DNA of 28,351 nt from a virus: positions 1 to 28,351 of IMG/VR virus record IMGVR_UViG_3300043411_000238; one strand, written 5' to 3'. Positions 1-28,351 of the stretch are shown here, one piece after another. The translations under genes and the position numbers were made by a program. How positions within the stretch are numbered: position 1 is the first letter of the stretch; each line of letters begins with the position of its first letter. The notes below the pieces were generated by a model, which ran no database searches, was not told the DNA's origin, and worked only from the letters and a program-made list of their open reading frames with translations.

Positions 1-184
1 CCGAATGACGCAGCGACCCGCGTTCGGTACGTGTATCGCCGAACGTGGCGAGTTTGATGAGTGGGCACTGTTGTTTCGATGCGTATATGGGCGGTGTGAC
101 GCACTGTGCCACGATCTGCGGCCATGTGACAGTGTGAGCGGTGCCGCGAACGCCGCCAGCGTCCTCGAAGATGGTTATGCGCAC
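1..184 (-). CDS. Primase/replication-like protein, N-terminal part (runs off the left edge)
   Basis: An open frame starts at GTG 184, four bases after the stop of the preceding small gene, and stays open to the window edge (61 codons). It begins VRITIFEDAGGVRG and contains a run ending LIKLATFGDTRTERGSLRH. From memory this matches the N-terminus of phage and prophage primase/helicase-type proteins of the VirE/D5 group, which begin with a short 'ITVF...TRGT...W' segment followed by 'LIKLATFG...GSLRHD'. The domains that would prove the function lie outside the window. It is the last visible gene of the leftward early operon, so a role in replication fits its neighbours. The ribosome-binding site is weak; translation may be coupled to the upstream gene. 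The family is recalled, not searched. Confidence 0.6.
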   Translation of the reverse strand, partial: MRITIFEDAGGVRGTAHTVTWPQIVAQCVTPPIYASKQQCPLIKLATFGDTRTERGSLRHS

Positions 185-188
185 AGGG

Positions 189-380
189 TCAGTCCGGAGT
201 AACAGCGCGTATGTAACGTCCCGCCGTCTGACGAGTCAGTGTCTCCCGATGCAGCGCACGTTCCCATCGCGTCAGATCGACGTGTAGCGCCGCGATATAC
301 GCAGGGTTACTGTTGGCAGACAGAGCCAGTACGAGTTCGAATCGGGTCAGGTGACACATGAGTCTGTAGAAGTAGAGCAT
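189..380 (-). CDS. Small phage protein, function unknown
   Basis: A 63-residue protein beginning MLYFYRLMCHLTRFEL, with GAGGA eight bases before the ATG. It is rich in Leu, Arg and Ala and probably helical. An internal Met at residue 8 (MCHLTRFEL) could also be the start. It sits in a tightly packed leftward operon between another small unknown gene and the primase-like gene. I recognise no domain, and function cannot be assigned. It could be a small accessory protein of early infection. Confidence 0.55.
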   Translation of the reverse strand: MLYFYRLMCHLTRFELVLALSANSNPAYIAALHVDLTRWERALHRETLTRQTAGRYIRAVTPD

Positions 381-404
381 ATCGAGTGTCCTCGTTCGTG
401 AGTA

Positions 405-632
405 TCAGACGTTAATCACACCGAACCCGCGCAGCGCCACTTCACGCAGCAACGGTTCGATATTTGGCCGGGTGTATGCAGAACGTGTCACGACGACCGA
501 CCGCCGAAAGCCATCCAGTCCGAATAACTGCTGCGGGCGTTCGATGAATCGTGCGGTGATCCCGGTACGTTCTGATAGCGCGACGACTTCATCATATGAT
601 GCAGCGATGACGCATATATACGTGTCGCTCAT
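405..632 (-). CDS. Small phage protein, function unknown
   Basis: A 75-residue protein starting MSDTYICVIAASYDEVV. I chose ATG 632 over an upstream start at 677 because it overlaps the stop of the preceding zinc-ribbon gene as ATGA, the coupling used throughout this operon. The pattern is a beta strand (YICVIAA), a helix, then VVVTRSAY and a C-terminal GFGVINV strand, suggesting a small alpha/beta fold resembling a Rossmann half. No catalytic motif is visible. Short phage proteins of this general kind are common in siphophage early regions. Function unknown. Confidence 0.6.
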   Translation of the reverse strand: MSDTYICVIAASYDEVVALSERTGITARFIERPQQLFGLDGFRRSVVVTRSAYTRPNIEPLLREVALRGFGVINV

Positions 633-796
633 GTGCGCGGCACCCGTGGCAAGTACGTATGCTGGCGACGATAGCATTTCTTACCGTCACGAATGAATGG
701 GCAACGTAGCGAGTCGCGCTGATGATCTTCCATCGCTTGACCGCACCGGGTGCATTTGGGGATGCGTAGATCGAGTGCCGCCTGTATGTTATCCAT
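629..796 (-). CDS. Small zinc-ribbon protein
   Basis: A 55-residue ORF beginning MDNIQAALDLRIPKCTRCG. It carries CxxC at residues 15-18 and two further cysteines at 32 (RCPF) and 41 (KCYRR), a four-Cys zinc-ribbon pattern. Both ends are coupled: its ATG overlaps the stop of the TetR-like gene (ATGGATAA) and its stop overlaps the ATG of the next gene (ATGA). That double overlap is the best evidence that it is real, because the ORF is short. It is probably a small nucleic-acid- or protein-binding accessory factor; the exact role is unknown. Confidence 0.65.
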   Translation of the reverse strand: MDNIQAALDLRIPKCTRCGQAMEDHQRDSLRCPFIRDGKKCYRRQHTYLPRVPRT

Positions 797-1097
797 GATG
801 AATCGACTCCGCGGCAGCGCGACGTAGCGTTTCGTCGGCCTTCATCGCACGACTGTCACGGATCGCGATACCCTGGGCGACAACGACAGCATCACGCAGC
901 CGGATCGCCTCGCCCATGATGGCGCGACGCATCTGTGGCATGGTGCCGAATACATGCGATACGGTAGCAGGACTGCACCGCGCTGCATCGGCGATCTGCT
1001 CCCGTGACAGCGCAGCGTACCCGTGCTTGTGCGCGAGTTTGATCGCAGCGGCGAGTATTTCCGCCCCGCGTGTATCCGGTCGTCGAATTCGTTTCAT
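789..1097 (-). CDS. Small TetR-like helix-turn-helix DNA-binding protein
   Basis: A 102-residue protein. Residues 13-60 resemble a TetR N-terminal DNA-binding domain: ILAAAIKLAHKHGYAALSRE (helix 1 and turn), IADAARCSPATVSHVFG (recognition HTH), then MPQMRRAIMGEAI (helix 4). Normal TetR proteins are about 200 residues with a ligand-binding C-terminal domain. Here only about 40 residues follow, so it is a DNA-binding domain with a short helical tail. AGGAAA precedes the ATG, which overlaps the upstream stop (ATGA). It is the second gene after a promoter containing the inverted repeat TATTGAC-N6-GTCAATA, so autoregulation and control of the other two copies is a reasonable inference, not shown by sequence. 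Confidence 0.75.
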   Translation of the reverse strand: MKRIRRPDTRGAEILAAAIKLAHKHGYAALSREQIADAARCSPATVSHVFGTMPQMRRAIMGEAIRLRDAVVVAQGIAIRDSRAMKADETLRRAAAESIHHG

Positions 1098-1285
1098 TGT
1101 TGTGTTTCCTGTAGAATAACACGCATCGTATTCGTCAGTTCGTCGCGCTGGATGATCGCCTCGCGCATATGTTGCTGTGCGTTGAGTGACATTAGCATCT
1201 GGTGATTGATGCGATTATTAAGCAAGTCGATGCGATCCTGAAACTGATTCAAGAGTCGCGCTGATTCTGATAGTGATATTGTCAT
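1094..1285 (-). CDS. Small helical (coiled-coil-like) early protein
   Basis: A 63-residue protein beginning MTISLSESARLLNQFQDRID and rich in Leu, Gln, Asn and Arg, with heptad-like spacing of hydrophobics, so probably one or two long helices. It has the strongest ribbon of regulatory sequence in the left operon: GGAGGT six bases before the ATG and a sigma70-type promoter with operator just upstream. It is therefore the first gene of an internal transcript that continues into the TetR-like regulator. The stop overlaps the next ATG. A partner of the regulator or an antirepressor is possible but unproven. Confidence 0.6.
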   Translation of the reverse strand: MTISLSESARLLNQFQDRIDLLNNRINHQMLMSLNAQQHMREAIIQRDELTNTMRVILQETQQ

Positions 1286-1301
1286 AGCACCTCCGATTCA
1301 G

Positions 1302-1332
1302 ATATTAGTCGCTATTGACGGACGTGTCAATA
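1302..1332 (-). promoter_or_regulatory. Sigma70-type promoter with inverted-repeat operator (site 1)
   Basis: On the minus strand: TTGACA (1330-1325), 17 bases, TAATAT (1307-1302). The -35 region lies in an inverted repeat TATTGAC-GGACGT-GTCAATA (1313-1332). The same arms and 6-bp spacing occur at 4925-4944 and 6666-6685, in each case with a promoter offset of 17 bp. The site overlaps the last codons of the VRR-NUC gene and would drive the 1285 gene and the TetR-like gene. Confidence 0.8.
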
Positions 1333-1688
1333 TCTCCGGTTGAAAATAACGCCATCCCACCAAGCGACCGCACCAGATCGGCCCATCGGCGCTGCGCTTG
1401 CTCGTGTTTGTCGGCCATGCGCGGTTTCCATCCTTCGCACTTCGCCTCGACCGATACGAACTGCCCGATCACAGTACCGACCATTTCCTGAGTGACCAGC
1501 ACCGGACGAATACCGATCAAGTCGGCAGATGCGACGGTCGATCCGGGCGTATCATTCGCCAGCCCCCATCGAACGAACGATCCGTTTTCGAGTTTCCCCG
1601 CACCGCAGTTGTTGCGCCATAGCCGCCAGCCCGCAGCAGACGCGGCGATGCGGATGCGTTGCGATACTGACGCCTCACTGGCGGTCAT
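1305..1688 (-). CDS. VRR-NUC domain nuclease
   Basis: A 127-residue protein starting MTASEASVSQRIRIAASAAG. ATG 1688 overlaps the upstream stop as ATGA, which decides the start over a longer frame. The order of motifs fits the PD-(D/E)xK VRR-NUC family: an N-terminal helix with a conserved Glu, then SADLIGI (the Asp strand), then FVSVEAKCEGWKP (E-x-K core), then a helix KHEQAQRRWADLV and GGMALF. VRR-NUC proteins are Holliday-junction or structure-specific nucleases often found in phage replication modules. The last codons contain the operator of site 1. Family assignment is confident; substrate is not determined. Confidence 0.85.
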   Translation of the reverse strand: MTASEASVSQRIRIAASAAGWRLWRNNCGAGKLENGSFVRWGLANDTPGSTVASADLIGIRPVLVTQEMVGTVIGQFVSVEAKCEGWKPRMADKHEQAQRRWADLVRSLGGMALFSTGDIDTSVNSD

Positions 1689-1930
1689 GATGTATGCGCC
1701 TCGATGCGTATGACACCGCGCACGGTTTTGCATATGACGGCGTCTCGTTCTGTGTTTAGTATCAGTTGCCCCGATTCGTCACGGACGTACACCACGACCT
1801 CTCCGAGTTCCTCATCTGCTGTTATGCAGTCGCGTGTAAGAACACCGTCGATATATACGTCGCATGTATACGCGTGCGGTAACGCTGCCGGATCGAATGC
1901 CGGATCGTTCTTGTCTACGGTTATTCTCAT
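1685..1930 (-). CDS. Phage protein of unknown function
   Basis: An 81-residue acidic protein beginning MRITVDKNDPAFDPAALPHA. Strand-rich pattern (YTCDVYIDGVL, GEVVVYVRDE, RDAVICKTVRGVIRI), so probably a small beta-sandwich or beta-barrel. Coupled on both sides by ATGA overlaps. Its last residues, EAHTS, are the same as those of the next gene upstream because the two gene junctions share nearly identical DNA. No function recognised. Confidence 0.65.
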   Translation of the reverse strand: MRITVDKNDPAFDPAALPHAYTCDVYIDGVLTRDCITADEELGEVVVYVRDESGQLILNTERDAVICKTVRGVIRIEAHTS

Positions 1931-2151
1931 GACGTATGCGCCTCGATTAGTCGAGTCAGATAGTGCTGCGCTTTCTTCAAGTCCTCAACACCGCCTTTAT
2001 CGTCACACCGTGCGATATATTTTATGCAGTTGCCTCTAAGGAATCCGACGAACTGTTCGTGCGTCATCCATGATTCCATCGCGTCCCAGGGTTGAACGGT
2101 TTTACTCCGGTAATGCTCCCCGCCGATCTGTGTGTCGCGTGCTGTTGTCAT
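1927..2151 (-). CDS. DUF3310 family protein
   Basis: A 74-residue protein with the complete DUF3310 signature: an N-terminal IGGEHYRSKTVQPWDAME, then FLRGNCIKYIARCDDKGG and EDLKKAQHYLTRLIE. DUF3310 proteins are common in phages of many hosts; they are sometimes annotated as nucleotide kinases on weak grounds, and the real function is unknown. The start at 2151 overlaps the methyltransferase stop (ATGA), and GGAG lies just upstream. The C-terminus LIEAHTS comes from the recurring junction sequence. Confidence 0.9.
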   Translation of the reverse strand: MTTARDTQIGGEHYRSKTVQPWDAMESWMTHEQFVGFLRGNCIKYIARCDDKGGVEDLKKAQHYLTRLIEAHTS

Positions 2152-3140
2152 GACGTATGCTCCATGTATGATTTAATTATTTCCGCCGCGACTTGGGGAA
2201 CGATCGCATTGCCGTATCCGCGCAGCTTGACCACTCTTTCGGATACCCCATTAGCCAACGGGAATGTTCCGGGTTCAACGCACCGCCACTTTGCATCCCT
2301 GCACAGCAGCCAATCAGCATCTCGCCATACGCCGTTAGTCGGGCGGGCTGCATCGCTACCACTTGCTGCGACAGCGGAACCCCCGTGTCTGCTGGTCGTG
2401 GAGGTAGCGAACCCCTGCTGTGATCCTGCGCTGTCGGGGATACCCACCCGGCAAGATTCGCCTGCCGCCCCAATTGATCCAGTCGTTCCTTGCCGCACGA
2501 TCGAGGTTTGATGTCCGATCCCGAATCCTTCCAGTCTCTTGTCGTCGTCGTCGTCCATGCCACAAGCTCCACTGTTCTCCGACTGCTGTCGTTGTTCCCC
2601 GCAGGGCTGTTCCCATTCTGTGCGGGCGTCCCTGCCATTGGTGTCGGCCACGAACCACAGTCTGTCTCTGATATGCGGTGCGCCGACGCCCGCAGCCGGT
2701 ACACAGACCGCCCCGACGGAGTAATCAGCCGCTTCCATATCAGCTTGAACAAGGTCGAGCCAACCGTGACCAATCGCAGCGCCAACCTGTTCTCCAAAGA
2801 CGACTGAAGGTCGACACTGGTCGATGAGATGGAACCATGCGGGCCATAAGTGCCGCTCGTCAGCAAACCCTGCACCTTTGCCTGCCGCGCTGAAAGACTG
2901 ACATGGGCAACTACCCGTCCAGACGCGCCTATCGTCAGGCCATCCGGCGAGGCGCAAGGCGAGGCTCCATCCGCCAATCCCTGCGAAGAAGTGACATTGC
3001 GTGTATCCCCTGAGTTCATCTGGTGTGACATCTTCGATCGATCGTTCATCTACATCCCCGTATGCTATGTGTCCGTTTCTGATTAACTCGCGCAGCCATT
3101 CCGCAGCCTTCGGATCGAGTTCGTTATAATACGCCGTCAT
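2148..3140 (-). CDS. C5-cytosine DNA methyltransferase (phage copy)
   Basis: A 330-residue protein with the C5-methyltransferase motifs in order: motif I FFAGIGGW (51-58), motif IV PCQSFS (79-84, nucleophile Cys80), motif VI GEQV (116-119; Gln replaces the usual Asn), motif [13 protein letters not shown] (158-166), and C-terminal [12 protein letters not shown]. It would methylate cytosine in a short DNA target, most likely to shield phage DNA from host restriction. The N-terminal [20 protein letters not shown] extension is typical of a phage subgroup. The ATG overlaps the helicase stop (ATGA), with an AGAGGG ribosome-binding site. A 290-codon ORF lies within it in the +1 frame; the variable region between motifs VIII and IX has an unusual Gly/Ser/Asp-rich composition, as expected if two frames are constrained. 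Confidence 0.92.
2177..3049 (-). CDS. Possible overlapping gene inside the C5 methyltransferase (+1 frame)
   Basis: A 290-codon ORF in the +1 frame of the methyltransferase gene, from ATG 3049 (91 bases after its start), with GGGG seven bases upstream. It contains [20 protein letters not shown], a WPTP motif, and near the C-terminus [16 protein letters not shown]. The cassette C5 methyltransferases carry ORFs with matching motifs in the same +1 frame. I recall many database 'hypothetical proteins' with WPTP repeats and 'LNP..WLMG.P..W' endings from phage and prophage loci. Expression is unproven; it could be a by-product of the shared methyltransferase sequence. Confidence 0.45.
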
Positions 3141-4738
3141 CCCCGTACCCTCTCCATGAGTGCTACAGCCTCCGCACGACCCAATGCCTGTGCGGATAGA
3201 ACATCAATACCGAACGTGACGAAAAACTCACGCTGCAACCGTCGCACCGTCATCTCGTCCGTGTCGCCGCTACGTCGCCCACCCCATTCGGCCATCGCGG
3301 CACGCAGATCGGCCTGCGCATCGCCGCGTTCGCGATGCCTCGCATTGATCGACTTCTGTATCAGCATGTCTGGGTGCGAAGCTGGCGGCGCGTCAATCGC
3401 ACCGCGCATCTGTGCTAGCGTATCGGCATCGAGTTCATACAGATCACCATCGACCTGTTCTGGCAACGAGCGCCCCGCAGGCTCGACCCTGACGCCGCAG
3501 TACGGGCACGTCAGACCGTGTTCCGCACGCTCATACACGCCCGTACAGGCCGGGCACACGCGCACCGGGATCACATCATCGGGCGTTCCGCGTGAGCGTC
3601 GTTCGCGACGATCCAGCGACCATTCCCGCGCTGCATCCGGCAGGCCGTGGCGCATCACGTTACCAACATGATCTATGATGAGCGCGTGCGACTTGCCATC
3701 CATGATACGTAAGGCGCGTCCGAACTGCTGGGAATACAGACCGAACGATTGCGTCGGACGTGCCATTGAAACGACTTCCAGCGCAGGCAGATCGAATCCT
3801 TCGCTGAACAGATCGCAGTTTGTCAGTTGCTTGATTTCACCGTTCGCGAAACGTCGCAGGATTGCCGCACGTACTGCTGGCGGCGTTTTCGCGCTCACTG
3901 TCTCAGCCGGTACGCCAGCCTGGCGGAACGCCGCAGCTACGTCACTGGCTGATTCGACATCAGTGCAGAACGTCACACCGAGTTTCCCCGCAGCGATCCG
4001 TATGTAATGCTGCACGACATCGCCGACGATATGTGACTGGCGAACGGCCTTGCGTAGCGGATCGGGCGAGTAATCACCGCCAGCACTGATGCCGACGCTG
4101 GATAGGTCGAGATCGGACGGTGGTGCAAATATGCGGTAATCGGTTAGGTATCCCTCATCAATCAGATCACGCATGGACGGTGCGAATACCATCGTGTCCA
4201 TGAGTCCGTCGGCGTGGCGACCTAGACCTAGACCATCGGCGCGAACGGGTGTCGCTGTGACGCCCAGGCCGCGTGCGTTCGGGAACAACGACGCGGCAGT
4301 CCCCCACTTCGTTTTGGATAGTAAATGATGGCACTCGTCCTGCACCCATAGTGTCACGGTATTGAACCACGTCGTCGTTGGTGGCATCTTGACCAACGTA
4401 TCGACCGATGCGACGCCACACGCACCCACAGCGTTATAATACGATCGACCTGTATGCTCGATATGCGCCGCTACGCAGTCCCGTATCAGCGCCGGTTGCC
4501 CGATGATCCGATGACGGATACCGTTACGCGCCAGCGCCAGGCTGATCTGACCGACCAGTTCGTGACGATGCGCGATAGCGATAGACGGCCCGTTATGATC
4601 GTGTATGACAGACGAGAATACTGTCGTTTTACCCGAACCCGTCGCCGCGACCGCGAGTACGTTACGCGCACCGGACGACCATGCGGCGTAGATGTCACGC
4701 TTCAGATCAGTCTGATATGGGCGAAGCGTGACGGTCAT
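3137..4738 (-). CDS. DEAD/DEAH-box superfamily 2 DNA helicase
   Basis: A 533-residue protein. Motifs: Q-like LRPYQTDLKRDI near the N-terminus, Walker A AATGSGKTT (31-39), motif II DECH (134-137), motif III GVTATPVR, and in the second RecA domain EGFDLPALE and motif VI QQFGRALR. A C-terminal zinc ribbon follows (CPACTGVYE...CPYCG). This layout is that of phage ATP-dependent helicases related to SSL2/RAD25, which unwind DNA during replication or recombination. The ATG overlaps the stop of the small upstream gene. It heads the leftward early operon with that small gene; DNA polymerase is in the divergent operon. Confidence 0.92.
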   Translation of the reverse strand: MTVTLRPYQTDLKRDIYAAWSSGARNVLAVAATGSGKTTVFSSVIHDHNGPSIAIAHRHELVGQISLALARNGIRHRIIGQPALIRDCVAAHIEHTGRSYYNAVGACGVASVDTLVKMPPTTTWFNTVTLWVQDECHHLLSKTKWGTAASLFPNARGLGVTATPVRADGLGLGRHADGLMDTMVFAPSMRDLIDEGYLTDYRIFAPPSDLDLSSVGISAGGDYSPDPLRKAVRQSHIVGDVVQHYIRIAAGKLGVTFCTDVESASDVAAAFRQAGVPAETVSAKTPPAVRAAILRRFANGEIKQLTNCDLFSEGFDLPALEVVSMARPTQSFGLYSQQFGRALRIMDGKSHALIIDHVGNVMRHGLPDAAREWSLDRRERRSRGTPDDVIPVRVCPACTGVYERAEHGLTCPYCGVRVEPAGRSLPEQVDGDLYELDADTLAQMRGAIDAPPASHPDMLIQKSINARHRERGDAQADLRAAMAEWGGRRSGDTDEMTVRRLQREFFVTFGIDVLSAQALGRAEAVALMERVRG

Positions 4739-4905
4739 GCGGGTATCCAGCCCCGCAGATCGGATAATGACGCGCCGACGATACGATGGATGCCGTCATC
4801 ACCGCGTTTGATACTACACTGCACACGCTCGAACCCCCATGTGAAGCCGGTAAATAAGAACCCATCAGTGTTCGGTAAATGGCGAAGTTGCCTAATCAGT
4901 TGCAT
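4735..4905 (-). CDS. Small leader gene of the helicase operon
   Basis: A 56-residue ORF starting MQLIRQLRHLPNTDGFLFTG and ending RGWIPA. It has a good ribosome-binding site (GAGGTGCGT, then ATG 4905) and its stop overlaps the helicase ATG as ATGA. This coupling and its position as first gene after the divergent promoter region make it very likely real. The run FLFTGFTWGFERVQCSIKR looks like beta strands. I recognise no family; it may assist the helicase or only couple its translation. Confidence 0.65.
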   Translation of the reverse strand: MQLIRQLRHLPNTDGFLFTGFTWGFERVQCSIKRGDDGIHRIVGASLSDLRGWIPA

Positions 4906-4924
4906 ACGCACCTCGTAAAATAGT

Positions 4925-4955
4925 TATTGACAACACCGTCAATATAAATTATATT
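4925..4955 (+). promoter_or_regulatory. Sigma70-type rightward early promoter with operator (site 2)
   Basis: TTGACA (4927-4932), exactly 17 bases, TATATT (4950-4955). The inverted repeat TATTGAC-AACACC-GTCAATA (4925-4944) covers the -35 box and most of the spacer. It drives the 5010 gene and downstream rightward genes. A repressor bound here would block RNA polymerase directly. Confidence 0.82.
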
Positions 4956-4969
4956 CTCAATCGTTGCAA
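4941..4969 (-). promoter_or_regulatory. Probable leftward early promoter
   Basis: On the minus strand: TTGCAA (4969-4964), 17 bases, TATATT (4946-4941). The inverted-repeat operator (4925-4944) overlaps its -10 box and start region, so one bound protein could control this and the divergent rightward promoter. The -35 is only a partial match, so confidence is moderate. The first gene downstream starts at 4905. Confidence 0.55.
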
Positions 4970-5009
4970 GTTATTTTTTCTCCCACAACCACCCCACGAA
5001 AGGGACATC

Positions 5010-5597
5010 ATGAGTATTTCCATCACTATCACCGATCCGACCAACGAGGAAGCACTACGCATCGCCGATTACCTGTACGAACTTGCCGGGTTCGGCAAGT
5101 CAATCACCCCGACCGAACCTGATCCGACTGCGACATCGCGCCTCGTCGAAGTGTTTCGCAGCAGTCCGGGATTCGTTTCGGAGGTCACACCAGTGGTTCC
5201 GATCCCCGCTGAGAATCAGATGCCGCTCATCGCACCCGCAGCGTCAGTTACACATGAGACTCATGACATCGACGGTGTTGCATGGAACGCCGAAATTCAC
5301 GCCAGCACGAAATCCAAAACGGCAGACGGACGGTGGAGAGCGAAGCGTAACACGACAGGTGTGACACCCGTGGCACCCGCAGCACCCGTGGCACCCGCTG
5401 CACCCGTGGCACCATCCGGCGCGATGACGTTCCCGCAGCTTATGCAGCGGATCACGCAAGGTATTGCATCGAACGCATTCACACACGATAAGGTTAAGGC
5501 TGCACTCGCACTGGCTGGTTGCGAATCATTACCTGCGCTGGCGTCACAGCCGAATCTAATCCCGATCGTCTGCGCAAACCTGGCGATAGCAGCATGA
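5010..5597 (+). CDS. Phage early protein with Pro/Ala linker, function unknown
   Basis: A 195-residue protein; AAAGGGA precedes ATG 5010. Three parts are visible. The N-terminal region (1-80) begins MSISITITDPTNEEALRIAD. A conserved-looking middle, VAWNAEIHASTKSKTADGRW (about 91-110), is one I recall from phage proteins of unknown function next to DUF2800 and DUF2815. A Pro/Ala/Val linker (about 116-135, units PVAPAA) leads to a C-terminal helical domain, FPQLMQRITQGIASNAF onward. It is the first gene of the rightward early operon and overlaps the DUF2800 start (ATGA). A role in replication or recombination is inferred from neighbours only. Confidence 0.8.
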   Translation: MSISITITDPTNEEALRIADYLYELAGFGKSITPTEPDPTATSRLVEVFRSSPGFVSEVTPVVPIPAENQMPLIAPAASVTHETHDIDGVAWNAEIHASTKSKTADGRWRAKRNTTGVTPVAPAAPVAPAAPVAPSGAMTFPQLMQRITQGIASNAFTHDKVKAALALAGCESLPALASQPNLIPIVCANLAIAA

Positions 5598-6664
5598 GCG
5601 AACACGCTAAATTCGCGCCGTCGTCGGCGCATCGATGGGTGGCGTGCCCCGGTACGATTCGGATGTCCGAAGGTATTGTCGAGCCGGAATCCGAATCGGC
5701 ACTGGAAGGCACGATCGCGCACGAAGTCGCAGAATGCACTCTCCAAGGCAAACCGATTCGCAGTGACGCAACGGATGAGATGATCGACGGTGCAATCATG
5801 TACGCTGAATATATTATTAGCGTGATCGGCAAGGAACAGCAGATACACATCGAGGAACGTGTGAATGGCGTGCACCCGGAGAATTGGGGTACGCCGGATG
5901 CTTACACACTGACTGACACTGATCTGCATATCTTCGATTACAAGTTCGGGCGGGGTATCGTCGATCCGTATCGTAACTGGCAATTGCTGAATTACGCTGC
6001 GGGTATCATCGGCAAGACACCTGACATCACGATCCATCTGCACATCGTTCAGCCTCGCGCATATCACCGTGACGGTACGTGCCGTTCGTGGTCGATTATC
6101 AGCCAGGACGCATTCACGTTTTTTATGACGTTGAGTGCCGCAGTAACGGATGCTCTGAAACCGAACGCCAAGTGTTTCACCGGCACACACTGCGAACACT
6201 GCCCAGGTCGGTATCGTTGTTCGGCATTGCTGCGTTGTTCATATTCAATCATCGAGCGATCCGGCGAATCGCTGCCGCTCGAAATCGCAGTCGATGTGAT
6301 GGGTATGATTCTCGTCCAGGTGCGTGAAGGTATTGATCGTCTTACGGCCATCGAGTCGGGTATGGAACAGCAGGTTCTATCCGCGCTGCGTGCGGGTGCG
6401 CGGGTTCCCGGCTGGCACATTGAAACTGGTGCCGGTCGTGAGCGGTGGCGCGTACCGTATGCCGAAGTCGTGGCACTCGGTGACGCGATGGGCGTACAGG
6501 TGCGTAAGGACGAACTCATCACACCGAAGCAGTCGGTTAAGGCTGGTCTTCCGCGTGATCTGGTCGATAGCTTCACGGAGATACCATCGGGAAAGGCGAA
6601 GATCGTCCGTGACGATACGAGACTGGCGCAGGTGTTTGGTGCGTCACCGAGTGCTGTGAAATAA
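5594..6664 (+). CDS. DUF2800 protein (PD-(D/E)xK nuclease-like)
   Basis: A 356-residue protein starting MSEHAKFAPSSAHRWVACPG; ATG 5594 overlaps the previous stop (ATGA), which excludes the longer upstream frame. The opening SSAHRWVACPGTIRMSEG, the EGTIAHEVAE helix, GTPDAYTL and LHIFDYKFGRG (D...YK nuclease core), then QLLNYAAG, match the DUF2800 family, related to RecB/Cas4-type nucleases. A Cys cluster HCEHCPGRYRC around residues 210-225 could bind an Fe-S cluster or zinc as in Cas4-like enzymes. DUF2800 genes typically sit beside DUF2815 and phage DNA polymerases. Likely an exonuclease of phage recombination or replication. Confidence 0.9.
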   Translation: MSEHAKFAPSSAHRWVACPGTIRMSEGIVEPESESALEGTIAHEVAECTLQGKPIRSDATDEMIDGAIMYAEYIISVIGKEQQIHIEERVNGVHPENWGTPDAYTLTDTDLHIFDYKFGRGIVDPYRNWQLLNYAAGIIGKTPDITIHLHIVQPRAYHRDGTCRSWSIISQDAFTFFMTLSAAVTDALKPNAKCFTGTHCEHCPGRYRCSALLRCSYSIIERSGESLPLEIAVDVMGMILVQVREGIDRLTAIESGMEQQVLSALRAGARVPGWHIETGAGRERWRVPYAEVVALGDAMGVQVRKDELITPKQSVKAGLPRDLVDSFTEIPSGKAKIVRDDTRLAQVFGASPSAVK

Positions 6665-6665
6665 T

Positions 6666-6696
6666 TATTGACGGATTCGTCAATATCGTTTATATT
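6666..6696 (+). promoter_or_regulatory. Sigma70-type promoter with operator (site 3)
   Basis: TTGACG (6668-6673), 17 bases, TATATT (6691-6696). The inverted repeat TATTGAC-GGATTC-GTCAATA (6666-6685) is arm-for-arm identical to sites 1 and 2. A short hairpin CCGCA-CT-TGCGG (6706-6717) lies in the leader, followed by AGGAGC before ATG 6738. This promoter would transcribe the DUF2815 gene, the inserted gene cassettes and then the DNA polymerase genes. Confidence 0.82.
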
Positions 6697-6737
6697 TAAT
6701 TCATGCCGCACTTGCGGTAACTTTAGGAGCATTACAC

Positions 6738-7538
6738 ATGACTGAAATTCTTTTCCCCGTTGGCCGTATGATCGGTGGTTCGATGTACAAGCCGAACCCG
6801 AAGAAAGACAATTTCGGCAAGCCCGTACTCGACAAGACGGGTCAGCCTGTAACATCGTTTTCGTTCGGCGTCGCGCTGCCGAAAACGCAGCAAGACTGGC
6901 GTCTTGAGTCGTGGGGCGCGCAGATCCTCGCAGTTGGTCAAGCCGCATATCCGGGAATCTGCAACACGCCGTCGTTCGCCTGGAAGATTATCGACGGCGA
7001 CTCGCAAGTGCCGAACAAGAAAAACCGCAAACCGTGCGATCAAGAGGGGTATCCGGGTAATTGGGTATTGTGGTTCTCTCAGTCGTGGGCACCCAAGCTG
7101 GTCAATGCGAACGGATCACAGGAACTCACCGAGCCGAATGCAGTGATCGCAGGCTATTACGTCCAGGTATTCGGTGGAGTTAAGAGCAACGCGCCGTCGC
7201 CGACGCCCGGTGTGTATCTGAATCCGATCGCCGTTGCACTCTCAGGATATGGTACGCCGATCGAAACGTCGAGCGTCGATACTACGGCAGTCGGATTCGG
7301 TGCATCGCCCGCACCCGCCGGGATGTCAGCAACGCCCGTGGGGATGATGCCACCTGTCGCACCTGTCGCACCTGTCGCACCTATCGCACCCGCAGCACCG
7401 AACACGTCGTTCCTGCAACCGCCATCCGCGCCATCCGCGCACCAGATGACCCCGGCTGCGAACGGTGTCACGTATGAGGCGTATGTCGCGCAGGGATGGT
7501 CTGAGGCGATGTTGCGCCAGCATGGGTTGATGGTCTGA
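6738..7538 (+). CDS. DUF2815 protein (ssDNA-binding-like)
   Basis: A 266-residue protein beginning MTEILFPVGRMIGGSMYKPN. Residues 1-160 match the DUF2815 pattern (VTSFSFGVALPKTQQDW, WGAQILAVGQAAYP, AGYYVQVFGGV, GVYLNPIAVAL), which is predicted to have an OB-like single-stranded-DNA-binding fold. The C-terminal 90 residues are a flexible Pro/Ala linker with PVAP repeats and a final helix YEAYVAQGWSEAMLRQHG. The usual DUF2815 length is near 180-200, so the tail is an extension. It stops nine bases before the first attC site, so the cassette insertion lies immediately behind it and separates it from the polymerase genes. Confidence 0.88.
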   Translation: MTEILFPVGRMIGGSMYKPNPKKDNFGKPVLDKTGQPVTSFSFGVALPKTQQDWRLESWGAQILAVGQAAYPGICNTPSFAWKIIDGDSQVPNKKNRKPCDQEGYPGNWVLWFSQSWAPKLVNANGSQELTEPNAVIAGYYVQVFGGVKSNAPSPTPGVYLNPIAVALSGYGTPIETSSVDTTAVGFGASPAPAGMSATPVGMMPPVAPVAPVAPIAPAAPNTSFLQPPSAPSAHQMTPAANGVTYEAYVAQGWSEAMLRQHGLMV

Positions 7539-7547
7539 GGCGATGCG

Positions 7548-7625
7548 GCCCAACGCACTAGCTCAGGGGCGACCGGAATGACGCGCAGCGGCATTGAGGG
7601 CGTCCGCTTGAGCGAACGGTTAGGC
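7548..7625 (+). other. attC site a (complete)
   Basis: Left box GCCCAAC (7548-7554) and right box GTTAGGC (7619-7625) match RYYYAAC and GTTRRRY exactly. Inner arms GCTCAGGGGCG and CGTCCGCTTGAGC pair imperfectly, with extra bases in the right arm. No cassette ORF precedes it; phage DNA starts within nine bases. Confidence 0.8.
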
Positions 7626-7653
7626 CAGGTGGCAGAAGCGAAAGGAGAGACGT

Positions 7654-7983
7654 ATGCTGTGGTTTGACGTGCTGGCGATTGGTACGCCAGCGATGGTGCT
7701 GGTGATGAGTGCGGCCTACTACGCCGGGCGCCGCCGCGAACGCCGCGAGTTGTGGCCAGAGGCTGCGAAAGCCGGGCGCTACAAGATGGTATGCCGCAAC
7801 GTGCTGACGTGGTGTTGCCAAGACGAATTCCGGGCTGCGCGACTGGTGGCGGGGCACGTCATGGACTACGGCGAAGGCGTGGGGCCGATCAACGCCGGAA
7901 CGCCGCATGGCGACGAGACGTGCACCGTGAATGGACTGCGCGAGCAACTGCGCCGCGTGAACCGCACGGCGCCTAACGTTTGA
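7654..7983 (+). CDS. Cassette 1 ORF: small membrane-anchored protein, unknown
   Basis: A 109-residue protein; AAAGGAGAG ends five bases before ATG 7654. The N-terminus MLWFDVLAIGTPAMVLVMSA is one membrane helix, followed by a strongly basic YYAGRRRERRE stretch, so the rest is probably cytoplasmic. A soluble part with CRNVLTWCCQDEF and a Gly/His-rich segment follows. The stop lies inside the left half of the next attC site, as is usual for cassette genes. I do not recognise the family. With DNA methyltransferases in the other cassettes a defence or counter-defence role is possible, but nothing in its sequence shows that. Confidence 0.6.
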   Translation: MLWFDVLAIGTPAMVLVMSAAYYAGRRRERRELWPEAAKAGRYKMVCRNVLTWCCQDEFRAARLVAGHVMDYGEGVGPINAGTPHGDETCTVNGLREQLRRVNRTAPNV

Positions 7984-8060
7984 CATAACCGGCGCTGGGA
8001 TTGTGCAAGTCGAGGGCGATATGAAGACGCATAACGCCAAGGTAAGCGGCGTGCCGCCAC
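7971..8060 (+). other. Remnants of two attC sites (left halves only)
   Basis: GCCTAAC (7971-7977) starts an attC-like left half behind cassette 1, but no matching GTTAGGC follows. A second left half begins at GCATAAC (8029-8035) with GGTAAGCGGC (8041-8050), nearly the same as the left arm of the complete site at 10019. Its right half is also missing. The frame between them, ending MKTHNAKVSGVPPQD, reads through the second left half like the end of cassette ORF 4 (GHNAQVSGGG). This looks like the scar of a lost cassette. Confidence 0.6.
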
Positions 8061-8077
8061 AGGACTAAAAGGGGGAG

Positions 8078-8632
8078 ATGAAGATGGAGCAACTGCAAGC
8101 GTTTGACGGAGGCACATGCGGCACGTCCGACTTGACCGACGTGTTAGGGGTTGGATCCGCACGGATGCACCCGCACGACAACAAGTTTCACACAGGCAAC
8201 GGAGAGGATGGAAAGCACTACTGGCTGACGCCGCCCGACCTGTACGCGCAACTGGACGCGGAATTCGGGTTTGACTTTGACCCGTGCCCATTCCCGAAGC
8301 CTGCCGACTTCGACGGCCTGACGTGCGAGTGGGGTCAGCGGAACTACGTGAACCCGCCTTTCGGATCCATCGTGCACCAGGGAAAGAAGAAGGGGCCGAC
8401 TGCCTGGATGCGCAAAGCGATTGAGGAACAGCGAAAAGGGAAACTGTCGGTCGTGGTGTACCCGGTGGACAAGTGGGTGCTGATGATGCTCGCGGCCACC
8501 GGAGCGCAGAACGTCCGCAACCTCGGTGATGTGAAGTGGTGCGCCACAGAGGACGGATCCGCAGGGAAAGGGACGGGGCGGCATATCGCGTGCTTCGTGC
8601 TGACCCCTAACGATGGAGGTAAGCGGCTTTAG
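8078..8632 (+). CDS. Cassette 2 ORF: phage-type N6-adenine DNA methyltransferase (Dam family)
   Basis: A 184-residue protein. After a 40-residue leader come YWLTPPDLYAQLDAEFGFDF, DPCPFP (about 69-74) and YVNPPFG (about 89-95, catalytic NPPF), then a helix TAWMRKAIEEQRKGK, VVYPVDKW and a C-terminal HIACFVL strand. This order is that of the phage DNA N-6-adenine methyltransferase family (PF05869 type), which modifies adenine and can protect phage DNA from restriction. GGGGGAG immediately precedes ATG 8078; ATG 8084 has better spacing and may be the true start. The stop lies inside the following attC site. Finding a phage-type enzyme in an integron cassette suggests traffic in both directions. 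Confidence 0.88.
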   Translation: MKMEQLQAFDGGTCGTSDLTDVLGVGSARMHPHDNKFHTGNGEDGKHYWLTPPDLYAQLDAEFGFDFDPCPFPKPADFDGLTCEWGQRNYVNPPFGSIVHQGKKKGPTAWMRKAIEEQRKGKLSVVVYPVDKWVLMMLAATGAQNVRNLGDVKWCATEDGSAGKGTGRHIACFVLTPNDGGKRL

Positions 8633-8655
8633 TCCGCTTGACCGCGTAGTTATAC
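8605..8655 (+). other. attC site c (complete, 51 bp)
   Basis: Left box CCCTAAC (8605-8611; first base departs from RYYYAAC), right box GTTATAC (8649-8655). Arms GGTAAGCGG (8618-8626) and TCCGCTTGACC (8633-8643) pair, with an extra C and an extra A unpaired in the right arm. The preceding ORF stops within the site. Confidence 0.8.
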
Positions 8656-8670
8656 GGCACTAGGAGGAAT

Positions 8671-9387
8671 ATGAAACATTTAGATTTATTTAGTGGTATA
8701 GGTGGTTTTGCTCTTGCAGCTCAGTGGGCTGGCATTGAAACGGTAGCCTTCTGCGAGATAGACAAGTTCTGCCATAAGGTTTTGCAGAAGAACTTTCCAA
8801 GGGTGCCAATACATGACGACATTAGAACTTTAAGAGGCGAGGATTATGCAGGAATTGACATCATCACAGGTGGATACCCGTGCCAGCCATTCAGCCTTGC
8901 AGGAAAGCGAAAAGGATCGGATGACGAACGCCACTTGTGGCCAGAAATGTTCCGCCTTGTGCGAGAAATCAAGCCCCGTTGGGTTGTTGGAGAAAATGTT
9001 GCTGGGCACATTACCTCTGGACTCGACGATGTTTGTGATGACTTGGAAAGCGAAAACTACGAAACGAGGACGTTTGTTTTTCCGGCTTTCGCCGTTGGGG
9101 CGAAGCATGGAAGGGAGAGGGTCTTTGTGGTGGCCAACTCCAAAAGCAAGCGACGCAATTATGGGCATGACTGCGAGAACGAGCGGAAGGCCGATAGAAC
9201 GGAGTACCCATCTGCAAACTATAGTGGGGCTTTCGGTCGGATGGAAACCGGGAGATGGGCACCTGAACCCAACGTGGGTAGAGTGGTTGATGGGGTTCCC
9301 AATCGGGTGGACAGAAATAGAGGACTCGGAAACGCAGTAGTTCCACAAGTGGCTTATGAGATACTGCGGTGCATTCGTGCCGTATAA
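8671..9387 (+). CDS. Cassette 3 ORF: C5-cytosine DNA methyltransferase
   Basis: A 238-residue enzyme. Motif I DLFSGIGGF (5-13), motif IV GGYPCQPFS (nucleophile Cys71), motif VI GENV (107-110), motif VIII GRERVFVVA (147-155), and motif IX/X region VPNRVDR and GNAVVPQVAYEIL. The variable target-recognition segment between VIII and IX is only about 50 residues, giving a minimal enzyme typical of phage-like C5 methyltransferases. AGGAGG lies seven bases before the ATG. Its opening is markedly AT-rich with codons such as TTA, GGT and ATA, unlike its GC-rich neighbours, pointing to a separate origin. The stop TAA is formed within the next attC box. It resembles cassette 5 closely in motif spacing. 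A second ORF overlaps it in the +1 frame. Confidence 0.93.
   Translation: MKHLDLFSGIGGFALAAQWAGIETVAFCEIDKFCHKVLQKNFPRVPIHDDIRTLRGEDYAGIDIITGGYPCQPFSLAGKRKGSDDERHLWPEMFRLVREIKPRWVVGENVAGHITSGLDDVCDDLESENYETRTFVFPAFAVGAKHGRERVFVVANSKSKRRNYGHDCENERKADRTEYPSANYSGAFGRMETGRWAPEPNVGRVVDGVPNRVDRNRGLGNAVVPQVAYEILRCIRAV
8846..9340 (+). CDS. Possible overlapping gene inside cassette 3 methyltransferase (+1 frame)
   Basis: A 164-codon ORF in the +1 frame of the methyltransferase, with GCGAGG just upstream of ATG 8846. It contains MTWKAKTTKRGRLFFRLSP, WWPTPKASD and a C-terminal LNPTWVEWLMGFPIGWTE. These motifs recur in the +1 frames of the other two C5 methyltransferase genes. Between cassettes 3 and 5, I count 18 of 27 identical residues for this frame from TWKA to EGxG, against 15 of 26 in the methyltransferase frame over the same DNA. 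Real expression is uncertain. Confidence 0.45.
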   Translation: MQELTSSQVDTRASHSALQESEKDRMTNATCGQKCSALCEKSSPVGLLEKMLLGTLPLDSTMFVMTWKAKTTKRGRLFFRLSPLGRSMEGRGSLWWPTPKASDAIMGMTARTSGRPIERSTHLQTIVGLSVGWKPGDGHLNPTWVEWLMGFPIGWTEIEDSETQ

Positions 9388-9437
9388 CGGCTGAATTCAG
9401 CGGCGGCGAAGCCGTCCGCTGGAATGATTGGTTATGC
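9382..9437 (+). other. attC site d (complete, 56 bp)
   Basis: Left box GTATAAC (9382-9388), right box GTTATGC (9431-9437). Arms CAGCGGCGGC (9398-9407) and GCCGTCCGCTG (9411-9421) close on a GAA loop, with one unpaired A in the right arm and a second extra base just outside. These unpaired bases mark the recombining strand in attC hairpins. Confidence 0.88.
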
Positions 9438-9461
9438 CGCACGTATTACAAGGAAGGAAAC

Positions 9462-10067
9462 ATGATGACAGTTGCCGTACTTTTTGCACGCGCTGACAGC
9501 CACTACAAGGCGCTGCCAGGGTGTGACGTCTGGGACATTGAGCGGGACGCAAGGCTCTGGCCGGGTGGTTGCAGTGTGATAGCACACCCGCCGTGCAGGG
9601 CGTGGGGAAGGCTGCGCCAGTTTGCAAAGCCGCGACCTGGTGAAAAGGAGTTAGCGATTTTGGCTGTTGCGAACGTGCGCAGGTTTGGCGGAGTGCTGGA
9701 ACACCCGGCAGAAAGCTCGCTGTGGATTGACCAGCGGTTGCCGCGACCCGGTGAGTTCCCCGACGAGTTCGGCGGCTGGTCGATGGAGATTGAGCAATAC
9801 CATTGGGGGCACCGTGCGGAGAAAGCGACCTGGTTGTATGTGGTTGGCTGTGAACCGTTCGACGTGCCACCGATGCCGCGCAGAACTGGAAAGGCAACGC
9901 ACTGCATACGACCAACGAAGAAATACCCGCGCTTGCCATCAGTGACAAAGGCAGAGCGGGAACACACCCCCCCGGAGCTTGCTGCTTGGCTCGTTGAGCT
10001 GGCAGGACGCTGCAAGGGGCATAACGCCCAGGTAAGCGGCGGCGGTGCTTTTCCGCCGTCCGCTTGA
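9462..10067 (+). CDS. Cassette 4 ORF: conserved protein, possible distant cytosine-methyltransferase relative
   Basis: A 201-residue protein beginning MMTVAVLFARADSHYKALPG; AAGGAAGGAAA precedes ATG 9462, so the longer upstream frame that begins inside the attC is not used. Conserved-looking blocks: GCDVWDIERDARLWPGG, AHPPCRAWGRLRQFA (about 41-55), GGVLEHPAESSLW, and a C-terminal TPPELAAWLVELA helix. The PPC block followed by an E-x-P block resembles motifs IV (PPC) and VI (ENP) of some divergent C5-methyltransferase-like families, but a clear SAM-binding motif I is not visible. The last 15 residues are encoded by the following attC. Proteins of this type occur in proteobacterial phages and prophages as far as I recall. 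Function unproven. Confidence 0.7.
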   Translation: MMTVAVLFARADSHYKALPGCDVWDIERDARLWPGGCSVIAHPPCRAWGRLRQFAKPRPGEKELAILAVANVRRFGGVLEHPAESSLWIDQRLPRPGEFPDEFGGWSMEIEQYHWGHRAEKATWLYVVGCEPFDVPPMPRRTGKATHCIRPTKKYPRLPSVTKAEREHTPPELAAWLVELAGRCKGHNAQVSGGGAFPPSA

Positions 10068-10081
10068 CCGACGTGTTATGC
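10019..10081 (+). other. attC site e (complete, 63 bp)
   Basis: Left box GCATAAC (10019-10025), right box GTTATGC (10075-10081). Arms GGTAAGCGGCGGCGG (10031-10045) and CCGCCGTCCGCTTGACC (10053-10069) form a 15-bp stem with two unpaired bases (C and A) in the right arm and a TGCTTTT loop. The best-formed site of the array. Confidence 0.9.
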
Positions 10082-10090
10082 GTTTTGACT

Positions 10091-10774
10091 ATGAGACACC
10101 TAGACCTTTTTTCAGGGATCGGCGGTTTTGCACTGGCTGCGAAGTGGGCCGGGTTTGAAACCGTTGGGTTCTGTGAGCAAGATGATTTTTGTAAGTCGGT
10201 GCTGGCGGCACGGTGGCCGGGTGTGCCGATACATAACGATGTGAGGGATTTAGATGGGCGATTGTTTCGAGGACTTGAACTTGTCACAGGTGGATACCCG
10301 TGCCAACCGTTTAGCAGCAGTGGGAAAAGACTTGGCGCAGAAGATGACCGCCACCTCTGGCCGGAGATGCGCCGAATTATTGAGCAAGCAAGACCAACTT
10401 GGGTGGTATCTGAAAATGTTGCTGGTCACATCACGATGGGCCTCGACGACGTGCTCTCTGACTTGGAAAGCCTCGACTACGCCGCGAGGGCGGTTGTTAT
10501 TCCGGCTTGTGCCGTCGGCGCGAACCATAGAAGGCAAAGGGTGTGGGTTATTGCCCACACCACAGAGTTCGGATTGGGTGACAACATACCGACCACGCGA
10601 CACCACCCTCCGCCGCACATTTGGGGGGAATGGCAAGAGTGGGAGGATAAACCCACGATTCTTGGAACGGATGATGGGCTACCCAATAGGGTGGACAGAA
10701 TTGCCGCCATCGGAAATGCAATAGTTCCGCAAGTTGCTTACGAGCTACTGCGGGTGATGACGCATAACAAGTAA
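10091..10774 (+). CDS. Cassette 5 ORF: C5-cytosine DNA methyltransferase
   Basis: A 227-residue enzyme starting MRHLDLFSGIGGFALAAKWA. ATG 10091 is chosen over an upstream ATG at 10064 because motif I sits three residues in, as in cassette 3, and the upstream start lies inside the attC. Motifs: DLFSGIGGF, GGYPCQPFS (Cys71), SENV (107-110), RRQRVWVIA, LPNRVDR and [13 protein letters not shown]. The target-recognition segment is about 45 residues and differs from cassette 3, suggesting another target sequence. There is no clear ribosome-binding site. The C-terminus MTHNK reads into the truncated final attC box. It lies at the edge of the insertion, just before the phage polymerase operon. Confidence 0.92.
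   Translation: MRHLDLFSGIGGFALAAKWAGFETVGFCEQDDFCKSVLAARWPGVPIHNDVRDLDGRLFRGLELVTGGYPCQPFSSSGKRLGAEDDRHLWPEMRRIIEQARPTWVVSENVAGHITMGLDDVLSDLESLDYAARAVVIPACAVGANHRRQRVWVIAHTTEFGLGDNIPTTRHHPPPHIWGEWQEWEDKPTILGTDDGLPNRVDRIAAIGNAIVPQVAYELLRVMTHNK
10254..10724 (+). CDS. Possible overlapping gene inside cassette 5 methyltransferase (+1 frame)
   Basis: A 156-codon ORF in the +1 frame, with GAGGG seven bases before ATG 10254, which is good ribosome-binding-site spacing. It carries LTWKASTTPRGRLLFRLVP, LLPTPQSSD and a C-terminal INPRFLERMMGYPIGWTE, matching the +1-frame ORFs in the other two C5 methyltransferase genes. The methyltransferase has no obvious initiation signal of its own, whereas this inner ORF does. 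Expression still needs evidence. Confidence 0.45.
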   Translation: MGDCFEDLNLSQVDTRANRLAAVGKDLAQKMTATSGRRCAELLSKQDQLGWYLKMLLVTSRWASTTCSLTWKASTTPRGRLLFRLVPSARTIEGKGCGLLPTPQSSDWVTTYRPRDTTLRRTFGGNGKSGRINPRFLERMMGYPIGWTELPPSEMQ

Positions 10775-10793
10775 TATCCGAACCTTGCAAGGT
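10762..10793 (+). other. Truncated attC box and palindrome at the right end of the array
   Basis: GCATAAC (10762-10768) is a left attC box, but no right arm or GTTAxxC box follows. Phage DNA with a perfect 12-bp palindrome, ACCTTGCAAGGT (10782-10793), comes next, overlapping the AAGGT ribosome-binding site of the 10802 gene. The insertion boundary probably lies near 10769. The palindrome may be a protein-binding site or chance. Confidence 0.6.
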
Positions 10794-10801
10794 AGACAAC
10801 C

Positions 10802-11113
10802 ATGTACCGACTGACTAAAAAAGCCGCAGCACAGCGTACCCGCCGTCTGGAATCCATGCGGCGAGGCAAGGATGCTTCCCGCATGGCTCGCTCGGCTGAA
10901 GAGCGAGCGCCCGAACTACCTGCGCTTCGCCGTCAGATAATCATCCGCGATTTTGATTTCGGCGAGACAATCCACACGCTCGACCTCTACAAGTCGGATC
11001 GACGAGATTGTTATCGCGTGCTGGTCGACGGCAAGCCGTGGAAGGATCGTATCGGCTGGTCGGCAATCCTCGCCGGGTTACGCAAAAGTATGCCGAGGGT
11101 AGGTGCAGAATGA
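10802..11113 (+). CDS. Conserved phage protein upstream of DNA polymerase
   Basis: A 103-residue protein. A basic N-terminus (MYRLTKKAAAQRTRRLESMR) precedes a compact domain: LRRQIIIRDFDFGETIHTLD, LYKSDRRDCYRVLVDGKPWK, RIGWSAILAGLRKSMPR. I recall this domain in proteobacterial phage replication modules as a protein of unknown function. AAGGT precedes ATG 10802. The stop overlaps the polymerase ATG (ATGA), so the two are translated together, which suggests a polymerase accessory protein. That is inferred from position only. Confidence 0.8.
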   Translation: MYRLTKKAAAQRTRRLESMRRGKDASRMARSAEERAPELPALRRQIIIRDFDFGETIHTLDLYKSDRRDCYRVLVDGKPWKDRIGWSAILAGLRKSMPRVGAE

Positions 11114-13158
11114 GACGAATCTGCGAATCCTGCGAAATGGGTTACACGTCGACCGCAACGACATGTCCGTGGTGCGGATGCGACGCCGCACTCAGTCACA
11201 CGTCGGACATCACATCCGTCATGGACACCGAGTGTTACGTCGATTACTGGCTGTGCATGTTTGAAACGGGCGAGGTGTTTCAACTGGCGCACGACATAAC
11301 GCTCGATATACCCGGCTTGCGCCGTGCGTTGTCCAGATACCGAGTCGTGACGTTTAACGGTCTGCATTACGACTTCCCGATCATTGCGCTGGCGCTGCAA
11401 GGTGCGACGACACAGATGTTGAAAGCTGCCAGCACCCGTATCATTGAAGGCAACGAGCAGCCGTGGCATATCACCGACGATCGGCTCGATTGGGTTGATC
11501 ATATTGACCTGTTCGATGTCGCACCTGGCATGTCATCGCTGAAAGCATACGGTGCGAAGATGCACAGCCGCAAATTGCAAGACCTGCCGATCCACCACAA
11601 CGCATCGATACGGTGGTGTGATCGCGTAGTGCTGCGCGAATACTGCCAGAACGATCTGCAAACGACCCGTGATCTGCTCGATTGGTTCCCGTCGCAGATC
11701 AAGATGCGCGAGGAAATGTCCGTCGAGTACGGTGTCGATCTGCGCTCGAAATCAGATCCGCAGATCGCTGAAGCGGCGATGAAATCGATGCTGCCGTTCA
11801 AGGTTGCAATACCGCCCGTTGTGCCAGGCGAATCGTTTTATTACAAGCCGCCCGCATGGATGAAGTTTCAGCATCTCGACGTCCTGGATCGAATCGTCGA
11901 ACACCCGTTCTATATCAATCATTCAGGCGGTGTAGCGGCACATATTGATAACCATCTGATCGATTGGGGTGACAAGGCGCAACGCCTCGACCATCACGGT
12001 AAATGGGTTACACGTCCCGCTGGATGGGTGCATCGTATGGTGACGATCGGCGAAACGAGTTACACGGTCGGCACGGGCGGTCTGCACAGCACCGAGTCGA
12101 ATGTGACGTTCCGCGAGACTGAAACACACCGGCTCATTTCGCCGGACGTTGCGAGTTACTATCCGTCGCTGCTCGTCAATCTCGGAATCTGCCCGAGTCA
12201 GATCGGCGAGATATTCCGCTCGACATATCGCGGGTGGTACGACACGCGCCTCGACGCGAAGGCGAAGGGTATCAAGAAACTGGCGAATAGTCTGAAGACG
12301 CTACTGAACGGCGTGTTCGGGAAACTCGGCAGCATGTGGTCGATATTCTTCGCACCGAAAGAATTGATACAGGTGACGATCACTGGCCAGCTCGCTCTAT
12401 TGATGCTGATCGAGATGATGGAAACGTGTGGCATCCCTGTCGTCAGTGCGAACACGGATGGTATCGTCGTGAATTGTCCGCGTTCGCTGGAACCGATATA
12501 TCGCGACATCATTCGCTGGTGGGAGAAGACGACCGGGTTCGTCATGGAAGACACGTATTTCCGCCTGCTGGCGTCGCGTGACGTGAATTCGTACATCTCG
12601 ATCACCACGGACGGCGAAACGAAGCTGAAGGGTGCGTTTGCGCCGGCAGAACCTGGCCCGTCTGGATGGCCGAACCCGACCGGCCAGATATGCGTCGATG
12701 CAGTCGTCGAATACCTGCGCACAGGTACGCCGATCGCCGATACGATTCGCGCTTGCACGGATATTCGACAGTTCATCTATGCGCGGAGTGTTAAAGGTGG
12801 CGGCTCGTATCTGGATCGACCGCAGATGCCACGCACGACGACACAACGTGCTATGCGTGCCATGCTCGAAGCAGTCGGATACGCGCACGATCTGCCGAAG
12901 GATGCACTCATTGCCTGCTACTCCGACCTACGCGAACGCACTCACGGTCGAGCCGAATATCTCGGCAAGGTGGTTCGGTGGTATTATGCCACGGGTTCGA
13001 CAGGTTGTATCCTTACGCCCGAAGGCGGCCTGGTTCCTCGCAGCGAAGGATGCCGACCCCTCATGACACTACCTGACGATGTGCCTGACGATATGGATTA
13101 CGACTGGTACGTTGCTGAAGCAAATTCGATACTGTGTGATATAGGAGTGACGAAATGA
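11110..13158 (+). CDS. Family B DNA polymerase with 3'-5' exonuclease domain
   Basis: A 682-residue protein; ATG 11110 overlaps the previous stop (ATGA) and follows AGGGTAGGTG, excluding the longer frame. It opens with a zinc ribbon, CESC...CPWC (5-22). The exonuclease motifs are DTE (39-41), FNGLHYDF (82-89) and YCQND (178-182). The polymerase motifs are A: DVASYYPSL (346-354), B: KKLANSLKTLLNGVFGKLG (389-407) and C: SANTDG (446-451, NTD in place of the usual DTD). It replicates phage DNA with proofreading. It is shorter than cellular family B enzymes, as usual for phages, and lacks the terminal-protein signature of protein-primed enzymes as far as I can see. Confidence 0.93.
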   Translation: MRRICESCEMGYTSTATTCPWCGCDAALSHTSDITSVMDTECYVDYWLCMFETGEVFQLAHDITLDIPGLRRALSRYRVVTFNGLHYDFPIIALALQGATTQMLKAASTRIIEGNEQPWHITDDRLDWVDHIDLFDVAPGMSSLKAYGAKMHSRKLQDLPIHHNASIRWCDRVVLREYCQNDLQTTRDLLDWFPSQIKMREEMSVEYGVDLRSKSDPQIAEAAMKSMLPFKVAIPPVVPGESFYYKPPAWMKFQHLDVLDRIVEHPFYINHSGGVAAHIDNHLIDWGDKAQRLDHHGKWVTRPAGWVHRMVTIGETSYTVGTGGLHSTESNVTFRETETHRLISPDVASYYPSLLVNLGICPSQIGEIFRSTYRGWYDTRLDAKAKGIKKLANSLKTLLNGVFGKLGSMWSIFFAPKELIQVTITGQLALLMLIEMMETCGIPVVSANTDGIVVNCPRSLEPIYRDIIRWWEKTTGFVMEDTYFRLLASRDVNSYISITTDGETKLKGAFAPAEPGPSGWPNPTGQICVDAVVEYLRTGTPIADTIRACTDIRQFIYARSVKGGGSYLDRPQMPRTTTQRAMRAMLEAVGYAHDLPKDALIACYSDLRERTHGRAEYLGKVVRWYYATGSTGCILTPEGGLVPRSEGCRPLMTLPDDVPDDMDYDWYVAEANSILCDIGVTK

Positions 13159-13352
13159 CCTACGGGTGTCACAACAGAACCGCCGCAGCCGGCCACTGGA
13201 TGAAAGACGGTCACATCATGGCACAGTCACTGACCGGCGTACCGATCGCGCAGCAACGGATGCGGTTTGTTCCGTTCCGTAACACTCGCGAATGTGGGTA
13301 TGATAAGCGTTTAACCGACGAACGATGCAAAGGATGCAGTCATGGCGTATAA
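13155..13352 (+). CDS. Small Cys-rich phage protein
   Basis: A 65-residue protein, ATG overlapping the polymerase stop (ATGA) with AGGAG upstream. Its C-terminal half has the pattern TRECGYDKR...ERCKGCSHGV, three cysteines plus His, with a further Cys at residue 5, so it may bind zinc. The N-terminal half is basic and Gln/Met rich. The arrangement 'E-C-G-x-D-x-R-L...D-x-x-C-x-G-C' is frequent in small phage proteins. Function unknown. Confidence 0.6.
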   Translation: MTYGCHNRTAAAGHWMKDGHIMAQSLTGVPIAQQRMRFVPFRNTRECGYDKRLTDERCKGCSHGV

Positions 13353-13446
13353 GCACGAACCCCACGAATCAGCCGCGTACCAGATTATCGGCGGCGCAAT
13401 CTTCGGCCTGCTATTCTTCGCGCTGGTCGTGGTGATGATCCCATGA
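13342..13446 (+). CDS. Tiny single-pass membrane protein
   Basis: A 34-residue ORF (MAYKHEPHESAAYQIIGGAI and on). After about 13 polar residues comes a membrane helix (IIGGAIFGLLFFALVVVMI) up to the C-terminus, so it is predicted N-in/C-out or the reverse in the inner membrane. AAAGGATG lies about six bases before the ATG. It overlaps the previous gene by 11 bases and the next by four (ATGA). The hydrophobic run and double coupling support it. Role unknown. Confidence 0.6.
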   Translation: MAYKHEPHESAAYQIIGGAIFGLLFFALVVVMIP

Positions 13447-13622
13447 CCGATCTATCAAGAGCGCGTGACGTGTTTCAATGCCAGTCGATGAATAAATCGG
13501 GCGTTCGGTGCAAGGCGAAAGCGCAGAACATGTACGGCGGTAAATCGCTGTGCAACCTGCACCACCGCCACGCTATTGAGGCGGTGTTAAAACCCCGATC
13601 GCTGCCCGGCAGGACTCGATGA
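13443..13622 (+). CDS. Small zinc-finger-like phage protein
   Basis: A 59-residue ORF, coupled by ATGA to the tiny membrane gene. It contains CQSMNKSGVRCKAKAQ and, 16 residues later, LCNLHHRH, a Cys-Cys-Cys-His pattern common in small phage zinc proteins. Its last 50 bases overlap the 3' end of the convergent i-spanin gene. It is the last gene of the rightward early operon; I see no terminator hairpin between the converging operons, so transcripts may overlap. Confidence 0.6.
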   Translation: MTDLSRARDVFQCQSMNKSGVRCKAKAQNMYGGKSLCNLHHRHAIEAVLKPRSLPGRTR

Positions 13623-13995
13623 GTTTATCGGCCCGATCTGCTTCATCTCCGTATCGGGTAGCAAACCTATTGAGAGCGTCTTCCGCTCTGCTTGATACAT
13701 CTTTGTAAAGCTGCCCACTGGTGGCAACTCCACTCGCGGCAGGTTGTCCGACACATGGGGGCGCTGGCAAGCGCAGCCTGGGAGCATTACGACCAGCAAG
13801 GCGCAAGCGGTCAATTTCGGCAAGGTTCGCATTTTTTTCCTCCGTTAATGTTTTGATTCGCTCTCCGACTGTCACCAGCGCATCGTAGTCTGCCTTGGCA
13901 TGATCCGCTTCGCACGATTCGTAACCACGGTAGTACGCGCCGCCGATCGCCGCACCAGCGATCAATAACGCAGCCAGGATGATATACGGGTTCAT
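13573..13995 (-). CDS. Rz: Inner-membrane spanin (Rz-like)
   Basis: A 140-residue protein with an N-terminal signal-anchor (MNPYIILAALLIAGAAIGGA) followed by a charged helical periplasmic domain, which is the i-spanin layout. With its outer-membrane partner encoded inside it, it spans the periplasm and fuses the two membranes at the end of lysis. The ATG overlaps the holin stop. The o-spanin gene nests wholly within it in another frame and ends 14 bases before it. Two neighbouring features agree: a holin-like gene and an M15 endolysin upstream. Family assigned from architecture, since Rz sequences are poorly conserved. Confidence 0.85.
   Translation of the reverse strand: MNPYIILAALLIAGAAIGGAYYRGYESCEADHAKADYDALVTVGERIKTLTEEKNANLAEIDRLRLAGRNAPRLRLPAPPCVGQPAASGVATSGQLYKDVSSRAEDALNRFATRYGDEADRADKLIESCRAAIGVLTPPQ
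13587..13832 (-). CDS. Rz1: Outer-membrane spanin lipoprotein (Rz1-like), nested in Rz
   Basis: An 81-residue ORF with a lipoprotein signal: basic MRTLPK, hydrophobic LTACALLVVM, lipobox LPGC (17-20), so Cys20 would be lipidated. The mature part starts ACQRPHVSDNLPRVELPPVG, with the proline enrichment usual for o-spanins. It is longer than lambda Rz1 (60 residues). The gene lies entirely within Rz in a different frame, the classic embedded arrangement. This pair implies a Gram-negative host. Confidence 0.85.
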   Translation of the reverse strand: MRTLPKLTACALLVVMLPGCACQRPHVSDNLPRVELPPVGSFTKMYQAERKTLSIGLLPDTEMKQIGPINSSSPAGQRSGF

Positions 13996-14228
13996 GGCGT
14001 ATCCCGCGAATCAAGGTATGCCTTGAACACATAGCCACCGAACGCCACGACAGGTGAGGTCACAGCCGCGATAACCGCTGCCGTATTTACACTGATCTCC
14101 TCATTGATAGCGAACGACATCGCCCATTCAGAAACCTTCCACGTCATCCAGATAGCAATGCCGAGAATCACCCTGCGGATCACTCCACGCGAGTCAATCC
14201 AGTTCCAGAATCGTTCAATGATTTTCAT
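13992..14228 (-). CDS. Holin-like membrane protein
   Basis: A 78-residue protein from ATG 14228, which overlaps the endolysin stop (ATGA); longer upstream frames are shadows. Two hydrophobic helices are visible: VILGIAIWMTWKVSEWAMSF (about 22-41) and AAVIAAVTSPVVAFGGYVFK (about 53-72), with polar MKIIERFWNWIDSRG at the front. Size, two helices and position between endolysin and spanins fit a class II holin. Holins form lesions that release the endolysin and trigger lysis. A second candidate is the single-helix protein at 14804-15070. Confidence 0.75.
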   Translation of the reverse strand: MKIIERFWNWIDSRGVIRRVILGIAIWMTWKVSEWAMSFAINEEISVNTAAVIAAVTSPVVAFGGYVFKAYLDSRDTP

Positions 14229-14668
14229 GTCAGCCCCTTGGTGTAAGTAGTTGTGCTGCGTGGCGTGCGATGCGCTGTTAGTACCTCTTGCCGCATGGCC
14301 GGCGCGAACGATACATGCACCCATGTTCCTTCGTCGATGATCTGATCGAACTTGATGCCTGCCGTGATGACCGCTTCGCAGATGTCGCGTGGTGATCCGA
14401 ACACGGAGCATGTGAAATCTGCGGCGTACCCGTCCAGATGCGCCGAATTCTTCGCGCCGCCGATTTCGGTATTCAATGCCTCGCATCGATACGCGCTGTT
14501 GATCTTGATCGCGTACCCACCGAGTAGCTTGCGGATCTGTTCCAGCCCGACGGCCAGGATGAATAGGTGAGGCATGAGCGAATCAGGTGGAGTGTTATTG
14601 ATACCTTTACGTTCTGCGACGATGCTCGCGGCGAGTTCTGTCATCGTGAAATGATCTGTCAGACCCAT
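14225..14668 (-). CDS. Endolysin, M15-type zinc peptidase
   Basis: A 147-residue protein; ATG 14668 follows GGGAGGGTGG and overlaps the upstream stop as TAATG. Motifs of the M15A/D-Ala-D-Ala carboxypeptidase family: INSAYRCEALN, SAHLDGYAADF (zinc-binding His and Asp in the SxHxxGxAxD pattern), and VHVSF with the second zinc His. It cuts peptide cross-links in peptidoglycan. No signal peptide is visible, so it depends on the holin for export. It sits at the start of the lysis block. Confidence 0.9.
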   Translation of the reverse strand: MGLTDHFTMTELAASIVAERKGINNTPPDSLMPHLFILAVGLEQIRKLLGGYAIKINSAYRCEALNTEIGGAKNSAHLDGYAADFTCSVFGSPRDICEAVITAGIKFDQIIDEGTWVHVSFAPAMRQEVLTAHRTPRSTTTYTKGLT

Positions 14669-14802
14669 TATATCCACCCTCCCATACGTAGCCAGAATTT
14701 CCAAGTGTCAAAGTATAGATCGAGCATGTTGTACGCACGAACCTCAACACGCTTCACGATGCGGTCAGGTCGCAACTCGAATTTGAGGATGTCAGCAGTC
14801 AT
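14668..14802 (-). CDS. Small phage protein upstream of endolysin
   Basis: A 44-residue ORF, MTADILKFELRPDRIVKRVE and on, ending FWLRMGGWI. GAAAGG lies about seven bases before ATG 14802, and its stop overlaps the endolysin ATG (TAATG). A charged N-terminal half is followed by an aromatic, amphipathic C-terminal helix. Its sequence encodes the strong ribosome-binding site of the endolysin within the last codons. Real as judged by coupling; function unknown. Confidence 0.55.
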   Translation of the reverse strand: MTADILKFELRPDRIVKRVEVRAYNMLDLYFDTWKFWLRMGGWI

Positions 14803-14803
14803 G

Positions 14804-15070
14804 TCAATGACCTTTCAACTGCCCTGCGATACCTGCCCACATGGCGCTGGCCATGCCAATTGCAATCAGCCCGACGATAGCGATAATACCTTTGTCCGTG
14901 GCACGACGCATTGATCGACCGAAACGCAAATCCATGCGGAATTCCTCCACCTTCTCCGGATCGTCAATATCCACACCGAGTATGGCGAACACACGGCGAA
15001 CAGCCTCGTCTGCGACTTCTCGGGCTTTCGGGCAGTCAAGTCCGTCATTCTTACAATCAGGCTGTGCCAT
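14804..15070 (-). CDS. Single-pass membrane protein of the lysis region
   Basis: An 88-residue protein from ATG 15070 (MAQPDCKNDGLDCPKAREVA), with GGAGACAGAG before the start. The N-terminal two thirds are soluble and charged (VDIDDPEKVEEFRMDLRFGR), then IIAIVGLIAIGMASAMWAGI forms a membrane helix near the C-terminus. I recall this arrangement ('DP..V..F..DLRFGR..R...DKG..A') as a common protein of unknown function next to phage lysis genes. It could be a holin or antiholin. It overlaps the previous gene by 14 bases. Confidence 0.7.
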   Translation of the reverse strand: MAQPDCKNDGLDCPKAREVADEAVRRVFAILGVDIDDPEKVEEFRMDLRFGRSMRRATDKGIIAIVGLIAIGMASAMWAGIAGQLKGH

Positions 15071-15377
15071 ATCTCTGTCTCCGCTGTTGCTCGTCAATAA
15101 ACGAATCCTCGCAATGCTTCGGATCGTTCGCTAGAAAGTTGATCACTTGGACGAGGGCGGAATGTAGCGGCCCTTCACGCAATCGCCAGCAACGGGCTGA
15201 GATCGTTTCGTCTTCATCACCTCCGAACGTCGCATTTGCCAACTGATCGAATCCCAGTGCAATCCGCCACGCTCTGGGAGAGCCAGCACACGCAGCGAGA
15301 AAAAACCAGAGCAGCGCAACCACTCCCGCGATCACGCAGACTTGCCACAGGAAGATGAGTTTGACGATGAGGATCAC
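15057..15377 (-). CDS. Conserved phage membrane protein near lysis genes
   Basis: A 106-residue protein from GTG 15377, coupled as GTGA to the gene before it. The N-terminus is a long membrane helix (LIFLWQVCVIAGVVALLWFF and on), followed by a soluble domain with FDQLANATFGGDEDETISAR and a C-terminal HCEDSFIDEQQRRQR. This 'D...NA..GG..DETIS.R..R' pattern is one I know from many siphophage lysis regions, without established function. Probably inner-membrane, with the domain in the cytoplasm. Confidence 0.75.
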   Translation of the reverse strand: MILIVKLIFLWQVCVIAGVVALLWFFLAACAGSPRAWRIALGFDQLANATFGGDEDETISARCWRLREGPLHSALVQVINFLANDPKHCEDSFIDEQQRRQRYGTA

Positions 15378-15814
15378 AATACGACGCCCGTCAGAATCAC
15401 AGCCTTCCGCCCCGCCGCGATAAATCCTTCATCGGTGAGGTAGTCGAGACCTTCCTGCGTGCTCGCCAGATTCAGATCAACGTGCTGCAAGCGCGGGTCT
15501 TCGATGATGTCGAGAAAGTCATCAATCACCGGATTCGTTGCGCGTGCCGCCTTGATGCCAACCCGTTCCGCCGCAGTGAATAGCAGCATGAATTCGACAG
15601 GCGAGACCTTTGGCGGGATGGCCACAGGCTCGACCGGATCAGGGATGACTGGAGCCGGAGGTGCTTCCCATGTCTGGCCGTTCAGTATCCATCCATTTTC
15701 GACGGTATCGGGAACCTGCACAAACTGCGCAGCAATGTCGGCAGTGAAGCAACCGTCGGGCGATTCTGTACGGACATCGAGGGCGGTGTTATTTACGTTT
15801 CTTGCGTATTTCAT
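15374..15814 (-). CDS. Tail-fibre-associated accessory protein (assembly-chaperone-like)
   Basis: A 146-residue protein beginning MKYARNVNNTALDVRTESPD. N-terminal beta region with FVQVPDTVENGWILNGQTWE, a Pro-rich hinge (PPAPVIPDPVEP), then a helical C-terminal domain with SPVEFMLLFTAAERVGIKAA and DFLDIIEDPRLQHVDL. I recall this two-part protein downstream of tail fibre or adhesin genes in proteobacterial siphophages. It could be a chaperone or minor virion component. The start junction (CGGAGGGTTACTAAAATG) is nearly the same as that of the preceding gene. Confidence 0.7.
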   Translation of the reverse strand: MKYARNVNNTALDVRTESPDGCFTADIAAQFVQVPDTVENGWILNGQTWEAPPAPVIPDPVEPVAIPPKVSPVEFMLLFTAAERVGIKAARATNPVIDDFLDIIEDPRLQHVDLNLASTQEGLDYLTDEGFIAAGRKAVILTGVVL

Positions 15815-15815
15815 T

Positions 15816-16895
15816 TTAGTAACCCTCCGTAAAGTACAGGATCACAGCGCCAGCGCCACCGGAAGACGGCGAACCACTGCTAACGCCAGCCCCACCCCCG
15901 CCGCCAAGGCCGCCAAGGCCACCGGATGAAGCATCTACCCCCCACCCACCACCCGCGCCAAAGCCGCCATTACCACCGAGGCCTCCACCGTTTGGCGAAT
16001 TCCCGCCGCCTCCACCGAAACCGCCACTGCCTCCTCGCCTGGCATTTAGTCCAGCGCCGCCGCCTGCGCCGGGCCCACCACTACCTCCGCTGCCTTGTGC
16101 GGCCCCAGCAGACCCGCCTGCCGCCCCACCGGAACCGTCCAGTGATTTTGTGATGTACATAAGAAATGGTGATTTATTACCGCTACCGCTGCCACTTTGA
16201 CCGGATTGCTCCCCCGCAGAGTACTGATTCGTACCGCCGGGCGCACCGATTCCGGCCCCTCCATTCCCGAAACTTCCGCCACTACCATTACCACTACCCG
16301 CAGTACCGCCACCCCCTGCACCAGAATTTGGAATATCTACACCAGCCCCGCCGTACCCACTAGAAACACCACGCCCAAGACCAGATCCACCTCTATCTGT
16401 TGACGTCGCCCCGTTCCCATAAAACGAACCAGCAGATGATCCCCCTACATTTGCAGCCGCGCCACCAGCACCGCCCGTTGCCGTGAATGCGCCGCGAAGT
16501 GTCGGTGATGCCGTTCCAACACCACCCGCGCCGCCGACAGTGTTGGATGTCCCGCCTGTTGCAGACAATACCGTGCCAAAAGATGATGTACCGGCCGCAG
16601 CACCTATTGTGATCGTCGGCAGCAATTGACCGGGAACAACATCAATAATTCCGAATGCAAAACCACCACCGGCACCGGACGCTGTCGTACCTCCGTTACC
16701 ACCGCCACCATGAACCGCAACACCGATCTGATACACGTTCTGCGGAACGACTTCCGTCGAGGTCGTTGTAGTGATGAGCTTGTAATTGCGCCACTCCGGA
16801 GGGGCTACGCGGGTCTGCGCGTTTGGAGGAAGCGGGGAACCATAAGTCCCCTTGTTCATCGGGCCGTCGTTCGTTGGTTGAAATACGTTTCCCAT
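15816..16895 (-). CDS. Glycine-rich tail tip adhesin
   Basis: A 359-residue protein. The N-terminal ~60 residues (MGNVFQPTNDGPMNKGTYGS..., RVAPPEWRNYKLITTTT) form an attachment-like region. Next come YQIGVAVHGGGGNGG and TITIGAAAGTSS, then about 200 residues of Gly-rich sequence with repeated GGxGG and GGAG segments, ending GGAGAVILYFTEGY. Such sequence fits a polyglycine-II type receptor-binding domain, as known for T-even gp38-like adhesins of phage S16. The non-glycine residues between runs are candidates for receptor contact. It follows the tail-fibre genes. Recombination among the repeats could change host range. Function is inferred from composition and location. Confidence 0.7.
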   Translation of the reverse strand: MGNVFQPTNDGPMNKGTYGSPLPPNAQTRVAPPEWRNYKLITTTTSTEVVPQNVYQIGVAVHGGGGNGGTTASGAGGGFAFGIIDVVPGQLLPTITIGAAAGTSSFGTVLSATGGTSNTVGGAGGVGTASPTLRGAFTATGGAGGAAANVGGSSAGSFYGNGATSTDRGGSGLGRGVSSGYGGAGVDIPNSGAGGGGTAGSGNGSGGSFGNGGAGIGAPGGTNQYSAGEQSGQSGSGSGNKSPFLMYITKSLDGSGGAAGGSAGAAQGSGGSGGPGAGGGAGLNARRGGSGGFGGGGGNSPNGGGLGGNGGFGAGGGWGVDASSGGLGGLGGGGGAGVSSGSPSSGGAGAVILYFTEGY

Positions 16896-16896
16896 T

Positions 16897-17370
16897 TTAG
16901 TAATCCCCCGCGTTCGCCGAAACCTGCAAGGCGCAATTTGTGCCGCCGACTGCTACCGTCGCACCGGCGTAAATCTTGTACCCGGCAGGAATCGCCTTAT
17001 TGATGCCCACCACATAAACCGGGTTCGCGCTAGTCGCCAACGCCGTGACTGTTGCGGCAGCGATAGCCACTTCGCCGAGTAACTGGTTGTTCGTCGCTGT
17101 GGTGTTGGCAGAGCCGTTGTTGATCCAGAAGCGCACCACCGTCGCGGCAGTTGTGCCGGATGCCGTAGCACCGTTCGTGCTAGTCAGTTGCACAGAGAGT
17201 GAGTCGATTCGCGCACCGTTTGCGCCGGCCAGAAGAACCTGAGCGAGAGCAGTACCTGCGGCTTCGGTTCCGTCGAACGCTTTGGTGTTGGTCATTGCTG
17301 TCGAGAGCAATACATTCATCAAGCCGGGATTCGGCGTCAAGGGGAAAATCGGTGATGTGTTCGCGGCCAT
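16897..17370 (-). CDS. Phage virion-associated protein, unknown
   Basis: A 157-residue protein, MAANTSPIFPLTPNPGLMN and on, with GGAGG before ATG 17370. Its rich Thr/Ala/Val content and alternating strands (ARIDSLSVQLTST, AATVVRFWINNG, GYKIYAGATVAVGGTNCALQ) suggest a beta-sandwich, similar to phage proteins placed between tail-fibre genes. It probably forms part of the tail tip or decorates the virion. No specific family function known to me. Confidence 0.65.
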   Translation of the reverse strand: MAANTSPIFPLTPNPGLMNVLLSTAMTNTKAFDGTEAAGTALAQVLLAGANGARIDSLSVQLTSTNGATASGTTAATVVRFWINNGSANTTATNNQLLGEVAIAAATVTALATSANPVYVVGINKAIPAGYKIYAGATVAVGGTNCALQVSANAGDY

Positions 17371-17372
17371 GG

Positions 17373-18002
17373 TTACATGCCTCCAAGATTAGTATAAAGG
17401 TAAAGTGAACTTCCGACAGGCGTGGTCACACCTGATAAATCAGGTTCCGGCGATAGCGATATCGTCCACGCTGCATATGTACCACTGCCGTTTATTTTTA
17501 ATACATTGTGGGTCAAAACACCAGTACCGCTATCATATGCTGTTATCTGGCCAATCATATAGTCGGAAACCAAAGCGGTTGACGCCTGCAAAACAAACAT
17601 TCCGACGACCAGCGCCTTACCTGTCTGAATTGTGATTGTCGTCGAACCGAGCGCGATCGTATCAGACGTGGTGCTCGTTGCGTTCGTACCCGGTGCGTTG
17701 ATTGCGGTTAGTGCCGATGCTGCTGCTGCATTCGCACTATTCAAAGCGTTCGTAGCCTGAGTTGTAGCTAGTCCGACCTGTATAGTGGCAATGCCTGCTT
17801 GTGTGGTTGCCGTTGCTGCATCCACTACCATCTCACCCTTGACCGTATTTACCTGGCCGGCCCACGTGTTCAATTGCGGTCGGAACGTATCTTTCTGTGC
17901 GAGTACGAACGCCGCAGCCGCCGTGCTGAATTCGTCACGGGTCATCGTGGCCGGATCGGGCGCGGTTGGGAGTGCGTCTATCGTTTGCGTGATCGTTGTC
18001 AT
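17373..18002 (-). CDS. Tail fibre-like protein
   Basis: A 209-residue protein with N-terminal MTTITQTIDALPTAPDPATM and TRDEFSTAAAAFVLAQ, a motif frequent at the start of phage tail fibre proteins ('D.LPTPPS..DP..F...AD.F'). An Ala/Thr-rich helix (TATTQAGIATIQVGLATTQA) follows, likely a trimeric coiled coil, then a beta-rich C-terminal domain ending LYLYTNLGGM. It is coupled to the preceding gene (AAGGGG and a four-base overlap). Probably a structural fibre component. Confidence 0.75.
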   Translation of the reverse strand: MTTITQTIDALPTAPDPATMTRDEFSTAAAAFVLAQKDTFRPQLNTWAGQVNTVKGEMVVDAATATTQAGIATIQVGLATTQATNALNSANAAAASALTAINAPGTNATSTTSDTIALGSTTITIQTGKALVVGMFVLQASTALVSDYMIGQITAYDSGTGVLTHNVLKINGSGTYAAWTISLSPEPDLSGVTTPVGSSLYLYTNLGGM

Positions 18003-19093
18003 GTTAACCCCTTAATCTCAACCGGCATGATACCACCTGTCAATTCGGTCGGCATCTGCCATGATTTTATGAACCCATAGACGACACTGTGCGCGTATGC
18101 CGACGATCCGACGAAAATCAAAGGTTCAGCCCGATGATCCTTCATTTGCCTGAACACTTCGCCTTCAGATCCGGCTTCGATATGAACATCTAGGTTCATT
18201 CGTTCCGAATACGCGCCGCGCCGCAACTCGATATCGCCGAATGTGTTCTCGACAACACGCGAATAATCGTCAATGGATGACGCAAGCCCCCATTGCGTTG
18301 TCCCAAGCTGCTTCATCTTCCCGATCACTGCAACACCACATGCCGCAGTGCTGCCAGTCGCAGCAGTGATAGTGATCGTCAGAACAGACGCGGCATACGG
18401 CGGGATGTCAGTGAATAGCGCCTTGTCTTCCTCGATCAATTCTTCGTAGTACCAGTCGTACCAGTTGTTCACCGGATGCGATGTCAGCGATTTCGTTTCG
18501 CTATACCCGCTGATTGATTGAGATACAGTAATCGACACACCGCGTATGTTGATAAACGCAGCGGCATTTACGATTACACCGGGCGTCAGCGTCAGCGTAA
18601 TCGAACCACCATTGGCCGTTTGCGACCCCGACGATTGATCAAACATCTTCCAGCGGTTCGTCGAGTTGTACGGTAGTCCGGTAGTAACATTCGGCGAACC
18701 GAGATGCAGCCATTTCGTTGCATCGGTTAGCGGGTTTCCAAGATTCCCAGCAGCCAGTGATTCATACAGCAGATGCACGTTCGTACTAATAGACGAAACG
18801 ATGTCACCTAGTGCATACGTCACAGCCCCTGAATACACAGGATATACATTCGCAAGGAACCTCCAGAACGTCGGACTCGATGCCGGAGTGTTGCCAAGAT
18901 TCCCCGCCTGCAACGACTGATAGATGGCTTGCGGCTGACCATTCACCGCAGCGAACTCGCCGACGAGCGTACCTGATCCGTATGTCGTGCCGGCGCTGTA
19001 CGCGGTCTGCGTCGCCTCCGGTACGTTGCTCGATGTCAGGATCGCGTCTGTGATCTCGATCGGGCGAATGATACTGAAATCGTAATCAGCCAT
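17999..19093 (-). CDS. Tail protein with tandem carbohydrate-binding-like repeats
   Basis: A 364-residue protein starting MADYDFSIIRPIEITDAILT, the usual N-terminus of a tail-attached protein. Two related segments follow: YSAGTTYGSGTLVGEF...IYQSLQAGNLGNTPASSPTFWRFL and YSGAVTYALGDIVSS...LLYESLAAGNLGNPLTDATKWLHL (abridged), which resemble CBM5/12-like modules with 'Y..G..Y..GD.V....YES...GN.G..P..S..W'. The C-terminal half (WKMFDQSSGSQ to EIKGLT) is beta-rich with a likely tail-tip role. It could bind host polysaccharide during adsorption. It follows the tape measure gene. Confidence 0.75.
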   Translation of the reverse strand: MADYDFSIIRPIEITDAILTSSNVPEATQTAYSAGTTYGSGTLVGEFAAVNGQPQAIYQSLQAGNLGNTPASSPTFWRFLANVYPVYSGAVTYALGDIVSSISTNVHLLYESLAAGNLGNPLTDATKWLHLGSPNVTTGLPYNSTNRWKMFDQSSGSQTANGGSITLTLTPGVIVNAAAFINIRGVSITVSQSISGYSETKSLTSHPVNNWYDWYYEELIEEDKALFTDIPPYAASVLTITITAATGSTAACGVAVIGKMKQLGTTQWGLASSIDDYSRVVENTFGDIELRRGAYSERMNLDVHIEAGSEGEVFRQMKDHRAEPLIFVGSSAYAHSVVYGFIKSWQMPTELTGGIMPVEIKGLT

Positions 19094-19096
19094 GAC

Positions 19097-22000
19097 TTAC
19101 ACCCTCGTTGCCGGCAATCCGTCGATATTCCACTGATCTTCGATCTGGAACATGCGCTTGTTCGTTTCCTTGATCTGCGCAATATCGATCGCCTGCGCAT
19201 CGGTGCATTGTACCAGCCTTGCGAGTAAGGCGTTCGTTTCGTCGCGCGCCTCGCGCTGCATATCCACGAACGGACGCGGCGTAATTTCCTCGCCCTCATG
19301 AATCGGTGCGACCATGTCATACGGCACATACGACGTGCCGATGGCGAACCCTGGGAATCGAGGATCGCTGGTTATTGCCTCATACGACGGATCTCCGGGT
19401 TTGGCAAAAGCCGTTTCTTTCAGTGCTGCCGCTGCATTGGCGTATTGTGTAGCACTCATGCCTGCGACGATCAGTTTGTTTGCCTCCAGTTCTGCATTGA
19501 CGGTCGGTACATCTCCACCCCCACCGACCGTACTGACAGCCGCGCCGCCAAGCGGTTGAACGGTAGCAGGTGACGTCATGGCACGTTCGGCTGCGATTGC
19601 CACACCCAACGCCGCAATCGCAGCCGAAACGCTCAATATCCGCGTATCGATCCCGCGAAGCGCATCGAGTTGCGCCTGCGCCATTGCCAACTGTGCGTCC
19701 AGATCGGCAAGCTGTCGTTCGGCAAGTGCCAACGCCTTGTCCGCCGCTGTGAGCTGATCGCCACTGATAACACCAAGCGCCTCAAGCTGCGCAGCCAGGC
19801 GAAGACGATCTCGATCCTCCGCCACCCTGCTCGTATAGAGTTTCGCGTCGAGTCCAGCAGTCGATGCGGAGATGGCCGTCTTCAGATCGTTGGCATCCGG
19901 AAGATACCCGCTCGACTTGGCATTCTCAAGCGCGTTCGATATGAATTGCATACCGGCGACACCGGACTGCACCACCGAACTTGTAACCGAACCGCGAAGC
20001 GATTTGACACCTTCCGATATGGCATCCATCACCGATTTGATCGCTGATACATGCTCACGCGCAGTATCAACCGCCGATTGGGCTATTTTTCGCTGCGCAT
20101 CAATCGCACGGCGAACGGCGTCCATCGCCGAATCGGTTGCCGATCTGGCTGCTGCGAGATTTCGTTCAGCAGCTTCGCGTGCAGCCTGCGCAGCTTCGGC
20201 TGCATCTTGCGCCGCCCATATCGCCGATTGCATACCACGCAACGACTCGTCCATTGCGGCGAGTTCATCCTTGCGACGTTCAGCCAACGCACCTGCGCGA
20301 TTCCCCTGTGCTTCCATCAGCGCGATTTCAAGCTGCCGACGCTGTGCTGCAAGCTGAAGCGCGGCAGAGTTATCAGCAGCGGCAGAATTGTCAGCAGCGG
20401 CAGAATTGTCAGCAGCGGCATCGGTTGCGACGGATGAGGTTTCGGCCTGTGCAACCTGCGCAGCGGCAAGTGCCGACGCTGCATTCGCGAGATCAATCAA
20501 TGCGACGCGGCGTTCATCCGCAGCGCCAACATTCGCAACATCAAGTTCGTCCCAATACGCTTTGACCGCAACAGCGATGCCGCCCTTCTCGTCAATATAT
20601 TTCTTCGCAGCATCCAATCCGACACCCGCCTTATTGGCGACAGATGCAAGTGCGGCGTCGTATGCGGATTGCGCTTGGCTGATGTTGAATTGCGACGCAC
20701 CTGCCTTATTGCCGGTCGAGTCTAGCAGACCCGCATATGCACTCGCCGCCGCACTACTAACCAATGCAGCAGCTTGCTTTGCACCAAGCTCTCGAATCTT
20801 TGCCAGATCAGACTCTGTTGCAGCGAGTGCTCGCGCTTTGTCGATCGACGCCTGCATTGCCGATGTAATATCGTGCAGCGATTTTTCGAGCGGCGACATC
20901 GCCAGTTCGGCCAATGCAGTATCTACATCGCGCATCTGTTCTGCCAATGCTTTAGCGTTCTCCGCTGCCTCTTTCGCAGCCGGATGCAATTCGAGATACG
21001 CGCCAATCAACCCATTCAATCCGGCGATCTGTTTCTGGCCTTCAGCGGTCGTTGCGTCTATCCCATCCATGAGCATTTTGAAATCAGCAGTCGACGCAGG
21101 CACTGCAACACCGAGTTCGGCGAACGCTTTTTCGAGCAGTTTCGTTTTTTCCGCAGTCTTTTCTGCTTCATCCATCAATGAATACGCCGCAGCTTTCTGC
21201 ATTGCCTGTGCGGTGAGATACGCCGGCAGCGAGTTTTCCAATTCACCGAAATTCTTCATCAGCGCGTCAGCCGCAGCGGATAGCTTGGGATCGGAGATTT
21301 CCTTGATCAATACCATGAGCTCGTCGGTATGCAGCTTGCCGAGATACCCGGCTGCTGCGGCAGCATCGTCTTTCCCGAAGGTCGTGCTGCCGCTGGTCAG
21401 TTCTTTGCCACCGACGATGATTTTGCGATAGGCAAGCCCCTGCGATGTCCCCTTTGGATCGAGTTTGTATCCTTGATCGACCATGACATCAGTAAGTGTT
21501 TTTCCGAACGATGACGCCAGCGCATTGACTTGCGCATATGCAGATTCAGTCAATGCCTTATTGCCGAGCGAATCACCTCCGGACATAGTAAAACCCGCAG
21601 AATATCCATTAGAGCCAATCTGCCCGTATTCACCCTGCTGCGGGCCACCTTTTTTACCAAACAATCCGATTGCATTCGCAATAACAACGGCCGCAGCAAC
21701 ATACGGTACAACGGCAGCAAATGATGACGCAGTACCTGCAAGCGCAGCACTCGCGGATTCCATAACCGTTGCACCTGTTTCCAACATCGTCGTAAATGTC
21801 GGGATCACTGTTCCAAGATTACTGACCGCAGTACCAATAGACGGCAATGATGCCAATGACGATCCGATTGAGAATAAGTCACCTGCCCCACCACCAGTGA
21901 CGCTACCCGCAGCTTGCGCTGCACCCGCAGCCATACTACCTGCGCCGCTGATCCCGACGTTAATCAGAAACTTCTGAACCGTCATCTTGTACAACATTTC

Positions 22001-24523
22001 GAGCAGGTACGTTTTGATCGACGCGCCGATTTCCTTGAATGCGTTCTTGCCCTTGTTCGTGATGTTCATGAACGCATCGTGCGCAAGTGAATCAACCATC
22101 TTCCAGCGGTCTTTTTCGGCTTGTTCAATTCGCTTCTGTTCCGCGACTTCGGCCTGGGCGGACGCTGCCTTCTCGCGAACACCCTTCAGTTCGGTCAATA
22201 GATCGATTTTTTTCTGGATATGTGCGAGTTCGTCGGCATCGAGAATTCCGGATTCTTTCAATTTTTCCAGATGCGCAATTGATTCACCCGCACGCGCCGC
22301 TTTCAATTCTTCGATCTGTTCTTTCGTCTTGCCGATGATGGACAGTTCCCACTCAGCAGCTTCAATCTTTTTCTGTATAGCAACTTCCTCGCCCGCACGC
22401 GCCTCAATATTCGCATTTGCCAGTTTGACTCGCGCATCTTCGGCTTTAATCATCTCTTTGACGAGCTTCATTTCGTCTTCAAGTATGTCGTCCATGTGGT
22501 CTTGTTCGGCTTTACGTAACGCAGCAGCAGTCTTCGCTGCGGCTTTGACACGATCTTTGCCGTATTTTTCCTCGATGACGGCGAGTCCCGACTGAAACTG
22601 CTTTACCAATTTCATATGTAAATCAGTACCGATCATTTCCTGCGTAACTGCCGCTTGAAACTTTTCAGTGGCGTCGGCAATATCTTTCTCACGGAGTTGC
22701 GCCTTCGTCAGATTCATTCCCATGAATTCTTTGATGGCTTTCTGATTCGCTTGCTTCTGCGCAGTCGCAGCTTCTTCTGCGGCTTCTTCTGCGGCTTTGA
22801 CAGACGCCGTATGACCTGATATTTCGTTCGCCAGTGCTTGTTTCTGCGCAGTCGCCAGATCGTCGAGTGCCTTGATCTTTGCATCGAACGCGCCACGGTC
22901 TGCGGAATCACGACTTATCAGCGCACGCCAATTCTCAGCCATGAACGCGAGTTTCTGTGTAGTTGCTGCGACCGTGATACCAAACGCGCCAGCCGCCCAA
23001 TGAATTGCGTTGAACGCTTCCTTCAGCCATTCAAACGTACCTTTTGCACCCTTTACAACAGTTTCCCAATTCGCAATCGCAGTGGCTACCGCCGCAATCG
23101 CCGTTGCAAGCGCGATCAACGGATGCGCAACGATGAACGTGCTGATAGCAACACCGACCGCACGAACCGCAGCAGATACGGACGTACCCCATGTGATAGC
23201 CGATGCACCCGCAGCGGTTTGCGCGGCGGCAAGTTCCGCAGTTGCGACCGTCGCTGCTTTCGTATTTGCGGCTTGTGCGACACCAAGCGCCGCGAGGTCT
23301 TTCACAGCGGCGTTATGCGCAAGCGTTGCGCTAGTCAGCGCAGATTGCGTAACTATAAGTTCAGCCTCGATCTGCCGGATGATTGCGTAATGACCCGACA
23401 ATTGCGCAACCGATTTCGCATTGTTCAATTGTGCGAGTGTTAATTCATTTGCCGCAACCGCAGCCGCTTTCGTCACTACTGTTGCCGACAATACGGAAAC
23501 CGTCAATTCTCGATCGGCAATAATCGCAGCTTGCGTCGCGGCAACGTCAGCCATTTTCGATTCGGCACGCTTCAAGTTGAAATCCGCATCCATCTTCAGC
23601 GCCGCCGTATGCGCGACCAGCATCGTCGTTGATTCGATGATCGACGCCATGAACTTACCTGCCGCAATCGCTGCGGTGAGCAGCAACGCCTGGCCGACAA
23701 GTTTCAGATTCTCCGCGAGGAACATCACGCTATCGGTGATTGCCTTCGTCACACCCGATGTCTTACCCGCTTCACCGATGTATAGCGTGAATTCGTTTCG
23801 CAGCACTTGCAACGCGCCGGTAATCGTCATCGACTCCATTGCAAGTTTTCTAAACGCTTCGGCAGTCGCTTCACTGCCGAACGCTTTCACCATTTCTTCG
23901 GCGGTGATCTTTCCGGCAATCGACAACTCTCTCAACTGGCCGAGCGGAACACCCATACTATCCGCCAGCACCTTCATGACGTTCGGCATGGCTTCCATTA
24001 CAGCGCGGAATTCTTCACCACCGAGTCGCCCTGATCCCATCGCCTGCGAGAGTTGCAACGCGGCACTCGCCGCTTCAGCCGATGTCGCGCCGTATGCTTT
24101 CAGACCATACGTGACGGTCTCTGTCACGGTGGCGATCTGCTTCATCGAGACACCCGTGCCATCCATCGTCGATTTCAGACGGGTGTAGAGCATCGATGTC
24201 GCGCCGATGTCAGCCTGTGCTGTCGTGGCGATGCGGCGGATGTCGCCAAGCGCCTGGTTGTATTGTTCCTGCGATTTGGTATTGATGCGAACCTGTGCAT
24301 CCAGCTTGACGTATGCGTCCGTGGCGCGACGAAGCTGATCGGTCATGGCTGCGAGTCCGACACCCATGCCGAGGCCGCTCATCGCGTTTTTGGCACTGGC
24401 GATGTGGCGTTCCATTTGACCCGTGGCGTCGCCGACGACCTTGGTGGCGGCGTTCATGTCTTGCGACAGCTTCGCCATGTTCGCCATGAGCATGATTTCG
24501 AGTACGCCGACTTGCTGTGCCAT
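19097..24523 (-). CDS. Tail tape measure protein
   Basis: An 1808-residue protein. The N-terminus MAQQVGVLEIMLMANMAKLS, followed by SMLYTRLKSTMDGTGVSMKQ and GRLGGEEFRAVMEAMPNVMK and LRELSIAGKITAEEMVKAF, is the conserved tape-measure domain. Long Ala-rich coiled-coil stretches, hydrophobic segments around residues 430-490 and 850-960, and helical repeats follow. It sets tail length and passes through the envelope during DNA ejection. About 1800 residues predicts a tail near 270 nm by the usual 0.15 nm-per-residue rule. AAGGGG precedes ATG 24523. Huge Ala-rich ORFs on the opposite strand here are shadows. Confidence 0.95.
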   Translation of the reverse strand: MAQQVGVLEIMLMANMAKLSQDMNAATKVVGDATGQMERHIASAKNAMSGLGMGVGLAAMTDQLRRATDAYVKLDAQVRINTKSQEQYNQALGDIRRIATTAQADIGATSMLYTRLKSTMDGTGVSMKQIATVTETVTYGLKAYGATSAEAASAALQLSQAMGSGRLGGEEFRAVMEAMPNVMKVLADSMGVPLGQLRELSIAGKITAEEMVKAFGSEATAEAFRKLAMESMTITGALQVLRNEFTLYIGEAGKTSGVTKAITDSVMFLAENLKLVGQALLLTAAIAAGKFMASIIESTTMLVAHTAALKMDADFNLKRAESKMADVAATQAAIIADRELTVSVLSATVVTKAAAVAANELTLAQLNNAKSVAQLSGHYAIIRQIEAELIVTQSALTSATLAHNAAVKDLAALGVAQAANTKAATVATAELAAAQTAAGASAITWGTSVSAAVRAVGVAISTFIVAHPLIALATAIAAVATAIANWETVVKGAKGTFEWLKEAFNAIHWAAGAFGITVAATTQKLAFMAENWRALISRDSADRGAFDAKIKALDDLATAQKQALANEISGHTASVKAAEEAAEEAATAQKQANQKAIKEFMGMNLTKAQLREKDIADATEKFQAAVTQEMIGTDLHMKLVKQFQSGLAVIEEKYGKDRVKAAAKTAAALRKAEQDHMDDILEDEMKLVKEMIKAEDARVKLANANIEARAGEEVAIQKKIEAAEWELSIIGKTKEQIEELKAARAGESIAHLEKLKESGILDADELAHIQKKIDLLTELKGVREKAASAQAEVAEQKRIEQAEKDRWKMVDSLAHDAFMNITNKGKNAFKEIGASIKTYLLEMLYKMTVQKFLINVGISGAGSMAAGAAQAAGSVTGGGAGDLFSIGSSLASLPSIGTAVSNLGTVIPTFTTMLETGATVMESASAALAGTASSFAAVVPYVAAAVVIANAIGLFGKKGGPQQGEYGQIGSNGYSAGFTMSGGDSLGNKALTESAYAQVNALASSFGKTLTDVMVDQGYKLDPKGTSQGLAYRKIIVGGKELTSGSTTFGKDDAAAAAGYLGKLHTDELMVLIKEISDPKLSAAADALMKNFGELENSLPAYLTAQAMQKAAAYSLMDEAEKTAEKTKLLEKAFAELGVAVPASTADFKMLMDGIDATTAEGQKQIAGLNGLIGAYLELHPAAKEAAENAKALAEQMRDVDTALAELAMSPLEKSLHDITSAMQASIDKARALAATESDLAKIRELGAKQAAALVSSAAASAYAGLLDSTGNKAGASQFNISQAQSAYDAALASVANKAGVGLDAAKKYIDEKGGIAVAVKAYWDELDVANVGAADERRVALIDLANAASALAAAQVAQAETSSVATDAAADNSAAADNSAAADNSAALQLAAQRRQLEIALMEAQGNRAGALAERRKDELAAMDESLRGMQSAIWAAQDAAEAAQAAREAAERNLAAARSATDSAMDAVRRAIDAQRKIAQSAVDTAREHVSAIKSVMDAISEGVKSLRGSVTSSVVQSGVAGMQFISNALENAKSSGYLPDANDLKTAISASTAGLDAKLYTSRVAEDRDRLRLAAQLEALGVISGDQLTAADKALALAERQLADLDAQLAMAQAQLDALRGIDTRILSVSAAIAALGVAIAAERAMTSPATVQPLGGAAVSTVGGGGDVPTVNAELEANKLIVAGMSATQYANAAAALKETAFAKPGDPSYEAITSDPRFPGFAIGTSYVPYDMVAPIHEGEEITPRPFVDMQREARDETNALLARLVQCTDAQAIDIAQIKETNKRMFQIEDQWNIDGLPATRV
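20361..20420 (-). repeat. 18-bp tandem repeat in tape measure gene
   Basis: Three full 18-bp units plus six bases (GCGGCAGAATTGTCAGCA, first unit with two changes) encode repeated ADNSAA. The exact copy number could vary by slippage and would change tail length by six residues per unit. Confidence 0.85.
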
Positions 24524-24526
24524 ATT

Positions 24527-24985
24527 TCACCCCTTCGACATCATGTACGACTTCATAGCGTTGGAAATCTGACGAGACACTGCTTCACGATTCGATCGCA
24601 GTGCTTCTTCGGACTGCCACGGTGACGGATAGGTTGGATCAGTGGCGCGTGACGCCATGCCCAAATAATCCGCCGATAACCGACGCAGTATTCTGGATTC
24701 CCACGGGTGTAATTGTACCCCCGTAAGATGCTCCCACGCTAGTATTTCAGAACATGACAATGGCGCGTTCCCGGCAGTATTCCGGAGCGCAGGCCCGACA
24801 TCGTAGAAGTAGTCGAGCAGGTACGTTAAGCAGGGTTCTACCCAGGGGAATTCAAGCACAAGCCCGTCGGCGACTGATCGCTCGTAACGGGATTCTTTTG
24901 CTTTATCCGGTACAGCCGATAACCACGCTCTGTACCGGACGGCAACGCTCAGTCCTGCATAGCACCCTTCGTAAAATTCGACCAG
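24527..24985 (-). CDS. Tail assembly chaperone, C-terminal (T-like) part, probably made by -1 frameshift
   Basis: This frame is open from just after a TGA (24988-24986) to 24527, 153 codons. The only independent start is GTG 24859, but clearly protein-like sequence lies upstream of it (ESRYERSVADGLVLEFPWVE), so the N-terminal part would be lost. It is the -1 frame relative to the gene ending at 24949, and their overlap (24949-24985) contains GAATTTT (24979-24973) and GAAGGGT (24970-24964) as imperfect slippery sites. Lambda G/GT-type chaperones use exactly this arrangement ahead of the tape measure gene. Later motifs: YLLDYFYDVGPALRN, EILAWEHLTGVQLHPWE. The slip site itself is unproven. Confidence 0.65.
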   Translation of the reverse strand: MVEFYEGCYAGLSVAVRYRAWLSAVPDKAKESRYERSVADGLVLEFPWVEPCLTYLLDYFYDVGPALRNTAGNAPLSCSEILAWEHLTGVQLHPWESRILRRLSADYLGMASRATDPTYPSPWQSEEALRSNREAVSRQISNAMKSYMMSKG

Positions 24986-25350
24986 TCACCGAGATGCTTG
25001 GCGACTTGATCCGAAATAAATCCGATGGTGGTGTCGGAATACACGCCGATCGCCAGATCACGTCCGACCAGACCCTTGTATTCGAGGCGCTTGAATTCGA
25101 CGGTGCAGTCGGCGAGGAATTCGGCAGATTCGGCGGCTTTCTGCTCCGCAGTCTGTGCCGTGACGCCCTTGCGCTTCATCTTATCGACGAGGCGATTCTG
25201 CTGCGCGGCGCTGGCCTTGGCGAACTGTTTCGACCCTGGACTATGTAGCGTGACCGTTACAGCCTCGCCGTCTTCGTACAACAATTCATCGTTCGCGTCG
25301 CGCAGATGCAATACGCCGCTCAATGCTACAGCCTTGGATGTAATATCCAT
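24949..25350 (-). CDS. Tail assembly chaperone, N-terminal (G-like) protein
   Basis: A 133-residue protein from ATG 25350 (MDITSKAVALSGVLHLRDAN), with AAAGGAA before the start. Charged helix-rich sequence (KQFAKASAAQQNRLVDKMKR, AAESAEFLADCTVEFKRLE) and a C-terminal DWSNFTKGAMQD. Position between the tail tube and tape measure genes and an overlapping T-like frame identify it as the G-type chaperone that coats the tape measure protein before tail tube polymerisation. It is not part of the finished virion. Confidence 0.8.
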   Translation of the reverse strand: MDITSKAVALSGVLHLRDANDELLYEDGEAVTVTLHSPGSKQFAKASAAQQNRLVDKMKRKGVTAQTAEQKAAESAEFLADCTVEFKRLEYKGLVGRDLAIGVYSDTTIGFISDQVAKHLGDWSNFTKGAMQD

Positions 25351-25372
25351 GATAGTTCCTTTCGTGAGAGTC

Positions 25373-25427
25373 AAAAAAATTGCCTGTACCCGACACCGCT
25401 CTCCCACGAAAGAGAGACAGTGCCGGG
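25373..25427 (-). terminator. Possible intrinsic terminator/attenuator
   Basis: On the minus strand CCCGGCACTGTCTCTC (25427-25412) can pair with GAGAGCGGTGTCGGG (25403-25389) around an 8-9-base loop with a small internal mismatch; seven T (25379-25373) follow nine bases later. The gap is longer than in a classical terminator. It lies between the structural gene at 25447 and the chaperone gene and could lower expression of the latter. Confidence 0.45.
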
Positions 25428-25446
25428 CCAGTGCGGGGTTAGGCGT

Positions 25447-25956
25447 TTATACGACGCCGACAATTGCGATGGTGTAGGTCACAGACGTACCCGCACCACC
25501 ATTCGTTACGGTCAGCATGTCGGCAGTGGTGGCCGTTACAGCGTAACCATTTACATCAGGTGCAACGATGATGAACGTGCCACCCGGCTTGACAACAACC
25601 TTATCGGTCGTGGCACCGAACATCGGAGCAAATGCGGCAGTCGCGTGACCACCGACGACCACATCGTTCGTATTCGCCGCAGCAGCGGTGATGACGATCG
25701 CCTTGATCTTGGCGAAGGTCAGCGTTGCGCCGAATGCGTCCAGCAACACGCCGGCCAGATCAAGATTTTCAGCGGTCGATGCAGTCAGCGTGCGGGTGTC
25801 GGTGAACAATTCGTTCGCCTGGTTGGCACCCGTGCCGTTCGTGAAACCGTTGGTGATACCGAGATTGGCGGGATATTCTGCGGAGCCGACATCGAGACCC
25901 TTTTCCAATACGGCGGAAAGAGACATTGCCAGTGTTGCGATCAGAGTTGTTGCCAT
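25447..25956 (-). CDS. Phage virion protein, unknown (tail region)
   Basis: A 169-residue protein from ATG 25956 with AAAGGAA upstream. It starts MATTLIATLAMSLSAVLEKG and contains TRTLTASTAENLDLAGVLLD, AFGATLTFAKIKAIVITAAA and VVVKPGGTFIIVAPDVNGYA, a beta-rich pattern. I recall such a protein beside the tail tube gene in several siphophages, without an assigned role. It could be a tail or capsid decoration protein. A stable UUCG-type hairpin lies just upstream. Confidence 0.7.
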   Translation of the reverse strand: MATTLIATLAMSLSAVLEKGLDVGSAEYPANLGITNGFTNGTGANQANELFTDTRTLTASTAENLDLAGVLLDAFGATLTFAKIKAIVITAAAANTNDVVVGGHATAAFAPMFGATTDKVVVKPGGTFIIVAPDVNGYAVTATTADMLTVTNGGAGTSVTYTIAIVGVV

Positions 25957-25997
25957 GATTGCGTTCCTTTATAAACGATGGACGTGAACGTGCGAAA

Positions 25998-26011
25998 CCC
26001 GCCGAAGCGGG
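25998..26011 (-). terminator. UUCG-loop hairpin between structural genes
   Basis: On the minus strand CCCGC-TTCG-GCGGG, followed by TTTCG. A stem of five GC pairs with the very stable UUCG tetraloop, 13 bases after the tail-tube stop. The T-run is short, so it may protect mRNA 3' ends or act as a weak terminator. Confidence 0.5.
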
Positions 26012-26023
26012 GATCGGAACAGA

Positions 26024-26482
26024 TTACGCGAGGACTTCGACGATGCCGACGCCAGTATTCGACGTGGTAATTTCCAGATTGATCGTTGCGCTGGTGATCG
26101 AATTCACGTCGTTGACGCCGACCTTGAAGTTCATCACAAGCGCCTGGAAGTAATACACGTCGCCGTTGGCGGTCGTCAGCTTCAGTGCGTAGGGTGAGTC
26201 GGAGAGCGATGCGGCCTTGGCGATGATTTGACCGCCATCGTCAGTATCCAGACCGAGTTGTAGACTCATTGCGCCTTCATTGAAGGAACCCTTGAGCTTC
26301 TGCGTACCGCGAGTGGCAATCGGATTGTGCGTGACCAGTTGGAAGTCACGACCGAGTTCACCCATGTTGGTGACTTCGCCGATGGTGGTAAATGAGAGAG
26401 CCGCATAGCCAGCGCCGTCGAACGTCACGGGTACACCAGCGGAAATTTTGAGAGTCGATGATGCCGACGTGCGAACGGTCAT
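26024..26482 (-). CDS. Major tail tube protein
   Basis: A 152-residue protein from ATG 26482 with AAAGGAACTATC upstream. Beta-rich with motifs of lambda gpV/phage tail-tube families: AALSFTTIGEVTNMGELGRD, QKLKGSFNEGAMSLQLGLDT and a C-terminal ATINLEITTSNTGVGIVEVL. It forms stacked hexamers around the tape measure protein in the tail. Its own leader with twin hairpins and a promoter-like sequence suggests high expression, as expected of the most abundant tail protein. Confidence 0.85.
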   Translation of the reverse strand: MTVRTSASSTLKISAGVPVTFDGAGYAALSFTTIGEVTNMGELGRDFQLVTHNPIATRGTQKLKGSFNEGAMSLQLGLDTDDGGQIIAKAASLSDSPYALKLTTANGDVYYFQALVMNFKVGVNDVNSITSATINLEITTSNTGVGIVEVLA

Positions 26483-26493
26483 GATAGTTCCTT

Positions 26494-26578
26494 TCAGCGC
26501 CTCACGGCGTTAGAGAGATTATGGAATCCGTATCGGCGCTTCACAGCGTTAGATACGTTACCGCATATGGTACTGCAA
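26494..26578 (-). promoter_or_regulatory. Tail-tube leader: promoter-like boxes and twin GNRA hairpins
   Basis: On the minus strand TTGCAG (26578-26573), 17 bases, TATCTA (26555-26550) is a moderate sigma70-type match. Two 21-bp repeats (26533-26553 and 26494-26514) each form a 4-bp hairpin with a GTGA loop. Their three differences include a matched C-G to T-A pair change that keeps the stem. No other copy is in the window. Confidence 0.5.
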
Positions 26579-26596
26579 TTGCGTAAAGCATTCAAC

Positions 26597-26980
26597 CTAC
26601 CGTAAAAACTTAACCATGAAATCGACGGACTGTTCGTGCAGTTGTGTTTCCTGATCGTACATATCCGGCCCATCGCAATCCGGGATGATCGCTTCACATT
26701 CAAACGTCCCGACGAACCGATGCGACAACGGCAATGCGGCTCGACACGCAGCGATGATCGACTTCGCTTGGGCATACTTCGCGGCGTAGATCGTCACCTG
26801 AATCCGCTCAGTCACGAATACTCGATCCTTCATCGATAGCGTGTTGCGCGGATCACCGCTGACTTGCGTGATGCAGATCGCTGGCTTGATATTCAATGGC
26901 ACGAAACCTGCATAGATATTCGCTGCCGGCACCGGAGCGGCAGCAGCGAGTAACGTATGGATGATGGCGACGCCGGACAT
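26597..26980 (-). CDS. Tail terminator/completion protein (DUF3168-like)
   Basis: A 127-residue protein from ATG 26980, which overlaps the previous stop (TAATG). The pattern MSGVAIIHTLLAAAAPVPAA, a middle RIQVTIYAAKYAQAKSIIAA and a C-terminal HEQSVDFMVKFL match the DUF3168/gpU-type tail completion family, which caps the growing tail tube and joins it to the head. Position between an HK97-gp10-like protein and the tail tube gene agrees. Medium-high confidence on family. Confidence 0.8.
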   Translation of the reverse strand: MSGVAIIHTLLAAAAPVPAANIYAGFVPLNIKPAICITQVSGDPRNTLSMKDRVFVTERIQVTIYAAKYAQAKSIIAACRAALPLSHRFVGTFECEAIIPDCDGPDMYDQETQLHEQSVDFMVKFLR

Positions 26981-27249
26981 TAGTTTTTCCAGCGTGGCGT
27001 GCGCACGAATGCGCGAGGTACGGCGTCCTCCGGCGTTTCGATCACGTCCTGATCCGTGAGCATCGTTGTCTCATAGACTGGCGCGGGTACGATCTGCGCA
27101 ACCGGCACGGGATCGGCGTATTCGGCAAGACCCGACTCGACGAAACGGAGCGCGTTGTCTTCCGACATTTCGTATTCGACGCCGACTATGAACGGCCCTG
27201 GCAATCCGTTGATCTTGGTATTAACGCTGCAAAGCATTTTAATCTTCAT
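26980..27249 (-). CDS. Phage head-tail region protein, unknown
   Basis: An 89-residue protein from ATG 27249 (MKIKMLCSVNTKINGLPGPF), with AAGGGG six bases upstream. N-terminal beta region (FIVGVEYEMSEDNALRFVES) is typical of small proteins such as those with 'G...GE.Y.....A..LI..G.A', common in phage head-tail modules. A Pro/Val-rich tail follows (PVPVAQIVPAPVYE). It overlaps the gp10-like gene. Exact role unknown. Confidence 0.65.
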   Translation of the reverse strand: MKIKMLCSVNTKINGLPGPFIVGVEYEMSEDNALRFVESGLAEYADPVPVAQIVPAPVYETTMLTDQDVIETPEDAVPRAFVRTPRWKN

Positions 27250-27784
27250 TTTCTACCCCTTCGATTGAGACTGGTGTGTCGAGTCCGTGTTTCGTTTCGA
27301 GTATGGATTTTATCTTATTTCCGACGGCAACCGTGGCAGTCTGCGCGGTCGAATCCGCAGCCGGACGCATGAACGGGCGTGGGCGCGATCCGGGATGATT
27401 CACTGGCGCGTACACCCATCGACCGTTAATCCATAACATCCGTCCGACTTTCCCGATCTTGTGCGGACGCGTGCCGAACTCGACCATGTGCGCGTAATAC
27501 GCATCTTTCTTTCCGCCAGCACGAACATACGCGACAACCTTGCCGTCACGGCGCACCCGCGAACCGACGCGCACGCTGTCACGTAACGATCCGGTATGTG
27601 CGCCGTACAGACGGGCGTTCTCCGTATTCGGCGGCGCGACGGGTACGTTTTGCAGCACCGATTCCTTGATGACGTTCGCACCCTGGCGCAACGCTGCACG
27701 CATGACGTTGTTGCGCAGTTTCGGTTCGAGCGTTTTCAGGAATTCACCAAGTTCCTTCAACCCTTTGACGTGGACTTCAGTCAC
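27239..27784 (-). CDS. HK97 gp10-like head-tail connector/tail completion protein
   Basis: A 181-residue protein. GTG 27784 is chosen because it overlaps the previous stop as GTGA after GAGGA; a longer TTG frame lacks these signals. Family features: VHVKGLKELGEFLKTLEPKL at the start, MRAALRQGANVIKESVLQNV, GSLRDSVRV, YYAHMVEFGTRPHKI (the 'YA..VEFGT' core) and PRPFMRPAADS. HK97-gp10-type proteins act between the head connector and tail tube. Confidence 0.88.
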   Translation of the reverse strand: MTEVHVKGLKELGEFLKTLEPKLRNNVMRAALRQGANVIKESVLQNVPVAPPNTENARLYGAHTGSLRDSVRVGSRVRRDGKVVAYVRAGGKKDAYYAHMVEFGTRPHKIGKVGRMLWINGRWVYAPVNHPGSRPRPFMRPAADSTAQTATVAVGNKIKSILETKHGLDTPVSIEGVENED

Positions 27785-27960
27785 GCTGATTCCTCGGATG
27801 TGGGTTTGACACTTGGGTAATACTGACAATCGACGCGGATCGCCTCGTCCAGATTAAGATGAAGTGACAGTCCGATGATGTTATCCGGAAGTTCGAGTCG
27901 TTTTTTGATGAATTCGAGTATTTCCCTCGCCACGGTGTCATTCGGCATTATCATACTCAC
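27781..27960 (-). CDS. Small acidic phage protein
   Basis: A 59-residue ORF from GTG 27960, or from ATG 27954 (MIMPNDTVAREILEFIKKRL). GGAGGAATCAGC precedes the start; both ends overlap neighbours as GTGA. It contains GLSLHLNLDEAIRVDCQYYP, one strand with a helix before it. The last residues, EESA, are the same as in the preceding protein because the two junctions share the same 15 bases. Function unknown; context suggests head-tail assembly. Confidence 0.6.
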   Translation of the reverse strand: MSMIMPNDTVAREILEFIKKRLELPDNIIGLSLHLNLDEAIRVDCQYYPSVKPTSEESA

Positions 27961-28301
27961 GCTGATTCCTCCAACATAAATTCGATACCGTCACGATCGC
28001 CGACTTCTGCCGGCCCACCGATGATGTTATATGTCTTCTCGGTCTGACGCATGATGACCACACGAAACGCTGGCGTGATAGTCAATGCGCGAGGTGCGTA
28101 TCGAATGCGCAGGCGCACCCGTTGCTTCGTGGTCTGGATACCGTTGCGGATTGATTCCTCGCGTGACGGCAGCACATCCACGACGTTGCACCAATACGTG
28201 CCGAACGTCACCCATGACGTTTCGGGCGCACCGAATACGGGGTCTTGTATGGTAGTCGCTTGCTCGAAACGGCAGCGGCGGCTTATCTTGCCGAAGTCCA
28301 T
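27957..28301 (-). CDS. Head-tail adaptor/head-closure protein
   Basis: A 114-residue protein starting MDFGKISRRCRFEQATTIQD. The order 'RRCRFEQ...D.FGAPETSWVTFGTYWCNVVDVLPSREES' (abridged), then RVRLRIRYAPRALTITPAFR and YNIIGGPAEVGDRDGIEFML, is that of the phage head-tail joining family (SPP1 gp16/PF05521 type). It seals the portal after packaging. It overlaps the upstream gene by 19 bases; the start codon is not well supported by a ribosome-binding site and translation may be coupled. Confidence 0.85.
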   Translation of the reverse strand: MDFGKISRRCRFEQATTIQDPVFGAPETSWVTFGTYWCNVVDVLPSREESIRNGIQTTKQRVRLRIRYAPRALTITPAFRVVIMRQTEKTYNIIGGPAEVGDRDGIEFMLEESA

Positions 28302-28351
28302 CGCCCGTGCACCCGTTCTGGATCAAGCATGGAATCGACGTATTCGTTCGG
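28283..28351 (-). CDS. 3' end of the preceding head-tail gene (partial)
   Basis: The last 22 codons of an ORF entering from the right edge, ending VDSMLDPERVHGRWTSAR. The 'LDP.RV' ending is typical of small head-tail connector proteins of the gp6 type, but the fragment is too short to be sure. It overlaps the adaptor gene. Confidence 0.5.
   Translation of the reverse strand, partial: PNEYVDSMLDPERVHGRWTSAR

Follow-up and report, generated by a model that had tools for sequence, protein, structure and literature searches.

The 28,351 bases analyzed here (the window) make up an IMG/VR virus record that is incomplete, and all site counts given for it cover these bases. Its minus strand carries a helicase gene, a DNA methyltransferase gene, a nuclease-like gene, a 63-aa ORF and the gene for a TetR-like protein; ORF 5010–5597, a DUF2800 exonuclease-like gene and the gene for a single-stranded DNA-binding protein (SSB) lie on the plus strand (Table 1). 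The 63-aa ORF, to which no convincing family could be assigned from Pfam, PHROGs or NCBIfam, overlaps the start of the TetR-like gene by 4 nt, and the two are probably coupled.

Table 1. Genes, predicted operators and candidate promoters around the three palindromes of the window.
Feature	Position	Strand	Evidence and remarks
TetR-like regulator, 102 aa, proposed ligand	789–1097	−	Pfam TetR_N PF00440; phrog_8723
63-aa ORF, behind promoter 1 and ahead of the TetR-like gene	1094–1285	−	ORF list
Promoter 1	1302–1330	−	TTGACA 1330–1325, 17 nt, TAATAT 1307–1302; 10/12 match
Nuclease-like gene, upstream of operator 1	1305–1688	−	phrog_93, 1.7e-11
Operator 1, predicted (TATTGAC GGACGT GTCAATA)	1313–1332	.	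Exact match; overlaps 3′ end of the nuclease ORF upstream
DEAD/ResIII helicase, divergent from operator 2	3137–4738	−	Pfam and PHROGs
Operator 2, predicted (TATTGAC AACACC GTCAATA)	4925–4944	.	Exact match; between divergent helicase and ORF 5010 operons
Promoter 2	4927–4955	+	TTGACA 4927–4932, 17 nt, TATATT 4950–4955; 11/12 match
Candidate divergent promoter	4941–4969	−	TTGCAA 4969, 17 nt, TATATT 4946–4941; 9/12, weak; towards helicase operon
Conserved early gene, phrog_11133, first behind promoter 2	5010–5597	+	PHROGs
DUF2800 exonuclease-like gene, one operon with ORF 5010	5594–6664	+	Pfam 8.3e-41; PHROGs
Operator 3, predicted (TATTGAC GGATTC GTCAATA)	6666–6685	.	Exact match; before SSB gene
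Promoter 3	6668–6696	+	TTGACG 6668–6673, 17 nt, TATATT 6691–6696; 10/12 match
Gp2.5-like ssDNA-binding/annealing protein, first behind promoter 3	6738–7538	+	phrog_7011, 1.4e-63

Between the SSB and DNA polymerase genes, positions 7545–10090 hold an integron-type gene cassette array in a phage genome, with attC-like right ends at 7602–7626, 8632–8656, 9414–9438 and 10058–10082; the site at 10018–10082 shows the long single-stranded hairpin fold typical of attC (z −4.6). One Dam-like and two C5 cytosine methyltransferases are among the cassette genes. The 28 kb contain four DNA methyltransferase genes (2148–3140, 8078–8632, 8671–9387 and 10064–10774), of which the array holds three.

A pattern scan of the whole window recovered three perfect copies of TATTGAC-N6-GTCAATA, with the identical 7-base arms that the first-pass annotation had described. 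Tolerating up to three mismatches added a single site, at 21820 within the tape-measure (late) ORF. Since shuffled versions of the window averaged 0.76 matches even with three mismatches, the three perfect copies cannot be put down to chance. A scan for the 5+5-base core, one mismatch allowed, yielded no further copy in the window, in agreement, as is the mismatch scan, with the earlier statement that a fourth complete copy is lacking.

All three palindromes scored as σ70-like promoters with a 17-nt spacer and the −35 hexamer within one arm, so the promoter scan bears out the −10 hexamers (TAATAT, TATATT and TATATT) previously read at exactly this distance. Promoter 1, whose leader to the first start codon would be very short (about 10 nt), reads into the 63-aa ORF and then the TetR-like gene; promoter 2 serves ORF 5010–5597 and the DUF2800 exonuclease, and promoter 3 the SSB gene. 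Two further claims of the first-pass annotation stand in part. The TetR-like gene had been assigned to the promoter at operator 1 and does belong to the small operon behind it, but as the second gene, after the 63-aa ORF and with no site directly upstream, and transcription from the helicase promoter at operator 2 could reach it too. The divergent promoter proposed at operator 2 does have an overlapping candidate, yet the claim is weakened by a match to consensus of just 9/12.

Relatives were gathered via the SSB, which gave 28 IMG/VR relatives at 33–51% identity plus many named phages, some of them picked for having a TetR-like gene. The comparison comprised 42 genomes, i.e. this window, 23 IMG/VR contigs and 18 named phages. 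With the arms 6 nt apart, these genomes contained 36, 57 and 134 sites at 0, 1 and 2 mismatches, compared with at most 0, 3 and 34 for any other spacing from 2 to 10. A palindrome search that presupposed no motif placed TTGAC-N6-GTCAA or the core TGACG-N4-CGTCA among the highest-ranking recurrent palindromes in many of the 42, and ~37% of core sites lay mostly in intergenic DNA, vs. 6% of the sequence. For the 82 sites carrying no more than one mismatch, read in both orientations, a −10-like hexamer was found exactly 17 nt after the TTGACN −35 (offset 5) in 52 of the 164 orientations, whereas other offsets gave 1–16 (rough binomial p about 1e-28, ignoring the relatedness of sites). In several relatives, the palindrome forms the −35 element of the SSB gene promoter. 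As the right arm sits in the promoter spacer, its conservation is not explained by σ70. Motif-bearing genomes include phages of Klebsiella, Pectobacterium, Pantoea, Edwardsiella, Acinetobacter, Shewanella and Vibrio, and related phages usually carry more than three sites, vs. three in this incomplete record. Judged from these sequence comparisons, the element appears to be a promoter-operator common to many distantly related bacterial viruses, and the first-pass description of a "simple phage regulon" was too modest for what looks like a conserved multi-site early regulon spanning many phage genera.

Other repeats surfaced as well. Four contigs without the TetR-like family (G034, G052, G056 and G057), from an IMG/VR scan for the exact palindrome, contain a repeated element, TATTGACNTCCNTGTCAANA, that resembles the palindrome but is not the same, possibly the site of another regulator. 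Recurrent GC-rich hairpins with AGCCCC or CGCCCC arms 4–5 nt apart occur in the relatives G020, W15 (CP-T1) and W10; these are perhaps the extended GC-rich repeats that a passage of PMC3391216 reports for phiPLPE, CP-T1 and 138.

In the 26 motif-bearing genomes, a site was most frequent ahead of the genes for the TetR-like protein (14/25), the ORF 5010 family (14/23), the SSB (13/26) and the helicase (11/25); the top-ranked families are thus orthologs of the genes at the three sites of the window. Defining sites by the core gave 16/26 for the TetR-like gene (p=5e-8) and 18/25 for the SSB gene (p=1e-10), with genomes treated as independent. TetR-like genes at the head of their own transcript commonly have the palindrome ~60 bp upstream, as −35 plus spacer. 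By site placement, then, the operator stands at the regulator's own gene in 16 of 26 genomes, as is usual for TetR autoregulation, and in the window via the operon promoter at 1302–1330. A few sites precede virion-type gene families. The family of ORF 5010–5597 (phrog_11133) is itself widely conserved and very often the first gene after an operator, making it a candidate early protein.

The TetR-like protein matches PF00440 (TetR_N) at 36.3 bits against a cut-off of 24, covering the N-terminal helix-turn-helix (HTH), and phrog_8723 at 2.7e-25. Its AlphaFold model (mean pLDDT 92.4) places the HTH helices at residues 9–25, 32–38 and 43–50, followed after helix 4 by just short helices (70–78, 82–85 and 89–101). 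A fold comparison of the model was filled by TetR-family chains with Z up to 11.3, including the LuxR-DNA complexes 7amt and 7amn. Many TetR regulators of solved structure are also hit by the family profile, chiefly across the HTH. Most relatives are 91–115 aa long; with 102 aa, the window protein lacks the C-terminal ligand-binding and dimerization domain of full TetR proteins (~200 aa). Because of this length and the short helices after helix 4, the predicted fold is that of a TetR-type DNA-binding protein and not of a full-length TetR regulator.

A profile search found the TetR-like family in 40 of the 42 genomes. Of the two others, G021 is almost identical to G022 but shorter, and G022 does have the gene; G026 is a 29.6-kb fragment. 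The gene is also present in most of the 28 contigs for which the SSB was the sole criterion of choice. The remaining widespread families scanned were primase, polymerase, other replication, virion or unannotated proteins; judged by predicted function, none of the widely shared families except the TetR-like one is recognizable as a transcription regulator. L105, a contig found by DNA pattern alone, carries four sites and a TetR-like gene. Conversely, the SSB relatives 9NA and Sasha possess neither the gene nor the motif, and Silvanus and P106B show weak TetR matches only and no motif enrichment. Matches listed in an IMG/VR scan for the exact palindrome were mostly single sites; among the listed contigs of at least 20 kb (n=33), a TetR-like gene was present in 3/5 with at least three sites vs. 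2/28 of the others (Fisher p=0.017). A codon-pattern scan of IMG/VR for the TetR-like protein gave no match, as the protein is short and variable, although profile searches did find it.

About one-third of TetR-bearing genomes are without the TTGAC palindrome (W01, W03, W04, W07–W09, W11, G008, G016, G028 and others), most of them in one clade, and may use other operators. A search of these relatives for an alternative 7-6-7 palindrome that recurs at their early promoters led to no uniform result. G016 (L019) has a palindrome of the same geometry, ATTAAAC-N6-GTTTAAT, ~35 bp before its diverged TetR-like gene, possibly an altered operator. At one residue of the recognition helix, genomes with and without the motif differ (Fisher p=0.003, uncorrected); covariation of helix and motif was unsupported once phylogeny was controlled for on the helicase tree, since a single clade holds most of the genomes that lack the motif. 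Co-occurrence, sites at the protein's own gene and a TetR-family operator geometry nonetheless support the earlier proposal of the TetR-like protein as the likeliest ligand, and on these sequence-level grounds it is the best-supported candidate.

The palindromes hold a fixed position in their promoters, are conserved before the same genes and co-occur with the TetR-like gene. From this pattern, we infer binding, dimerization, repression rather than activation, and timing, and consider it probable that the 102-residue protein represses the early promoters, its own included. A dimer would bind the 20-bp operator, which is embedded in a strong σ70 early promoter at the −35 and the spacer, and would thereby block RNA polymerase. 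Upon phage entry, the unrepressed promoters would fire at once, giving rise to SSB, helicase, exonuclease, the ORF 5010–5597 protein and the TetR-like protein as first products; accumulation of the latter would then shut the early promoters, limiting the early pulse from within. The TetR-bearing genomes that lack the palindrome, the very short leader behind promoter 1 and the missing site directly before the TetR-like gene of the window speak against this reading. Lysogeny is a less likely use of such a circuit, since an integrase, expected alongside a lysogeny repressor, did not exceed the PF00589 cut-off in any of the 42 relatives, and a bacterial-genome scan found no SSB relatives and hence no prophage or host clue. 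The carrier phages are apparently virulent.

The same protein might instead bind these sites as an activator, or time a switch to middle genes, which we regard as unlikely. The dyad spans the −35 and spacer of near-consensus promoters with an optimal 17-nt spacing, a position in which an attached dimer should obstruct polymerase. Activators of the MerR type, which bind the spacer, usually work on over-long spacers, unlike the 17 nt present here. The few sites ahead of virion-type families would suit activation, and LuxR/OpaR-type members of the TetR family are known to both repress and activate (PMC3323551). That the repeats are RNA hairpins acting as terminators, or arose by chance from a −35 consensus and palindromy, deserves next to no credence. 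Operator 3 does lie right after a stop codon, and its stem rates as weakly terminator-like, but such stems are as numerous in the window as in shuffles (5 found vs. 5.9 expected), and a coincidence would not preserve across genera, at 6-nt spacing only, a right arm on which σ70 makes no demand.

It is very doubtful that the ligand is another conserved early phage protein such as that of the ORF 5010–5597 family. This family occurs in 23 of the 26 motif-bearing genomes, 14 of which have a site ahead of it; against it, Pfam, PHROGs and NCBIfam detect no DNA-binding domain in it, and it is kept in the motif-poor G008, G016, G023 and G026. Recognition of the palindrome by a host regulator conserved among proteobacteria, in place of a phage protein, would fit the resemblance of the motif to the LuxR/OpaR/SmcR box of Vibrio. 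Yet phages of seven genera, from Klebsiella to Vibrio, share the motif, it is missing from SSB relatives that lack the TetR-like gene, and its sites single out the regulator gene of the phage itself, all of which renders a host reader highly improbable. Autorepression by the TetR-like protein remains our preferred reading.

The box of the Vibrio regulators LuxR, OpaR and SmcR, the 20-bp inverted repeat TATTGATAAA-TTTATCAATA, is an experimentally supported TetR-family operator (PMC3323551) and was also obtained as a ChIP-seq motif (PMC7658014). The Vibrio box (including that of HapR) and the phage palindrome share 20 bp and 7-base arms 6 nt apart; relative to TATTGAT-N6-ATCAATA, the latter differs at arm position 7, which is T in Vibrio and C in all three window copies, the rest of the arm being equal. 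One natural Vibrio site, TAATGACATTACTGTCTATA, does have TGAC..GTC (PMC3323551). Both sets of proteins contain a TetR-type HTH, and the Vibrio proteins are autoregulated, a feature that the phage protein resembles by site placement. In contrast to its 102 aa, LuxR, OpaR, SmcR and HapR have a C-terminal domain, comprise ~200 aa and control cell functions. The NCBIfam model quorum_TF_HapR is not listed for the window protein and reaches 32.7 bits in the relative from L005, far below the cut-off of 350. It is quite improbable that the phage operator is near enough to the LuxR/HapR/OpaR box to permit cross-talk, with the quorum master regulator of Vibrio hosts damping the early promoters at high cell density, or the minimal phage TetR protein sitting on host quorum promoters.

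TetR-like genes were noted in phages phiPLPE, CP-T1 and 138 in a passage of Comeau et al. 2012, which suggests a co-opted bacterial regulator (PMC3391216); CP-T1 and phiPLPE carry members of the TetR-like family described here. For phage 9g, likened by description, a passage of PMC4276943 guesses a role of the TetR-like gp3 in the early-late switch. The passages on these four phages in the two papers name no operator, promoter element or regulon (PMC3391216, PMC4276943).

Our search of the open-licence literature found no report of this operator. The present analysis offers a predicted target site and regulon for TetR-like genes long annotated, with no role assigned, in lytic CP-T1, phiPLPE, Jedunavirus, Peatvirus and Edwardsiella MSW-3, predicts how early transcription of such phages is limited, and suggests that DNA-binding domains of the TetR type can function when the C-terminal domain is almost absent. 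In phage lambda, CI and Cro act as repressor dimers on dyad operators that overlap early promoters, and are autoregulated. The proposed circuit would share the dyad operators over early promoters and, provided the protein binds as we suppose, the autoregulation; it differs in the fold of the regulator, in its single, dispersed operators and in the lack of an integrase over the cut-off in the group. The kind of circuit is thus known, and a conserved early regulon governed, as predicted here, by a minimal TetR-type protein would be a new variation on it, not a kind of its own.

What the first reader, a model, noticed from the sequence alone, without database searches (positions are those of the whole stretch)
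7548..10768. Integron gene-cassette array of DNA methyltransferases inside a phage replication operon
Between DUF2815 (ends 7538) and the polymerase operon (10802 on) there are four complete attC sites, each with RYYYAAC-like and GTTAxxC boxes and imperfect arms. In the sites at 8605, 9382 and 10019 the right arm has an extra C and an extra A at the same two positions, the hallmark unpaired bases of attC hairpins. ORFs lie between them in one orientation and stop inside attC sites, as cassette genes do. Three encode DNA methyltransferases. Integron cassettes in a lytic-type phage genome are rare; a phage promoter with operator would drive them and no integrase is present. The phage may carry exchangeable anti-restriction cassettes, picked up from or delivered to host integrons.
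Basis: partly seen in the sequence, partly recalled or inferred. Interest (0 to 1): 0.9.

Follow-up and report, generated by a model that had tools for sequence, protein, structure and literature searches.

The report
Phage cassettes with back-to-front attC sites
A phage carries five swappable integron-type gene cassettes, mostly DNA-methylating genes; unlike bacterial cassettes their recombination sites are reversed relative to the genes, and dozens of other phage contigs share this layout with counter-defence cargo, which suggests that phages trade their own separate pool of cassettes.

Summary
The array is real. The insert (7554-10767) is five complete cassettes in the gap between DUF2815 and the DNA polymerase; several relatives have a short gap there, and none has attC. 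No integron integrase is present.
Across contigs with clear calls, viral arrays are 48 reversed to 5 canonical, bacterial 0 to 19. Pfam hits in viral arrays fall almost only on reversed-strand ORFs and are mostly counter-defence: DNA methylases, Mom, Lar, Acb2/Tad1. One phage array holds a 416/416-nt cassette duplication ending exactly at integrase cut points.
attC clusters with methyltransferases in virulent phages were published in 2023 (PMC9892861). I found no report of the reversed polarity or of a separate phage pool. Best reading: phage cassettes mobilised by a host-supplied integron integrase. Integrase activity, expression and restriction protection are inferred. New variant of a known kind.

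The parts
7548..7625 (-). attC of cassette 1; its outer core 7548-7554 (GCCCAA|C = G|TTGGGC on minus) is the junction with the phage
   Evidence: CM R1 35.9 bits, E 8e-7
7654..7983 (+). cassette 1 ORF, 109 aa, no family match; upstream AGGAGAG
   Evidence: arm pairing scan; overlapping CM hit E 0.011
8165..8632 (+). cassette 2 ORF, Dam-like N6-adenine methyltransferase (phrog_111)
   Evidence: 83% nt identity to a plain phage gene in L123 that starts at the same ATG, similarity ending 11 and 3 bp from attC
8605..8655 (-). attC of cassette 3
   Evidence: CM 29.7 bits, E 2.7e-5
8671..9387 (+). cassette 3 ORF, C5-cytosine DNA methyltransferase; upstream AGGAGG
   Evidence: PF00145 E 2e-46
9382..9437 (-). 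attC of cassette 4
   Evidence: CM 49.8 bits, E 3.7e-10
9462..10067 (+). cassette 4 ORF ('HPPC' protein, phrog_12600, function unknown); predicted fold weakly resembles C5-MTases; its relatives are attC-bounded in several other phage contigs
10019..10081 (-). attC of cassette 5; 93% identical to an attC of phage contig L170, and by eye near-identical to sites in L126 and L138
   Evidence: CM 41.7 bits, E 3.2e-8
10091..10774 (+). cassette 5 ORF, C5-cytosine DNA methyltransferase
   Evidence: PF00145 E 3e-39
10762..10768 (-). hairpin-less outer end of the first cassette (attI-side junction, G|TTATGC on minus)
   Evidence: 7/7 pairing with 10075-10081
6738..7538 (+). flanking phage gene, DUF2815-type (Gp2.5-like ssDNA-binding) protein
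10802..13158 (+). flanking phage genes: 103-aa ORF and DNA polymerase

Best explanation
The insert is a five-cassette, integrase-less attC array moved by integron-type site-specific recombination. It sits at a GTTRRRY-type core (G|TTGGGC on the minus strand) between two genes of the phage replication operon. Each cassette is one attC followed by one ORF with the attC inverted relative to the ORF, so the strand with the canonical bottom-strand fold is the coding strand. The ORFs mostly have ribosome-binding-site-like sequences of their own and are probably transcribed by read-through of the phage operon. An integron integrase supplied by the host recombines the sites, so that phages infecting integron-bearing hosts exchange these cassettes. 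The cargo (two C5-MTases, a Dam-like MTase, an MTase-fold-like protein and one unknown) probably modifies phage DNA against host restriction. Shown by sequence: the attC sites, their polarity, the cassette-unit logic, the insertion in a conserved operon, the absence of integrase in the record, and cut-point-exact cassette duplication in a related phage array. Inferred: host IntI in trans, transcription, and protection from restriction.
For: attC by an independent CM, all on minus. Cassette-end core pairing, including the outer core. In viral arrays an exact matching core lies beyond the attI-side attC in 40 of 51 cases against 2.3 expected; on the other side 15 of 52 against 2.4. Relatives keep helicase-DUF2800-DUF2815-polymerase order with a short gap in several and no attC. 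Polarity: viral contigs 21:1 reversed in the first set (one tie) and 27:4 in a second set from a different attC pattern (one tie), bacterial 0:19 (one tie); Fisher p 8e-11 for the first set against bacteria. All 28 attC hits in nine loci fetched by the cassette-4 protein are antisense to it. Family hits: reversed-strand ORFs up to 15 of 82 in the first set and 20 families in the second, same-strand 1 of 71 and 0 of 110; the bacterial control is opposite. L196 duplication: 416/416 identical from TTRRRY to its own attC G, flanks 55-61%; L136/L159 cassette 93% against flanks 52-53%. Integrase over cut-off in 1 of 33 viral records, the canonical array L142, against 14 of 17 bacterial genomes.
Against: No expression, recombination or restriction data. 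The window's own cassettes are too diverged from other phages' to show a recent exchange. The 121-bp site scores weakly with the CM. Published isolate TJE1 has one weak attC in the canonical orientation. Polarity calls between attCs rest on ORF length plus family hits, not on transcripts, and an ORF-length call alone would misassign two of the four window intervals.
Confidence: 0.85

Rival explanations
1. An ordinary cluster of attC sites captured from a host integron, with canonical bacterial cassettes.
For: Hosts with the same attC type exist in Burkholderiales and Lysobacterales, and most carry an integron integrase.
Against: Bacterial cassettes are canonical (75:5 intervals) while viral ones are reversed (47:6 in the first set); bacterial cargo is acetyltransferases, glyoxalases and the like, with no DNA methylase among the 25 families shown.
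Confidence: 0.06
2. The hairpins are attC relics that are not recombined by an integrase; phage homologous or annealing recombination shuffles the modules.
For: The neighbour DUF2815 resembles an ssDNA-binding/annealing protein; no integrase is in the record.
Against: A 416/416 duplication bounded at the integrase cut points although the neighbouring attC arms differ by about 40%; cassette-end core pairing; core enrichment mainly on the attI side.
Confidence: 0.06
3. A chimeric metagenome assembly joining a phage contig to an integron fragment.
For: The record is a 28-kb metagenome fragment; cassette GC3 varies from 0.49 to 0.78; reads are not available.
Against: Both flanks belong to one conserved operon in the expected order, so two independent misjoins would be needed; many other contigs have the same arrangement, 13 of 39 with a terminase match.
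Confidence: 0.03

Closest known systems
CALINs in virulent phages (Qi et al. 2023, PMC9892861; TJE1, P12002L, PH101, MW202573)
   Same: attC clusters without integrase in phage genomes, several with DNA MTases; five of six tested phage attC sites were used by IntI1 in that paper.
   Different: The passages read do not report ORF/attC polarity reversal, a phage/bacterium polarity split or a wider counter-defence cargo. Re-scanned here, MW202573 is also reversed and TJE1 has one weak canonical site.
Sedentary chromosomal integrons of Burkholderiales and Lysobacterales
   Same: The same attC sequence type.
   Different: Integrase in most of the genomes, ORF in the same sense as attC, different cargo.
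Reverse integrons of Treponema denticola (PMC7691350)
   Same: An orientation anomaly within integrons.
   Different: There it is the integrase gene that is reversed relative to the cassettes; here the attC is inverted relative to the cassette ORF and there is no integrase.
Insertion of cassettes at genomic attG sites (Loot et al. 2024, as cited in PMC12444791)
   Same: Cassettes inserted at a core that is neither attI nor attC.
   Different: Here a phage target; the target core is inferred from the junctions only.

Membership tests
attC site | R''/R' cores (RYYYAAC...GTTRRRY) | tested here: met
   GTT/AAC invariant, the outer positions of some cores depart from the consensus
attC site | imperfect hairpin with extrahelical C and A in L'', recognised by a model of known attC sites | tested here: met
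   four sites strong, the 121-bp site weak
attC site | recombined by an integron integrase | not testable with these tools
   other phage attC sites were tested in PMC9892861
CALIN | two or more attC sites and no integron integrase nearby | tested here: met
   five attC; TIGR02249 absent from the 28-kb record
complete integron | intI, attI and Pc | tested here: not met
   no intI in the record, though the record is a fragment; attI and Pc not identified
canonical gene cassette | ORF in the same orientation as attC, attC at the 3' side of the ORF | tested here: not met
   five of five ORFs reversed in the window; polarity backed
reverse integron (Treponema) | intI transcribed in the same direction as the cassettes | tested here: not met
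   no intI
anti-restriction function | methylation that protects phage DNA from host restriction enzymes | not testable with these tools
   family assignment only

The most novel reading that the evidence does not exclude
Phages maintain their own cassette pool, separated from the bacterial one by polarity and dedicated to counter-defence genes (DNA MTases, Mom, Lar, Acb2/Tad1). The inversion is adaptive: captured by a host attI the genes would be antisense to Pc and stay silent, while in phages the recombinogenic strand is the coding strand, which may be the one exposed during phage replication.
Probability: 0.35. Interest if true: 0.95.

Novelty: new variant of a known kind. Interest (0 to 1): 0.82.

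Why it matters
Bacterial integrons are known to carry phage-defence genes (general knowledge, not tested here). These data point to a mirror image: phages with a modular, exchangeable set of counter-defence genes using the same kind of attC sites, kept apart from the bacterial pool by inverted polarity. It gives a simple test (strand preference in attC x attI assays, polarity in genomes) for how phages trade counter-defence genes. It also warns that cassette tools which assume ORF and attC on the same strand may mis-annotate such arrays, and it offers a source of new anti-defence genes, since most cassette ORFs match no family.

Tried and rejected
Rfam scan: no match. Folding single sites with DNA parameters was inconclusive for 7548 and 8605, because the imperfect arms fold weakly, so a covariance model was used. 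Cassette 4 in plasmids: no match. C5-MTase relatives in 80 viral loci have essentially no attC, so the association belongs to the cassette and not to the gene family. The 10762 site as a truncated attC: rejected in favour of a cassette-end core. Treponema-type reverse integron: rejected, since it is defined by integrase orientation. Mis-stranded covariance model: rejected because canonical bacterial arrays score in sense with the same model and because the L196 duplication and the attI-side cores support the same polarity. Isolated or complete phages carrying the cassette-4 family (fSU1, Doze, cta39025, a microvirus) have no attC hit near it. An isolate carrying the 10019 attC was sought in the phage collection: no match. 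P12002L gave no hit with the model; PH101 was not re-scanned.

Full report
What is there. The window is a 28,351-base IMG/VR virus record, a linear fragment. Between a DUF2815-type gene (ends 7538) and a 103-aa ORF plus DNA polymerase (from 10802) lie five ORFs on the plus strand. To test the attC claim without circularity I took 11 attC sites from class 1 integrons on plasmids and built a covariance model with the standard R and L box pairing. My own pairing scan finds the 121-bp site at 8029-8149 clearly.

The polarity. All hits are on the minus strand. In the class 1 attC sites the extra C and A lie in the left arm of the strand that carries the gene; here they lie in the left arm of the minus strand, whereas all five ORFs run on plus. 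Three lines of evidence agree. (1) The cassette-end cores: the seven bases that open each cassette should pair with the core of its own attC. They do so 6,7,7,7,7 of 7, including the lone core at 10762-10768, against 6,5,4,6,7 within sites. This pairing is by itself blind to polarity, but one end of the insert, the right one, has a core and no hairpin, as expected on the attI side of an array whose canonical direction is minus. The same asymmetry is general: 40 of 51 viral arrays have an exact matching core beyond the attI-side attC (2.3 expected), 15 of 52 beyond the other end (2.4 expected; undetected attC sites would add to both). (2) A phage array (L196) contains a cassette duplication that is 416/416 identical from the base after G|TT to the G of its own attC, with 55-61% identity outside; the fully shared attC is the one upstream of the ORF. 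(3) The model scores bacterial arrays with the same attC type in sense with their ORFs.

Phages against bacteria. An attC right-arm pattern found 39 viral contigs and 80 bacterial loci. For intervals where one strand's longest ORF clearly fills the space, with duplicated contigs and the isolate integron L142 left out and the cassette-4 loci added, viral contigs are 21 reversed, 1 canonical, 1 tie; bacterial loci 0, 19, 1 (Fisher p 8e-11). A second viral scan with a different attC pattern gave 27 reversed, 4 canonical, 1 tie; three of those four canonical contigs carry IMG identifiers of the isolate-genome type. Loci fetched through the cassette-4 protein, without reference to attC, contain 28 attC hits in nine loci, all antisense to the gene. 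Because ORF length can mislead in GC-rich DNA (it misassigns two of the four intervals in this window), I scanned both strands' ORFs against Pfam. Viral reversed ORFs give N6_N4_Mtase 7, C5 methylase 2, MT-A70 2, Mom 1, Lar 1 and two others in set 1, and N6_N4_Mtase 5, Acb2/Tad1 2, Mom, Lar, D12 methylase, RNA ligase and others in set 2. Viral same-strand ORFs give 1 of 71 and 0 of 110. Bacterial same-strand ORFs match 52 families such as acetyltransferases and glyoxalases, the reversed ones match 1. Terminase large-subunit matches occur in 13 of 39 array contigs, one of which is L142, and portal matches in two more. An integron integrase passes its cut-off in 1 of 33 viral records, the canonical array L142, and in 14 of 17 bacterial genomes. 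The two viral sets were selected by attC patterns, so their proportions are not unbiased estimates for all phages.

The insertion and its cargo. Relatives found through DUF2815 keep the order helicase, DUF2800, DUF2815, polymerase; in several the polymerase follows within tens to a few hundred bases, and none has an attC hit. Joining the two flanks of the window gives a single core, GCCCAAC, i.e. G|TTGGGC on minus, which is what an integrase-type insertion at a GTTRRRY target would leave. Cargo: Dam-like MTase (phrog_111), two C5-MTases (PF00145), the cassette-4 protein (phrog_12600, unknown; AlphaFold pLDDT 88; best PDB matches are C5-MTases, best E 1.2e-3 and TM about 0.4, so suggestive only) and one unknown. 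The Dam-like gene has an 83%-identical plain gene in another phage whose similarity ends 11 and 3 bp from the attC sites, which suggests that phage genes are turned into cassettes. Cassette GC3 ranges from 0.49 to 0.78 against 0.59-0.66 for neighbouring phage genes. Sigma-70-like sequences at 4927 and 6668 point into the array, but their number is close to that in shuffled sequence.

Known and new. attC clusters without integrase, in virulent phages, with MTases and with sites that IntI1 can use, were published by Qi et al. 2023 (PMC9892861). The passages of that paper read here mention divergent attC directions in P12002L but no general ORF/attC reversal, and further literature searches found none; the library holds open-licence papers only. 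Re-scanned, the published phage MW202573 has its attC sites on minus and its genes on plus, i.e. reversed; TJE1 has one weak canonical site. I therefore file the window as a new variant: a phage CALIN of reversed-polarity cassettes.

Limits. Nothing here shows recombination, transcription or protection from restriction. The adaptive meaning of the inversion is speculation. Deposited contigs were used as they are, without reads.

Noticed in passing
8846-9340 (+), 10254-10724 (+), 2177-3049 (-): All three C5-MTase genes of the window have a long open +1 frame, longer than expected from synonymous shuffles (p 0.0075, 0.0005, 0.0005). The three +1-frame proteins resemble each other and match a family of their own (phrog_1008), which suggests a conserved overprinted gene.
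   Followed up: partly
L437, L459 and other loci of the sets: Other reversed phage cassettes carry further counter-defence candidates: Acb2/Tad1-like sponges (L437, L459), Mom-like and Lar-like proteins and an RNA ligase (loci of these not resolved); most cassette ORFs match nothing.
   Followed up: partly
9462-10067 (+): The cassette-4 family also occurs in a filamentous-type Xanthomonas phage (fSU1), a microvirus, a small Rhodobacter phage and Mu-like Pseudomonas phages, in those scanned without attC, so the gene crosses very different phage types.
   Followed up: partly
L500: A Burkholderiales genome locus has a distant cassette-4 relative with five attC hits antisense to it; whether this is a prophage or a host array was not checked.
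   Followed up: no
789-1097 (-): Small protein whose sequence looks TetR-like (HTH, by eye), matching phrog_8723 of unknown function, in a phage fragment.
   Followed up: no
L121 5649-5868 and 7059-7278: Exact 220-bp direct repeat, one copy starting 18 bp from an attC in a viral contig.
   Followed up: no
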